In this document: in pieces, positions 1 to 64,000 of the stretch | Layout: every line of letters begins with the position of its first letter | Position numbering within the stretch: the first letter of the stretch is position 1 | Assembly (NCBI RefSeq): GCF_025290835.2 | Contig: NZ_JAOCQD020000002.1 | Location: 1 to 64,000 of the forward strand | Length of the DNA: 64,000 nt | Source: Aquabacterium sp. OR-4 | GTDB lineage: Bacteria; Pseudomonadota; Gammaproteobacteria; Burkholderiales; Burkholderiaceae_C | Reading direction: 5' to 3' | Program-made: the position numbers and the translations under genes | The notes under the pieces: generated by a model | What the model saw: only the letters and a program-made list of their open reading frames with translations | Databases searched by the model: none | Told to the model about the DNA's origin: nothing

Positions 1-33
1 CGCTGAAGAAGTAACCCCCCCCGAAGCGCCTGC

Positions 34-95
34 GGCGCCTCCCCCCGGGGGGGGGGGGCGCCGCCTTGGACCGGCGGAGCCGGATCCTTGGCGGC
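34..95. repeat. GC-rich stem-loops after the response-regulator gene
   Basis: A C-run/G-run palindrome (34-62) is followed by an imperfect hairpin at 60-95, with GCCGCC/GGCGGC outer arms and CCGGC/GCCGG inner arms. They lie just past the stop of the minus-strand regulator gene, so they could end its transcript. There is no T-run, so this is not a canonical intrinsic terminator. The sequence looks like a Burkholderiales extragenic repeat; that family assignment is from memory. Confidence 0.5.
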
Positions 96-121
96 TGCTT
101 GGTTCGGTGGGCGCTTTGCCG

Positions 122-1156
122 CTAGCCGAGCAATCTACCCAGCCGCTGCAGCACCATGCCTGCAGCGGCTGTTCTCGTTTCAACGCCCAGCTTCGGCAGG
201 ATGTGCTCCATGTGCTTGGTGATGGTGCGCGGGCTGGTGCCCAGGATGTCGCCGATGTCGCGGTTGGTCTTGCCCTTGGCCACCCAGTAGAGCACCTCGG
301 CCTCGCGTGCGGTCACGCGAAAGGCCTGCACCATGGCGTCGATCAGCGCGGCGTCGTTGCTCTCGCTGGCCACGATCAGCCATTCGCCGTCGGCCGTGCC
401 GGTGCTGTCGGGCGCGGCCTCGGCGGCGCCTTCGGCCGGCTCGCCCATGGCATGCAGCCTGAGCGTCAGGCGCCGGCCGGCGCGCGCACTCACCAGCGGC
501 AGCACCGGCTCGGCGCCGGCCACGGCCGCCGCCCCCGGGCCGGGCAGCGCGGCCACGCTGCGGCGCAGCCAGTCGATCATCGGCGTGGGCGCATAGGGCC
601 CGTCGCTGCCGAAGTGGTCGCGCAGCAGGCGGCGGGCCAGCGGCGTCTGCCACACCAGGCGGCCATCGTCGGCGCGCAGCACCAGGGTGGCATGGCCAAA
701 GGCATCCAGCGCATTGCGCGCCTGGCGCTGGGCCTTGGCGGTCTGCAGGTGCGCGGCAATGCGCGCCAGCACCTCGCGTGGCTGGATCGGCTTGGTCACG
801 TAGTCGGCGCCACCGGCGCCGAAGGCCGCCACCACATGCTCGGTCTCGGTGAGCGCGGTCATGAAGACGATCGGGATCGCCGCCGTCTCGGGCTCGGCCT
901 TCAGCCGCCGCGCCACCTCGAAGCCATCCATGCCCGGCATCATCGCGTCGAGCAGCACGATGTCGGGCTGGGCCTGGCCGGCGCGCTGCAGCGCACTGGC
1001 CCCGTCGGTGGCCACCAGCACGGTGTAGCCGGCCTCGTCCAGTGCGTCGTGCAGCACGGCCAGGTTGTCGGGCTGGTCGTCGACGATCAGCACCACGTCG
1101 CCCTCGGGCGTGACCACGCCGGCGCTGGCAAAAAATTCGGGGTCCTGCGGGTTCAT
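122..1156 (-). CDS. Response regulator, receiver plus LuxR-type HTH
   Basis: A 344-residue two-component response regulator that probably activates transcription when phosphorylated. Residues 20-140 form the receiver, with DD at 26-27, phospho-acceptor D70 in VLLDAMMPG, and conserved K122 in YVTKP. A middle region of about 130 residues has no motif I recognise. Residues about 280-340 form a LuxR/GerE helix-turn-helix (TAREAEVLYWVAKGKTNRDI and following). The start was set at the ATG giving MNPQDPEFF, because the reading frame upstream overlaps the kinase gene and looks non-coding. It begins 16 bp after the permease-kinase stop, so the two are very likely co-transcribed and cognate. Target genes are unknown; the nearby urease operon is a candidate by position only. 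Confidence 0.9.
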   Translation of the reverse strand: MNPQDPEFFASAGVVTPEGDVVLIVDDQPDNLAVLHDALDEAGYTVLVATDGASALQRAGQAQPDIVLLDAMMPGMDGFEVARRLKAEPETAAIPIVFMTALTETEHVVAAFGAGGADYVTKPIQPREVLARIAAHLQTAKAQRQARNALDAFGHATLVLRADDGRLVWQTPLARRLLRDHFGSDGPYAPTPMIDWLRRSVAALPGPGAAAVAGAEPVLPLVSARAGRRLTLRLHAMGEPAEGAAEAAPDSTGTADGEWLIVASESNDAALIDAMVQAFRVTAREAEVLYWVAKGKTNRDIGDILGTSPRTITKHMEHILPKLGVETRTAAAGMVLQRLGRLLG

Positions 1157-1172
1157 GCGGCCGCCATTGTCG

Positions 1173-4718
<3,546 letters not shown>

Positions 4719-4944
4719 GCCCTTGCCCCATCAAGATTCGCACCCGCACTGGGGAGGTGCCTTTTGCGATTGACGCACCGCTTTGGGATTGTTGATGTGC
4801 TTGTTTGGTGCCTTATCGACTTTGTGCATTGGCGTGGTGCATGGCGCTTGCTGCGAGGGGAACGCTGCGCGGGGATGCTTCCTGGGGATCGGGGTTGCGG
4901 TTGGGTTAAGTCGGGGTGGATCGCGCTGGCGAGGGCTGGCGCGT

Positions 4945-5051
4945 GGCCAAGGGCGCCGGGTGGCCGGCTGGCTCCGTGTCCCCCGCCCTGCGGCTCGCGC
5001 CGCACGGCTCCTCCTTTCCCTGCGCCAGCCGGCCACCCGGCGCCCTTGGCC
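4945..5051. repeat. Inverted repeat, 28-bp arms, 51-bp loop
   Basis: The arm at 4945-4972 (GGCCAAGGGCGCCGGG...) is the exact reverse complement of 5024-5051. The stem would be very GC-rich and stable. It lies between two divergent operons, so a transcript terminator is unlikely to be its main role. It may belong to a dispersed extragenic repeat family. Confidence 0.85.
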
Positions 5052-5150
5052 CGATGCATTGCCGCCCGCGCTGAAGCCGCGACACGCAGCACCGCGGCCA
5101 AGCACAGGTGCGGCAGTGCCGTCACCACGCCTCGCTGCCCTGCTGCCCCA

Positions 5151-5182
5151 CCGCTTCACCGCTTCACCGCTTCACCGCCTCA
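5151..5182 (+). repeat. Tandem octanucleotide repeat CCGCTTCA, about 4 copies
   Basis: Three exact copies of CCGCTTCA are followed by one variant (CCGCCTCA), and a short GACT run follows shortly after. It is a simple-sequence tract in the non-coding spacer upstream of urease. Confidence 0.8.
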
Positions 5183-5277
5183 CGGGCTCACCGACTGACT
5201 GACTGCCCCAATTGCCTCAACTGCCCCGCAACAGCCCGCTGCCTGTGCCTGCGCTCCTCGCACCGCGCACTGTGTCT

Positions 5278-5529
5278 GCCTCGGGGCGGCCGGGCCTGCG
5301 GTGGGGCTCAACTGCTGGGCCCACCGCTGCGCGGCGGGCTTCCCTGCGCTGCTCAGCCAGGCGGCTTGTGCGGCGCAACTCCCTTCGCTCGCTCACGCTC
5401 GCTAGCGAGCGTGAGCGAGCGAAGGGAGTTGCGCCGCACAAGCCGCCTGGCTGAGCAGCGCAGGGAAGCCCGCCGCGCAGCGGTGGGCCCAGCAGTTGAG
5501 CCCCACCGCAGGCCCGGCCGCCCCGAGGC
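5278..5529. repeat. Perfect 252-bp palindrome with no spacer
   Basis: The two 126-nt halves are exact reverse complements around the centre GCTAGC at 5401-5406, checked base by base; pairing fails at 5277/5530. The arms hold CG-rich extragenic sequence (for example CTTCGCTCGCTCACGCTCGC) and no gene. Long perfect palindromes form cruciforms and are substrates of SbcCD nuclease, so one this long is either tolerated in this host or an assembly artefact. Confidence 0.9.
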
Positions 5530-5550
5530 CGCTCGATCCCCGCAAGCCAC

Positions 5551-5580
5551 CCGAAAGCGATCCGAAAGCGATCCGAAAGC
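5551..5580 (+). repeat. 11-bp tandem repeat CCGAAAGCGAT, 2.7 copies
   Basis: Two exact CCGAAAGCGAT units (5551-5561, 5562-5572) are followed by a partial third, about 130 bp before ureA. The unit length is near one helical turn, which would suit phased binding of a regulator, but no known site is recognised. Confidence 0.65.
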
Positions 5581-5678
5581 CACCCGCAAGCCCCCACCAC
5601 ACCAGGCAAGCACCCGGGCCAACCACGCCAGCAAAGCAAACCAGCCAAGCCCAATACCCAAAGCCGGCAAGAATCACA

Positions 5679-5693
5679 TGGCACCGAACATGC
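5679..5693 (+). promoter_or_regulatory. Sigma-54-like -24/-12 element before ureA
   Basis: TGGCAC-N5-ATGC matches the GG-N10-GC spacing of RpoN promoters (GG at 5680-5681, GC at 5692-5693), with a perfect -24 half and a weaker -12 half. Nitrogen control of urease through sigma-54 and NtrC is known in other bacteria. However, the implied start site falls only about 1-3 nt before the ureA ATG, which would give an almost leaderless mRNA, so this may be chance. Confidence 0.3.
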
Positions 5694-5706
5694 AGAGCAC
5701 GCCACC

Positions 5707-6009
5707 ATGGACCTGACCCCGCGCGAGAAAGACAAGCTGTTGATCTTCACCGCCGCCTTGCTGGCCGAGCGGCGCAAGGCCCGGGGCCTGAAGCTCAACC
5801 ATCCGGAGGCCGTGGCGCTGATCACCGCCGCCATCATGGAAGGCGCCCGCGACGGCAAGACCGTGGCGCAGCTGATGAGCGAGGGCAAGACCGTGCTCGG
5901 CCGCAGCGACGTGATGGAGGGGGTGGCCGAGATGGTGCCCGAGATCCAGGTCGAAGCCACCTTCCCCGACGGCACCAAACTGGTGACCGTGCACCAACCC
6001 ATTGCTTGA
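5707..6009 (+). CDS. ureA: Urease gamma subunit
   Basis: The 100-residue small subunit of the nickel enzyme urease, which hydrolyses urea to ammonia and carbon dioxide in the cytoplasm. It has the full family length, beginning [12 protein letters not shown], with the typical NHPEAVALI and GKTVAQLM stretches and the C-terminal [15 protein letters not shown]. It is the first gene of the urease run here; ureD, which normally precedes it, is absent upstream. No strong ribosome-binding site is seen before the ATG, which agrees with either weak initiation or loss of translational coupling to a missing upstream gene. Confidence 0.97.
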
Positions 6010-6028
6010 CAAGTCAGCGAGCTGCACC

Positions 6029-6202
6029 ATGCTGAAGCATTATTCCGCCGCCAGTCTGCTGGTCTGCACCACGATGGCCGCCTGGGCCCATGAAGGCCAT
6101 GGCCAAACCGCCATCAGCCACTGGCACGCGGACGACGCCCTGCTGTGGCTGGCCGGCGTGGCCGTGGCCGCCGCGCTGTACATGGGCAGCCGCCGCCGCT
6201 GA
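6029..6202 (+). CDS. Small membrane protein between ureA and ureB
   Basis: A 57-residue protein starting [11 protein letters not shown]. It has a signal-peptide-like N-terminus ending near AWA, the mature start HEGHG, a His-containing patch (HWHADD) and a C-terminal membrane helix ([16 protein letters not shown]) capped by SRRR. The AHEGHG beginning recalls the N-terminus of HupE/UreJ nickel-related membrane proteins, but those are far longer. Small genes like this sit between ureA and ureB in other Burkholderiales as far as I recall. The start was chosen at the second in-frame ATG because the first overlaps ureA and would spoil the signal peptide. A role in nickel or urea handling is a guess. 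Confidence 0.7.
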
Positions 6203-6225
6203 ATGACCACCTGGAGCTGCTGCGC

Positions 6226-6530
6226 ATGATTCCTGGCGAACTGCTCACCGACGCCGGCGAGCTTGAACTCAACCCCGGCCGCCGCACCCTCACCGTGACG
6301 GTGCAAAACAGCGGCGACCGGCCCATCCAGGTGGGCAGCCACTACCACTTTGCCGAAACCAATGCCGCGCTGCAGTTTGACCGCGAGCCCACCCGCGGCA
6401 TGCGCCTGAACATCGCCAGCGGCACGGCCGTGCGCTTCGAGCCCGGCCAGCAGCGCACCGTGGAACTCGTGGACTACTCGGGCAACCGCACGGTCTACGG
6501 CTTTCGCGGCCTGGTGCAAGGAAAACTCTG

Positions 6531-6531
<1 letters not shown>
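6226..6531 (+). CDS. ureB: Urease beta subunit
   Basis: The 101-residue structural subunit of urease, starting [16 protein letters not shown] and containing the family hallmarks [29 protein letters not shown] and YGFRGLVQG. The reading frame is open further upstream, but the family N-terminus (MIPGE) fixes the start. Its stop codon overlaps the ureC ATG by one base, so translation of the two is coupled. It packs with UreA and UreC in the (alpha-beta-gamma)3 enzyme. Confidence 0.97.
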
Positions 6532-8270
<1,739 letters not shown>

Positions 8271-8316
8271 GACCCCAGCGGCAGCGGCGCCGCGCCGCAG
8301 CCGCGACAATGGCGCC

Positions 8317-9033
8317 ATGCTCACCGTCAACAAACTCATCGCCCAGGGCCGCGGCCTGGCCAGCGTGCTGGTCAAGCGCGCCGCCAGTGTTGAACTGGAT
8401 TGGGATCTGCGGCAGAAAAGCCGCTTCGAGGCCACCGACAGCCAGGGCCGCCAGCTCGGCGTGTTTCTGCCGCGCGGCACCGTGGTGCGCGGTGGCGACA
8501 TGCTGCTGGCCGACGACGGCTCGCTGGTGCTGGTGAAGGCTGCTGCGCAGCCGGTGCTGGTGGTGCGCCACTGCGCCGAGCACGGCACGCCCTTCGACCT
8601 GCTGCGCGCCGCCTACCACCTGGGCAACCGCCACGTTGCGCTCGAGCTGCGGCCCGACCACCTGAAACTCGAACCCGACCATGTGCTGGCCGACATGCTG
8701 CGCCAGCAGCACCTGATCGTCAGCGCGTCGAACGAGGCCTTCGAGCCCGAAGCCGGCGCCTATGGCGGCGGCCACGGGCATGGGCACGGCCATGGCCACG
8801 ATCACGATCACGACCATGCCCACGCCCAGCCGCAGGCGGCCCCGGCCACGCCGCCCCAGGGCCGCGCGGCGCTGGCGGCCATTGCCGTGAGCGCCGCGCC
8901 GGTGCCGCATGTGCACGGCCCGGGCTGCGGGCACGACCATGGCCACGACCATGGGCAGGGCCACGACCATGGGCAGGGCCACGACCACGGCCACGGTCAT
9001 GTCCACGGCCCCGGCTGCCAGCACGGGCACTGA
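8317..9033 (+). CDS. ureE: Urease accessory protein UreE, His-rich tail
   Basis: The 238-residue nickel metallochaperone that delivers Ni to the urease apo-complex. Residues 1-145 are the usual UreE peptide-binding and metal-binding domains, with [11 protein letters not shown] and [11 protein letters not shown], whose histidine is the conserved dimer-interface ligand. The C-terminal about 90 residues form two His/Asp/Gly clusters ([15 protein letters not shown] and [15 protein letters not shown]) that bind extra nickel in related proteins. The tail also carries two GPGC motifs, one before and one after the second cluster. An 18-nt tandem DNA repeat (8941-8976) encodes part of the tail, so its length may vary between strains. 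Confidence 0.96.
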
Positions 9034-9046
9034 GCCACTGCCGCCG

Positions 9047-9763
9047 ATGCGCCACCGCCCCGCGGCCGCGCCGCTGCCCGCGGCGGCCCTGCTGCAGCTG
9101 ATGTGGCTGGCCTCGCCGGCCCTGCCGGTGGGCGGCTTCAGTTATTCGGAAGGCCTGGAGACCGCGGTCGACCAGGGCCATGTGGCCAACGAGGCCGATG
9201 CCGGCCGCTGGCTGCACGACCAGCTGGCGCTGGTGCTGGGCCGCGCCGACGGGCCATTGCTGGCCTCGGCCTGGCGCGCCTGGCAGCGCCACGATGCCGC
9301 GCGCATCGGCGAGCTCAACGACTGGTTCGTGCGCACGCGCGAAAGCAGCGAGCTGCGCCAGCAGGCCGAGCAGATGGGCCGCTCGCTCACCGACTGGCTG
9401 CGCCAGCGCCACCCCGGCGATGCCCGCGTGGCCACGCTGGCCGCGCTGGCCCCCGCCCCCACCTGGCCGCTGGCCTTTGCGCTGGCCGCGGCCGCCACCG
9501 GCGCGCCGCTGCGCGAGGCGCTGCTGGCCTTCGGCTTTGGCTGGTGCGAAAACATGGTGCAGGCCGCGATCAAGGCCGTGCCGCTGGGCCAGAGTGCCGG
9601 CCAGCGCCTGCTGGGCCACCTGGCCCAGACCCTACCCGGCACGGTGGACCAGGCCATCGCCACCGCCCGCCTGGGCGATGCCGGGCGCTTTGGCTTCACG
9701 CCCATGCTGGCCATCCTGTCGGCGCGGCACGAGGCGCAGTACTCGCGGCTGTTCCGCTCCTGA
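9047..9763 (+). CDS. ureF: Urease accessory protein UreF
   Basis: A 238-residue helical protein that, with UreD and UreG, forms the urease activation complex. The family motifs [21 protein letters not shown] near the N-terminus and [21 protein letters not shown] in the second half are clear. The start was chosen at [11 protein letters not shown], 13 bp after ureE stops, because the frame upstream is the shadow of the ureE His tail. A 247-bp gap follows before ureG, where related clusters usually leave only a few bases. Confidence 0.95.
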
Positions 9764-10010
9764 GCCAGCACGCCGGGTACACGGCGGCAACATTGCGCAA
9801 GCTGCCAGCAACCGGGGGCGCCGAAGATCCATCTCGCGCACCCCGGGGCCGTCCTCCCCCGGTTTTGGCGGCTTCTGCCTGGGCCTCCTCCCTCCTCCCT
9901 CCTGTCTCTTGCAGGAACGCCATGTCCGGGGTGCGCAACTTCTTCCAGCCTGGCTCGAACGGCGGCACGATCGTTGCTGGTGCATGTGCACCGTTTTCAA
10001 GCACCCTGCC
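9764..10010 (+). other. Non-coding gap splitting ureF from ureG
   Basis: 247 bp with no credible gene. It holds a pyrimidine tract of repeated CCTCCCT (about 9887-9902), a small CCTG/CAGG hairpin, and the dyad GGTGCA-TG-TGCACC (9979-9992), 18 bp before the ureG start. No recognisable promoter was found. The gap could carry a promoter or processing site for ureG, or be the scar of an insertion or deletion. Confidence 0.5.
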
Positions 10011-10655
10011 ATGACCGCCTTGCACGCCATCCCCCGTCGCACCAAGAAACTGCCGCCGCTGCGCGTGGGCGTGGGCGGGCCGGTGGGCTCGGGCAAGACC
10101 ACCCTGCTGGAGATGCTGTGCAAGACCATGCGCCAGCGCTGGGACCTGGTGGTCGTCACCAACGACATCTACACCAAGGAAGACCAGCGCCTGCTCACCG
10201 TGGCCGGCGCACTCGACCCCGAACGCATCATGGGCGTGGAGACCGGCGGCTGCCCGCACACTGCCATCCGCGAAGACGCGTCGATCAACCTCGAGGCGGT
10301 CGACCGCATGCTGGCCAGGTTTCCCGAGGCCGACATCGTGTTCATCGAGAGCGGCGGCGACAACCTGGCCGCCACCTTCAGCCCCGAGCTGAGCGACCTC
10401 ACCATCTACGTGATCGACGTGGCGGCCGGCGAGAAGATTCCGCGCAAGGGCGGCCCCGGCATCACCAAGAGCGACCTGTTCGTGATCAACAAGACCGACC
10501 TGGCGCCCTATGTCGGCGCCGACCTGTCGGTGATGGAGGCCGACACGAAACGCATGCGCCCCAACAAGCCCTATGTGATGAGCAACCTGCGCACCCAGGC
10601 CGGCCTGGCCGAGGTGGTGGACTTCATCGAGCGCAAGGGCCTGCTGCTGGCCTGA
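10011..10655 (+). CDS. ureG: Urease accessory GTPase UreG
   Basis: A 214-residue SIMIBI-class GTPase whose GTP hydrolysis drives nickel insertion into urease. The P-loop GPVGSGKT is at residues 23-30. The family stretches [30 protein letters not shown] (Cys-Pro-His nickel site), [15 protein letters not shown] and the base-recognition NKTD are all intact. The ATG giving [20 protein letters not shown] was chosen from the usual short leader before the P-loop. It is the last urease gene; serB follows after 46 bp on the same strand. Confidence 0.97.
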
Positions 10656-10701
10656 GTGACCATGCGGCGGGCGCCGCTGGCGCGGCAGCGCCGCGGGTAA
10701 C

Positions 10702-11472
10702 ATGCGCGCCGCCATGCCTGACCACGCCCCCGCCACGCCCGCCGCCCCCGCCACGCCGCCTGCGGCGCACGAGTTCGCCCCCGGTCTGTTCGTGCGCGGC
10801 CTGACGCCGCCGCTGCGCCTGGCCGATTACCGGCTGGTGGCCTTCGACATGGATTCCACGCTGATCAACATCGAGTGCGTGGACGAGATCGCCGCTGCCG
10901 CCGGCCGCCGCGACGAGGTGGCCGAGATCACCGAAGCCGCGATGCGCGGCGAGATCACCGACTACAAGGACAGCCTGCGCCGCCGCGTGGCGCTGTTGGC
11001 CGGCGTGCCGGTGAGCGCGCTGCAGCAGGTGGTGGACGAGCGCCTGCAGCTCAACCCCGGGGTCGAGACCTTTGTGCGCGCCTGCCAGGCGGCCGGGCTC
11101 AAGACCCTGCTGGTCTCGGGCGGCTTCACCTTCTTCAGCGAGCGCGTGCGCGAGCGCCTGGGCCTCGACTTTGCCCGCGCCAACACGCTGGGCGTCTACA
11201 ACGGCCGGCTCACCGGCACCTTGCAAGACCGGCCCTGGGGCGACATCTGCGACGGCGCCGAAAAGCGCCGCGTGCTGCTCGAGGTGTGCGAGCTGATGGG
11301 CATCGACAGCCGCCAGGCCATCGCCGTGGGCGATGGCGCAAACGACCTGCCGATGATGGGCGCAGCCGGGTTGTCGATCGGCTTCCACGGCAAGCCCGCC
11401 GTGCGCGAGCAGGCCATGGTGTCGATCGAGGCCGGCGGCATGGACCGCGCGCTGGCGCTGTTCGGCGCCTGA
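10702..11472 (+). CDS. serB: Phosphoserine phosphatase
   Basis: A HAD-superfamily enzyme of 256 residues that removes phosphate from phosphoserine, the last step of serine synthesis. Motif I is FDMDSTLINIECVDE, with catalytic D49 and D51. Motif II is LLVSGGFTFF and motif III is GDGANDLPMM. An in-frame ATG four codons later (10714, MPDHAP) is an equally good start. The N-terminal about 30 residues are Pro/Ala-rich and probably disordered; the ACT domain of longer SerB forms is absent. It sits between urease and the chemosensory cluster with no evident functional tie to either. Confidence 0.93.
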   Translation: MRAAMPDHAPATPAAPATPPAAHEFAPGLFVRGLTPPLRLADYRLVAFDMDSTLINIECVDEIAAAAGRRDEVAEITEAAMRGEITDYKDSLRRRVALLAGVPVSALQQVVDERLQLNPGVETFVRACQAAGLKTLLVSGGFTFFSERVRERLGLDFARANTLGVYNGRLTGTLQDRPWGDICDGAEKRRVLLEVCELMGIDSRQAIAVGDGANDLPMMGAAGLSIGFHGKPAVREQAMVSIEAGGMDRALALFGA

Positions 11473-11547
11473 GCCGGCCCGTCCGACGCCGGCGGTCCAC
11501 CCGTCCATCCCCGAGGCTGGGGGCCGCACGCCAGGCATCCGTGAAAT

Positions 11548-11575
11548 TTGGCAGACGCCAATTCGGTTTTATCAT
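11548..11575 (+). promoter_or_regulatory. Sigma-70 promoter for the chemosensory cluster
   Basis: TTGGCA (11548-11553) and TATCAT (11570-11575) each match the -35 and -10 consensus at five of six positions, with a 16-bp spacer. The -35 box lies inside the dyad TTGGC-AGAC-GCCAA (11548-11561), a possible repressor or activator site. Transcription would start near 11582. Confidence 0.55.
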
Positions 11576-11605
11576 TTAGGCCGGATTTGGTGGCGCTGAG
11601 ATGCG

Positions 11606-11646
11606 GAATTTGACGCATCGGCAAATCGCCATCGGTCGTCAAATTC
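11606..11646 (+). promoter_or_regulatory. Dyad with 10-bp arms in the che leader
   Basis: GAATTTGACG (11606-11615) is exactly inverted at 11637-11646, with a 21-nt loop. It sits just after the predicted start site, so it could be an operator or a leader hairpin. The loop holds a CATCGG direct repeat. No known regulator site is recognised. Confidence 0.4.
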
Positions 11647-11832
11647 GTTCCGCTCTCGACGCCAAGGCGAGCAGCGCGCCGGTGATGTCTCCAGCGGTAT
11701 GGAACGACTCCCGGCCCCCAGCAGTGCGCCAGCGGCACGTGCAGTACCCCCTCGAGAGTCGGCAATCCGGACGTCCCGGATGCGCGCGACATCTGAGCCC
11801 CCATGCGCTCGTCGCCCCGAGGAGGTACTTTC

Positions 11833-13758
11833 ATGTCTTTGGTGATGAAGAACCGCGGCCCGGCCGCTGAACAAGCCGCTCCCGTGGTCGCCAAGGGTCT
11901 GACCAAGACCATGACCCGCGACGCCGAAGCCAACCGCAAGCGCGCGCGCACCCTGGCCAAGCAGCAGCAGGCCGCCGAGCGTGTGGCCGCCGCGTCCACC
12001 GAGCTGTCGGCCGGCATCAACGAGGCCGCCTCGGCCGCCGAGGAGCTCAAGCGCGCCTCCGACCAGATCGCCAGCGGCGCCGAAGAAGCCTCGGGGGCGG
12101 CGCAGGAGAGCCTGGCCGCCGTCACCCAGGTGTCGGGCGCCATCACCCGCCAGCTCAACTCGGCCACCGCCGCCCAGACCAAGGCCGAGGGCATGCAGAG
12201 CCTGGCCGGCCGCATCAACCACGAGGTGCAGACCACGGTCAGCAATGTCGGCGTGGCCGCCAAGCGCCAGGCCGAGAGCGTGAAGATGGTGGCCGAACTC
12301 GAGCGCCAGGCCGCCAGCATCGGCGACATCGTCAAGGCCGTGGCCCGCATCGCCGACCAGACCAACCTGCTGGCCCTCAATGCCGCCATCGAGGCCGCCC
12401 GCGCCGGCCAGCACGGCAAGGGCTTTGCGGTGGTGGCCGACGAGGTGCGCACCCTGGCCGAGACCAGCGAGAAGAGCGCCAAGCAGATCCAGGACCTGGT
12501 GGGCCAGATCCAGGGCGAGGTCAAGGGCATCGCCAGCGGCATCAACGACGCCGCCGAGGCGATCCAGACCGAGGTCGAGAAGAGCGACGTCATCCTGCGC
12601 CAACTGGTGCAGATCCGCACCGATGCGGCCGAGATCGTGGCCGGCGCCGGCGAGATTGCCGCCGCCGCGCAGCAAAGCCAGGTGGCCGCGCAGCAGGCGC
12701 TCAAGGGCAGCGAGCAGATCGCCGCCGCCGCGCAGGAGCAGAGCTCGGCCGCCGAGGAGGCCGCCAAGACCGTGCAGGAGCAAAGCACCGCGCTGGCCGA
12801 ATGCGAGCAGACCGCGCAGACCCTGTCCGACCTGGCCGATGACCTGAAGAACAGCAGCGACATCGGCAAGAGCGCCGAGGAAGTGGCCTCGTCGGCCGAG
12901 GAGCTGAGCAGCGCCGTCAACGAGATCAACCGCTCGGCCGCGCAGATCATGACCGCGCTGGAGCAGATCCGCCGCGGCTCGCAGCAGCAGGCGGCCGCGG
13001 CCACCGAATCGGCCGCCGCCGTGGCCCAGATCGAGAAGGGTGCTCAGATTGCCGAGCAGCGCGCCAGCACCGGCCGCGACAAGGCCCGCTCGATCAAGCA
13101 GCTGATGGCCGAGAACAAGGCCCACATCGACAGCCTGGTGGCCAGCATCTCCGGCGGCGTGGAATCCACCCGCGGCAGCGCGCAGCAGATCAAGGAGCTC
13201 GAGCTGGTGAGCCGGCGCATCGACAAGATCGTCGACGCCATCACCCAGGTCAGCATCCAGACCAACATGCTGGCCGTCAACGGCAGCATCGAGGCCGCCC
13301 GCGCCGGCGAATACGGCAAGGGCTTCGTGGTGGTGGCCACCGACATCCGCAACCTGGCCCACGACTCGGCCGAGAACGCCGACCGCATCAAGGATCTGGT
13401 CAAGGGCATCCAGGACCAGATCGGCGCCGTGGGCCGCGACCTGGGCGAGATCATGGGCGCGGCGCTGGGCGAGGTGGAAAAGGCCAAGACCATCACCGCC
13501 AACCTGCTGAGCATGGAGGCCGACATCGAGTCGGTCGAGAAGGGCAACGTCGAGGCGGTGAACGCCTCGCAGGAGATCGTCACCGCGATCGGCCAGGTCA
13601 AGGTGGGCGTCGACCAGGTCAGCGCCGCCGCGCAGCAGGCCGAGAAGGCCGCCGAGCAGGCCGCCGCCGCCGCCAAGCAGCAGGCCCAGGGCTCGGAGGA
13701 GCTGAGCGCCGCTATCGAGGAGATCGCCTCGCTGGCCGACGAGCTGCAAAGCAACTGA
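11833..13758 (+). CDS. Soluble chemoreceptor with two MCP signalling tips
   Basis: A 641-residue, almost wholly helical protein with no signal peptide, membrane segment or sensory domain. It carries two MCP hairpin tips about 300 residues apart: [20 protein letters not shown] near 172-192 and [20 protein letters not shown] near 473-492. Each is followed by its own GKGF(A/V)VVA helix. The Ala/Glu/Gln-rich heptads on both sides of each tip are typical of methyl-accepting coiled coils and contain several paired E/Q sites. The start was taken at MSLVMKNRG behind the strong AGGAGG site rather than the ATG ten codons earlier. As first gene of the cluster it presumably signals to the CheA encoded downstream. 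Cytoplasmic MCPs such as FrzCD are known; a tandem-tip one is unusual. Confidence 0.9.
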
Positions 13759-13802
13759 GCCGCTCACCCGCCCTGCCCTCTACCCTGTGAAGGAGGTGTG
13801 CC

Positions 13803-15428
13803 GTGAGCGACACCCTAGAAGCGCCTGAGCGCCAGGCGGCGGCCGACGCCGCTGCCAACGCCGCGCAGGACAAGCAGTTCGTGACCTTCTGCGTCGCGGG
13901 CGAGATGTTCGCGGTGCCGATGGCGCCGGTGCAGGAAATCATCCGCGTGCCCGATGTGGCCCGCCTGCCGCTGGCCCCGCCGGCGCTGGACGGCCTGGCC
14001 AACCTGCGTGGCCGGGTGCTGCCGATCATGAACCTGCGCCGGCTGTTCAACACCGAGGAGCTGGCCCACGACGACGCCACCCGGGCGCTGGTGATCAACC
14101 TGGGCCAGCCGCTGGGCTTTGTGGTCGACCGCGTGGCCAGCGTGCTGAGCGTCGAGCCTGGCGAGATCGAGACCGCGCAGGCCATCCAGAGCATCGTGCA
14201 GGCCGAGTACCTGACCGGCGTGATCAACCGCCGCGGCAGCGCCGGTGAGCACCAGCTGATGCTGGTGCTCGACTTCCAGCGGCTGGTGGATGACCAGTTC
14301 GCCGGCATGGCCGGCGGCGGCGCGGTGGGCAGCGGCAGCCTGGCCCAGGAGACCCGCGGCGAGGCCCCGGCCGATGCCGCCGCCGCCGACGAGCTGCGCC
14401 TGGTCAGCTTCACCGTGTGCGAGCAGGAGTACGCGATCGACATCGCCGACGTGCAGGAGATCGTGCAGCTGCCCTCGCAGATCACCGCCGTGCCCAACAC
14501 GCCGCGCCATGTGCTGGGCCTGATCTCGCTGCGCCAGCGCCTGCTGCCGCTGGTGAGCCTGCGCAGCCTGTTCGGCCTGGCCCGTGCCGACATGGACGAG
14601 CACCACCGCATCGTGGTGGTGTCGGTGCCCGGCGGCGGCCAGGTGGGCCTGGTCACCGACTCGGTCAAGGAAGTGCTCAGCGTGCCGCGCGCCCAGGCCG
14701 ACGCCATGCCCGGCGCCTTGTCGCGCGACGGCGCGCTGCAGGAGTTCGAGTCGATCTGCCGGCTCGACAACGGCAAGCGCCTGGTCTCGATCATCGCCAC
14801 CGAGCGCCTGCTGGGCATGCAGGCCATCCGCGATGCGGTGAGCGCCGCCGGCGACGCCGCATCCATCAACGCCCGCAAACAGGACGCCGACATGAGCACC
14901 CAGCAGCAGCGCCAGAACGGTGGCGACGACGACATGCAGGTGGTGATCTTCCGCCTGGGCGCCGAGGAGTTCGGCGTGCCGATCATGAGCGTGCAGGAGA
15001 TCGTGCGCGTGCCCGAGGTGCTGACCCGGGTGCCCAAGACGCCGCGCTTCGTCGAGGGCGTGATCAACCTGCGCGGCACGGTGCTGCCGGTGATCGACCA
15101 GCGCACCCGCCTGGGCATGGACGCCATCGAGCGCAACGACCGCCAGCGCATCATGGTCTACACCCTCGGCGGCCTGCGCACCGGCTTCATCGTCGACAGC
15201 GTGGCCGAGGTGCTGCGCATCGGCCGCGGCCACATCGAGCCGGCACCCGCGCTGAGCGACGAGCAGGGCCGCCTGATCACCGAGGTGGCCAAGCTCGACA
15301 GCGACAAGCGCCTGGTGATGCTGATCGATCCCAGCCAACTGCTCGGTGCGCGCGAGCGCAGCGCCATGGAAGGCCTGCTCGATGCCGACGCCGGCCCGCG
15401 CGAGCTGCCACTGGCACGCGCCGCCTGA
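13803..15428 (+). CDS. Triple CheW-domain coupling protein
   Basis: 541 residues made of three complete CheW domains, at about 24-165, 198-345 and 378-525, joined by Ala/Asp-rich linkers. Each has its own (N/S)LR-x-x-(V/L)LP core motif at 67-75, 242-250 and 422-430. CheW normally has one domain and links receptors to CheA in the array. Three in one chain could bridge several receptor trimers or CheA P5 domains. It starts at a GTG behind AAGGAGGTG, 44 bp after the tandem MCP. The third domain begins after an internal methionine (MSTQQQRQ), so a fusion of separate cheW genes is a plausible origin. Confidence 0.93.
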   Translation: MSDTLEAPERQAAADAAANAAQDKQFVTFCVAGEMFAVPMAPVQEIIRVPDVARLPLAPPALDGLANLRGRVLPIMNLRRLFNTEELAHDDATRALVINLGQPLGFVVDRVASVLSVEPGEIETAQAIQSIVQAEYLTGVINRRGSAGEHQLMLVLDFQRLVDDQFAGMAGGGAVGSGSLAQETRGEAPADAAAADELRLVSFTVCEQEYAIDIADVQEIVQLPSQITAVPNTPRHVLGLISLRQRLLPLVSLRSLFGLARADMDEHHRIVVVSVPGGGQVGLVTDSVKEVLSVPRAQADAMPGALSRDGALQEFESICRLDNGKRLVSIIATERLLGMQAIRDAVSAAGDAASINARKQDADMSTQQQRQNGGDDDMQVVIFRLGAEEFGVPIMSVQEIVRVPEVLTRVPKTPRFVEGVINLRGTVLPVIDQRTRLGMDAIERNDRQRIMVYTLGGLRTGFIVDSVAEVLRIGRGHIEPAPALSDEQGRLITEVAKLDSDKRLVMLIDPSQLLGARERSAMEGLLDADAGPRELPLARAA

Positions 15429-15485
15429 CGGCCTGGCGCCCGAGCCATCCACCCGGCCAACCCACGAGAACGGAGAACCCAGGCC

Positions 15486-16583
15486 ATGCCTGCCAAGGTG
15501 CTAGTTGTCGACGACTCCGCGCTGATGCGCCGGCTGCTGTCCGGCGTGCTCAGCGATGCGGGCTTCGAGGTCATCGTTGCGCGCAATGGCGCAGAGGGTG
15601 TGCAGCAGCTCACCGACTGCGAGCCCGACGTGGTGACGCTGGACATCAACATGCCCGAGATGGACGGCCTGACCGCCCTCTCGCTGATGATGCAGGCGCG
15701 GCCCACGCCGGTGGTGATGGTGAGCTCGCTCACCGAGAAGGGCGCGGTGGCCACCTTCGAGGCGCTGGCGCTGGGCGCGGTGGACTTCATCGCCAAGCCG
15801 GGCGGCACCATCTCGCTGTCGGTGGACGACATCTCGCAGCAGCTGGTGGCCAAGGTCAAGGCCGCGGCCCGGGCCCGCATGCGCGGCGGCCCGGCGGCCC
15901 GGCCGGTGGCCCAGCCGGCGCCATCGCCGCGGCCGGCCGGCAGCCTGGCCACGCGCGAGGCCGCGGCGGCGCAGCGCTTGAGCGCCGGTGCCCGGCCCAA
16001 GGCCGGGCAGATCGACGGCCTGGTGATCGTGGGCGTGTCCACCGGCGGGCCGCGCACGCTGGAAGACATCCTGCCGGCGCTGCCGGCGCAGTTTCCGTGG
16101 CCGGTGCTGGTGGCCCAGCACATGCCGCCCAACTTCACCGGCGCCTTTGCCAATCGCATGGACGGCCTGTGCCGCCTGCGCGTGCGCGAGTGCGCCGCCA
16201 CCATGCCCATCGAGCCGGGCCACATCTACATCGGCGCCGGCGGCACCGACATGGTGGTGGTCAACCGCCTGGGCCGGCTGGCCGTGCAGCCACGGCCCGA
16301 AACGCCGGGCCATCCCTGGCATCCGTCGGTGGATGTGCTGGTGCAAAGCGCCATGGCGCTGCTGCCGGCCGAACGCATCGTCGGCGTGCAGCTCACCGGC
16401 ATGGGCGACGACGGCGCCCGCGCCATGGCCGACCTGAAGAAGCAGGGTGGCCGCACCATCGCCGAGAGCAAGGACACGGCGGTGGTGTTCGGCATGCCCC
16501 AGGAACTGATCGAGCGCGGCGGGGCCAGCGTGGTGCTGCCCTGCGGCGACGTGACCCGCCAACTGTGTCACTGGATCCGGTAA
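15486..16583 (+). CDS. cheB: Chemotaxis methylesterase/deamidase CheB
   Basis: A 365-residue adaptation enzyme that removes methyl groups from receptor glutamates when phosphorylated by CheA. The N-terminal receiver has D9-D10, phospho-acceptor D53 (TLDINMPEMDG) and K104. A Pro/Ala-rich linker spans about 130-170. The esterase domain shows catalytic S185 (VGVSTGGP), H212 (QHMPPNF) and D309 (GMGDDG). It lies between the triple CheW and the HEAT protein in one operon, and with CheR shows that the receptors here are methylated. Confidence 0.96.
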   Translation: MPAKVLVVDDSALMRRLLSGVLSDAGFEVIVARNGAEGVQQLTDCEPDVVTLDINMPEMDGLTALSLMMQARPTPVVMVSSLTEKGAVATFEALALGAVDFIAKPGGTISLSVDDISQQLVAKVKAAARARMRGGPAARPVAQPAPSPRPAGSLATREAAAAQRLSAGARPKAGQIDGLVIVGVSTGGPRTLEDILPALPAQFPWPVLVAQHMPPNFTGAFANRMDGLCRLRVRECAATMPIEPGHIYIGAGGTDMVVVNRLGRLAVQPRPETPGHPWHPSVDVLVQSAMALLPAERIVGVQLTGMGDDGARAMADLKKQGGRTIAESKDTAVVFGMPQELIERGGASVVLPCGDVTRQLCHWIR

Positions 16584-16605
16584 TCCGGTAGAGAGGACAA
16601 GCGCC

Positions 16606-17232
16606 ATGGGACTTCGCAAGCCCGCCGCCATCGAACCCCTTCGCGAGGTGGTCGATCGCGAGCACGCCCGTGACCTGCCCGGCCTGCTGCAGCAACTGCG
16701 CAGCGGCAATGCCGAGCAGCGCCGCTGGGCCGCCCGCGACCTTGCCGCCCATGCGCCGGCCGCCGCCGCGCTGGGCGAGCAGCTGCTCGGCGAACAGGAC
16801 GCCAGCGTGCGCGAGACCCTGTTCACCACGCTGACCGCCTTTGCCAGCGACGGCGCCGTGAGCGCCCTGCTGCCGCTGCTGCGCAGCGAGGACGCGCAGA
16901 TGCGCAATGGCGCCATCGAGGCCTTGTCGTCGATGCCGCAGGCCGTGGCACCGCGGGTGGATGCGCTGCTGCGCGACAACGACCCCGACGTGCGCATCTT
17001 CACCGTCAACATGCTCGGCGACCTGCGTCACGAGCGCGTGGTGCCGTGGCTGGAGCAGGTGCTGCAGGACGAGGGCCAGGTCAATGTGGTGGCGGCGGCC
17101 ATCGAGGTGCTGGCCGAGGTGGGCTCGCCGGCCGACATCCCGGCGCTGCAGGCCAGCAGCCGGCGCTTTGACGCCGACCCCTTCATCGGCTTTGCCGCCC
17201 GGATGGCCATCGAACGCATCGAGGCCGCATGA
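16606..17232 (+). CDS. HEAT-repeat protein between cheB and cheR
   Basis: A 208-residue all-helical protein with about five tandem HEAT/PBS-lyase-like repeats of about 30 residues. Examples are QRRWAARDLAAHAP, MRNGAIEALSSMP, VRIFTVNMLGDL and VVAAAIEVLAEVGSP. There is no catalytic motif, membrane segment or signal peptide, so it is probably a cytoplasmic scaffold. Its place inside the adaptation-enzyme block, 22 bp after cheB and 46 bp before cheR, suggests it binds CheB, CheR or the array. The function is not established from sequence. Confidence 0.8.
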   Translation: MGLRKPAAIEPLREVVDREHARDLPGLLQQLRSGNAEQRRWAARDLAAHAPAAAALGEQLLGEQDASVRETLFTTLTAFASDGAVSALLPLLRSEDAQMRNGAIEALSSMPQAVAPRVDALLRDNDPDVRIFTVNMLGDLRHERVVPWLEQVLQDEGQVNVVAAAIEVLAEVGSPADIPALQASSRRFDADPFIGFAARMAIERIEAA

Positions 17233-17278
17233 GCCCGCACATCCCCACGCCGACCCGCCGGTGCCGCTGGAGCCTGCC

Positions 17279-18148
17279 ATGAGAGCCGCTGCCGTCTCAC
17301 GCGGTTTCGAGATCACCGATGCCGACTTCCTGAAGTTCCGCGACTTCTTCTACCGCAAGACCGGCATCCACTTCGACGACAGCAAGCGCTACTTCGTCGA
17401 CAAGCGCCTGGTCGAGCGCATCGAGGCCACCGGCGCGGAAGACTTCCGCAGCTGGTTCATCGCACTGCGCTTCGAGTCGCGCGGCGAGGAGCTGCAGCAC
17501 CTGGTCAACGCGATGACGGTCAACGAGACCTACTTCTTCCGCGAGGCCTACCAGTTCGACTGCATGGTCAACGACATGCTGGGCGAGCTGGTGCGGCGCA
17601 AGAAGCCGGGCAGCCGCATCCGCATCTGGTCGATCCCCTCGTCCACCGGCGAGGAGCCCTACTCGATCGCCATCTACCTGCTCGAGCGCTGGAAGCTGAT
17701 CAACGACTACGAGGTCGAGATCCTCTCGTCGGACATCGACACCCATGTGCTGCAGATGGCCCAGCGCGGCATCTACTCGTCGCGCTCGGTGGCCCAGCTG
17801 CCCAAGCCCTACCTCGAGAAGTACTTCACCCGGCGCAAGGACAACGAGTACGAGATCTCGCGCGACCTGGTCGACGCGGTGGAGTTCAGCCGGGTCAACC
17901 TCAGCGAGCCCGCCGACACGCGGCGCTTTCGCGACATCGACCTGGTGTTCTGCCGCAACCTGCTGATCTATTTCGACGACCTCTCGCGCCGCGTGGCCGC
18001 CGAGGCCTTCTACGACGCCATGACCCCGGGCGGCTTCATCTGCCTGGGCCACTCCGAGTCGATGAGCCGCATCACCTCGCTGTTCGAGGTGCGCAAGTTC
18101 CGCGATGCCATGGTCTACCAGAAACCGCTGCAAGGAGAGCGCCCATGA
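17279..18148 (+). CDS. cheR: Chemoreceptor methyltransferase CheR
   Basis: A 289-residue SAM-dependent enzyme that methylates receptor glutamates. The N-terminal helical domain (FRDFFYRKTGIHF) leads into the catalytic domain with NETYFFRE, the SAM-binding region SSTGEEPYSIAI, SSDIDTHVL, FCRNLLIYF and the closing GHSESM. There is no C-terminal pentapeptide-binding or TPR extension. The start MRAAAVSRGFE was chosen because upstream sequence lies in the HEAT gene. Its end overlaps the next ATG by four bases (ATGA), so CheR and the following CheY are translationally coupled. Confidence 0.95.
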   Translation: MRAAAVSRGFEITDADFLKFRDFFYRKTGIHFDDSKRYFVDKRLVERIEATGAEDFRSWFIALRFESRGEELQHLVNAMTVNETYFFREAYQFDCMVNDMLGELVRRKKPGSRIRIWSIPSSTGEEPYSIAIYLLERWKLINDYEVEILSSDIDTHVLQMAQRGIYSSRSVAQLPKPYLEKYFTRRKDNEYEISRDLVDAVEFSRVNLSEPADTRRFRDIDLVFCRNLLIYFDDLSRRVAAEAFYDAMTPGGFICLGHSESMSRITSLFEVRKFRDAMVYQKPLQGERP

Positions 18149-18579
18149 GCGCGAACATCCTCGTCGTCGACGACGCCGCCACCGTGCGCATGTACCACCG
18201 CAAGATGCTGGGCGACGCCGGCTGGCAGATCGAAGAGGCGATCAATGGCGTAGAGGCCCTGGAGAAGGTGGCCAACCAGCCCAGGGACCGGCCCTTCGAC
18301 CTGTACGTGGTGGACATCAACATGCCCAAGATGGACGGCTACAGCTTCGTGCGCGAGCTGCGCCGCCTGGGCCATGTGCGCCAGGTGCCGGTGATGATGG
18401 TGTCCACCGAGGCCCAGGCCCAGGACGCCACCGCCGCGCAGGACGCCGGCGCCAACTGCTACCTCGTCAAGCCCGCCAAGCCGGCCGAGCTGGTGCTCAC
18501 CGCCGCGCTGCTGCTGGGTGATCTGCCGGCCGCTCGCCAGGCCGGCGCCGCCCACCGCGCCGCAGGAGGCACGGCATGA
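18145..18579 (+). CDS. cheY: CheY-type single-domain response regulator (first)
   Basis: 144 residues forming one receiver domain: DD at 9-10, phospho-acceptor D57 (VVDINMPKMDG), a conserved Thr/Ser region (VSTEAQAQD) and K109 (LVKPAKP). A short Ala-rich tail follows. With no output domain it must act by protein contact, as CheY does on the flagellar switch, or serve as a phosphate sink. It is coupled to cheR (4-bp overlap) and to cheA (4-bp overlap), so it is the receiver most tightly linked to the kinase. Confidence 0.92.
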   Translation: MSANILVVDDAATVRMYHRKMLGDAGWQIEEAINGVEALEKVANQPRDRPFDLYVVDINMPKMDGYSFVRELRRLGHVRQVPVMMVSTEAQAQDATAAQDAGANCYLVKPAKPAELVLTAALLLGDLPAARQAGAAHRAAGGTA

Positions 18580-21017
18580 GCTCGACCGAACTCCTCGACC
18601 AGTTCATCCTCGAGGCGCGCGAGTGCCTCGAGCAGATCGGCCAGCGCCTGCTCGACGTGGAGAAGAACCCCGGCGACCGCGAGCTGCTGAACGACCTGTT
18701 CCGCCAGGTGCACACGCTCAAGGGCAACTGCGGCCTGTTCGACTTCAAGCCGCTCGAGCGCGTGGTGCATGCCGGCGAAGACCTGCTCGACCGCGTGCGC
18801 AACGGCAGCCTGGCCTACAGCGGCGACATCGCCGATGCGCTGCTGGCGGCCATGGACTACACCGCCGAGCTGGTCGACCTGATCGCCACCGAAGGCAGCC
18901 TGCCAGCCACCACCGAAGGCCGCGCGCAGGAGCTGGCCACCGCCCTGCGCCGCCACCTGGCCGGGCCGGCGCCAGCAGCGGCCGCCTCGCCGGGCACCGC
19001 GCCGGCAGCGGCCGCCTCGCCAGGCACCGCAGCGGCCCCCGCCACGGCGCCAGCGGCCGCGCCGGCCCTGCCCGACTGGCTGGCGGCGCTGCCGGCCACG
19101 GCCTGCGTGGCCGGGCACACCGCCCTGCGCTACCTGCCCGATGCCGACTGCTTCTTCAAGGGCGAAGACCCCTGGCACCTGGCGCGCAGCACGCCGGGCC
19201 TGCAGCACCTGCAGGTGCGTGCCGCCGGCGACTGGGGCAGCGTCGCTGACTTCGACTGTTACCGCTGCAACCTCGAGCTGGTGGTGGTGAGCGACGCGCC
19301 GCGCGCCTACATCGAGGAGCACTACCGCTACGTGCCCGATCAGCTGAGCTGGCATGCGCTCGAAGCCGCCGCCACCGCCACCGCCACCGCGGCCGCACCC
19401 GACAGCGCCAGCACCGGCGCTGCCGACCCCGCAGCGCCAGGCCCCGACACTGCCGCCGATGGCGACCCGCTGCGCGAACTGCTGCGTGCGCGCATCGCCC
19501 GCATCTGGGACGACCAGCGCGCCCTGCTGGCCCGCCCCGGCATTGCCGCGGGCACCGTGGCCGCCACTCGGCGCACGCTGGCCGCGCTGATCGACGGCTG
19601 GGACGACGCCGCGCTGGCCGCCAGCCTGCGCGCCACGCTCGAGGCCCTGCCTGCCGGCGCCGCGCCGCTGGCCCAGTGGGCGCTGCAGCACCGCCCCGGC
19701 GCCGCGGCCGCCTGTGACACCACCGCCGCCGGCGGCGGCGCCCCCACCGCAGCCGCACCGGGCGCCAGCGCCCTGGTGGCTCCGCTGGAGCCGCGCCGCG
19801 GCAGCAGCGGCGGCGCGGGCGACGACAGCGCGAGCGGCGGCGGCCAGAAGGTGCTGAAGGTGGCGCAGGACAAGATCGACCGCCTGATGGACCTGATCGG
19901 CGAGATGGTGGTGGCCAAGAACGCCCTGCCCTACCTGGCCAACCGTGCCGAGACGGTGTTCAACCAGCGCGAGCTGGCGCGCGAGATCAAGACCCAGTAC
20001 TCGGTGATCAACCGCATCGCCGAGGACATGCAGCACGCCATCATGCAGGTGCGCATGCTGCCGGTGGGCACGGTGTTCCAGCGTTTCGGCCGCCTGGTGC
20101 GCGACATCTCCAAGAAGCTGGGCAAGGAGGTCAACCTGGTCATCGAGGGCGAGGACACCGAGGCCGACAAGAACGTCATCGAGAGCCTGGCCGATCCGCT
20201 GATCCACATCCTGCGCAACAGCCTGGACCACGGCATCGAGCTGCCGGCCGCACGTATGGCCGCCGGCAAGCCCGCGGCCGGCACGCTGCGGGTGGCGGCG
20301 CGCCAGGAAGGCGACCGCGTGATCCTCGACATCACCGACGACGGCGCCGGCATCGACACCGACCGCGTGCGCGCCAAGGCGGTGGAGCGTGGCCTGATCC
20401 CGGCCGACCGGGCCTGCCTGCTCAGCGAGCACGAGGCGGTGCAGCTGGTGTTCCTGCCCGGCTTCTCCACCGCCGAGGCCATCAGCGATCTCTCGGGCCG
20501 CGGCGTCGGCATGGACGTGGTGCGCTCGGCGGTCGAGCGCATCAACGGCAGCGTGGAGCTGGCCAGCACCCGCGGCAAGGGCACGCAGATCCGGCTGGCG
20601 CTGCCGCTGAGCATGGCGGTGACCAATGTGATGATGATCGAGACCGCCGGCCGCCGCTTCGGCGTGCCGATGGACCTGATCGTCGAGACGGTGCGCGTGC
20701 CGGCCGAGGACATCCACCACTTCAAGAGCGCCCAGACGGTGGTGCTGCGCGGGCGCATCGTGCCGCTGCGCGCGCTCAACGAGCTGCTGGCCCTCGACAT
20801 GCCGCCGCGCCAGAACGGTGATGGCGAGCACGCGGTGCTGGTGGTGCGCCTGGGCTCCGAGAACCTGGGCCTGCTGGTCGACGACTTCCACGGCACCAGC
20901 GACATCATCCTCAAGCCGCTGGAAGGCGTGCTCACCGGCATCACCGGCTTCGCCGGCACGGCGCTGATGGGCGACGGCAGCGTGCTGATGATCCTCAACC
21001 CCAAGGAGCTGAGCTGA
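18576..21017 (+). CDS. cheA: Chemotaxis histidine kinase CheA
   Basis: An 813-residue kinase at the centre of the array. The P1/Hpt domain has phosphorylation site H46 (VHTLKGNCGLF). An Ala/Pro linker with a duplicated AAASPGTA unit (about 130-165) follows. Next comes a compact domain at about 166-262 that does not look like the standard P2 of enteric CheA. Then come an Ala-rich helical stretch (300-420), the P3 dimerisation domain (425-485), and the P4 ATPase with the N-box HILRNSLDHGIE, DDGAGID and GRGVGMDVV. The P5 CheW-like domain spans about 680-810. The four-base overlap with cheY suggests coupled expression. Confidence 0.95.
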   Translation: MSSTELLDQFILEARECLEQIGQRLLDVEKNPGDRELLNDLFRQVHTLKGNCGLFDFKPLERVVHAGEDLLDRVRNGSLAYSGDIADALLAAMDYTAELVDLIATEGSLPATTEGRAQELATALRRHLAGPAPAAAASPGTAPAAAASPGTAAAPATAPAAAPALPDWLAALPATACVAGHTALRYLPDADCFFKGEDPWHLARSTPGLQHLQVRAAGDWGSVADFDCYRCNLELVVVSDAPRAYIEEHYRYVPDQLSWHALEAAATATATAAAPDSASTGAADPAAPGPDTAADGDPLRELLRARIARIWDDQRALLARPGIAAGTVAATRRTLAALIDGWDDAALAASLRATLEALPAGAAPLAQWALQHRPGAAAACDTTAAGGGAPTAAAPGASALVAPLEPRRGSSGGAGDDSASGGGQKVLKVAQDKIDRLMDLIGEMVVAKNALPYLANRAETVFNQRELAREIKTQYSVINRIAEDMQHAIMQVRMLPVGTVFQRFGRLVRDISKKLGKEVNLVIEGEDTEADKNVIESLADPLIHILRNSLDHGIELPAARMAAGKPAAGTLRVAARQEGDRVILDITDDGAGIDTDRVRAKAVERGLIPADRACLLSEHEAVQLVFLPGFSTAEAISDLSGRGVGMDVVRSAVERINGSVELASTRGKGTQIRLALPLSMAVTNVMMIETAGRRFGVPMDLIVETVRVPAEDIHHFKSAQTVVLRGRIVPLRALNELLALDMPPRQNGDGEHAVLVVRLGSENLGLLVDDFHGTSDIILKPLEGVLTGITGFAGTALMGDGSVLMILNPKELS

Positions 21018-21259
21018 TGCCGATCCGTTTCAACAAGAAGCAGGCCATGCTGGACGGCTTTGTCACCGTGGAGGATGCCGAGGCGCTGTCGAACTGGCTG
21101 CGCGACGGCTCGGGCCGGGCCGTGCACCTGGGCCAGTGCGCGCAGGTGCACGGTGCGGTGCTGCAGGTGCTGATGGCGCTCAAGCCGCGCCTGGCAGCGG
21201 CGCCGGCCGACGCCCACCTGGCAGCCACGCTGCACGGCGCCGGCCTGGCCGGCGCCTGA
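21017..21259 (+). CDS. Small STAS-like protein after cheA
   Basis: 80 residues with a one-base stop/start overlap with cheA. The segment AVHLGQCAQVHGAVLQVLMAL resembles the strand-helix of STAS domains (anti-anti-sigma type), where the phosphorylatable residue precedes the helix, but no Ser/Thr is at that place. It is too short for a full STAS fold, which needs about 100 residues. The tight coupling to cheA suggests a partner or modulator of the array. The assignment is weak. Confidence 0.6.
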   Translation: MPIRFNKKQAMLDGFVTVEDAEALSNWLRDGSGRAVHLGQCAQVHGAVLQVLMALKPRLAAAPADAHLAATLHGAGLAGA

Positions 21260-21344
21260 GGCAGGACGGCGGCATGCGCGTGTGCAAACTCACAACATGC
21301 GCGGGCTCATGCCACCGCGATGCAGCCGCCGCGCCCGCCAGGCC

Positions 21345-21372
21345 TCAAGCCGACGGCCATCGCTGCCGACAT
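21345..21372 (+). promoter_or_regulatory. Possible sigma-28-like promoter before second cheY
   Basis: TCAA-N16-GCCGACAT resembles the flagellar sigma factor FliA consensus TAAA-N15-GCCGATAA, with the spacing one base long and three mismatches. It lies in the 211-bp gap that separates the main cluster from the cheY-MCP-cheY module, where a second promoter would be expected. Confidence 0.25.
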
Positions 21373-21470
21373 CCGGTTCAGGGCTCGTCTGCCCGCGCGG
21401 CGCGATCACCCGCACGGCCGTCTTGCGTGCCTGTCCACTTCACCACGCCAAATCAAGAGGGTGCGTCCAC

Positions 21471-21836
21471 ATGAAAAGCGTCTTCCTGGTCGACGACTCG
21501 GCCACCATGCTGATGAGCCTGAAGGGCACGCTGGAGATCAGCGGCTTCAAGGTCGACACGGCGCCCGATGGCGAAGCCGCGCTGCACAAGCTCAAGGCCG
21601 GCCTGCGCCCCGACCTGATCATCACCGACATCAACATGCCCAAGCTCGACGGCATCGGCCTGATCCGCGAGGCGCGCAAGCTGCTGCGCTTCACGCCGAT
21701 CCTGGCGCTCACCACCGAAAGCCAGCAGGGCAAGCGCGACGAGGCCAAGCGCATCGGTGCCACCGGCTGGCTGGTCAAGCCGGTGGGCGGCGCCGATCTG
21801 GTGAAGGTCATCAAGCAGGTCATCCCCGGAGCCTGA
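21471..21836 (+). CDS. CheY-type single-domain response regulator (second)
   Basis: A 121-residue receiver with D8-D9, phospho-acceptor D53 ([11 protein letters not shown]), Thr in LALTTES and Lys in WLVKPVGG. The start was set at the ATG giving [11 protein letters not shown], preceded by AAGAGGG; the frame upstream is non-coding. It shares [14 protein letters not shown] with the third CheY (23066), so the two are recent paralogues flanking the membrane MCP. Its partner is probably CheA from the same cluster; the output target is unknown. Confidence 0.92.
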
Positions 21837-21837
21837 C

Positions 21838-23091
21838 ATGGACAGCGACCCCGACACCCCACGCACCAGCCTGCCGCAGCGCTGGCTGCGCCGCATCACC
21901 GTGCGCGACATCGGCCTGGCCGTGGTGCTGACGCTGGCACTTGGCGCGCATGCGCTGTGGTCCGACTCGGTGTCCTGGGCCTCGCTGGCCTGGCTGGCCA
22001 CCGGCACCCTGGTGGGCATGTGGCTGGGCGCGCGCGCCCGGCCGCTGCAGCTGGGCACCAACGAGCGCACCACTGCAGTGGTGACGCAGGACATCCAGAC
22101 CCTGCGCCAGGCCTTCGCGGTGCTCAAGCAGCAGGTCGACGCCACCATCCAGTCCAGCGAAGAGGCGGTGATGTCGATGATGGAGCGCATGAACCGGGTA
22201 CATGCCAATGCCCAGGCGCTGCGCGAAAGCATCCTCGAGGCGGTGCGGCGATCCGAGTCGCTGTCGGCCGACTCGCTGGGCCGCGCCGGCCAGCATGGCC
22301 AGGCGGTGGCCTCGCTGGCCGAGCACGAGCACAAGTACGAGGCGCAGCGCGCGCAGAACCAGGCACGCGTGCGCGCCGTGGCCGAGCAGGTGCGCCAGCT
22401 CACGCCGGTGGCCACGCTGATCGGCGAGATCTCGCGCCAGACCAACCTGCTGGCCATCAATGCCTCGATCGAGGCCGCCCGCGCCGGCCGCGAAGGCGCC
22501 GGCTTCAAGGTGGTGGCCGCCGAGGTGCGGCGCCTGTCCACGCAGACCAGCGAGGCCGCGCGCCAGATCACCGAGGGCATCGCGCTGGCCGCCAGCGCCA
22601 TCGATGCCGAGATGACCGGCGCCCGGTCGATGGAAGGCGACAGCGCCGCCGCCCAGCTGGGCGAGATCGCCGCGCACATCCAGACCATGAGCGAGACCCT
22701 TGGCGACGTGGTGCCCTACCTCGGCAGCCTGTCGACGCGCATGGATTCGGGCATGGCCGTGGTCACCGAAGACATCGTCAACACGCTGGGCGACATGCAG
22801 TTCCAGGACATCAACCGCCAGCTGCTCGAGCAGATCAACAGCGCGCTGGCCAGCCTGTCGGAACACTTCTCGCAGATCTACCAGCTGATCGATGGCCAGG
22901 CGCCACCGCCGCCGGTGCTGCTGGAAGAGCTGCTGTCGCGCTGGACCGAGAACTACGTGATGCACTCGCAGCGCGTGGCCCATGCGCGCGCCGTGGGCGC
23001 GGCCGAGCCGGCCCCCTTGCCCACCGACGAGCCGTCTTCCAAGAACCTCACCCTGGCGACCGCTTATGGACCCCGCATCGAGTTCTTCTGA
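21838..23091 (+). CDS. Membrane MCP lacking a periplasmic domain, with DxxxQ motif
   Basis: A 417-residue receptor with two adjacent membrane helices (about 24-42 and 46-64) and almost no periplasmic loop, so any stimulus must be internal or membrane-borne. The MCP tip is [20 protein letters not shown] at about 198-217. Downstream, [15 protein letters not shown] (318-332) contains D324 and Q328 in the D-x-x-x-Q spacing used by CheZ-type phosphatases. The C-terminus ends without a CheR-binding pentapeptide. The gene starts one base after the second CheY and overlaps the third CheY by 26 bp, so all three are one unit. Confidence 0.9.
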
Positions 23092-23512
23092 GCAGCCGGT
23101 CAGCACCATCCTGGTGGTCGACGACTCGGCCACCATGCGCATGAGCGTCGAGATGTCGCTCAGGCTGTCGGGCTACCGGGTGGTGATCGCCGAGAACGGC
23201 GACACGGCGCTCAGGCTGCTGGCCGAGGGTCTGCGTCCCGACCTGGTGCTGACCGACATCGTGATGCCCGGCGTGGACGGCCTCGGCCTGATCCGCGAGG
23301 CGCGCAAGCTGTTGCGCTTCACGCCCATCGTGGCGCTCACCACCCAGGGTCAGCGCTCCCTGCGCGACGAGGGCAAGGCTGCCGGCGCCACCGCCTGGCT
23401 GATCAAGCCCACCGGGGGGGACGACCTGATCGCGCTGGTGCGCCGCTTTCTGGGCGAGAAGGCGCGACACGCCCGCGGCCCGCGCGCCCAGCAGGCCCGT
23501 CGCGCTGGCTGA
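23066..23512 (+). CDS. CheY-type single-domain response regulator (third)
   Basis: A 148-residue receiver with D19-D20, phospho-acceptor D64 ([11 protein letters not shown]), TT in VALTTQG and Lys in WLIKPTGG. It starts inside the end of the MCP gene in another frame (26-bp overlap). The closest relative in the window is the second CheY. A basic C-terminal tail ([16 protein letters not shown]) is unusual for CheY and may be an interaction or localisation tag. It ends the cluster; the next gene converges from the other strand. Confidence 0.9.
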
Positions 23513-23542
23513 GCGGCGCGGCTGGGTGCCCCGGCGGCGCCG

Positions 23543-24694
23543 TCAGCCGGCGAAGCGCACCACCAGCTCCACCGTGTGCGGCATCGGCCGCGCCGGCGGC
23601 GCATAACGCCAGCGCTGCACGGCATCACGCACATTGCGCTGCACTGCGCGGTCGGAGGTGCCCTGCACCACCACATCGCGCACCGTGCCATCGGCGGTGA
23701 TGGAAAAGCGCAGCGTCAGCCGCAGGGTGTCGGCGTTGAGTGCCATGCGGCCCGAGAAGTCGGGCTCCACCATCTCGAGCAGCGCCGGCACGCCGGGCGC
23801 GTCGGTCACCACAGTCGGCTGCGCTGCGGCCTGAGCCGGAGCCGGAGCCGGAGCCGGCAGCGCTCGGGCGGTGGGCGCTGCAGCGGCCACCAGTTGCGCC
23901 GGTGCCGCCGCCAGGGCACGCGGGGCGTCGGCCACTGGGGCGGTCGTGGCGGTGGGCACGGCGCTGGCCACCGGCACCGCGGTGCTGGCCATGGTGGCGC
24001 CCACGGCAGCCGGCGGCGTGGCGGGTGCTGCGCTGGGTGTGACGGTGGGGTTGGCGCTGGTGGTGACCGCGCTGGTGGTGACCGCGCTGGTGGTGGCAGC
24101 GCTGGTGGAGCCAACATTGGTGGCCGCCGCGCTGGTGGTAACCACGTTGGTGGTGACTGCACTGGTGGCAGCGGCAGCCGCTGTGTTGGCAGCCGCAGGC
24201 ACGCCGGCCGCCGCGCCAGACACCGCCGCGGGCCCGCTGCGCAGCGGCGCGTTGGCCGCCACCGGGTTGCTGGCCGTGCCCACGGCCGAGGCCGCGGCCG
24301 CGGCAGCAGCGGCCTTGCGTGCATTGGCGGCCAGCACCGCTGCGGCGGCATTGCTGGCCGCGGCCGCGGCGGCGGCATTGCCAGAGGCATTTGACCCTGT
24401 GGCCGCTGTGGCCGGGCCGGGCTGCGCCGGGGGGGGCGTGGCCGGCGCTGCCGGGGCAGCGGCCGGCGCATTGGCCTTGCCGGGCCCGCCGCCCATGCGT
24501 GCCGCCTCCTGGATGCGGCGCAGCGGGTTGCTGGCCGCCCGCTCGGCGCGTTGCATGCGCTCGGCCACCGAATCGTCGGGGGCGCCAATGGTGATGCTCA
24601 CCGAGCTGCCTTGCGCATGCACCAGCACCGGGCAGGCCGTGCACAGCATCCATGCAGCGGCCCACAAAGGCCCGCGCGAAACAAACCTGATCAC
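23543..24694 (-). CDS. Secreted protein with TonB-C-like domain and Ala/Thr linker
   Basis: 383 residues in three parts. The first is a signal peptide (MIRFVSRGPLWAAAW... to VHAQ). The second is a long low-complexity linker rich in Ala, Thr, Val and Pro with TTSAVTTSAVTT-like repeats (about 85-285). The third is a C-terminal domain of about 80 residues (DADTLRLTLRFSI-type strand, GTVRDVVVQGTSDRAVQRNV, AVQRWRYAP) that resembles TonB/energy-transducer C-termini. Classical TonB keeps its N-terminal membrane anchor, whereas here the helix ends in AxA-like cleavage. I chose the GTG at 24694 because GAGGAG lies 8-9 nt ahead of it. It converges with the chemosensory cluster. The function is unknown. 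Confidence 0.7.
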   Translation of the reverse strand: MIRFVSRGPLWAAAWMLCTACPVLVHAQGSSVSITIGAPDDSVAERMQRAERAASNPLRRIQEAARMGGGPGKANAPAAAPAAPATPPPAQPGPATAATGSNASGNAAAAAAASNAAAAVLAANARKAAAAAAAASAVGTASNPVAANAPLRSGPAAVSGAAAGVPAAANTAAAAATSAVTTNVVTTSAAATNVGSTSAATTSAVTTSAVTTSANPTVTPSAAPATPPAAVGATMASTAVPVASAVPTATTAPVADAPRALAAAPAQLVAAAAPTARALPAPAPAPAQAAAQPTVVTDAPGVPALLEMVEPDFSGRMALNADTLRLTLRFSITADGTVRDVVVQGTSDRAVQRNVRDAVQRWRYAPPARPMPHTVELVVRFAG

Positions 24695-24922
24695 AAAAAC
24701 CACTCCTCACGATCCCGTTCTTGGCGGGCTCTCCCTGACTGGCCGCGTCAGCAGCGTGTTGGCTGCGAGCGCGGTCGCGCGATGGTAAGGAGGCCGGCGC
24801 CACGGTCAAGGGGGCAGCACCTCAGCACTGCCTGCCTTGGGGGGGTGCCGCCGCAGCCGCCCAACCCAGGCTCAATGCAGGAACAGTGCCGCATCGCGGG
24901 CACCGTGGCTGTGCGCCCTGGC

Positions 24923-27900
24923 TCAGCTCGAGAGCTGCTGCCAGGCCTTGTCGAGCCGCTTCACGCTCACCGGCTGCGGTGTGCGCAGCTCTTGCGCGAA
25001 GAAACTCACCCGTAACTCCTCGAGCAGCCAGCGGTACTCGTCGAGCCGGGTGTCGGCCACGCCCTTCTGGTCGGCCAGGCGGCGGGTGTAGCGCTGCTCC
25101 AGCGGCCGCAGCTCGGCCAGGCGCTGGGCATCGCGGGCCGGGTCGGCGCGCCACTTGTCCAGGCGCAGCACCACGGCCTTGAGGTAGCGCGGGCAGTGCT
25201 GCAACGCGGCCCAGGGCGTGGTCAGCAGGAAGCGTTTGTTGCACAGCCGTTGCAACTGCGCGGCGATGTCATCGGCCAGGTCCTTGGGCACGGTGCGGCT
25301 GTCCTTGAGCTTGCGCTGGGCGGCCTGCAGCTCGGTGAGCACGGTGCCGGTCAGGCGCGCCACCTCCTGGGCAATCAGGTTGAGCCGGCTGCGGCCTTCG
25401 GCGATGCGCGCCTCGAAGCGGGCCGCATCGGTGGGCAGCGGATCGGCCAGAAAGGCACGGTCGACGGCCAGGTCGACGATCATGGCCTTGAGCTCATCGG
25501 CCGTGCCGAGCGCCATGTAGGCCGCGGCCAGGCGCGTGAAGTCGGGGATGTTCTTCTCCAGGTACTTCAGCGGCTCCTTGATCTGCAAGGCCACCAGGCG
25601 GCGCAGGCCGGCGCGGTGGCGGGCCACGGCGGCGGCCGGCTCGTCGAAGACTTCGATCTCGACCGCCGTGCCCTTGTCGATCAGGGCCGGAAAGCCGATC
25701 AGCGTCTGCCCGGCCTTGTGGATTTCCATCAGCTCGGGGAGTTCGCCAAAGGTCCAGGCGGTGTACTGCGCGGGCGCTGCGGGCGCGGTCGGCGCCGACG
25801 CCGGCGCAGCGGCCTTTTCCACACGCCGCGGCGTGCCGGCAGGCGGGTGCGACGCCGCGCTCGCGGGTGATGGCGCAGCGGCCGCCACGGGCGGCGCCGC
25901 GCCGCCCAGCTTCAAGGCCGCCAGGGCCTGGAAGGCCGAGCGCGCCTGGCCGCCCAGCTCGGCCTTCAGCGTGGCCAGGTGGCGGCCCATGCCGAGCTGG
26001 CGGCCATGCTCGTCCACCACGCGGAAGTTCATGAACAGGTGCGGCGCCAGCTGCTCGAGCTTGAAGTCGTTGCGCTGCACGGCCACCTGGGCACGCTCTT
26101 TCACGGCGGCCAGCAGCTGATCGACCAGGTTGCCCTGACCGAAGGCATGCAGCGCGACGAACTCGTCGATGAACTCGGCCAGCGGCTGCAGGCGGGTGCG
26201 CGGGCGCTGGTGCAGGCTCTTGCACAGCGCGGTCAGCTTGGCCGCCAGCATGCCGGGCACCAGCCAGTCGCAGCGCTCGTCGCTGACCTGGTTGAGCGCG
26301 TAGATCGGCACGGTGACGGTGACGCCGTCCTTGGCGTCGCCCGGCTCGTGCAGGTAGGCGGCGGTGCAGTCCACCCCGCCCAGGCGCAGGGTCTTGGGAA
26401 AGGCGTTGCCGGTGATGCCGGCGGCCTCGTGGCGCATCAGCTCGTCGCGCGTCAGCTGCAGCAGCTTCGGCCGGGTCTTGCTGGCCTCGCGCCACCAGCG
26501 CTCGAGGCTGTGGCCCGAGCACACGTCGGCCGGCAGCTGCTGGTCATAGAAGGCGTAGATCAGCTCGTCGTCCACCAGCACATCCTGCCGGCGGCTCTTG
26601 TGCTCGAGCTCTTCCACCTGGGCCAGCAGGCGCTTGTTGTGGGCGATGAAGGGCAGGTTCGAGTCCCAGTCGCCCTCGAGCAGCGCGCTGCGAATGAAGA
26701 TCTCGCGCGCCGCAGGCAGATCGATACGTCCGTAGTTCACCCGCTTGCCGCTGTAGACGACGATGCCGTACAGCGTGGCACGCTCGTAGGCCACCACCTC
26801 GGCGGCCTTCTTCTCCCAGTGCGGATCGAGCAGCTGGCGCTTGAGCAGGTGGCCGGCAATGGCCGCAATCCACTGCGGCTCGATGGCGGCCAGGCCACGG
26901 CCGTACAGCCGCGTGGTTTCCACCAGCTCGGCCACGATCAGCCAGCGGCCCGGCTTCTTGCTCAGGTTGGCGCCCGGATGGCGCCAGAACTTGATGCCGC
27001 GCGCCCCCAGGTACCACTCGTCGTCGTCCGACTTGCAGCCCACGTTGCCCAGCAGGCCGGCCAGCATCGACAGGTGGATCTGCTCGTAGGTGGCCGGGCT
27101 GCCGTTGAAGCGCCAGCCCTGCTCGGCCACCACGGTGTGCAGCTGGGCGTAGGTGTCGCGCCACTCGCGCACGCGGCGCGGGTTGATGAACTGCTCGCGC
27201 AGGCGCTGCTCCTGCTGTCGGTTGCTGAGCTTGTGGCTGTCGGTCTTTTGCTGGGCGCTGCCGGGATGGCCGTGCACGCCGCGGCCCTGCTCGATCCAGT
27301 CCCACAGCCGCAGCGTGCCGACGAACTCGCTCTTCTCGTCGTCGAACAGCTTGTGCTTCTCGTCGGCAGCCTGCTGCTTGTCGAGCGGGCGGTCGCGCGC
27401 GTCCTGCACGCTCAGGGCACTGGCGATGATCAGCACCTCGTGCAGCGCCTCGCGCTCCTTGGCCTCGAGGATCATGCGGCCCACGCGCGGGTCGAGCGGC
27501 AGGCGGCTCAGGCTGTGGCCGATGGCGGTGAGCTCGTTGTCGTCGTCCACCGCGCCCAGCTCGCCCAGCAGCGCATAGCCGTCGGCAATGGCCTTGGGCC
27601 TGGGCGGCTCGATGAACGGAAACTCGTCCACCACGCCCAGGCGCAGGCTCTTCATGCGCAGGATCACGCCGGCCAGGCTGCTGCGCAGGATCTCGGGGTC
27701 GGTGAAGCGCGGGCGCTCGGCAAAGCCCTTCTCGTCGTACAGGCGGATGCACACGCCATTGCTCACCCGGCCGCAGCGGCCGGCGCGCTGGTTGGCCGCG
27801 GCCTGGCTGATGGCCTCGACCTGCAGCTGCTCGACCTTGTTGCGAAAGCTGTAGCGCTTGACCCGCGCCTGGCCGCTGTCGATCACGTAGCGGATGCCCG

Positions 27901-28924
27901 GCACGGTGAGCGAGGTCTCGGCCACGTTGGTGGCCAGCACGATGCGCCGGCCGTTGCCGGGGTTGAACACGCGGTCCTGCTCGGCCTGGCTCAGCCGCGC
28001 AAACAGCGGCAGGATCTCGGGCGCGGGCCCCCCCTTGTGCTGCCGCGCCAGATGCTTGTGCAGGTGGTCGGTGGCGTCGCGGATCTCGCGCTCGCCGGGC
28101 AGGAACACCAGGATGTCGCCGGGGCCGTCGCGCCACAGCTCGTCCACCGCGTCGGCGATGGCCTCGTCCATGCCGTATTCGCGGCTGTCCTCGAACGGGC
28201 GCCAACGTTGCTCGACCGGAAACAACCGTCCCGACACTTGAATGACCGGTGCAGGCCCGTGGCGCGACGCAAAGTGGTTGGCAAAGCGCTCGGCGTCGAT
28301 GGTGGCCGAGGTCACCACCACCTTCAGGTCGGGCCGGCGTGGCAGCAGCTGGCGCAGGTAGCCGAGCAGGAAGTCGATGTTGAGGCTGCGCTCGTGCGCC
28401 TCGTCGATGATCAGCGTGTCGTAGGCGCGCAGGTCGGGGTCGCCCTGGGTCTCGGCCAGCAGGATGCCGTCGGTCATCAGCTTGACGCTGGCGCCGGGCT
28501 GCAGCCGGTCGTTGAAGCGCACCTTGAAGCCCACCACCTCGCCCAGCGGCGAGTTCAGCTCCTCGGCAATGCGCTTGGCCACGCTGCTGGCGGCAATGCG
28601 CCGCGGCTGGGTGTGGCCGATCATGCCCTTGCCGCCGGCACCCCAGCCGCGGCCCAGCTCGAGCGCGATCTTGGGCAGCTGGGTGGTCTTGCCCGAGCCG
28701 GTCTCGCCACAGACGATCACCACCTGGTGCTCGCGCAGCGCGCGCGCGATCTCGTCGCGCCGGGCCGAGACCGGCAGCGCTTCAGGGTAGGTGATCGGTG
28801 GAACCGGCGTGGCCTCGCGCACCGGCCGCGGGCCCCGACGTTCGGCACCAGGGCCGGCAGATTCGGGGCGACGTGGCGGCCGCGGGGGCCGCGCCGCCGG
28901 AGGGGTGTCGGCGGGCGAAGTCAC
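24923..28924 (-). CDS. hrpA: ATP-dependent RNA helicase HrpA
   Basis: A 1333-residue DEAH-box helicase of the usual HrpA length. Motif I is GETGSGKT (73-80), motif II is DEAH (174-177) and motif III is SAT (205-207). The later QAAANQRAGRCGR motif VI is followed by the HA2/OB-fold region and the long C-terminal domain specific to HrpA. The first 45 residues are Pro/Arg-rich and probably disordered; translation starts at a GTG with no better ATG nearby. An Ala/Pro-rich insert breaks the C-terminal domain about two-thirds along. HrpA helps resolve stalled ribosomes and mRNA structures in E. coli. It is monocistronic here. Confidence 0.96.
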   Translation of the reverse strand: MTSPADTPPAARPPRPPRRPESAGPGAERRGPRPVREATPVPPITYPEALPVSARRDEIARALREHQVVIVCGETGSGKTTQLPKIALELGRGWGAGGKGMIGHTQPRRIAASSVAKRIAEELNSPLGEVVGFKVRFNDRLQPGASVKLMTDGILLAETQGDPDLRAYDTLIIDEAHERSLNIDFLLGYLRQLLPRRPDLKVVVTSATIDAERFANHFASRHGPAPVIQVSGRLFPVEQRWRPFEDSREYGMDEAIADAVDELWRDGPGDILVFLPGEREIRDATDHLHKHLARQHKGGPAPEILPLFARLSQAEQDRVFNPGNGRRIVLATNVAETSLTVPGIRYVIDSGQARVKRYSFRNKVEQLQVEAISQAAANQRAGRCGRVSNGVCIRLYDEKGFAERPRFTDPEILRSSLAGVILRMKSLRLGVVDEFPFIEPPRPKAIADGYALLGELGAVDDDNELTAIGHSLSRLPLDPRVGRMILEAKEREALHEVLIIASALSVQDARDRPLDKQQAADEKHKLFDDEKSEFVGTLRLWDWIEQGRGVHGHPGSAQQKTDSHKLSNRQQEQRLREQFINPRRVREWRDTYAQLHTVVAEQGWRFNGSPATYEQIHLSMLAGLLGNVGCKSDDDEWYLGARGIKFWRHPGANLSKKPGRWLIVAELVETTRLYGRGLAAIEPQWIAAIAGHLLKRQLLDPHWEKKAAEVVAYERATLYGIVVYSGKRVNYGRIDLPAAREIFIRSALLEGDWDSNLPFIAHNKRLLAQVEELEHKSRRQDVLVDDELIYAFYDQQLPADVCSGHSLERWWREASKTRPKLLQLTRDELMRHEAAGITGNAFPKTLRLGGVDCTAAYLHEPGDAKDGVTVTVPIYALNQVSDERCDWLVPGMLAAKLTALCKSLHQRPRTRLQPLAEFIDEFVALHAFGQGNLVDQLLAAVKERAQVAVQRNDFKLEQLAPHLFMNFRVVDEHGRQLGMGRHLATLKAELGGQARSAFQALAALKLGGAAPPVAAAAPSPASAASHPPAGTPRRVEKAAAPASAPTAPAAPAQYTAWTFGELPELMEIHKAGQTLIGFPALIDKGTAVEIEVFDEPAAAVARHRAGLRRLVALQIKEPLKYLEKNIPDFTRLAAAYMALGTADELKAMIVDLAVDRAFLADPLPTDAARFEARIAEGRSRLNLIAQEVARLTGTVLTELQAAQRKLKDSRTVPKDLADDIAAQLQRLCNKRFLLTTPWAALQHCPRYLKAVVLRLDKWRADPARDAQRLAELRPLEQRYTRRLADQKGVADTRLDEYRWLLEELRVSFFAQELRTPQPVSVKRLDKAWQQLSS

Positions 28925-29254
28925 AGGGCGCGGATTATCGCCGTGCCGGGCGCCCGGGCGCCGAGCCGCCGGCGCCGGTGCCCGCCCGGCGAGTTACCGG
29001 CCAGTTGCCGGCGGGTTACCCGCGGACTCCGGGCGAGCTGCCGGCGCGTGCCGGTCAGGCCGACGGGCGGCCGCCGCGCAGGCGGCGGGCCGGTTGGCGA
29101 CGCACCGGGTGGTGCGGCGTCCTGCACTGTGGGCTGCACTGCGGCCCGGCGCTAAGGCAGCTGTCCCGCTCGCCGGAGACCTGGCCCACGCCCACATCGC
29201 CCCAGGGGCCTAGCGCTGGACCTCGGTCCCGACCGGCGCGGCCCACCCCCTGGA
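28925..29254. other. GC-rich spacer, no gene seen
   Basis: 330 bp between hrpA and the YihY-family gene, both on the minus strand. It is extremely GC-rich, with repeated GCCGGCG/GTTACC motifs around 28975-29060. I see no promoter, RNA gene or credible coding frame. It should contain the hrpA promoter. Confidence 0.6.
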
Positions 29255-30487
29255 TCAGCGCAGCAGCTCGCCCAGCCGCAGCTGCGCCAGCCCGGCCTGC
29301 TGGCGGAAGGCCAGGCTGTCGTCGGCCTCGCCCAGCAGCAGCGCATCCACCAGCGGCAGGGCCGGCGTGCGCTCGGGCGTCACCAGCAGCACCCAGCGCG
29401 GATCGCCCTCCTCTTCGAGCAGGCCGCACCAATCCAGGCTGCGCAGGGTTTCGAGCACCTGGTTGACCTGCAGCGGATCGGTGCGCACCTGGGCCGCCAG
29501 CGCCAGCCCGCGCAAGCCCGCAGCGCCTTCGCGCTGGGCCAGGGCCAGGCGCCGCAGCAGTGCAATCGCCAGCGCAAAGGGCTCGCCCGGCCGCTCGGGC
29601 CGGCGCGGCGCATGGATGGTGAGCGTGGGCGCGTAGGCCGCGATCACCGCGCCCAGCAGCACGATCACCCAGCCCAGGTAGATCCACAGCAGCAGGATGG
29701 GCACCGTGGCAAAGGCCCCGTACACCGCCGAGAAGGTGGCCACGCGGGTCACATACCAGGCCAGCACCGCCTTGGCCAGCTCGATGCCCACCGCCACGAA
29801 CAGGCCGCCGGCCAGCGCATGGCCCCAGCGCACCGACACATTGGGCACAAAGCGGAACAGCCCGCACATGCCGGCGGCCAGCAGCGTGAACTGCAAGGCG
29901 TCGAGCAGCAGCTCGAGCCCGCCGGGCAGCGCATTAACCACCCCGCGCGAGGCCGAAATGGCATACGAGGTGAGCGACAGGCTGGCGCCCAGCACCAAGG
30001 GGCCGAGCGTCAGCACCGCCCAGTACACCAGCACGCGCTGCGCCAGCGGCCGCGGCTTGCGCACCCGCCAGATGGCATTGAGCGTGCGGTCGATGGTGAA
30101 CACCAGCAGCAGCGCCGTCAGCCCGAACAGCAGCAGGCCCAGCGAGCCCACCTTGCTGGCCTTGGCGGCAAACTGGGTCAGCGCCTGCAGCACCGGCCGC
30201 GCAATGCCATCGGGCACCAGGCTTTGCAGAAAGTACTGCTGCAGCGCGGTCTGGAAGCGGCCGAACATCGGGAATGCCGAGAACACCGCCAGCATCACGG
30301 TCATCAGCGGCACCAGGCCGATCAGCGTGGTGAAGGTCAGGCTGCCGGCGGTGAGGCCCAGGCGGTCGTCGCGAAAGCGCAGGCGCAGCGTGCGCAGGGT
30401 GTCGAACCAGGGCCAGTGGCGCAGCGCATGCGCCAGCTGCGCCAGGCGCTGACGTCCGGCCGCGGCCGGGCGTGGGATGGAGGTCAT
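29255..30487 (-). CDS. YihY/BrkB-family inner-membrane protein
   Basis: A 410-residue protein with about six membrane helices in residues 40-290 and the family signatures FRDDRLGLTAGSLTFTTLIGLVPL and ATVPILLLWIYLGWVIVLLGA. A C-terminal cytoplasmic extension of about 110 residues (winged-helix-like, QVNQVLETLRSLDWCGLL) is common in the betaproteobacterial members. Early annotation as RNase BN was later withdrawn for E. coli YihY, so the real role is unknown. The ATG at 30487 was chosen because it gives MTSIPRP close to the first conserved block. Transcription diverges from the DUF2069 gene only 6 bp away. Confidence 0.9.
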   Translation of the reverse strand: MTSIPRPAAAGRQRLAQLAHALRHWPWFDTLRTLRLRFRDDRLGLTAGSLTFTTLIGLVPLMTVMLAVFSAFPMFGRFQTALQQYFLQSLVPDGIARPVLQALTQFAAKASKVGSLGLLLFGLTALLLVFTIDRTLNAIWRVRKPRPLAQRVLVYWAVLTLGPLVLGASLSLTSYAISASRGVVNALPGGLELLLDALQFTLLAAGMCGLFRFVPNVSVRWGHALAGGLFVAVGIELAKAVLAWYVTRVATFSAVYGAFATVPILLLWIYLGWVIVLLGAVIAAYAPTLTIHAPRRPERPGEPFALAIALLRRLALAQREGAAGLRGLALAAQVRTDPLQVNQVLETLRSLDWCGLLEEEGDPRWVLLVTPERTPALPLVDALLLGEADDSLAFRQQAGLAQLRLGELLR

Positions 30488-30493
30488 CCGACT

Positions 30494-30976
30494 ATGATGC
30501 CAGCCGTGACCGATTTTTCCCCCGTGCCCCCGGCGCAAACCCCGCCCGGGCCCGCCCCCGAGCCTCTGGCGCCCGCGCTGGCCGCAGGCCCCGTGCAGGC
30601 GCTGCGTGCCGTCTCGGTGCTGCTGCTGCTGGCCCTGATGGCACTGGGCCTGGCCTGGGAGCTGTGGCTGGCGCCCACCGGCAACAAGACCCTGGTGATC
30701 AAGGTGCTGCCGCTGCTGCTGCCGCTGGCCGGCCTGCTGCGCCACCGGCTCTACACCTACCGCTGGCTGAGCCTGATGCTGTGGCTGTACGTCACCGAAG
30801 GCCTGGTGCGCGCCAACGGCCTGGACAGCGGCTGGTCCACGGGCCTGGCCTGGGGCCAGGTGGCGCTGTGCGCGCTGCTGTTCGTCTGCTGCGTGGTCTA
30901 TGTGCGGCTGCGCCTGAAGGCCGGCAAGGCGGCCACCACCGCCTCGGCCGCACCCGCCCCGTCAGCACCCGGCTGA
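30494..30976 (+). CDS. DUF2069 membrane protein
   Basis: 160 residues with a Pro/Ala-rich N-terminus and four hydrophobic segments. The DUF2069 stretches LWLAPTGNKTLVIKVLPLLLPLAGLLRHRLYTYRW and LWLYVTEGLVRA (about 60-115) are clear. Such proteins are small inner-membrane proteins of unknown function, often near yihY-type or wrbA genes. Two adjacent ATGs (30494, 30497) compete for the start. A promoter shared with the divergent YihY gene must lie inside one or other coding start, because only 6 bp separate them. Confidence 0.82.
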   Translation: MMPAVTDFSPVPPAQTPPGPAPEPLAPALAAGPVQALRAVSVLLLLALMALGLAWELWLAPTGNKTLVIKVLPLLLPLAGLLRHRLYTYRWLSLMLWLYVTEGLVRANGLDSGWSTGLAWGQVALCALLFVCCVVYVRLRLKAGKAATTASAAPAPSAPG

Positions 30977-31047
30977 GCGGCAGCGGCGGCGCAACGGCCC
31001 GCGCCGCGCGTCACGTTCCACCTCTCTCGTCCTTTGCGCCCCACACC

Positions 31048-32454
31048 ATGCATGAGTCCCTGATCAGCGCACTGCGCGCACGCCTGGGCGCGGCCCAGGT
31101 GCTCACCGATGGCGATCTTTCAGCCTGGGAGCTCGACTGGCGCAAGCGCTGGCGCGGCAAGGCCCTGGCCGTGCTGCGCCCGGGCAGCACCGACGAGGTG
31201 GCGGCCGCGCTGCAGCTGGCCGCCGCGCATGGTGTGAGCGTGGTGCCGCAGGGCGGCAACACCGGCCTGGTGGGCGGCGGCGTGCCCGACGCCAGCGGCA
31301 CCCAGCTGCTGCTGTCGACCCAGCGCCTGAACAAGCTGCGCGCCATCGACACCGCCAACCTCACCATCACGGTCGAGGCCGGCTGCGTGCTGCAGAGCGT
31401 GCAGGCCGCGGCCGATGAGGCGGGCCTGCTCTTTCCGCTGAGCCTGGCGGCCGAGGGCAGCGCCACCATCGGCGGCAACCTGGCCACCAATGCCGGCGGC
31501 ACCCAGGTGCTGCGCTATGGCAATGCGCGCGAGCTGTGCCTGGGCCTGGAGGTGGTGAACGCACGCGGCGAGGTCTGGAGCGGGCTCACCGGCTTGCGCA
31601 AGGACAACACCGGCTACGACCTGCGCGACCTGTTCGTGGGCAGCGAGGGCACGCTGGGCATCATCACCGCGGCCACGCTGAAGCTGTTTCCCAAGCCGGC
31701 GGCCAGCCTCACCGCGCTGGCCAGCACCGGCACGCTGGCGCAATGCCAGGCGCTGTTGGGCCTGGCGCAGCGCCGGCTGGGCGCCGGCCTGACCGGCTTC
31801 GAGGTCATGAACCGCTTCTCGCTGGCCCTGGTGGCCCGCCACTTCGCGCAGCTGCAGCAGCCCCTGCCCGCGGCCGACTGGACGGTGCTGCTCGAGTACG
31901 CCGATGCCGACGGCGAGGCCAGCGCGCGCCAGCGCTTCGAAAGCCTGCTGGGCGATGCGCTCGAGCAGGGCCTGATCGACGATGCCGCGGTGGCCGAGAG
32001 CCTGGCGCAATCGGCCGCGCTGTGGCACCTGCGCGAATCGATCCCGCTGGCGCAAAGCGAAGAAGGCCTCAACGTCAAGCACGACATCGCCCTGCCCGTC
32101 TCGGCCATCGCCGAGTTCTGCGCGCGCACCGATGCGGCGCTGGCGGCGGCCTTTCCGGGCATCCGGCTGGTCAACTTCGGCCACCTGGGCGACGGCAATC
32201 TGCACTACAACGTGCAAGGCCCCGAGGGCGCCTCGGCCGGCGAGTTTCTGGCCCGCCACGAGCACGCGATCAACACCCTGGTGTTTGACGCCGTATCGCA
32301 GTACGGCGGCAGCTTCTCGGCCGAGCACGGCATCGGCGCACTCAAGCGCGACGAACTGGCACAGCGAAAGTCGCCGGTGGCGCTGAGCATGATGCGGGCC
32401 ATCAAGCAGGCCCTCGATCCCCAAGGCCTGCTGAACCCCGGCCGGGTGGTTTGA
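31048..32454 (+). CDS. FAD-linked oxidase, D-2-hydroxyacid dehydrogenase type
   Basis: A 468-residue flavoprotein of the GlcD/D-2-hydroxyglutarate dehydrogenase family. The N-terminal PCMH-type FAD domain has VVPQGGNTGLVGGGVP, NLATNAGGTQVLRYGN and DLFVGSEGTLGIITAATLKL. The C-terminal cap has the substrate/metal motifs NFGHLGDGNLHYN and SAEHGIGALKRDEL, and the usual ending DPQGLLNPGRVV. It oxidises a 2-hydroxyacid (glycolate, lactate or 2-hydroxyglutarate); which one cannot be told from sequence. There is no GlcE or GlcF partner, which argues against a glycolate oxidase complex. It is a single gene, convergent with the beta-lactamase-like gene. Confidence 0.9.
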   Translation: MHESLISALRARLGAAQVLTDGDLSAWELDWRKRWRGKALAVLRPGSTDEVAAALQLAAAHGVSVVPQGGNTGLVGGGVPDASGTQLLLSTQRLNKLRAIDTANLTITVEAGCVLQSVQAAADEAGLLFPLSLAAEGSATIGGNLATNAGGTQVLRYGNARELCLGLEVVNARGEVWSGLTGLRKDNTGYDLRDLFVGSEGTLGIITAATLKLFPKPAASLTALASTGTLAQCQALLGLAQRRLGAGLTGFEVMNRFSLALVARHFAQLQQPLPAADWTVLLEYADADGEASARQRFESLLGDALEQGLIDDAAVAESLAQSAALWHLRESIPLAQSEEGLNVKHDIALPVSAIAEFCARTDAALAAAFPGIRLVNFGHLGDGNLHYNVQGPEGASAGEFLARHEHAINTLVFDAVSQYGGSFSAEHGIGALKRDELAQRKSPVALSMMRAIKQALDPQGLLNPGRVV

Positions 32455-32509
32455 CGCCACAGCGGGGCCGGCGGGTGGCACCGCGTACCCGCGGGGCCGG
32501 GTGCTCTAA

Positions 32510-34021
32510 CTACTCCGGCAGCGCCGCCAAAACCTCGCCCACCAGCTGGTTGACCGCCTCGATGGCGTCGCCGCGCAGGCTGGAGATGCCCATGCGCACG
32601 ATGACCACGCCGCGCGAGGGCACCACCACGGTGTACTGGCCCATGAAGCCGCGGGCAAAAAAGGCATCGCGCGGCGCACTGGCCAGGCCCCATGGCAGGT
32701 CCCAGGCGGCCATGCGCTCGCCGCCGCGGGCATTGGTCCACCAGCCCTCGCCATAGCCGGTGTCCAGCGTGGGCGTGGCCGCGCGGTGCGCCCAGCCGGC
32801 GGGCAGCAGGCGCCGGCCGCCGGCCAGGCCGTCGTTGAGGTAGAGCTGGCCCAGGCGCGCCCAGTCGCGGGCCGGGGCCACGAACATCGAGGCCGCCTGC
32901 GGCGTGCCGGTCGCGTCCAGGGTCAGCGTGGTGCCCTGCATGCCCAGCGGGCCCAGCAGCGCACGCTGGGCCAGGTCGCGCAAGGCCTGGGGGCTGTCGC
33001 CTGCGGCATCACGCAGCAGCCGACCGGCCAGCACGAAGTGGCCATCGGTGTAGGCCCAGGCCTGGCCCGGCGGCTTGTGCAGCGGTTGCTGCAGGGCCCA
33101 GCCGGCCTTGTCGTGTTCGATGAACAGCATGCGGCTGTTGGGATCGGTGCCGCTGTTGTCCTGCCGCAGCGCCAGGCCCGAGGTCTGGCGCATCAGCTGG
33201 GCCAGCGTGATCGATGCGCGCGCATCGCCCGGCGTCTGCCAGGCCTTGAACGGCAGCGCGGCATCGGGCTGCAGCCGCCCTTGCTGCACCAGCATGCCGG
33301 CCAGCGCATGGGTGAGCGACTTCGACATCGAGAAGCCCAGCAAGGGCGTGGCCGGCCCCACACCCGGTGCGTACTGCTCGCCCAGCACGCGGCCATGCTG
33401 CAGCACCACCACCGCCAGCGTGTTCAAGGCCGGTGGCCGGGCACCGCCCTCGTCAAAGCCCCTGGCCAACGCCTGGCGCAGCGCCGGCGTGGCCGGTGCC
33501 ACCACGGCCGGCCCGGCAATCGACGGCAGATCGGGCAGCTGCCCGTCGGCCAGCGGTGGCAGGCCGGGCGTGTGCGGCGCCGGATCGCCGGGCCACTGCA
33601 GCAGGCAGCCCATGCCGTCGCGCAGCGTGGCCTGGCTCACCAGCAGGCCGGCCAAGCTGCTGCGCACACGGCGCTGCGCCACATCCACCTGCACATCGAG
33701 CACCGGCCCCACCAGGTGCATGGCGCCCGGCGACAGCACGCGCTGTTGCAGCGAGCGGGCCAGCGGCAGGCCGCTTTGCAGCGTGTCGATGCAGACCAGC
33801 TGGCTGCTGAGCCCCGAGGCCACCTGCAAGGCCTGGTACGGGCCAGAGCCGGCGCAGCCCGCCAGGCTCAGCAGTGCCAGCAGCCCCAGCAGGGCCGGCA
33901 TGGACGGCATGGACCGCAGGGCCGACAGCGTGCGCCGGCGGCCGCGCGGTGGTCGGGCGGCCCTCCCGCAGCCGGCAAGGTGTTGGGCAAGGGTCTCGGC
34001 TCGGTTCAGGGCATGGTTCAT
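32510..34021 (-). CDS. Beta-lactamase-fold serine hydrolase, probable lipoprotein
   Basis: A class-C beta-lactamase/DD-peptidase-like protein of about 500 residues. The nucleophile motif S-x-x-K is in GFSMSKSLTHALAG, the second motif is YTD in AWAYTDGHFVL, and the third region is near RGFMGQYTVVVPS. About 190 residues with no clear family precede it. A lipobox-like LLSLAGC follows the hydrophobic run MPALLGLLALL, so the mature protein is probably anchored in a membrane. The start is uncertain: ATG at 34021 leaves a long basic leader before the signal, whereas ATG at 33910 gives a compact but uncharged signal peptide. Family members include esterases and peptidoglycan-related enzymes, so resistance should not be assumed. 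Confidence 0.75.
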   Translation of the reverse strand: MNHALNRAETLAQHLAGCGRAARPPRGRRRTLSALRSMPSMPALLGLLALLSLAGCAGSGPYQALQVASGLSSQLVCIDTLQSGLPLARSLQQRVLSPGAMHLVGPVLDVQVDVAQRRVRSSLAGLLVSQATLRDGMGCLLQWPGDPAPHTPGLPPLADGQLPDLPSIAGPAVVAPATPALRQALARGFDEGGARPPALNTLAVVVLQHGRVLGEQYAPGVGPATPLLGFSMSKSLTHALAGMLVQQGRLQPDAALPFKAWQTPGDARASITLAQLMRQTSGLALRQDNSGTDPNSRMLFIEHDKAGWALQQPLHKPPGQAWAYTDGHFVLAGRLLRDAAGDSPQALRDLAQRALLGPLGMQGTTLTLDATGTPQAASMFVAPARDWARLGQLYLNDGLAGGRRLLPAGWAHRAATPTLDTGYGEGWWTNARGGERMAAWDLPWGLASAPRDAFFARGFMGQYTVVVPSRGVVIVRMGISSLRGDAIEAVNQLVGEVLAALPE

Positions 34022-34235
34022 GGCCCGGCGCAATGGGTTGGTGACGATGGGCCGCAGCCTGCCCGCACCGGGCGGCTCCCGCTGGCCGATGCCTGGCGTG
34101 CGACGCGCCGATTGTCAAAATCAGCCAGCCTTGTTGGCATCGGCGAGTGGCAGCTCAGCGGCGGCGCCAGCACGCGCCGCGGATCGCTGCCGCTGGCCAC
34201 CGCCGGGCGGGTTGCAGCACCGCTCAGCCCCGCGC

Positions 34236-34283
34236 GCCCTCGCCCTCGCCCTCGCCCTCGCCCTCGCCCTCGCCCTCGCCCTC
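34236..34283 (+). repeat. Hexanucleotide tandem repeat (GCCCTC)8
   Basis: Eight exact copies of GCCCTC are followed shortly by a GCGCAC-type repeat (34311-34330). The tract lies between the AraC-type regulator stop (34333) and the beta-lactamase-like gene, 215-330 bp upstream of that gene depending on its start. It makes up much of the 311-bp gap; nothing else is recognised there. Tracts of this kind can change length by slippage and alter downstream expression. Confidence 0.9.
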
Positions 34284-34332
34284 GCCCGCCGCTCCCGGGC
34301 CCGCGCCTACGCGCACGCGCACGCGCACGCCC

Positions 34333-35649
34333 TCACCCAGGCTCACACGCGCCACCCTCGCCAGCCAGCGCCTGGGCCCGAAACTCGGTGGGCGTGAGTC
34401 CGGTGTCGGCCTTGAACGCGCGATTGAACGGGCCGAGCGACTGAAACCCGGCCTCCAGCGCCAGCGTGAGCACCGGCGTGGCCGCGCGGGCCGGATCGGC
34501 CAAGGCCGCGCGGGCCCAGGCAATGCGGTGGCCGTTCAGGTAGGCGTTGAAGTTGCGGTGGCCAAGCTGGCCGTTGATCACCCGGCGCAACCGGTACTCG
34601 GGCAGGCCCAGGTGCGCAGCCAGCCCGCCGATGGTGAGGCCCTCGCGGCGGTAGATCTGCTCCTGCTGCATGGCGCGCAACAGCCGCGCCAGGGCGCCGG
34701 GGTCGGCCACGGTGGCGGGTGCAAGGGCCGATCCATCGGCACCGGGCACGGCCCTGTCGGCCGGGTTGGCCATGGACGCGATGGCGGCGGCGGCGGTGGC
34801 GGTGGCGGTGGCGGCGCCCACGGCAGTGGTGGCGCCCACGGCAGTGGCCACCACGGCGGCAGTGGCGTCAGGCGCCAAGGACTGCGCCGGCGCCGGCGCG
34901 GCCAGACCCACCACGGCATCGGATGCGCCGGGCATCACCACGCCGCGGGTCATGGCCGTCGCCACCGGCGCAGCGGCCCCTCCGCCCCCTGGCGGTTGCG
35001 GCATGCCGGACCCTGGCGATTGCGGCATGCCGGCCCGGGCCGTCGACACCTCGGGCACGATCCAGAAGCCGGCGCGCAGATCCAGCACGGCCGCCGCAAC
35101 CACCCCACCCACGCCCAACAACGCAGCCGCATCCAGCAGCCCCACCCCGGCCGACAGCGGCACGGTGCTGGCCGGTATGCCGGCCAGCGCGGCCAGCACG
35201 CTGTAGCCCAGCGTCACCACCAGGATGCGCAGCCGCCAGTGCATGCGCTGCTCCACCAGATCGCCGCGCCAGCTGCGCAGCATCGGCCACAGGGCCGCCA
35301 GCGAGAACACGATCGGGCCCGACGCGGCCAGCCAGCCCAGCGCCGGCTGCCGCCAGAACACGCAGTTGCCCACGCTCATCAGCACCCAGGCCAGCCACAG
35401 CAGGCCATGCCAGGGGCGCAGGCGAAAGGCGTCGTCGAACAGCGCGCAGGCCAGCAGCCACATCACCACCGGGTTGCCGTTCATCAAGGCCTGCAGCGGC
35501 CATTGCCAGGGCAGCAGCTGGCCCTGCGCGGCCAGCGCGGCCTGCGGTGCCTGCAGCGCATAGGCTGCCGCGCCGATGCACATGGCCAGGCCCAGGCGGG
35601 TGGCGGTCTGGCCCGGCACATGGGCCAGCCGCCAAGCCAGCAGACCCAT
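34333..35649 (-). CDS. AraC-family regulator with membrane N-domain, apparently frameshifted
   Basis: 438 residues as read from ATG 35649. The first about 190 residues are hydrophobic (MGLLAWRLAHVPG, GNPVVMWLLACALFDDAFRLRPWH, ILVVTLGYSVLAALAG), as in AraC regulators with a membrane N-domain. An Ala/Pro/Thr linker (about 200-320) leads to the C-terminal AraC HTH with LTIGGLAAHLGLPEYRLRR, FNAYLNGHRIAWARAAL, VLTLALEAGFQSLGPFNRAFK and TGLTPTEFRAQAL. The family's usual start (LRGG-type) is found in another frame just upstream (35649-35708). Adding one C in GCC-TGATGG near 35651 would join them, so either a base was lost or the gene really is split. It may be functional if the downstream ATG is used. 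Confidence 0.8.
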   Translation of the reverse strand: MGLLAWRLAHVPGQTATRLGLAMCIGAAAYALQAPQAALAAQGQLLPWQWPLQALMNGNPVVMWLLACALFDDAFRLRPWHGLLWLAWVLMSVGNCVFWRQPALGWLAASGPIVFSLAALWPMLRSWRGDLVEQRMHWRLRILVVTLGYSVLAALAGIPASTVPLSAGVGLLDAAALLGVGGVVAAAVLDLRAGFWIVPEVSTARAGMPQSPGSGMPQPPGGGGAAAPVATAMTRGVVMPGASDAVVGLAAPAPAQSLAPDATAAVVATAVGATTAVGAATATATAAAAIASMANPADRAVPGADGSALAPATVADPGALARLLRAMQQEQIYRREGLTIGGLAAHLGLPEYRLRRVINGQLGHRNFNAYLNGHRIAWARAALADPARAATPVLTLALEAGFQSLGPFNRAFKADTGLTPTEFRAQALAGEGGACEPG

Positions 35650-35708
35650 CAGGCCACAAAGCCACCGCGCAGGCCGGCCTCGATCAGCAAGGCCATCGGC
35701 TGGGGCAT
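35649..35708 (-). pseudogene. Out-of-frame N-terminal fragment of the AraC regulator
   Basis: The 19-codon frame MPQPMALLIEAGLRGGFVA ends at TGA, which overlaps the ATG of the main frame (TGATG). Its sequence matches the expected beginning of this regulator family, directly continuous with MGLLAWRL if one base is inserted. Alternatively it is a leader peptide that re-initiates translation into the main frame. Confidence 0.6.
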
Positions 35709-35806
35709 GGTGGGTGGGTGGGCGGGTGGGTGGGCGCCGGCGGGCGGTGCGGCTCAGCCGGCGCCGCGCGGGCCCAGCGGCTGCCGGCGCTGCGCGCACC
35801 GGCGGG

Positions 35807-36295
35807 TCACTGCACCGGCCCCTTCAGCCCGGCGGGCATGGGCAGGGCCATCACCTCGATGCCCTCGTCGGCCAGCTCGGCGCGCTGCTCGGGCGTGGCC
35901 TGGCCGCGGATGCCGCGGTGCTCGGTTTCGCCGTAGTGGATGCGCCGAACTTCTTCAGGGAACCGTTCGCCCACGTCCACCGTGCTGTCGAGCACATGCT
36001 TCACGGCCTGCAGCCACAGCGCCTGCAGCGCGGCGGGGGGCTGGTGGCCGGCCGCTGCGGCGGCCGCACCGGCAGCCGGCGCGGGTGGCGCGGCAGCCGT
36101 GGTGCCGGCCGCGGCCGGTTCGCGTGCACCCGAAAGATTCAGCCGCGGCGCGCTCGGGCGGCGCGAGATCAGCCGGTCGGCGCACAGCGGGCATTCGAGC
36201 AGGCCGCCCGACAGCTGGGCCTGGAAGTCGTCTTCCGAGGCGAACCAGCCTTCGAAGCCATGGCCATGGGCACAGCAGAGGTCAAGCACCTTCAT
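35807..36295 (-). CDS. DUF1178 protein
   Basis: A 162-residue protein beginning MKVLDLCCAHGHGFEGWFAS, the diagnostic DUF1178 start. A CPLC pair at about 36-39 probably makes a zinc site with the earlier cysteines. An Ala/Pro-rich linker (60-85) precedes the conserved C-terminal part VGERFPEEVRRIHYGETEHRGIRGQAT. The function is unknown. It is the last gene of the nuo-DUF2818-NUDIX-DUF1178 run, 27 bp after the NUDIX gene, an order I recall from other Burkholderiales. Confidence 0.88.
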   Translation of the reverse strand: MKVLDLCCAHGHGFEGWFASEDDFQAQLSGGLLECPLCADRLISRRPSAPRLNLSGAREPAAAGTTAAAPPAPAAGAAAAAAGHQPPAALQALWLQAVKHVLDSTVDVGERFPEEVRRIHYGETEHRGIRGQATPEQRAELADEGIEVMALPMPAGLKGPVQ

Positions 36296-36322
36296 CGTGG
36301 TGCCATTATCGGCCCGGCCGTT

Positions 36323-36931
36323 TCAGGCCGTGGCTTGCCAGGCGAGTTGCCAGGCGCCGGCCTGCCAGCGCTGCAGCCATTGCAGGCCGATCAGGGTCTT
36401 GGCGTCGGTGATCTCGCCGCGGGCGGCCAGCGCGTCGAGCTCGGCCACGCCGAGCAGCAGCAGGTCGATGTGCTCGCCGTGGTCGAGCTGGCGCTCGCCC
36501 AGGCTGAGGCCGCGCGCAAACCACAGCTCGATGCCTTCGGTGGAGTAGGCGCAGGCGTTGTGGATCAGCCCGGCCCGCGCCCATTCGGCGGCGCGGTAGC
36601 CGGTTTCTTCGGCCAGCTCGCGCTGGGCGCAGGCCAAGACGCTTTCACCGGGGTCGAGCTTGCCGGCCGGAAACTCGATCAGCACCCGGCCGAGCGGGTA
36701 GCGAAACTGCCGCTCCATCACCAGGCGGCCATCGTCGAGCAGCGGCACCACCATCACCGCGCCAGGGTGCACGATGTACTCGCGCGTGGCGGGCTCGCCG
36801 GTGGACAGCGTGATCGTGTCGCGGCGCACCTGCAGCAGGCGGCCGTCAAACACGCGCTCGCCCTGGCTGAAATGCTCCACCAGGTGCGGCTCGCAGCCTG
36901 GCTGCGGCGGCGGCGCGCCGCGCTCAGTCAT
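36323..36931 (-). CDS. NUDIX hydrolase, ADP-ribose pyrophosphatase type
   Basis: A 202-residue NUDIX enzyme with an intact box GX5EX7REUXEEXGU (GKLDPGESVLACAQRELAEETGY). The features VMVVPLLDDGRLVMERQFRYPLG and EFPAGKLDPGE are typical of the NudF/ADP-ribose pyrophosphatase group, which cleaves ADP-ribose to AMP and ribose 5-phosphate. The start MTERGAPP was chosen at the ATG that overlaps the DUF2818 stop by 8 bp; an ATG three codons earlier is also possible. It is probably part of the nuo transcript. Confidence 0.9.
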   Translation of the reverse strand: MTERGAPPPQPGCEPHLVEHFSQGERVFDGRLLQVRRDTITLSTGEPATREYIVHPGAVMVVPLLDDGRLVMERQFRYPLGRVLIEFPAGKLDPGESVLACAQRELAEETGYRAAEWARAGLIHNACAYSTEGIELWFARGLSLGERQLDHGEHIDLLLLGVAELDALAARGEITDAKTLIGLQWLQRWQAGAWQLAWQATA

Positions 36932-37229
36932 CGCGGCCACGGCGCAGATAGCGCCAGGTGAAGCCGGGAAAGGCGAAGGTCAGCATCAGGCACAGCGCCA
37001 CGGCGTAGAACGGCCAGCCTTGCGGGCTGCGCTGGCCGATGCGGGCCTCGATCAGCATGCCCACGCCAACGGTCAGGCCGGTGAGCAGCAGCAGCTCGAG
37101 CAGGCGCCAGCCCAGCGCCTTCTTCGGCCGCAGCGGGCCCAGCAGCAGCACACGCTCGCTGAAGAACGGCAGGTTGGCGGTGACAAAGCCCAGCAACAGC
37201 AGCAGCCAGACGGCCAGGGTGCTGTTCAT
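36924..37229 (-). CDS. DUF2818 small membrane protein
   Basis: 101 residues with three or four hydrophobic helices, starting MNSTLAVWLLLLLGFVTANLPFF and ending FTWRYLRRGRDD. As I recall, DUF2818 genes regularly follow nuoN in betaproteobacteria, so a role in assembly or stability of complex I is likely but unproven. Its stop overlaps the NUDIX gene start. Confidence 0.85.
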   Translation of the reverse strand: MNSTLAVWLLLLLGFVTANLPFFSERVLLLGPLRPKKALGWRLLELLLLTGLTVGVGMLIEARIGQRSPQGWPFYAVALCLMLTFAFPGFTWRYLRRGRDD

Positions 37230-37344
37230 GGCCGAGCCCCTGCAAGCGCCAACACCCGCCGGACAGCCGCCGCGATACCGGCCCGGGCGGCGCGCCGGCG
37301 CCGGCCCGCTGCAGGTGTGGCGCCGAAGGCGTGGCGGGCGGGGA

Positions 37345-38826
37345 TCAAGTCGCCAGCGCGCGCAGGATGGCGTCGCGGCACATGCCCATCAGACCACCCG
37401 GCAGCAGGCCGAAGCCCAGCACGGCCGCACCATTGAGTGCCAGCAGCGCGCTGATGCCGCTGCCGCGCACCGGGCGCGAGGCATCGGTGGGGGCATCGAA
37501 GTACATCACCTTCACCACCCGCAGGTAGTAGAAGGCGCCGATCAGGCTCAGCAGCACCGCCGCCACGGCCAGGCCGATGTAGAACGGCAGGTTGGTGGTG
37601 ATCAGCGCCTGCAGGATGGCCAACTTGGCGTAGAAGCCCACCATCGGCGGCAGGCCGGCCAGCGAGAACATGAAGATCGACATCATGCCGGCCAGCCACG
37701 GCGAGCGCTTGTTGAGGCCGGACAGATCGGAGATCTCCTCGGCCTCGAAACCCTGGCGGCTGAGGAACATGATCAGGCCGAAGGTGCCCAGCGTGGTGAT
37801 CACGTAGGTCACGGCATAGAACATCGCCGACGAGTAGGCGTTGCCGGCCGACAGCGTGTTGTTGTTGACCACGCCGGCGGTCATGCCCAGCAGCATGAAG
37901 CCCATCTGCGAGATGGTGGAGTAGGCCAGCATGCGCTTCAGATTGGTCTGCGCAATGGCCGCCAGGTTGCCCACCACCAGCGAGCACACCGCCAGCACCA
38001 CCATCATCTGCTGCCAGTCGACCGCCAGGCCCAGCATGCCCTCCACCAGCAGGCGGATGGTGATGGCAAAAGCCGCCAGCTTGGGCGCGCCGCCGATCAT
38101 CAGCGTGACCGCCGTGGGCGCGCCCTGGTAGACATCAGGCACCCACATGTGGAACGGCACCACGCCCAGCTTGAAGGCCAGGCCGGCCACCACGAAGACC
38201 ACGCCGAAGGTCAGCACCGTGGCGTTAATGCGGCCGGTGCCGATGGCAGCGAAGACCTCGTTGATCTCGAGAGACCGGGTGGCGCCGTACATCATCGACA
38301 GGCCGTAGAGCAGGAAGCCCGAGGCCAGCGCGCCCAGCACGAAGTACTTCATGGCCGCCTCGGTGGACACGCCATGGTCACGGCGCAGCGCCACCAGCGC
38401 ATACAGCGACAGGCTCATCAGCTCGAGGCCGATGTAGACCACCAGGAAGTTGTTGGCCGAGACCATCACCGCGATGCCCAGCAACGCAAACAGCGACAGC
38501 GAGAAGAACTCGCCCTTGAGCATGTCGCGTGCGGCGATGTAGGGCTGCGCGTAGGCGATCGACACCATCGTGGCCACCACCGCGAAGAAGGCCAGCAGGT
38601 GCCCCATCGGGTCGCTGACCATCATGCGCTGCATGCCGTACACGGTGGCGCCGTCGTTGTAGTACGCCAGGTGCATGGCGGCCACGGCGGCCAGGCCCAG
38701 CTGGGCCAGCCAGAAGGTGGGGCGGCGCTGCTCGTCGGTGACGAACAGGTCGAGCATCGCCACGGCGCAGGCCACCAGCAGCAGCAGCGCCTCGGGGTAG
38801 ACGACGAGCCAGTTCATTGCATTCAT
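37345..38826 (-). CDS. nuoN: NADH-quinone oxidoreductase subunit N
   Basis: A 493-residue antiporter-like membrane subunit of complex I, one of three proton-pumping modules. It has about 14 helices, with family stretches NNFLVVYIGLELMSLSLYALVAL, GSGFLLYG-like and YSTISQMGFMLLG, whose Lys/Glu residues line the proton path. Two ATGs (38826, 38817) are possible starts. It is the last of the 14 nuo genes; DUF2818 follows after 115 bp. Confidence 0.97.
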   Translation of the reverse strand: MNAMNWLVVYPEALLLLVACAVAMLDLFVTDEQRRPTFWLAQLGLAAVAAMHLAYYNDGATVYGMQRMMVSDPMGHLLAFFAVVATMVSIAYAQPYIAARDMLKGEFFSLSLFALLGIAVMVSANNFLVVYIGLELMSLSLYALVALRRDHGVSTEAAMKYFVLGALASGFLLYGLSMMYGATRSLEINEVFAAIGTGRINATVLTFGVVFVVAGLAFKLGVVPFHMWVPDVYQGAPTAVTLMIGGAPKLAAFAITIRLLVEGMLGLAVDWQQMMVVLAVCSLVVGNLAAIAQTNLKRMLAYSTISQMGFMLLGMTAGVVNNNTLSAGNAYSSAMFYAVTYVITTLGTFGLIMFLSRQGFEAEEISDLSGLNKRSPWLAGMMSIFMFSLAGLPPMVGFYAKLAILQALITTNLPFYIGLAVAAVLLSLIGAFYYLRVVKVMYFDAPTDASRPVRGSGISALLALNGAAVLGFGLLPGGLMGMCRDAILRALAT

Positions 38827-38860
38827 GTTCTTGGGTCCTGGTGCTGAAGCTGGGCCGAAC

Positions 38861-40342
38861 TCATTGCAGCTTGGAGGCGGCCACGTGCTTGAGCAGCTCG
38901 GTCACCGAGGTGTGCATCACGTCGGTGAAGGGCTTGGGATACACACCCATCCACAGCGTGGCGATCGCCAGCACCGCCATCAGCAAAAACTCGCGGGCGT
39001 TCAGGTCGGTGAGCTGGCGCACCTCGTCGTTGGTGATCGGGCCGAAGTACACGCGCTTGTACATCCACAGCGTGTAGGCGGCACCGAACACCAGCGCGGT
39101 GGCAGCCAGCGCACCCAGCCAGAAGTTCACCTTCACCGTGCCCAGGATCACCATCCACTCGCCGACAAAGCCGCCGGTGGCCGGCAGGCCGCAGTTGGCC
39201 ATGGCGAAGAACAGGGCGAAGGCCGCGAACTTGGGCATGGTGTTGACCACCCCGCCGTAGGTGGCGATGTCGCGGCTGTGCACCCGGTCATAGAGCACGC
39301 CGATGGCCAGGAACATGGCACCCGAGACGAAGCCGTGGCTGATCATCTGCACGATGGCGCCCGAGACGCCGAGCTCGTTGAAGACGAAGAAGCCCAGTGT
39401 CACGAAGCCCATGTGCGCGATGGACGAATAGGCCACCAGCTTCTTCATGTCCTGCTGCACCAACGCCACCAAGCCGATGTAGATCACCGCGATCAGGCTC
39501 AGGGCGATGATGAACCAGTCGTACTCACGCGAGGCATCGGGCGCGATGGGCATCGAAAAGCGCAGAAAGCCGTAGGCGCCCAGCTTCAGCATGATGGCCG
39601 CCAGCACCACCGAGCCGCCGGTGGGCGCCTCGACGTGGGCATCGGGCAGCCAGGTGTGCACCGGCCACATCGGCACCTTGACCGAGAAGGCCGCGAAGAA
39701 GGCGAAGAACAGCAGCGCCTGCACGTTCAGCGGCAGCGGCAGCTTGTGCCAGGTGGCGATGTCGAAGCTGCCACCCGACTTGTAGTACAGGTAGATCAGC
39801 GCCACCAGCATCAGCAGCGAGCCGGCCAGCGTGTACAGGAAGAACTTGAACGCCGCATACACCCGGCGCGGGCCACCCCAGATGCCGATGATGATGTACA
39901 TCGGCAGCAGCGTGGCCTCGAAGAACACGTAGAACAGCAGGCCGTCGGCCGCGCTGAACACGCCCACCATCAGGCCCGACAGGATCAGGAACGCGCCCAT
40001 GTACTGGTGCACGCGGTCGGTGATGACCTCCCACGCGGCGATGACCACGATCACCGTGATGAACGCGGTGAGCAGCACGAACCACACCGAGATGCCGTCC
40101 ACGCCCAGGTGGTAGCGCACATTGAAGCGCTCGATCCACGGCAGGTTCTCCTGGAACTGCAGCGCCGCGGTGTCGAGCTGGAAGCCCGTGATCAGCGGCA
40201 GCGTGACCAGAAAGCTGATCAGCGCGCCCAGCAGCGCCACCCGGCGCACCGTGACCGCGTTGTCGTCGCGGCCGATGGCCAGCAGCAGGATGCCGAACGC
40301 GATCGGCAGCCAGATTGAAACACTCAGAAGACCAAAGCCCAT
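38861..40342 (-). CDS. nuoM: NADH-quinone oxidoreductase subunit M
   Basis: A 493-residue antiporter-like membrane subunit. It shows YHLGVDGISVWFVLLTAF, FFEATLLPMYIIIGIWGG (with the essential Glu), the proton-path stretch HTWLPDAHVEAPTGGSVVLA and LVAYSSIAHMGFV. It begins at MGFGLLSVSIW and is spaced 22 bp from nuoL and 34 bp from nuoN, consistent with one transcript. Confidence 0.97.
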   Translation of the reverse strand: MGFGLLSVSIWLPIAFGILLLAIGRDDNAVTVRRVALLGALISFLVTLPLITGFQLDTAALQFQENLPWIERFNVRYHLGVDGISVWFVLLTAFITVIVVIAAWEVITDRVHQYMGAFLILSGLMVGVFSAADGLLFYVFFEATLLPMYIIIGIWGGPRRVYAAFKFFLYTLAGSLLMLVALIYLYYKSGGSFDIATWHKLPLPLNVQALLFFAFFAAFSVKVPMWPVHTWLPDAHVEAPTGGSVVLAAIMLKLGAYGFLRFSMPIAPDASREYDWFIIALSLIAVIYIGLVALVQQDMKKLVAYSSIAHMGFVTLGFFVFNELGVSGAIVQMISHGFVSGAMFLAIGVLYDRVHSRDIATYGGVVNTMPKFAAFALFFAMANCGLPATGGFVGEWMVILGTVKVNFWLGALAATALVFGAAYTLWMYKRVYFGPITNDEVRQLTDLNAREFLLMAVLAIATLWMGVYPKPFTDVMHTSVTELLKHVAASKLQ

Positions 40343-40364
40343 TCTTGTTCTCCGCCCTGCCCGA

Positions 40365-42398
40365 TCAGTGGCCGGCCATGCCGGACAGCGCCGGCCACAA
40401 TTGCCAGGTCAGCAGGCCGAACACGCCCAGCAGCATCACCAGGGCATACCAATAGAGGTGACCGGTCTGCACCAGCCGGGTGAGGCCGGCCACCACGCCC
40501 ACCAGGCGCGCCGAGCCGTTGATCAGCAGGCCGTCGATCACCGCCTGGTCGCCGCCCTTCCACAGGCCGCGACCCAGCAGGCGCGCCCCGGCCGACAGCA
40601 CATGCTCGTTGAACCAGTCGAAGAAGTACTTGTTCTCGAGCACCACGATCAGCGGCCGCAGCACGCGGGCAAACATCGCCGGGATGGCCGGCGCGACCAT
40701 GTAGAACACATAGGCCGTGACCACCCCGCCCAGCGCCAACCAGAACGGCAGCGTCTGCACGCCGTGCACCGCCATGGCGGCAGCGCCATGGAAGTGCTGG
40801 GCCAGCTCGGCCATGGCCGGATGGCGCGACAGGTCGACAAAGATCGAGTCCTTGAAGAAGTCGCCGTACAGCATCGGCTGGATGGCCAGGTAGCCGATCA
40901 CCACCGAAGGGATGGCCAGCAGCACCAGTGGCAGTGTCACCACCCAGGGCGACTCGTGCGGCGTGTGGTCGTGGCCATGGCCGTGGTCGTCGTGGTGATC
41001 GTCGTGCGCGTCTTCCGGCGGGAACGGCTTGTGGTGGAAGTGCTCCTTGCCGTGGAAGACCAGGAAGTACATCCGGAACGAGTAGAAGGCGGTGACGAAC
41101 ACCCCGGCCACCACCGCGTAGTAGGCCCAGTGCGCAGCCGGCAGACGGCTGGCATGCACCGCCTCGATGATCGAATCCTTCGAATAGAAGCCGGCGAAGA
41201 ACGGCGTGCCGATCAGCGCCAGGCTGCCCAGCAGCGAGGTGATCCAGGTGATCTTCATGTGCTTCCACAGGCCACCCATGTTGCGGATGTCCTGATCGTG
41301 GTGCATGCCCATGATCACCGAGCCGGCGCCCAGGAACAGCAGCGCCTTGAAGAACGCGTGGGTCATCAGGTGGAACACCGCCACCGAGTAGGCCGAGACG
41401 CCCAGCGCCACGGTCATGTAGCCCAGCTGCGACAGCGTGGAGTAGGCCACCACGCGCTTGATGTCGTTCTGGATGATGCCCAGGAAGCCCATGAACAAGG
41501 CGGTGATCGCGCCGATCACCAGCACGAAGTTCAGCGCCGTGTCGCTCAGTTCGAACAGCGGCGACATGCGCGCCACCATGAAGATGCCGGCCGTCACCAT
41601 GGTGGCGGCGTGGATCAGCGCCGAGATCGGGGTCGGACCTTCCATCGAATCGGGCAGCCACACATGCAGCGGGAACTGCGCGCTCTTGCCCATGGCGCCG
41701 ATGAACAGGCAGATGCAGGCCACCGTGATCAGCATCCAGTCGGTGCCCGGGAACAGCAGCCTGGCCAGATCGTTGGCCTTGGCGAAGGTCTCGCCGTAGT
41801 TCAGCGTGCCGGCGTAGGCGGCCAGCAGGCCGATGCCCAGGATGAAGCCGAAGTCGCCCACCCGGTTGACCAGGAAGGCCTTCATGTTGGCGAAGATGGC
41901 CGTCGGCTTGGTGTACCAGAAGCCGATCAGCAGGTACGACACCAGGCCCACGGCTTCCCAGCCGAAGAACAGCTGCAGGAAGTTGTTGCTCATCACCAGC
42001 ATGAGCATCGAGAAGGTGAACAGCGAGATGTAGGCGAAGAAGCGCTGGTAGCCCGGATCCTCGTGCATGTAGCCGATGGTGTAGACGTGCACCATCAGCG
42101 ACACGAAGGTCACCACGCACATCATCATCGCGGTGAGACCATCGACCAGGAAGCCGACTTCCATCTTGAAGTCGCCAAGCACCATCCATTCGTACACGGT
42201 GCCCGAGTAGCGGGCGCCGTGGATGACATCGTTGAGCGTCATCACCGAGATCACCAGGGCGACCAGCACGCCCAGGATGGTGACGGTGTGCGCTCCGGCG
42301 CGGCCGATGGCCTTGCCGAAGAAGCCGGCGAGCGTGGCGCCGACCAGCGGTGCCAGCGGCACTGCCAGCAGCAGCGTGGGGTTCAGTTGTGCAGCCAT
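40365..42398 (-). CDS. nuoL: NADH-quinone oxidoreductase subunit L
   Basis: 677 residues, the largest membrane subunit, carrying the distal proton module and the long lateral helix. It shows FFGWEAVGLVSYLLIGFW, HVWLPDSMEGPTPISALIHAATMV and RVVAYSTLSQLGYM. A His/Asp-rich cytoplasmic or periplasmic loop (DAHDDHHDDHGHGHDHTPHE, about residues 450-470) is present. Such His-rich loops occur in some proteobacterial NuoL proteins; a metal-binding role is only a guess. Confidence 0.97.
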   Translation of the reverse strand: MAAQLNPTLLLAVPLAPLVGATLAGFFGKAIGRAGAHTVTILGVLVALVISVMTLNDVIHGARYSGTVYEWMVLGDFKMEVGFLVDGLTAMMMCVVTFVSLMVHVYTIGYMHEDPGYQRFFAYISLFTFSMLMLVMSNNFLQLFFGWEAVGLVSYLLIGFWYTKPTAIFANMKAFLVNRVGDFGFILGIGLLAAYAGTLNYGETFAKANDLARLLFPGTDWMLITVACICLFIGAMGKSAQFPLHVWLPDSMEGPTPISALIHAATMVTAGIFMVARMSPLFELSDTALNFVLVIGAITALFMGFLGIIQNDIKRVVAYSTLSQLGYMTVALGVSAYSVAVFHLMTHAFFKALLFLGAGSVIMGMHHDQDIRNMGGLWKHMKITWITSLLGSLALIGTPFFAGFYSKDSIIEAVHASRLPAAHWAYYAVVAGVFVTAFYSFRMYFLVFHGKEHFHHKPFPPEDAHDDHHDDHGHGHDHTPHESPWVVTLPLVLLAIPSVVIGYLAIQPMLYGDFFKDSIFVDLSRHPAMAELAQHFHGAAAMAVHGVQTLPFWLALGGVVTAYVFYMVAPAIPAMFARVLRPLIVVLENKYFFDWFNEHVLSAGARLLGRGLWKGGDQAVIDGLLINGSARLVGVVAGLTRLVQTGHLYWYALVMLLGVFGLLTWQLWPALSGMAGH

Positions 42399-42419
42399 GT
42401 TGTTCTACCGTGCCCCGCC

Positions 42420-42737
42420 TCAGCCCTTGAGCGTGTCGAGTTCGGCGACGTTGATCGTGGCGCGGTTGCGGAACAACACCACCAGGATCGCCAGGCCGAT
42501 GGCCGATTCGGCCGCCGCCACCGTGAGGATGAAGAACACGAACACCTGGCCGCCCATGTCGCCCAGATAGTGCGAGAAGGCCACGAAGTTCATGTTGACC
42601 GCCAGCAGCATCAGCTCGATGGCCATCAGCAGCACGATCAGGTTGCGCCGGTTCATGTAGATGCCGATCACCGACAGCGCGAACAGCAGGCCACCCAGCG
42701 ACAGGTAGTGGCCCAGCGTGATGGAACCGAGACTCAT
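42420..42737 (-). CDS. nuoK: NADH-quinone oxidoreductase subunit K
   Basis: A 105-residue, three-helix subunit at the quinone-side membrane arm. It carries the conserved membrane glutamates in [20 protein letters not shown] and [13 protein letters not shown]. The start overlaps the nuoJ stop by four bases (ATGA), showing translational coupling. Confidence 0.97.
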
Positions 42738-43378
42738 GCCTTCTTCTCCTCGCCAGCGGCGGCTGCGGCGGCGGCCGGTGCGTCGACCACGGCCGGCATC
42801 TTGACGATGCGCACGCGGTCGGCCTTGCGGGCCTTGACCTGCTCGGCCGGGTCCAGGTAGCGGCTGTCCTTGCGGCGGCGCAGCGTGAGCGCCACCGCGG
42901 CCACGATGGCCACCAGCAGCAGCACCGCGGCCAGCTGCACCGGGTACAGGTACTTGGTGTAGATCTCGATGCCCAGCAGGCGGGTGTTGCCCAGCTTGGC
43001 CAACGCGGGGTCGAGCGCCGGCGCCTCGGTGAGCCGGAAGCCGCCCATCAGCACCATGGCCATCTCGAGCGCGATCACCGCGCCGATCAGGCCGGCCAGC
43101 GGCATGTGCTTCCAGAAGCCCTCCCGGAAGTCATCCGAGTTCAGATCGAGCATCATCACCACGAACAGGAACAGCACCATCACCGCGCCCACATACACCA
43201 GCACCAGCGTGATGGCCAGGAACTCGGCTTTCAGCAGCATCCAGATGACGGAGGCGTTGGCGAACGCCAGCACCAGAAACAGGGCTGCGTGCACCGTGCT
43301 CCGCGCCGTGATGACACGGAACGAGGCGAACAGCAGCACGGCCGAGAAGAAGTAGAACAGTGCGCCAGTGGTTGTCAT
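42734..43378 (-). CDS. nuoJ: NADH-quinone oxidoreductase subunit J
   Basis: A 214-residue membrane subunit with five helices and the conserved [23 protein letters not shown], which contains the flexible pi-bulge helix of complex I. An Ala/Lys-rich C-terminal tail ([17 protein letters not shown]) extends beyond the core. It is separated from nuoI by an unusually long 147-bp gap with a hairpin. Confidence 0.96.
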
Positions 43379-43456
43379 GGTCTTGTGCGCTTCATTTCGC
43401 GACCGAGCAGCGTGCAGCAGGCCTTGCCAGCCGATCGAGCCTGGGTCGGGACGCCA

Positions 43457-43476
43457 CGCCGTACATCCGTACGGCG
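43457..43476 (-). promoter_or_regulatory. Perfect hairpin between nuoI and nuoJ
   Basis: CGCCGTAC-ATCC-GTACGGCG forms an 8-bp stem with a 4-nt loop in the 147-bp gap within the nuo operon. No T-run follows on the coding strand, so mRNA processing or attenuation is more likely than full termination. The rest of the gap shows nothing recognisable. Confidence 0.45.
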
Positions 43477-43525
43477 CGCATCGCCAATGCAGGATCGGCC
43501 GGCGCAGCAGCCTGGAGCGCGGCGC

Positions 43526-44023
43526 TCAGCGGTACTTGGCGTCGGCCTCCTTGTTGGCGGCAATGTCCTTCTCGTAGCGGTCGCCCACTGCGAGCAGCAT
43601 GTCCTTGGTGAAGTACAGGTCGCCCCGCTTCTCACCGTGGTATTCGAAGATGTGCGTCTCGACGATCGAGTCGACCGGACAGCTTTCTTCGCAGAAGCCG
43701 CAGAAGATGCACTTGGTCAGGTCGATGTCGTAGCGCGTGGTGCGGCGCGTGCCGTCCTCGCGCACGCCGGCCTCGATGGTGATGGCCATCGCCGGGCACA
43801 CCGCCTCGCACAGCTTGCAGGCAATGCAGCGCTCTTCGCCGTTCTCGTAGCGGCGCAGCGCATGCAGGCCGCGAAAACGCGGACTCAGCGGCGTCTTCTC
43901 TTCCGGGAACTGCACCGTGATCTTCTTGGCCCAGAAGTACTTGCCGGTGATCTTCAGGCCCTTGAACAACTCCAGCAGCATGAAGCTGGAGACGAAGTCT
44001 TTCAATGACGTCTGGGAAGCCAT
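43526..44023 (-). CDS. nuoI: NADH-quinone oxidoreductase subunit I
   Basis: A 165-residue peripheral subunit carrying two [4Fe-4S] clusters in the classic ferredoxin motifs [12 protein letters not shown] and [12 protein letters not shown], which pass electrons toward NuoB. It has the family length. The start [10 protein letters not shown] was chosen at the ATG 7 bp after nuoH ends; sequence upstream of it belongs to nuoH. Confidence 0.97.
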
Positions 44024-44030
44024 GGTGCTC

Positions 44031-45092
44031 TTACTTCCAGATGTTGAACGGGGTCTGCATCCACAGGCCCACCACCACCAGCCACACCAGCGTGACCGGG
44101 ATGAAGATCTTCCAGCCCAGACGCATGATCTGGTCGTAGCGGTAGCGCGGGAACGAGGCCCGCACCCACAGGAACATGGTGACCACCACGAAGACCTTGG
44201 CCGCCAGCCAGATCCAGCCGGGGATGAAGTCAAGGAACGCAACCGGTGCCAGCCAGCCACCCAGGAACATGATCACGCACAGCGTCGAGACCAGGATCAT
44301 GTTGGCGTATTCGGCCAGGAAGAACATCGCGAACGACATGCCCGAGTACTCGATCATGTGGCCGGCCACGATCTCCGACTCGCCTTCCACCACGTCGAAC
44401 GGGTGCCGGTTGGTCTCGGCCAGGCCGGAGATGAAGTACACGACGAACACCGGCAGCAGCGGCAGCCAGTTCCAGCTGAGGAAGCCCAGGCCGGCCGAGG
44501 CCATCGTGCCCTGCCCCTGGCTGCTGACGATCTCGCTCATGTTCATCGAGCCGGTGACCATCAGCACCACCACCAGCGCGAAGCCCATCGCGATCTCGTA
44601 GCTCACCATCTGGGCCGATGCGCGCAGCGCGCCCAGGAAGGCGTACTTCGAGTTCGAGGCCCAGCCGGCAATGATCACGCCGTAGACCTCGAGCGAGGTG
44701 ATGGCCATCAGGAACAGCAGGCCGGCGTTGACATTGGCCAGTGCCACCTCGGGGCCGAAGGGCACCACCGCCCAGGCCGCCAGCGCCGGCATGATGGTCA
44801 TCACCGGGCCCAGGAAGAACAGGCCCTTGTTGGCGGCGGTGGGGCGGATGATCTCCTTGAAGATCAGCTTCACCGCATCGGCGATCGGGGTCAGCAGGCC
44901 GAACGGGCCAACCCGATTGGGGCCCGGACGCAGCTGGGTGAAGCCGATGCCCTTGCGCTCCCACAGCGTGAGGTAGGCCACCGAGATCAGCAGCGGCAGC
45001 AGCACCGCCACGATCTTGATCAGGCTCCAGACCACGAGCCACGGCGTAGCGCCGATCAGCGAGGCCCCGGCCTGGTTGAGTTGGTCGATCAT
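44031..45092 (-). CDS. nuoH: NADH-quinone oxidoreductase subunit H
   Basis: A 353-residue membrane subunit that shapes the quinone tunnel. It has eight helices, with [32 protein letters not shown], the acidic loop [26 protein letters not shown] and [22 protein letters not shown]. It starts 2 bp after nuoG ends. Confidence 0.98.
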
Positions 45093-45094
45093 GT

Positions 45095-47419
45095 TCAGGC
45101 TTTCTCCACCGCGATGGCGCCGAACATGGCACCGAGGGTGGCCGTCAGTGCATGGCCGGCGGGCACGCGCAGCACATTGGCGGCCAGCGTGGCGTCCGCC
45201 CGCGCCGGCAGCACCGCGCTGGCAGCGCCCTGGCTCAGCTTGACCCGCGCGCTGCCCTCACCCAGACCCAGCTGGGCCCACAGCGCGGTTGGCACGCCCA
45301 CCACCGGCGCCTGCGCATCGGCGGTGTGCTGCAGGGCCGGGGCACGGCGCACCAGTGCGTCGGCGGCATAGATCGGCACGTCGGCAATGCGCTCAAGGCC
45401 GGTGGTCGGCGGGCTCAGGCCGATGGCGCCCGGCGCGCTGTTGTTCAGGCGTTGCGCGATGGCGGCCACATCCCCCACGGCCTCGGCGCGAACCTCTTCC
45501 ACGGTTTCGTGGTTGAAGCCCTCGAGGCCGAGCAGGTTGCCCAGCACGCGCAGCACCTTCCAGGCCGGGCGGGCATCGCCCAGCGGCTTGGTGACACCGT
45601 GGAACGACTGCAGCCGCCCCTCGGCATTGACAAAGGCGCCACCGGTCTCGGTGAAGGGCGCGATCGGCAGCAGCACATCGGCGTTGTCGACCGCCGCGTC
45701 CTTGAACGAGGTAAGCGCCACCACCAGGCCGGCACCGGCCATGGCGGCACGGGCGGCGGCGGCGTCGGCGGCGTCGAGCACCGGCTCCACATCCAGCAGC
45801 AGCAGTGCCTTCATCGGCTGGCTCAGCATCTGGCCGGCGTTCAGGCCGCCGGCGCCGGGCAGCGCCTTGACCAGCTGCGCGCCCACGCTGTTGGCCGCCG
45901 CACCCAGGTAGCCCACGCTGGCACCGGTGTGCTCGGCAATCCACTGGGCCAGGGCCAGCAGCGTGGCGGCCTGGGGATGCTGGGCCGCCGCATTGCCCAG
46001 CAGCACAGCCTTGCGTTCACCGCTCAGCAGCGCCTGGGCGATGGCCTCGGCCTGGGCATTGACCATCGCGACCGCCGGGGCCGCCACCGACTTGGCGCTG
46101 GCAATGTAGCCCGCCACATCGGCCAGGGCCTGGGCCCAGGCGCTCGGCGCCGCGGTGAGCTGGGCCGCCACCGGCATGGCCCAGTCGTCGTGCACTGCGT
46201 TCAGGCTCAGCACCGCAGCGCCCTTGCGCGCGGCCTGGCGGATGCGCTGGGCGAACAGCGGATGGTCCTTGCGCAGGAACGAGCCAATCACGAAGGCGCA
46301 ATCCAGCGTGGACAGCGCGGCGATCGGGCTGCCCAGCCACTGGGCCTGACCGGCCGGTGCCTGGTTGCTGAAATCGGCGTGGCGGGTGCGGAAGTCGATG
46401 CTCTCGCTGCCAAAGCCGCGCATCAGCTTGGCCAGCAGGTGCAGCTCTTCGACGGTGCGGTGGGCCGTGGCCAGCGCGCCGATGCCGCCCACGCCATGTT
46501 CAGCCTTCACGCGCTTCAGGCCATCGGCCACGTAGTTCAGCGCGGTGGTCCAGTCGACGGTCTGCCACTGGCCGCCTTGCTTGATCTGCGGCTGGGTGAG
46601 GCGTTGCGCGCTGTTGACGGCCTCGTAGCTGAAGCGGTCGCGGTCGGCGATCCAACATTCGTTGACGGCCTCGTTCTCCAGCGGCACCACGCGCAGCACC
46701 TGACCGTTCTTGACCTGCACGATCAGGTTGGCGCCGGTGCTGTCATGCGGGCTCACGCTCTTGCGGCGCGACAGCTCCCAGGTGCGGGCGCTGTAGCGGA
46801 AGGGCTTGCTGGTGAGCGCACCGACCGGGCAAATGTCGATCATGTTGCCCGACAGCTCGCTGTCGACCGTGCCACCGGTCATGGTGGTGATCTCGGAGTG
46901 CTCGCCACGGTGCACCATGCCGAGCTCCATCACGCCCGAGATCTCCTGCCCGAAGCGCACGCAGCGGGTGCAGTGGATGCAGCGGCTCATCTCTTCCATC
47001 GAGATCAACGGGCCCACGTTCTTGTGGAACACGACCCGCTTTTCTTCCTGGTAGCGCGAGGCGCTCTTGCCGTAGCCCACGGCCAGATCCTGCAGCTGGC
47101 ACTCGCCGCCCTGGTCGCAGATGGGGCAGTCCAGCGGGTGGTTGATGAGCAGGAACTCCATCACCGACTGCTGGGCCTTGAGCGCCTTGTCGGACTTGGT
47201 GCGCACGATCATGCCCTGCGTCACCGGGGTGGCGCAGGCCGGCATCGGCTTGGGCGCCTTTTCCACATCCACCAGGCACATGCGGCAGTTGGCCGCAATG
47301 GACAGCTTGCGGTGGTAGCAGAAGTGCGGAATGGTGGTGCCGGCCGCATCGGCGGCATGCATCACCATGCTGCCTTCGGGCACCGAGACCTTCTGGCCGT
47401 CGAGTTCGATTTCGATCAT
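45095..47419 (-). CDS. nuoG: NADH-quinone oxidoreductase subunit G
   Basis: The 774-residue largest peripheral subunit. The N-terminal ferredoxin-type [2Fe-2S] domain ([15 protein letters not shown], then C-ATP) leads into the His/Cys [4Fe-4S] motif [11 protein letters not shown] and the [11 protein letters not shown] cluster site. A molybdopterin-oxidoreductase-like domain without a cofactor (about 220 on) follows. The C-terminal about 250 residues are Ala-rich and less conserved. A 96-bp gap separates it from nuoF upstream. Confidence 0.96.
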
Positions 47420-47515
47420 TGGTTGCTCTGCTCTGCTCAGACGGCCTTCCGCCGGCCCACCTCAAGAAAGGCCAGCCCCTTCAGGGGGCGGCGAGGGACT
47501 CCGAGCGTGGGGGCC

Positions 47516-48868
47516 TCAGACATAAGCGGGGACGGTGCAGCTCTTGTGTTCGAGGTGGTGCACGAACTCGTCGCGGAAGTGCTTGAGCATGCCGCGCACC
47601 GGCATGGCCGCGGCATCGCCCAGCGCACAGATGGTGCGGCCCATGATGTTCTCGGCCACGTTGTCCAGCAAGGCCAGATCGTCGGCGCGGCCTTCGCCGT
47701 GCTCGATGCGGTTCACCAGGCGCCACAGCCAGCCGGTGCCTTCGCGGCAAGGCGTGCACTGGCCGCAGGACTCGTGCATGTAGAAGTAGCTCAGGCGCAG
47801 CAGGCTCTTGACCATGCAGCGCGTCTCGTCCATCACGATCACCGCACCCGAGCCCAGCATCGAGCCGGCCTTGCTGATGGAGTCATAGTCCATCGTGCAG
47901 TCCATCATCACGCTGGCGGGCAACACCGGCGACGACGAGCCACCGGGAATCACCGCCTTGAGCTTCTTGCCGCCCTTCACGCCACCGGCCAGCTCGAGCA
48001 GCTTGGCGAAGGGCGTGCCCATCGGGATCTCGTAATTGCCGGGGCGCTGCACGTCGCCCACCATCGAGAAGATCTTGGTGCCGCCGTTGTTCGGCTTGCC
48101 GCATTCGAGATAGGCCTGGCCGCCGTTGCGGATGATCCAGGGCACCGCCGCGAAGGTTTCGGTGTTGTTGATCGTGGTGGGCTTGCCGTACAGGCCGAAG
48201 CTGGCCGGGAACGGCGGCTTGAAGCGCGGCTGGCCCTTCTTGCCTTCCAGGCTTTCGAGCAGCGCGGTCTCTTCACCGCAGATGTAGGCGCCGAAGCCGT
48301 GGTGCGCGTGCAGCTGGAAGCTGTGCCGGCTGCCCAGGATGTTGTCACCCAGGTAGCCCGCGGCACGCGCCTCTTCAAGAGCCGCCTCGAAGCGATCGTA
48401 GACCTCGAAGATCTCGCCGTGGATGTAGTTGTAGCCCACCGAGATGCCCATCGCGTAGGCCGCGATGATCATGCCCTCGATGACGATGTGCGGGTTGTAG
48501 ACCAGGATGTCGCGGTCTTTGCAGGTGCCCGGCTCGCCCTCGTCGGAGTTGCACACCAGGTACTTCTGCACCGGCAATGCGCGAGGCATGAAGCTCCACT
48601 TCAGGCCGGTGGGAAAGCCTGCACCGCCACGGCCGCGCAGGCCCGAACCCTTGACCTCGGCCACCACCTGGTCGGGCGTCATGCCGCCTTCAGCGGCCAG
48701 GATCTTGCGCAGCGCCTGGTAGCCGCCACGCGCCTCGTAGTCCTTCAGATGCCAGTTGCCGCCGTTCAGGCCGGCATAGATCTGCGGGTTGATGTGCCGG
48801 TCGTGGAAGCAGGTCTCCACGCCCTGGGCCTGGAACATCGAGAGATCGAGCATGGTGGGCGCGCTCAC
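47516..48868 (-). CDS. nuoF: NADH-quinone oxidoreductase subunit F
   Basis: The 450-residue NADH-oxidising subunit. Its FMN/NADH-binding Gly-rich stretches are [17 protein letters not shown] and [17 protein letters not shown]. The [4Fe-4S] cluster is bound by [14 protein letters not shown] and a later cysteine. It overlaps the nuoE stop by four bases, and the two subunits form the NADH-dehydrogenase tip of complex I. Confidence 0.98.
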
Positions 48869-49392
48869 TTGGCCTGGGCCTTCAGGTGATCGACCAGCGC
48901 GTCGAGCCGGTCATTGCTCATGAAGCTGACCATCTGGCGGTCATTGACCAGGGCCACCGGCGCGTCGGCACAGGCGCCCAGGCATTCGCACTTGGCCACG
49001 GTGAACAGGCCGTCGGGCGTTGTGCCGCCGTCTTCAATGCCCAGCTTCTTCAGCACATGCTCGAGCGCCTGCTGGCCGTCGCGCAGCTGGCACGGCAGAT
49101 TGGTGCAGACGTTGAGCTTGTAGCGCCCCACCGGGCGCTGGTTGTACATGTTGTAGAAGGTGGTGACCTCGCGCACGGCGATCGGCGCCATGCCCAGGTA
49201 CACGGCAATGGCCGTCTCGGCCGCACCGCTGACCCAGCCTTCTTCCTGCTGCACGATGGCCAGGCAGGCCATCACGGCCGACTGGCGCTGCGCGGCCGGG
49301 TACTTGGCGACTTCCTTGTCGAAGCGCGCACGGGTGGCGTCCGACAGCGTGTATGTCACGGCCTGGGCCGGGGTGGCTGCTTGATTGCTCAT
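48865..49392 (-). CDS. nuoE: NADH-quinone oxidoreductase subunit E
   Basis: A 175-residue thioredoxin-like subunit with one [2Fe-2S] cluster bound by CTNLPC and CECLGAC. The start [14 protein letters not shown] overlaps the nuoD stop by four bases (ATGA). Sequence further upstream in this frame is nuoD shadow. It partners NuoF. Confidence 0.97.
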
Positions 49393-50642
49393 CGATCGAT
49401 CTCGCCGAACACGATGTCCATGGTGCCGATGATTGCCACCGCGTCGGCAATCATGTGGCCGCGGCTCATCTCGTCGAGCGCGGCCAGATGGGCAAAGCCC
49501 GGGGCACGGATCTTCAGGCGGTAAGGTTTGTTGGCACCGTCGCTGACAACGTAGATGCCGAACTCGCCCTTGGGGTGTTCCACCGCGGCGTAGGCCTCGC
49601 CTTCGGGCACGCGGAAACCTTCGGTGAAGAGCTTGAAATGGTGGATCAGCTCCTCCATGTTGCTCTTCATGTCGACCCGCGACGGCGGCGCCACCTTGTG
49701 GTTGGCGGTGATCACCGGGCCCGGGTTGGCACGCAGCCATTCGACGCACTGCTTGATGATGCGGTTGGACTGGCGCATCTCTTCCACGCGCACCAGATAG
49801 CGGTCGTAGGTGTCGCCGTTGACGCCCACCGGCACGTCGAAGTCCATGCGGTCATAGACGTCGTAGGGTTGCGTCTTGCGCAGATCCCACTCGATGCCCG
49901 ATCCACGCAGCATGGCGCCGGTGAAGCCCAGGTTCAGCGCACGCTCGGGCGTGACCACACCGATGCCCACGGTGCGCTGCTTCCAGATGCGGTTGTCGGT
50001 GAGCAGGGTCTCGTACTCGTCCACCAAGGCCGGAAAGCGCTGCGTGAAGTCGTCGATGAAGTCCAGCAGCGAGCCCGAGCGGTTGGCGTTCAGGGCCTTG
50101 ATCGCGCGCTCGTTCTTGATCTTGCTGACCTGGTACTGCGGCATGCTGTCAGGCAGATCGCGGTACACGCCACCCGGGCGGAAGTAGGCCGCGTGCATGC
50201 GCGCACCCGACACCGCCTCGTACATGTCGAACAGGTCTTCCCGCTCGCGGAAGCAGTAGATGCAGATGTTCATCGCACCGCAGTCCAGCCCGTGGCAGCC
50301 CAGCCACAGCAGATGGTTCAGCAGGCGCGTGATCTCGCTGAACATCACGCGGATGTACTGCGCGCGGATCGGCACGTCGATGCCCATCAGCTTCTCGATG
50401 GCCAGGCAGTAGGCGTGCTCGTTGCACATCATCGAGACGTAGTCCAGCCGGTCCATGTAGGGCAGCGACTGGATGAAGGTCTTGCTCTCGGCCAGCTTCT
50501 CGGTGGCGCGGTGCAGCAGGCCGATGTGCGGGTCGGCGCGCTGAATGACTTCGCCATCGAGCTCGAGCACCAGGCGCAGCACGCCGTGCGCAGCCGGGTG
50601 CTGGGGGCCGAAGTTCAGCGTGTAGTTCTTGATCTCAGCCAT
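49389..50642 (-). CDS. nuoD: NADH-quinone oxidoreductase subunit D
   Basis: A 417-residue subunit related to the large subunit of [NiFe] hydrogenase, forming the quinone-binding site with NuoB. It starts [31 protein letters not shown], where the His-containing loop contacts quinone, and ends DIVFGEIDR. It is a separate gene here, unlike the NuoCD fusion of E. coli. It begins 1 bp after nuoC. Confidence 0.98.
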
Positions 50643-50643
50643 G

Positions 50644-51243
50644 TCAGTGGAGTCCGCCGTAGTTGTCTTCGCGGATGATGCGCGGCGTGATCTCGCGGGG
50701 CTCGATGGTGACCGGCTGGTAGATCACGCGCTTTTGCTCGGCGTCGTAGCGCATCTCGACATGGCCCGAGACCGGGAAATCCTTGCGCAGCGGGTGGCCG
50801 ATGAAGCCGTAGTCGGTGAGGATGCGGCGCAGGTCGATGTGGCCTTCAAAAATCACGCCCACCATGTCGAAGGCTTCGCGCTCGAACCAGTTGGCGCCGC
50901 TCCAGACATCGGTGACCGAGGCCACCACCGGCAGTTCGTCATCGGGCGCAAACACCTTCAGGCGCACGCGCCAGTTCAGGCTCACGCTCATCAGGTGCGA
51001 CACCACGCAGTAGCGCGGGCCTTCCCAGGGCTGGTCTTTCCAGCTGCTGAAGTCGAGCGCGCACAGGTCGATCAGCTGCTCGAACTTGAGCGACGGATCG
51101 TCGTGCAGGCGGCGCGACACGCTGAGGTAGTTGGCGGCCGCCACGGTGATCGTGATCTCGCCACGGTCGCGCTTGAAGGCCTGGATCTTGTCGCCGAGCG
51201 CGGCTTGCAGCGCGGCTTGCAGCTTGTCGAGACGTTGCGTCAT
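50644..51243 (-). CDS. nuoC: NADH-quinone oxidoreductase subunit C
   Basis: The 199-residue 30-kDa peripheral subunit that bridges NuoD and the NADH-side modules. The conserved [39 protein letters not shown] is present in full. It starts [13 protein letters not shown], 21 bp after nuoB. Confidence 0.97.
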
Positions 51244-51264
51244 GGATGCGTGAACCCGGATGCG

Positions 51265-51744
51265 TCAGGCGCGCGCGATGGTGTTTTCGCGGCGGATCTT
51301 GGCCTGCAGTTGCAGGATGCCGTAGAGCAGCGCCTCGGCCGTGGGCGGGCAGCCCGGCACGTAGACATCCACCGGCACGATGCGGTCGCAGCCGCGCACC
51401 ACCGAGTAGCTGTAGTGGTAGTAACCGCCGCCATTGGCGCACGAGCCCATGCTCAGCACCCAGCGCGGCTCGGCCATCTGGTCGTACACCTTGCGCAGCG
51501 CCGGGCCCATCTTGTTGCACAGCGTGCCGGCCACGATCATCAGGTCGCTCTGGCGCGGACTGGGGCGAAACAGCATGCCGAAGCGGTCGATGTCGTAGCG
51601 CGCCGCGCCGGCGTGGATCATCTCCACCGCGCAGCAGGCCAGGCCAAAGGTCATCGGCCACAGCGAACCGGTCTTCGACCAGTTGATCAGCTTGTCGACC
51701 GAGGTGGTGACGAAGCCTTCCTTCAGAACGCCTTCGATGCCCAT
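51265..51744 (-). CDS. nuoB: NADH-quinone oxidoreductase subunit B
   Basis: A 159-residue subunit carrying the terminal N2 [4Fe-4S] cluster, with the adjacent-cysteine motif [11 protein letters not shown] and later cysteines in [22 protein letters not shown] and [14 protein letters not shown]. It passes electrons to quinone at the NuoD interface. Confidence 0.98.
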
Positions 51745-51799
51745 GCGTATTGTCCTTTTGGTCTTGTACCCAACGTTGCGCGTGTGCGGCCGGGGCCGG

Positions 51800-52159
51800 T
51801 CACTCCCAGTCGAGAGCGCCCTTCTTCCATTCGTAGACGAAGCCCACCACCAGGATGGTCAGGAAGATCATCATCGCCCAGAAGCCTGACGCACCGATGT
51901 CGCGCAGCGAAACCGCCCACGGAAACAGAAAGGCGATTTCCAGGTCGAACAGGATGAACAGGATGGCCACGAGGTAGTAGCGCACGTCGAACTTCATGCG
52001 CGCGTCTTCAAAGGCCTCGAAGCCGCACTCGTAGGGCGAGTTCTTCTGCGGATCGGGCCGCTGCGGGCCGAGCAGGAAACCCAGCACCTGCGGCGCAATG
52101 CCGACAAGCGTGCCGACCAGGATGAACAGGATGACAGGGAGGTACTGTTGCAGGTCCAT
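51800..52159 (-). CDS. nuoA: NADH-quinone oxidoreductase subunit A
   Basis: A 119-residue, three-helix membrane subunit with the conserved loop [30 protein letters not shown]. It is the first nuo gene. [14 protein letters not shown] was chosen as the start, since the frame upstream runs into the spacer next to the tRNA gene. The 166-bp gap back to tRNA-Leu should hold the nuo promoter; I could not pick out a convincing one. Confidence 0.97.
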
Positions 52160-52325
52160 GGTGTGCGGCGGCAGTGGTCGACAGAGATCATCCGGCCACA
52201 AAAAAGGCGCGCCTGCCCGCAGTGGTGAACCGCCCGCGACAGCGCGCCGCGCCTGCACCCGGCAACAGCGGCCGGTGCGTGCAAACCAGGGGCCGGATGA
52301 AGCCCTGGCCTGCCTAGAAATCCGA

Positions 52326-52410
52326 TGGTGCCGTCGGCGAGACTCGAACTCGCACAGCTTTCGCCACTACCCCCTCAAGATAGCGTGTCTACCAATTTCA
52401 CCACGACGGC
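52326..52410 (-). tRNA. tRNA-Leu (anticodon GAG), CCA encoded
   Basis: Read on the minus strand it folds as a full cloverleaf. The acceptor stem is GCCGTCG/CGACGGC with discriminator A and encoded CCA. The D-loop contains TTGGTAGA, the anticodon loop is TTGAGGG with GAG at its centre, there is a long type II variable arm as expected for Leu, and the T-arm is GTTCGAGTC. It reads CUC and CUU codons. It lies between secG and nuoA, and may share their transcript. Confidence 0.95.
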
Positions 52411-52585
52411 ATCGTGGGGCCCGTTGCCCCGCTTGACCGTTCAGCTTGCGTGAGGAATTGCTCGCTGAACAGCCGCAGATTCTATATCGAAGATTGCTGG
52501 CTTCTTGGGGTTTGCGCGAATGCTTGATGACAAACAGTCGCAAGGCATAGCCCGGGCACCTGCGGCGCCGGCCCTGCCTGGCCCA

Positions 52586-52954
52586 TCACTTGGCCGGAAT
52601 GCCACCCACGGCCGAGGCCGCAGCGGCCGGCACGGCCGAGGCTGCGGCCGCCGCACTGGCGGCCGGCGCCGCACGGTCGAGCACGCTGGTGCCGCTGCTC
52701 ACACGGCCGGCCGAGACGCTGTTGGACAGAAGGGCCAGCAGCAGCGTGCAGATGAAAAACACCGTCGCGCACACCGCCGTGCTGCGCGACAGGAAGTTGG
52801 CACTGCCGGTGGCACCGAACAGGCTGCCCGAGGCGCCGCTGCCGAACGAGGCGCCCATGTCGGCGCCCTTGCCGTGCTGCACCAGCACCAGGCCGATCAT
52901 GGCCAGTGCCGCCACGAGTTGCAGCACCTGCACCAGGTTGATCCAGATAGTCAT
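52586..52954 (-). CDS. secG: Protein translocase subunit SecG
   Basis: A 122-residue SecYEG accessory subunit with two membrane helices (about 3-22 and 55-75) and the conserved loop VLVQHGKGADMGASFGSGASGSLFGATGSANFLSR. The Ala-rich C-terminal tail is longer than in E. coli. The start MTIWINLVQVLQL is preceded by a plausible site. Placement directly after tpiA and before tRNA-Leu is the common proteobacterial order. Confidence 0.95.
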   Translation of the reverse strand: MTIWINLVQVLQLVAALAMIGLVLVQHGKGADMGASFGSGASGSLFGATGSANFLSRSTAVCATVFFICTLLLALLSNSVSAGRVSSGTSVLDRAAPAASAAAAASAVPAAAASAVGGIPAK

Positions 52955-53020
52955 GTTCTTGGTTCTCCAAAGGTCTCGCCCGGGCGTCCTGGCGCCTCGG
53001 GCCACAAGCGCTTGAGCGCG

Positions 53021-53767
<747 letters not shown>

Positions 53768-53775
53768 GTACTCCT

Positions 53776-54768
53776 TCAGACGGTCCAGTCGAGCACGATC
53801 TTGCCGACGTGCCTGCTGGACTCCATCAATGCATGGGCGGCCGCTGCCTGGGCCGCCGGGAACACGGTGTGGATCACCGGCCTGACCTGGCCGGACTCGA
53901 TCAGCGGCCACACCCTGGCGCGCAGGGCCGCCGCGATGGCGCCCTTGAACGCCACCGGACGCGGCCGCAGCGTGCTGCCGGTGATGGTCAGCCGCCGGCG
54001 CAGCAGGTCGCCGGCATTGAAGCCGCTCTGGACGCCGCCCTGCACCGCAATGATCACGATGCGGCCGTCGTCGGCCAGACAGGCCACCTCACGCGCCACG
54101 TAGTCGCCGGCCACCATGTCGAGCACCACGTCGGCACCCCGGCCAGCGGTGGCGGCCTTGACCTCGGCCACGAAGTCCTGGGTCTTGTAGTTGATGCCGA
54201 CATCGGCACCCAGGGCCACGCAGGCCGCCACCTTGTCGTCACTGCCGGCGGTGACCAGCACCTTCGCGCCGAAGGCCTTGGCCAGCGCGATCGCCGTGAC
54301 GCCGATGCCCGACGAACCGCCCTGCACCAGCAGCGTCTCGCCGGCCTGCAGGCCGCCACGGTCGAACACGTTGGACCAGACGGTGAAGAAGGTCTCCGGC
54401 AGCGCCGCCGCCTCGATGTCGCTCAGGCCGGCCGGCACCGGCAGGCACTGGGCGATCGGGGCGGTGCAGCGCTGGGCATAACCGCCGCCAGCCACCAGGG
54501 CACAGATGCGGTCGCCCAGGCGCCAGCCGGCAGCCGCCAGCTCGGCCGCATCACCCCCGACGATGGTGCCGGCGATCTCCAGACCCGGCAGATCCGACGC
54601 GCCGGGCGGGGGCGCATAGGCGCCCTTGCGCTGCAGCACGTCGGGCCGGTTGATGCCCGAGGCCGTGACCTGCACCAGCAGCTCACCCGCCGCCGGCACC
54701 GGATCGGGCCGGGTGGTCTCGACCAGCACGTCGGGCGCACCAAAGCCCCGGATCTCGATCGCGCGCAT
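53776..54768 (-). CDS. Zinc-free quinone oxidoreductase (MDR family)
   Basis: A 330-residue medium-chain dehydrogenase of the NADPH:quinone oxidoreductase/PIG3 group. It begins [15 protein letters not shown] and shows [16 protein letters not shown], the catalytic-domain [15 protein letters not shown], the NADPH-binding [21 protein letters not shown] and the PIG3-like tail [13 protein letters not shown]. The structural-zinc cysteines of alcohol dehydrogenases are missing. It sits between pnp and tpiA, probably co-transcribed; substrate unknown. Confidence 0.92.
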
Positions 54769-54821
54769 GGTCTGGGCTCCTGCGTCAAGGGGTCAGCAAG
54801 TCGGGTGGCGGCGCAGCGGGC

Positions 54822-57149
54822 TCAGGGCTGCTGCGAGTGCGGGTCGCGGCCCTGGCCGTCGGCCGGTGCGCCTTCGCCGCCGGCGGCGTTGTCGCCGGCC
54901 TCGCGCGGTGCCTGCTCGGCACGCTCGGGGCGGTCACCACGGTCGCTGCGCTCGCGGCGCGGGCCACGGTCGCCACGGTCGCCACGCGGGCCACGGTCGT
55001 TGCGGTCACCGAACTCGCGGCGCGGGCGCTCGAAGCGCTCTTCCTCGTAGCCCTCGGGCTTCTCGAGCAGGGCCTTCAGGCTCAGCTTGATGCGGCCCTT
55101 CTCGTCGGTCTCGAGCACCTTGACCTTCACGACCTGGCCTTCCTTGAGGAAGTCTTCCACGCGCTCGACGCGCTGGTGGGCGATCTGGCTGATGTGCAGC
55201 AGGCCGTCCTTGCCGGGCAGGATGTTGATCAGCGCGCCGAAGTCCAGGATCTTGGTGACCGGGCCTTCGTAGATGGCGCCCACCTCGGCCTCGGCCGTGA
55301 TGTCCTCGATGCGCTTCTTGGCGATCGCGGCCTTGTCGGCGTCGGTGCTGGCGATGGTGATGGTGCCGTCTTCGCCGATGTCGATCTGGGTGCCGGTCTC
55401 TTCGGTCAGCGCACGGATGGTGGCGCCGCCCTTGCCGATCACGTCACGGATCTTCTCGGGGTTGATCTTCATCGTGTACAGGCGCGGCGCGAACTGGCTC
55501 ACGTCGGCCTTGGCCTCGCCCATGGCTTCCTGCATCTTGCCCAGGATGTGCATGCGCGCTTCCTTGGCCTGGGCCAGCGCCACCTGCATGATCTCCTTGG
55601 TGATGCCCTGGATCTTGATGTCCATCTGCAGGGCGGTCACGCCGGCGGTGGTGCCAGCCACCTTGAAGTCCATGTCGCCGAGGTGATCCTCATCGCCCAG
55701 GATGTCGGTCAGCACCGCGAAGCGGTTGCCTTCCTTGATCAGGCCCATGGCGATGCCGGCCACGTGGGCCTTCATCGGCACGCCGGCGTCCATCAGCGCC
55801 AGACAGCCACCGCACACCGAGGCCATGCTGGAAGAACCGTTGGACTCGGTGATCTCGGAGACCACGCGCACCGTGTACGGGAACTCGTCCTTGGGCGGCA
55901 GCAGCGGCACCAGGGCGCGCTTGGCCAGACGGCCGTGGCCGATCTCGCGGCGCTTGGGGCTGCCCACGCGGCCGGTTTCGCCGGTGGCGAACGGGGGCAT
56001 GTTGTAGTGGAACAGGAAGCGGTCCTGGTACTCACCGGCCAGCGCGTCGATCTTCTGCGCGTCCTGCTCGGTGCCCAGCGTGGCGATCACCAGGGCCTGG
56101 GTCTCGCCTCGGGTGAACAGCGCCGAGCCGTGGGTGCGCGGCAGCACGCTGTTGCGGATCTCGATCGGGCGCACGGTGCGCGTGTCGCGGCCGTCGATGC
56201 GCGGCTCGCCGGCCAGGATCTGGCCGCGCACGATGCGCGCCTCGATCTCGAACAGCAGGCCTTCGACGGCCACGCTGTCAAAGGCCTGGCCATCGGCCTT
56301 GAGGGCGGCCAGGGTCTCGCTGGTGGCTTCGCGGCAGGCCTGGGTGCGGGCCTGCTTGCTGCGGATCTGGTAGGCGGCGCGCAGCTTGGGCTCGGCCAGC
56401 TCGGTGACCTTGGCGATGAAGGCTTCGTCCTTGGCCGGGGCCGTCCATTGCCACTCGGGCTTGCCGGCGTCGCGCACCAGCGCGTTGATCGCGCTGATGG
56501 CGATCTTGCCCATGTCGTGGCCGAAGACCACGCCACCCAGCATGATTTCTTCAGACAGCTGGTCGGCCTCGGATTCCACCATCAGCACGGCGGCTTCGGT
56601 GCCGGCCACGATCAGGTCGAGCTTGCTGTCGGCCAACTGGGCACGGCCCGGGTTGAGCACGTATTCGCCGTTGATGTAGCCCACGCGCGCGGCGCCGATG
56701 GGGCCGTTGAACGGGATGCCCGACACCGACAGTGCGGCGCTGCTGGCGATCAGGGCGGCGATGTCGGCCTGCACCTCGGGGTTCAGGCTCAGCACGTGCA
56801 CCACGACCTGCACTTCATTGAAGAAACCTTCGGGGAACAGCGGACGGATCGGGCGGTCGATCAGGCGGCTGGTCAGGGTCTCGAGCTCGCTCGGGCGGCC
56901 TTCACGCTTGAAGAAGCTGCCGGGGATGCGGCCCGCGGCGTAGGTCTTCTCGATGTAGTCGACGGTCAGCGGAAAGAAGTCCTGGCCCGGCTTGGCTTCC
57001 TTGCGTGCCACCACGGTGGCCAGCACCACGGTGCCGTCGATGTCGACGATGACGGCGCCGCCCGACTGGCGCGCCACTTCGCCGGTTTCCATCGTGACCT
57101 GATGCGGGCCCCATTGGAAGGTCTTGGTGACTTTGTTGAACATGCTCAT
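54822..57149 (-). CDS. pnp: Polyribonucleotide nucleotidyltransferase
   Basis: A 775-residue 3'-5' phosphorolytic exoribonuclease of the RNA degradosome. Two RNase PH domains ([31 protein letters not shown]; then the second with [17 protein letters not shown] active-site loop) are followed by KH (near [19 protein letters not shown]) and S1 ([21 protein letters not shown]) domains. After S1 comes a charged tail of Arg/Asp/Gly repeats ([15 protein letters not shown]) not found in enteric PNPase, which may bind RNA or partners. The start [14 protein letters not shown] fits the family; another ATG six bases on is possible. Confidence 0.97.
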
Positions 57150-57347
57150 GTGTGCGTCTCCGGTGAGAACTGGCGCGCTTGCGGTGGCGCCGATGGGAAC
57201 CGGGAGTTCGTGCTGCCGTTCACGCGTCTGGCGGGATGCCATTCCAGTGATGCCCCGATCGCGAATCGCTGCGGAGGACGCCGTTGGAATGACACAGCAC
57301 TGCCGATACGGCACGTGGCGGCGGGGTCTCGGACTCCAAATGACGAA

Positions 57348-57383
57348 GAGCCTGTGCTGGGCGACAGTGCACCAGACAGGCTC
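57348..57383 (-). terminator. rpsO-pnp intergenic hairpin
   Basis: GAGCCTGT and ACAGGCTC form an 8-bp stem around a 20-nt loop, 17 nt after the rpsO stop, followed on the transcript by TTCGTCATTT. In E. coli the same position holds an attenuating terminator and RNase III site controlling pnp. Here the weak U-tract suggests partial termination or processing. Confidence 0.5.
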
Positions 57384-57400
57384 TCGTGTTCATTGTGCGC

Positions 57401-57670
57401 TTACTTGCGCAGGCCGAGCTTCTGGATCAGCGCGGTGTAGCGCTCGGGGGCCTTGCCCTTCAGGTAGTCGAGCAGCTTGCGGCGGCGGCTCACCATCTTC
57501 AGCAGACCACGGCGGCCGTGGTGATCCTTCAGATGGGTCTTGAAGTGGGGCGTCAGGTCGTTGATGCGGGCGGTCAGCAGGGCCACCTGCACCTCGGGGC
57601 TGCCGGTGTCGGCGGTGCCACGGGCATTGGCCTGGACGATTTCTGCGCGGTCGAGTTTGGCCACGGTCAT
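57401..57670 (-). CDS. rpsO: 30S ribosomal protein S15
   Basis: The 89-residue small-subunit protein that binds 16S rRNA. The conserved [51 protein letters not shown] is complete. The start [13 protein letters not shown] was chosen from family length. It precedes pnp by about 250 bp on the same strand, the classic rpsO-pnp pairing. Confidence 0.98.
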
Positions 57671-57866
57671 GTGCGTTTCCTTCGTTGTCATGGAAACCGC
57701 CGGGCCGGCGCTGCGGGACGGCAAGCCCCGTATTGCGCCAGGCGGTTTCCGAGTGCCCTTGAAGCGCCCGGCTCTTGCGTGATCCGTGGCGTGCTTCGCA
57801 GGCGTTTTAACTTGCGGTCACAGGTGAAACCGACCCGTGCCGTGCCTTTGCTCCACCCAACCGAGG

Positions 57867-59039
57867 CTAGGCGAAACCCGCAGAGTATAGCGCAGCACGC
57901 AGGCGCGCCACGCCGTCGTCGATGCGGGCCAGGTCACGCGACGCGAAGCACCAGCGCAGCCAGCCCTCGCCCTCGGGGCCGAAGGCGCTGCCGGGCGCCA
58001 GGCCCAGGCCGTGCTCGGCCACCAGGTGCTTGGCAAAGGCCAGCGAGTCGCCGGCGCCGGGCGGCCTGAACCAGGCGTACATGCCGCCCAGCGGCAGCGC
58101 CGAGCTCACGCCCGGCAAGGCGGCCAGCGCCGGGCACAGGCGGTCGCGCCCGGCCTTCAGCCGCGCCACCAGCGGCGGCACGAACTGCCCGGCGATGGCC
58201 ATGGCCGCCAGCCCGGCGCGCTGCACGAACACCGGCGCGCAGGAGCTGTTGAACTCGAGCAGCTTGCCCATCGCCTCGAGCCCGCCGCGCGGCAGCACCA
58301 GCCAGCCCAGACGCCAGCCGGTCATCAGGAAGGCCTTCGAGAAACTGCCCACCACCACCAGGCGGTCATCGGGCGTGGCCAGGTCCAGAAAGCTGGGCGC
58401 CGCCTGGCCCGGCCCGAACCAGATGCGGTCGTAGACCTCGTCGGCCACGATCCAGGTGCCGGTGCGGCGGCAATGCTCGAGCAGGGTCTGCTGCTCGGCG
58501 CGGGTCAAGGTCCAGCCGGTGGGGTTGTTGGGCGCGTTGAGCAGCAGCACCCGGGTGGCCGGCGTCACCGCCGCCAGCAGGCGCTGCAGGTCGAGCTGCC
58601 AGGCGCCCTGCGCATCGGGCGCCAGCGGCACGCGCGTCACCCGCGCTCCCAGGATGGCGGGCTGGGCCGGCAGATTGGGCCACACCGGCGTGACCACCAC
58701 CACCTCGTCGCCATCGCCCACCAGCAGCTGCATCGCCAGCATCAGCGCATTGACACCCGACGAGGTGACGGCGATGCGCTCAGGCCCCGGGTCGCCATGC
58801 AGGCCGGCCACATAGACCCGCAGGGCCTCGCGCAGCTCGGCCAGGCCCAGGTTGTGGCTGTAGAAGGTTTCGCCGCGGGCGATCGACTCGCTGGCCGCCT
58901 GGCGGATCTCGGGCGGCGTGACCTCGTCGGATTCGCCGAACCAGAAGGCCAGCACATCGCTGCGGTGCAGCCCGGCATTGGCCACTTCGCGGATGCGGCT
59001 GCCCGGCAGGCCGGCGATGGTGGGGCGCAGGTCGATCAT
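57867..59039 (-). CDS. PLP-dependent aminotransferase, class I/II
   Basis: A 390-residue fold-type I aminotransferase. It shows NAPNNPTGW (carboxylate and PLP contacts), DEVYDRIWFG (Asp to the pyridine nitrogen) and SFSKAFLMTGWRLGW with the Schiff-base lysine and phosphate Arg. It resembles the aspartate/aromatic or alanine-type subgroup of putative aminotransferases; the substrate cannot be named. It begins 7 bp after the solute-binding-protein gene and is probably co-transcribed with it, which may tie both to amino-acid use. Confidence 0.9.
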   Translation of the reverse strand: MIDLRPTIAGLPGSRIREVANAGLHRSDVLAFWFGESDEVTPPEIRQAASESIARGETFYSHNLGLAELREALRVYVAGLHGDPGPERIAVTSSGVNALMLAMQLLVGDGDEVVVVTPVWPNLPAQPAILGARVTRVPLAPDAQGAWQLDLQRLLAAVTPATRVLLLNAPNNPTGWTLTRAEQQTLLEHCRRTGTWIVADEVYDRIWFGPGQAAPSFLDLATPDDRLVVVGSFSKAFLMTGWRLGWLVLPRGGLEAMGKLLEFNSSCAPVFVQRAGLAAMAIAGQFVPPLVARLKAGRDRLCPALAALPGVSSALPLGGMYAWFRPPGAGDSLAFAKHLVAEHGLGLAPGSAFGPEGEGWLRWCFASRDLARIDDGVARLRAALYSAGFA

Positions 59040-59046
59040 GCGGGGC

Positions 59047-60375
59047 TTACTCCGGCCGGGTCATGCGGCAAGTGTGGGGCAGTTCCATGGCGCGGGCATC
59101 GAAGCGGCGCACGGTGCGAAAGCCGTAGCCCGAGCCTTCGACATCGTGCTTCACACCCGGCGCGCCGGCCTTGTCCATCATGCTCACCACCAGCGGCTGC
59201 TGGAACTGGTGATCGGCCGCACGCATGCTGCCGCTGTGCACGCCGCCCAGCGTGGCGCCGTCGTAGGCCAGGCCTTCCAGCGCGCGGGCCACGGCCGTGG
59301 GGTCGGCGCTGCGGGCCTTCTCGATGGCCTGCACCAGCAGCTCCACCAGGGTCTGCATGCGGGCATGCAGGTAGTCGTCGCGCGGATCGGGAAAGCGCTT
59401 GTGGAAGGCCGACACCAGGGCCTCGCTGGGCGCGTCGCCCAGGTTCGGGTGCCATTCGGCCACCGCCAGCACGGCGCCCACGCCGGCATCGCCCAGCGCC
59501 GCCGGCGCGCCCAGCGCATTGGCATAGAAGGTGTAGTACTTGAGCGGCACGCCCAGCTCGCGCGTGGCCTTGACCAGCAGCGTGAGGTCGTTGCCCCAGT
59601 TGCCGGTGATCACCGCCTGCGCACCACTGGCGCGGATCTTGGTGGCGTAGGGCATGAAGTCCTTCACCCGCCCCATCGGGTGCAGCTCGTCGCCGACGAT
59701 CTCGATGTCGGGCCGGCGCGCGGTGATGGCCGCCCTCGCCTGCCGGCCCAGCTGCTGGCCGAAGCTGTAGTCCTGCCCGATCAGGTAGACCTTCTTCAGC
59801 GCCTTGTCGTCCTGCAGCACGCTCATCAGCGCGGCCAGGCGCATGTCGGCATGGGCGTCGAAGCGGAAGTGCCAGAAGCTGCAGCGGTCGTTGGTGAGCG
59901 AGGGCTCCACGGCCGAGTAGTTCAGCAGCACGGCGCGGCGTTGCGGCTCGCGCTCGTTGTGCTTGTTCAGCGCCTCGACCAGCGCGCTGGCCACACCGGA
60001 GCTGTTGCCCTGCAGCACGAAGCCGATCTGGCGGTCGGTGGCGTTTTTCAGCAGCGACAGCGCCTCGTCGGCCTGGCCCTTGCTGTCCATGCGCACCAGC
60101 TCGAGCTTGCGCGCGCCCCCGGCGGCGGCCGGCAGCTTGACGCCGCCGCGGGCATTGACGCGTTCGGTGGCCCACAGCAGGTTGCGGAACACCGCCTCGC
60201 CGGCATTGGCGAAGGGGCCCGACAGGGCCTCGATCAAGGCCAGCCGCAGCGGCTCGGACGGGGGCGGCGCCGATGCACCGGCGGTCTGCGCCGCCACGGG
60301 CAGGACCCACGCAGCCCAGGCCGCCATCACACCCAGGGCCATGCGCCGACGGGCGCCACGAAAACATGCATTCAT
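59047..60375 (-). CDS. Branched-chain-type ABC solute-binding protein
   Basis: 442 residues with a signal peptide (MNACFRGARRRMALGVMAAWAAWVLPVAAQ) and a type I periplasmic-binding fold of the LivJ/UrtA group (Peripla_BP_6): LALIEALSGPFANAGEAV near the start, GNSSGVASALVEALNKHN, and VYLIGQDYSFGQQLG. The ligand is unknown; such proteins bind amino acids, amides, urea or aromatic acids. No permease or ATPase genes lie beside it, so it must use a transporter encoded elsewhere or act as a sensor. A GTG at 60396 is an alternative start but spoils the signal peptide. A run of seven Ts precedes the gene (60398-60404). Confidence 0.88.
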   Translation of the reverse strand: MNACFRGARRRMALGVMAAWAAWVLPVAAQTAGASAPPPSEPLRLALIEALSGPFANAGEAVFRNLLWATERVNARGGVKLPAAAGGARKLELVRMDSKGQADEALSLLKNATDRQIGFVLQGNSSGVASALVEALNKHNEREPQRRAVLLNYSAVEPSLTNDRCSFWHFRFDAHADMRLAALMSVLQDDKALKKVYLIGQDYSFGQQLGRQARAAITARRPDIEIVGDELHPMGRVKDFMPYATKIRASGAQAVITGNWGNDLTLLVKATRELGVPLKYYTFYANALGAPAALGDAGVGAVLAVAEWHPNLGDAPSEALVSAFHKRFPDPRDDYLHARMQTLVELLVQAIEKARSADPTAVARALEGLAYDGATLGGVHSGSMRAADHQFQQPLVVSMMDKAGAPGVKHDVEGSGYGFRTVRRFDARAMELPHTCRMTRPE

Positions 60376-60468
60376 CTCAACAACACTCAGGGTCACAAAA
60401 AAAGGGGATGGCTCCGCTGCCGGGGCGCCGACGCACAGCGCATGCGGCCCGCGCGCTGCAGCGCCGCC

Positions 60469-61530
60469 TCAACCAGCCTGATCGAGCGGCCAGCGCGGCT
60501 TGACGTCAAAGGCGTAGTCGCAGCTGGCCTGGGCGCAACCGGCCTGCAGTCGCATGGCGGCGGCCAGCGCGATCATGGCGCCGTTGTCGGTGCACAGTGA
60601 CAGCTCGGGGTAGTGCACGCGCAGGCCGCGGCGCGGCGCTGCCGCGTTCAACTGCTCGCGCAAGGCACTGTTGGCGCCCACGCCGCCCGACACCACCAGG
60701 CGCTTCAGGCCGGTGTGCTTGAGCGCCGCCAGCGATTTCTTGACCAGCACCTCGACGATGGCCGCCTGGGTGGATGCGGCCAGATCGGCCCGCAGCGTCT
60801 CACCCAGGGGCTCGCCACCGGCCTGCAGCCTGCGGTGCTGGGTGAGCACGGCGGTCTTCAGGCCGGCAAACGAAAAATCGAGGTTGCCGCTGTGCAGCAG
60901 CGGCCGCGGCAGGGCGTAGGCCGCCGGATTGCCGCTGAGCGCCAGCCGCGACAGCGCCGGCCCGCCCGGATACCCCAGGCCCAGCAGCTTGGCGCTCTTG
61001 TCGAAGGCCTCGCCGGCGGCGTCGTCGATGGTCTCGCCCAGCAGTTCGTAGCGGCCCACGCCTTCCACCCGCATCAGCTGGGTGTGACCGCCCGAGACCA
61101 GCAGCGCGACGAACGGAAACTCGGGCGCATCGGCCGACAGAAACGGCGACAGCAGATGCCCCTCGAGGTGGTGCACGCCCAGCGTCGGCTTGCCCAGCGC
61201 CGCGGCCAGTGCGCAGGCCACGCCAGCCCCCACCAGCAGGGCGCCGGCCAGGCCCGGACCGCGGGTGAAGGCCACCACGTCCACCTCGGCCAGCGTGGCA
61301 CCGGCCTCGGCCAGCACCTGGCGGGCCAGCGGCAGCACGCGGCGGATGTGGTCGCGCGAGGCCAGCTCGGGCACCACGCCGCCGTAGGCCTCGTGCATCT
61401 GCACCTGGCTGTGCAGCGCATGCGCGCGCAGCACCGGCAGCCGTGCCGCGCTGCCGTCCGGCTGGGCACCCGCGCTGACCAGGGCCACGCCGGTCTCGTC
61501 GCAGGAGGATTCGATGCCCAGCACATTCAT
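60469..61530 (-). CDS. tsaD: tRNA N6-threonylcarbamoyladenosine transferase TsaD
   Basis: A 353-residue ASKHA-fold enzyme that, with TsaB and TsaE, makes the t6A37 modification on tRNAs reading ANN codons. It starts [18 protein letters not shown]. It has the conserved [16 protein letters not shown], the metal-binding HHLEGHLLS and the nucleotide loops LVSGGHTQL and [13 protein letters not shown]. The frame is open upstream but the family start is unambiguous. It diverges from the nitrate transporter gene. Confidence 0.97.
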
Positions 61531-61843
61531 GGGGCGCGAGTGTAGGGGCTGCCGCTGGCGCACCACCCCGCGCTGCGCCAGCGTGCACGGCTTGCACCTT
61601 GCTGGCGCCCGCACCACCGCGCCAGCGCCAAAATTTCAGGCGCGAATATTGCTAACACTGCCACAGCGGCTGCTTTGATGCACCGCTTCGGCGCTCTGCC
61701 AACGAGGGCAGCACGCCGCGCGACGCGCCCGCCGGGCCCGCTTGTGGGGGCCGGTCGGTTGTCATGCCGCCTGGGGCGCGTTCCAACTCCTTCGCTTCGA
61801 AGCATCGGCGCCCGAGCTGACCCCGGGGCCAGGCTCCACACCC
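61531..61843. other. Divergent spacer between tsaD and the nitrate transporter
   Basis: 313 bp. It carries an 8-bp-arm hairpin GCTGGCGC/GCGCCAGC (61601-61626) followed by CAAAATTT. The local AT-rich patch at 61630-61650 is a likely promoter zone for one or both genes. I could not identify clear FNR, NarL or NtrC sites. Confidence 0.5.
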
Positions 61844-63112
61844 ATGTCCAACTTCAAGACCTTCGTGCGCGCCGGGCACTGGCCTACGCTGGCTGCCTCG
61901 TTCCTGTACTTCGACTTCTGCTTCGCCATCTGGGTGCTCAACGGCGCCATGGCGCCGTTCATCAGCGACAGCTTCGGCCTGTCGCCGGCGCAAAAGGGCT
62001 TCATGATCTCGGTGCCCATCCTGGCCGGGGCCTTGATGCGCTTTCCGCTGGGCGTGCTGGCGCAGTACATCGGCCGCAAGAACGCGGCGATGGTGGAGAT
62101 GGGCCTGATCGTGGCGGCGCTGGTCTTCGGCTACCTGTTCGTCAACAGCTACGACAACGTGCTGGCCATGGGCGTGCTGCTGGGCATTGCCGGCGCCAGC
62201 TTCGGCGTGGCGTTGAGCCTGGGTTCGGGCTGGTATCCGCCGCAGTACAAGGGCTTGGCGATGGGCATCGCCGGGGCCGGCAACTCGGGCACGGTGCTGG
62301 CCGTGCTGTTTGCGCCCCCGCTGGCCCAGGCCTACGGCTGGCAGACGGTGTACGGCCTGGCCGCCATGACCATGGTGTTGCCGATGGCGGTGATGTGGCT
62401 GGTGGCCAAGGAGCCGCCCGATGTCGAGCACCAGAGCTTTCGCGAGCATGTCGGCTGCCTGTTCGAGAAGGACGGCTGGGCCTTCAGCCTGATCTATGTG
62501 GTCACCTTCGGCGGCTTCATCGGGCTGGCCAGCTTTCTGCCGACCTATTTCTACGACCAGTTCAAGGTCACCAAGATCGAGGCGGGGCAGCTGACGATGC
62601 TGGCCACGCTGATGGGCTCGGCCGTGCGCGTGGTGGGCGGCTGGATCGCCGACCGCGTGGGTGGCATCCACACCCTCAGCGGCGTGCTGGTGGTGGTGGC
62701 GGCTGCGCTGGCGGCCTGCGGCTTTGCCGGGCAGTCGCTGGTGGTCACCACCTTGCTGTTCATGCTGTGCTTTGCCGCCCTGGGGGCCGGCAACGGTGCG
62801 CTGTTCCAGTTGGTGCCCCTGCGCTGGCCGCTGACCACCGCGGTGGCCGGCTCGATGATCGGCGAGATCGGCGCTCTCGGTGGCGGCTTCCTGCCCAACG
62901 CGATGGGCCTGGCCAAGCAGCACACCGGCAGCTACCTGGGCGGCTTCCTGTCGTTCACGGTGCTGGCGCTGGTCATGCTGGCGATGCTGCGCGTGGTACA
63001 GATCCGCTGGACACGCACCTGGGCCGAAAAAGGCGGCCGTGCCCGCCCAGCCTCTGCGCAGCAAGACGCCGTGCGCGCGCCGGTCAGCCGCACCGCTGGC
63101 GCCCGGCGTTGA
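61844..63112 (+). CDS. narK: NarK/NasA-type nitrate/nitrite transporter (MFS)
   Basis: A 422-residue major-facilitator protein with 12 predicted helices. Nitrate-porter signatures are the N-terminal helix LYFDFCFAIWVLNGAM, the nitrate-binding-Arg helix LAGALMRFPLGVLAQYIGRKNAA, the first signature GIAGAGNSGTVLAVLFAPPLAQ and the second GEIGALGGGFLPN. The start MSNFKTFVRAGHWP was chosen over an upstream ATG that adds non-family sequence. The Arg-rich C-terminal tail is probably cytoplasmic. The next gene is a Ser/Thr kinase on the other strand, as I recall from some nitrate-assimilation loci. Confidence 0.93.
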   Translation: MSNFKTFVRAGHWPTLAASFLYFDFCFAIWVLNGAMAPFISDSFGLSPAQKGFMISVPILAGALMRFPLGVLAQYIGRKNAAMVEMGLIVAALVFGYLFVNSYDNVLAMGVLLGIAGASFGVALSLGSGWYPPQYKGLAMGIAGAGNSGTVLAVLFAPPLAQAYGWQTVYGLAAMTMVLPMAVMWLVAKEPPDVEHQSFREHVGCLFEKDGWAFSLIYVVTFGGFIGLASFLPTYFYDQFKVTKIEAGQLTMLATLMGSAVRVVGGWIADRVGGIHTLSGVLVVVAAALAACGFAGQSLVVTTLLFMLCFAALGAGNGALFQLVPLRWPLTTAVAGSMIGEIGALGGGFLPNAMGLAKQHTGSYLGGFLSFTVLALVMLAMLRVVQIRWTRTWAEKGGRARPASAQQDAVRAPVSRTAGARR

Positions 63113-63138
63113 GCCCGGCTGCCGCGTTGGCGCCCGGC

Positions 63139-64000
63139 TCAGCGCGGCAGGAACAGCAACCAGAACACCAGCAGCAGGTTGAACAGCAGCGAGACCACCA
63201 GCCCGGCCTTCCACAGCGCGTCGCGGTTGCGGCGCGCCAGCGGAGTGGCGCGCAGCGCCGGCAAGGGCCTCGCCGCGCCGCGCTCGAGGGCCAGCAGCAG
63301 CTCTTCAGAGGTTTCAAAGCGCTCGCGCGGCTCGCGTGCGATGGCGCGCATGACCACCCGCTCCAGCCACACCGGCAGATCGGGGCGCAGGCGGGTGGGT
63401 GCCACCGGGTCGCGGCGATAACGGGCCAGCTGGTAGGGCTCGATCTCGCCGTACGGCAGGCTGCCGGTGAGCCACTGGTACAGCGAGACGCCCAGCGCAT
63501 ACAGGTCGCTGCGCGCGTCGGCCGGCGCCCCCTCCCATTGCTCGGGGTTCATGTACGAGGGCGTGCCGGCACGCAGCTCGCGCTGGCTGGCCGGCTCGCG
63601 GCCGCTGAGCGCCGCGCCCAGGTCGAGCAGACGCCAGCGCCCGTCTTCGGCCAGGTGCAGATTGCCCGGCTTGATGTCGCGGTGCACCACACCCGCGCGG
63701 TGCAGGCTGGCCAGGGCCTGCGTCAGCGCGATGGCGGCCGCCACCACATCGGCCACGGCCGGCACCGGCTGGGCCGCGGCCAGCTGCTCCATGGTGCGCC
63801 CGGCATGCCAGTCGAACACGACGTAGAAGCTGGCGGCACCCGGCCGGCGCGGATGCACGTGCACCAGGCCCGGCGCCCCGCCCTCGGTCAGGCGCTGGCC
63901 CAGCCAGGCCTCGTGCGCCAACATCGTGCGCTCTTCGGCATCGGCCGCCCGGCCCGGGTGCAGCAGCTTGATGGCCACCAGCCGGCCGTCGGCCGTGTCG
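63139..64000 (-). CDS. Ser/Thr protein kinase, 3' part; gene continues past window
   Basis: At least 287 residues of a Hanks-type kinase open to the window end. It shows the VAIK lysine at the extreme upstream edge, the catalytic loop HRDIKPGN, a DLG in place of the usual DFG, the activation-segment end GTPSYMNPEQW and DLYALGVSLYQWLTG. A single C-terminal membrane helix (AGLVVSLLFNLLLVFWLLFL) ends the protein. In related nitrate-assimilation clusters a bifunctional PP2C-phosphatase/kinase occupies this place; whether a phosphatase domain lies upstream cannot be seen. It converges with the nitrate transporter (26 bp apart). Confidence 0.88.
   Translation of the reverse strand, partial: DTADGRLVAIKLLHPGRAADAEERTMLAHEAWLGQRLTEGGAPGLVHVHPRRPGAASFYVVFDWHAGRTMEQLAAAQPVPAVADVVAAAIALTQALASLHRAGVVHRDIKPGNLHLAEDGRWRLLDLGAALSGREPASQRELRAGTPSYMNPEQWEGAPADARSDLYALGVSLYQWLTGSLPYGEIEPYQLARYRRDPVAPTRLRPDLPVWLERVVMRAIAREPRERFETSEELLLALERGAARPLPALRATPLARRNRDALWKAGLVVSLLFNLLLVFWLLFLPR

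Follow-up and report, generated by a model that had tools for sequence, protein, structure and literature searches.

The presence of a perfect 252-bp palindrome ahead of the urease genes of this Aquabacterium genome raises the question of how such a structure came to stand in a bacterial chromosome, since bacteria are generally believed to lose palindromes that are both long and perfect. The window, which is the whole stretch of DNA analysed here, comprises the first 64 kb of a 2.25-Mb contig (C2) in a genome of 6.63 Mb and 7 contigs, and the palindrome is located 5.3 kb from the contig start. Positions 5278-5403 and 5404-5529 read as each other's reverse complement throughout, with arms of 126 nt each, 0 mismatches and a spacer of 0 nt, and the perfect spacerless palindrome described in an earlier, sequence-only reading of the window is thereby confirmed. 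It is unique in its class within the 464 kb of the genome that were scanned. The runner-up among perfect inverted repeats of the window (spacer below 60 nt) has arms of 28 nt and lies in the same intergenic gap, at 4945-5051. A 400-kb sample of the genome (20 stretches of 20 kb) yielded longest perfect arms of 15 nt at spacers of up to 3 nt, 16 nt at spacers below 60 nt and 34 nt at spacers of up to 260 nt. Chance is excluded as the source of the palindrome. As single-stranded DNA it has a predicted folding energy of -210 kcal/mol, compared with a mean of -77.5 kcal/mol for shuffled sequences (sd 3.6, n=200), and the unpaired bases of the predicted fold are exactly the four of the central CTAG. 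A plasmid origin of the region was rejected, as a search with positions 5178-5629 gave no match in 72,556 plasmid records.

The palindrome belongs to a family of imperfect inverted repeats of approximately 240 bp, designated here IR2, whose copies are intergenic and scattered over the genome. The third genomic match of the window arm is at C1:1568445-1568564 (88% identity), with a weaker match at C3:807184-807287, and both belong to a composite repeat in which a hairpin element, IR1, is followed by IR2. The outer 34-44 nt of IR2 pair with one another (97% in the C1 copy, 89% in the C3 copy) and the interior is asymmetric. In the closest paralogue, at C1:1568, the outer arms are 34 nt long and 97% complementary, and the predicted fold (-103.5 kcal/mol) has a branched interior. 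Using the C1 copy as query, IR1+IR2 matches in the genome were found at C1:1568169, C3:806919, C2:1643458 and C2:1524443 among the best 8 of 234 candidates. The IR2 of the C2:1643 copy retrieved at least six copies at E<1e-20 besides that of the window, among the best 40 of 267 candidates (C2:1643599, C3:807068, C2:1524593, C1:2637961, C2:1651335 and C1:1568349); weaker matches outside these six are at C1:1288795, C1:1289075 and C1:25250. A pattern scan of genome contigs for an IR2 right-half motif gave 0 matches. Of the weak arm matches that were checked (L005-L010 and L013, with L034 and L035 from relatives), none has an IR2-like structure.

Related IR2 copies are also present in other genera of the family (genomes G041, G056, G043 and G050). 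The right arm matched at least 15 of 299 family genomes, own genome included, when the best two candidates per genome were considered, and the left arm matched 3 of 40 genomes, again including its own. Among the matches listed in the 40 and the 299 genomes searched, an adjacent plus/minus pair of arms was found in the own genome only. In 18 IR2 loci from other genera the perfect arms are no longer than 38 nt and each listed pair is spaced by at least 55 nt, while two of the 18 have no perfect arms of 14 nt or more. No zero-spacer palindrome occurs in these 18 loci, nor among the other strong copies of the own genome, of which there are six. The earlier reading had allowed that the arms might prove to be an ordinary repeat pair; membership of a dispersed repeat is borne out, but an ordinary pair is not what was found, since the zero-spacer mirror is present only here among the copies examined. 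A search of Rfam with seven sources carrying IR2 copies other than that of the window gave three matches, all below the gathering score, and identity with a known structured RNA was accordingly rejected for these sources. Literature on the IR2 repeat itself was sought and none was found. In other genera, relatives of IR2 can be seen as inverted pairs, at G041:C15:3636-4035, G056:C11:163548-163938 and G056:C12:362647-363001.

Comparison with the sister copies indicates which arm of the palindrome was replaced. The IR2 copies of the own genome were split at a common middle motif and their halves were compared by local alignment score, the C2:1651 copy entering as 160 nt, of which 43 nt made up its right half. 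Among the other copies, left halves score 39-198 against one another (15 pairs) and the right halves 35-205, the lowest value involving the shortened C2:1651 half. The right arm of the window scores 170, 57, 56, 55, 47 and 35 against the six right halves, the last of these against the 43-nt half, and the left arm gives the same scores, 170 to 35, against the six right halves in reverse complement. Against the six left halves, the left arm scores only 29, 15, 16, 18, 16 and 16; when set against the C1:1568 left half, 500 shuffled versions of it average 18 and reach 30 at most, and the score of 29, obtained with this C1 half, comes from 22 nt in the outer arm. The homology of the right arm extends into the original right flank of the element (5530-5565, forward strand), which aligns locally to the C1:1568 right flank with a score of 33 that was reached by 0 of 1000 shuffles. 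The left flank scores 12 against its C1:1568 counterpart, which 410 of 1000 shuffles equalled or bettered, and its homology is unrecognisable. Because the right arm matches the right halves of other copies, and its flank that of the C1 copy, while the left arm matches none of the left halves, the right arm (5404-5529, forward strand) is taken as the original IR2 right half, and the left arm (5278-5403, reverse strand) as a mirror of it that has replaced the usual left half. When the C1 and C3 left halves were searched for in positions 4601-5800, the best score was at most 31, and the ordinary left half is therefore missing from the assembly at this place. Copying of an arm from the C1 paralogue by ectopic conversion was rejected; the two arms share 100% identity, compared with 88% to C1, and therefore derive from one another. 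The suggestion of the earlier reading that the palindrome is newly formed is supported by the same observations, namely identical arms, a nearest paralogue at 88%, and a left arm that mirrors the right at a place where a different left half stands in the other copies.

These data suggest that the palindrome is probably an IR2 copy whose left half was overwritten by the mirror of its right half. Most likely it is a real and recent mirror copy that arose in a dispersed element by a type of mutation already known, though on an unusual scale. Template switches are reported to turn quasipalindromes perfect or more perfect, the switching polymerase leaving its template inside an imperfect inverted repeat, copying the nascent strand and then returning (PMC7202029). 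In the window, a replicating strand may have folded through the inverted outer arms of the IR2 element, after which the polymerase, at the middle of the element, would have begun to copy the complementary half instead. It would then have synthesised 126 nt back outward from the middle and, on reaching the outer arm, resumed its regular template, leaving the flanks in place. A strict snap-back can hardly give a spacer of zero, except if the hairpin loop was formed by the central CTAG, as it could have been. The mirrored arm is exact at a place where the relatives differ, and the pre-existing imperfect inverted repeat on which such a switch would draw is present in the closest paralogue and presumably was so in the ancestor of the window copy. 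Formation would have taken place in the living cell, probably recently, since the arms are without any accumulated mismatch. The return point on the left side is one that we infer, because homology between the left flank and that of the C1 copy cannot be recognised. The closest known counterpart is the quasipalindrome template switch of the Ripley model, described for E. coli lacZ reporters and a thyA hotspot, in which an imperfect repeat is likewise perfected locally from one arm; the flanks are kept in that case (PMC7202029), as the right flank is in the window. The lacZ reporter event treated in that source removes a 4-bp frameshift, whereas the event in the window would have replaced 126 nt and left no spacer. 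On this reading, the sister copies reveal how the palindrome originated, namely by mirror copying in a repeat that is older than it.

A second IR2 copy, at C2:1651335, appears to have undergone a change of the same kind. It has perfect arms of 70 nt (C2:1651340-1651409 and 1651489-1651558) separated by a 79-nt spacer, the whole spanning C2:1651340-1651558 (L143:1506-1724). Its left half closely resembles the C2:1524 left half (score 198), and the first 47 nt of its right half follow the C2:1524 right half with 2 mismatches. From position 33 outward, the right half mirrors the left half of this copy exactly, and the switch point would lie in the shared stem, since the start of the mirror at position 33 overlaps the 47-nt part that resembles C2:1524. 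For the outer right part, the score is 114 with the mirrored left half of the same copy but 56 with the right half of C2:1524, and the element measures 219 nt compared with 242 nt. Judged from its halves, this copy is a separate conversion in which left was copied over right, opposite to that in the window. Arm replacement is therefore seen in two of seven IR2 copies (the window and the six others), with opposite directions and different extents, and the native form of both converted copies is presumed from that of the remaining ones. Long conversions are seen in the own genome only, because none of the 18 loci from other genera has perfect arms above 38 nt.

The palindrome sits between divergent genes, with a sensor kinase ORF of 1181 aa (1173-4718, reverse strand; HisKA, HATPase_c and Response_reg domains) on the left, a neighbour of ureA that is conserved in congeners. 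The first gene on the right is ureA, encoding urease gamma (5707-6009, forward strand), and 177 bp separate it from the end of the palindrome. It is followed in order by ureB, ureC, ureE, ureF and a UreG-type (CobW/HypB/UreG) ORF. The translation of the ureE ORF has a long His/Gly-rich tail at its end (8760-9030). The palindrome had been placed by the sequence-only reading exactly where ureD is expected, which proved to be wrong. Ten of the 14 congeneric ureA loci listed besides the own locus were compared, over 12.5-13.5 kb each (tblastn, E up to 1e-10), and UreD was detected in none of the ten, while the divergent kinase gene is upstream of ureA in nine; ureD is therefore not expected at the palindrome. 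An intact ureD is present at C1:2390403-2391008 (L036:7272-8102), with no stop and a Pfam UreD match of 173.6-174.4 bits, and loss of ureD at the palindrome was rejected on both grounds. NCBIfam gave no name for the ureD-like protein. This gene is separated from the remaining urease genes and is preceded by a gene for an AMP-binding enzyme and by what resembles, by eye, a branched-chain-type ABC transporter. The distance from approximately residue 15 of the kinase to ureA is 176-328 bp in five of nine congeners, with the remaining four at 718-4,246 bp; in the window it is approximately 1,030 bp, exceeding that of most congeners, and this gap holds IR1 and IR2. Alignments of the gap with six congeneric gaps are short and confined to the vicinity of the two gene ends.

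Other explanations for the palindrome have to be weighed against a template switch. A sequencing or assembly artefact, in which a hairpin-chimeric fragment led to a mirrored consensus at a structure-rich place of poor coverage and the true left half went missing, is considered unlikely, though not negligible. Whole-genome amplification, end repair or a fold-back read could each be its source. Amplification is reported to yield artificial palindromes (PMC6218980), and one survey puts fold-back reads at approximately 0.55-0.6% of nanopore genomic reads (PMC12870357). The palindrome is also within 5.3 kb of a contig start, where assemblies are less safe, and the absence of an ordinary left half from positions 4601-5800 is what such an artefact would leave. 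Nevertheless, fold-back reads are described as virtually absent from the PacBio HiFi data of the same survey, and fold-back mirrors a read about its middle (PMC12870357), whereas the palindrome resumes unique DNA after 126 nt. Both sides of the palindrome run on into genes of conserved arrangement, and no alternative version of the place was found in the 7 contigs among the matches listed, with the arm and two other copies as queries. A one-off assembly artefact is further argued against by the C2:1651 copy, which carries its own conversion in the opposite direction and lies deep in the 2.25-Mb contig, approximately 600 kb from the nearest contig end.

It is much less probable still that two elements once stood head to head as an inverted pair and then lost their middle, such that rc(R) rc(L) L R became rc(R) R. 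Relatives of IR2 or IR1 do form inverted pairs elsewhere (G041:C15, G056:C11, G056:C12, L213 and L224), but this origin calls for two steps as well as a deletion with symmetry down to the single nucleotide, and the left side carries no mirror of the right flank, the alignment of the left flank with the mirrored right flank scoring 9, with 817 of 1000 shuffles as good. The position between divergent genes, 177 bp before ureA, might also invite the view that the palindrome is a terminator, protein-binding site or similar structure selected to regulate the kinase and urease genes. This we regard as scarcely credible, since the kinase-ureA gap is short in most congeners (the five of nine at 176-328 bp), the ten congeneric ureA loci contain no palindrome of the window kind (one 16-nt arm was found, in L083), and the Rfam search of the seven sources with copies other than that of the window gave nothing at the gathering score. 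No function is claimed for the palindrome itself.

If the palindrome arose by template switching, its persistence may reflect weak cleavage of hairpins, canonical SbcCD having gone undetected. The best SbcC match in the genome (TIGR00618) is 23 bits compared with a curated cut-off of 478.5, a strict cut-off that only one of 14 control genomes passes. For SbcD (TIGR00619) the best match is 51.6 bits against a cut-off of 77.65, which 8 of 14 controls pass; it is passed by 3 of 31 genomes searched, and the own genome is not among them. A distant Mre11/Rad50-like pair is present (L087:555-5315; C1:118500-127500), in which a SbcD-like Metallophos ORF (50.6 bits to TIGR00619) adjoins an ORF of 916 aa with weak AAA and SMC-type matches. 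The pair is one that we take to resemble YhaO/YhaN, and it may cut hairpins. The proposal of the earlier reading that the host tolerates the palindrome is thus plausible in so far as SbcC and SbcD are both below cut-off, although the existence of the distant pair counts against it. In E. coli, a 460-bp perfect palindrome is reported to kill cells that express SbcCD, recombination-proficient cells included (PMC4245961), and a 246-bp interrupted palindrome to lower viability in recombination-deficient cells only (PMC3315005). The 460-bp palindrome resembles that of the window in being long, perfect and chromosomal, and its host grows when SbcCD is not expressed, but it was engineered and is longer than 252 bp (PMC4245961).

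Natural perfect palindromes of comparable length are described as perfect inverted repeats of up to 284 bp in the mitochondrial genomes of nematomorphs, where template switching is one possible mechanism according to the authors (PMC6649704). These repeats differ from the window palindrome in being mitochondrial and coding; 110 of at least 15 bp were counted in four genomes, with contigs screened by read mapping (PMC6649704). The same source states that palindromes with co-evolving arms have previously been documented in bacterial genomes (PMC6649704), and a natural zero-spacer palindrome as long as this one in a bacterial chromosome was not found in the accessible parts of the open-licence literature. 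The size, the zero spacer and the repeated occurrence are what is unusual here, the kinds of mutation and of repeat being already known. Small dispersed palindromic repeats of the REP/BIME/REPIN type are, as described, similarly intergenic, dispersed, hairpin-forming and in part arranged as inverted pairs (PMC3733652, PMC2817692, PMC3116915). IR2 is set apart from them by its length of approximately 240 bp and by the lack of any link found to a RAYT gene. REP copy number is given as usually above 100 per genome (PMC2817692), compared with at least six IR2 copies (E<1e-20) besides the window, a count in which diverged copies can be missed. A single Y1_Tnp (IS200-like) ORF, at C2:1883641-1883922 (L152:1105-1818), is above the Pfam cut-off, but scores 46.9 bits against REP_Tyr_transpos, below the cut-off of 80. 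None of 12 IR1-core places and none of the 13 IR2 matches listed is near this ORF, and a RAYT transposase flanked by the repeat, as in REP/REPIN, was not seen.

The IR1 hairpin of the window (4945-5051, forward strand) consists of 28-nt perfect arms and a 51-nt loop with a conserved core, and IR1 also stands ahead of IR2 in the C1:1568, C3:807, C2:1643 and C2:1524 copies. The spacer between IR1 and IR2 (5052-5277, no strand assigned) is 226 nt in the window, in which short simple repeats can be seen by eye, whereas the C1 and C3 copies have spacers of 49 and 45 nt, respectively. The IR1 core pattern occurs at 6 places in the own genome with up to 2 mismatches and at 12 with up to 3, compared with 13 for a backward control; the window copy is matched only at 3 mismatches, where the control yields as many. 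Arm pairing was examined in 61 distinct elements, 55 from named records and 6 own loci, leaving out elements near an end or with repeated arms, and the own loci L120 and L044, in which the search pattern found no fit. A mean of 22.0 of 25 positions is paired, compared with 12.7 when arms are swapped between elements (95th percentile 18), so that IR1 arms vary from one copy to the next, although the two arms of any given copy correspond. Such matching fits homogenisation by template switching and selection for a hairpin alike. It is tentatively suggested, as a possibility to which we give rather less than even weight, that long-range hairpin template switching is ongoing in SbcCD-poor Burkholderiales, homogenising the arms of inverted-repeat elements in both directions and generating zero-spacer palindromes of up to 250 bp. 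If this is true, the variable but matching arms of these elements would have been shaped by template switching, and two copies would have been caught just after conversion. Confirmation of the palindrome by reads would make it a natural case for the reach of template switching, for the nuclease that limits it and for the upkeep of matching arms. The IR1 core is present in 57 stretches of named genome records (L173-L229), mostly from Burkholderiales, including Rhodoferax, Hydrogenophaga, Pelomonas, Aquabacterium and Polaromonas, and in some cases from Rhodocyclales.
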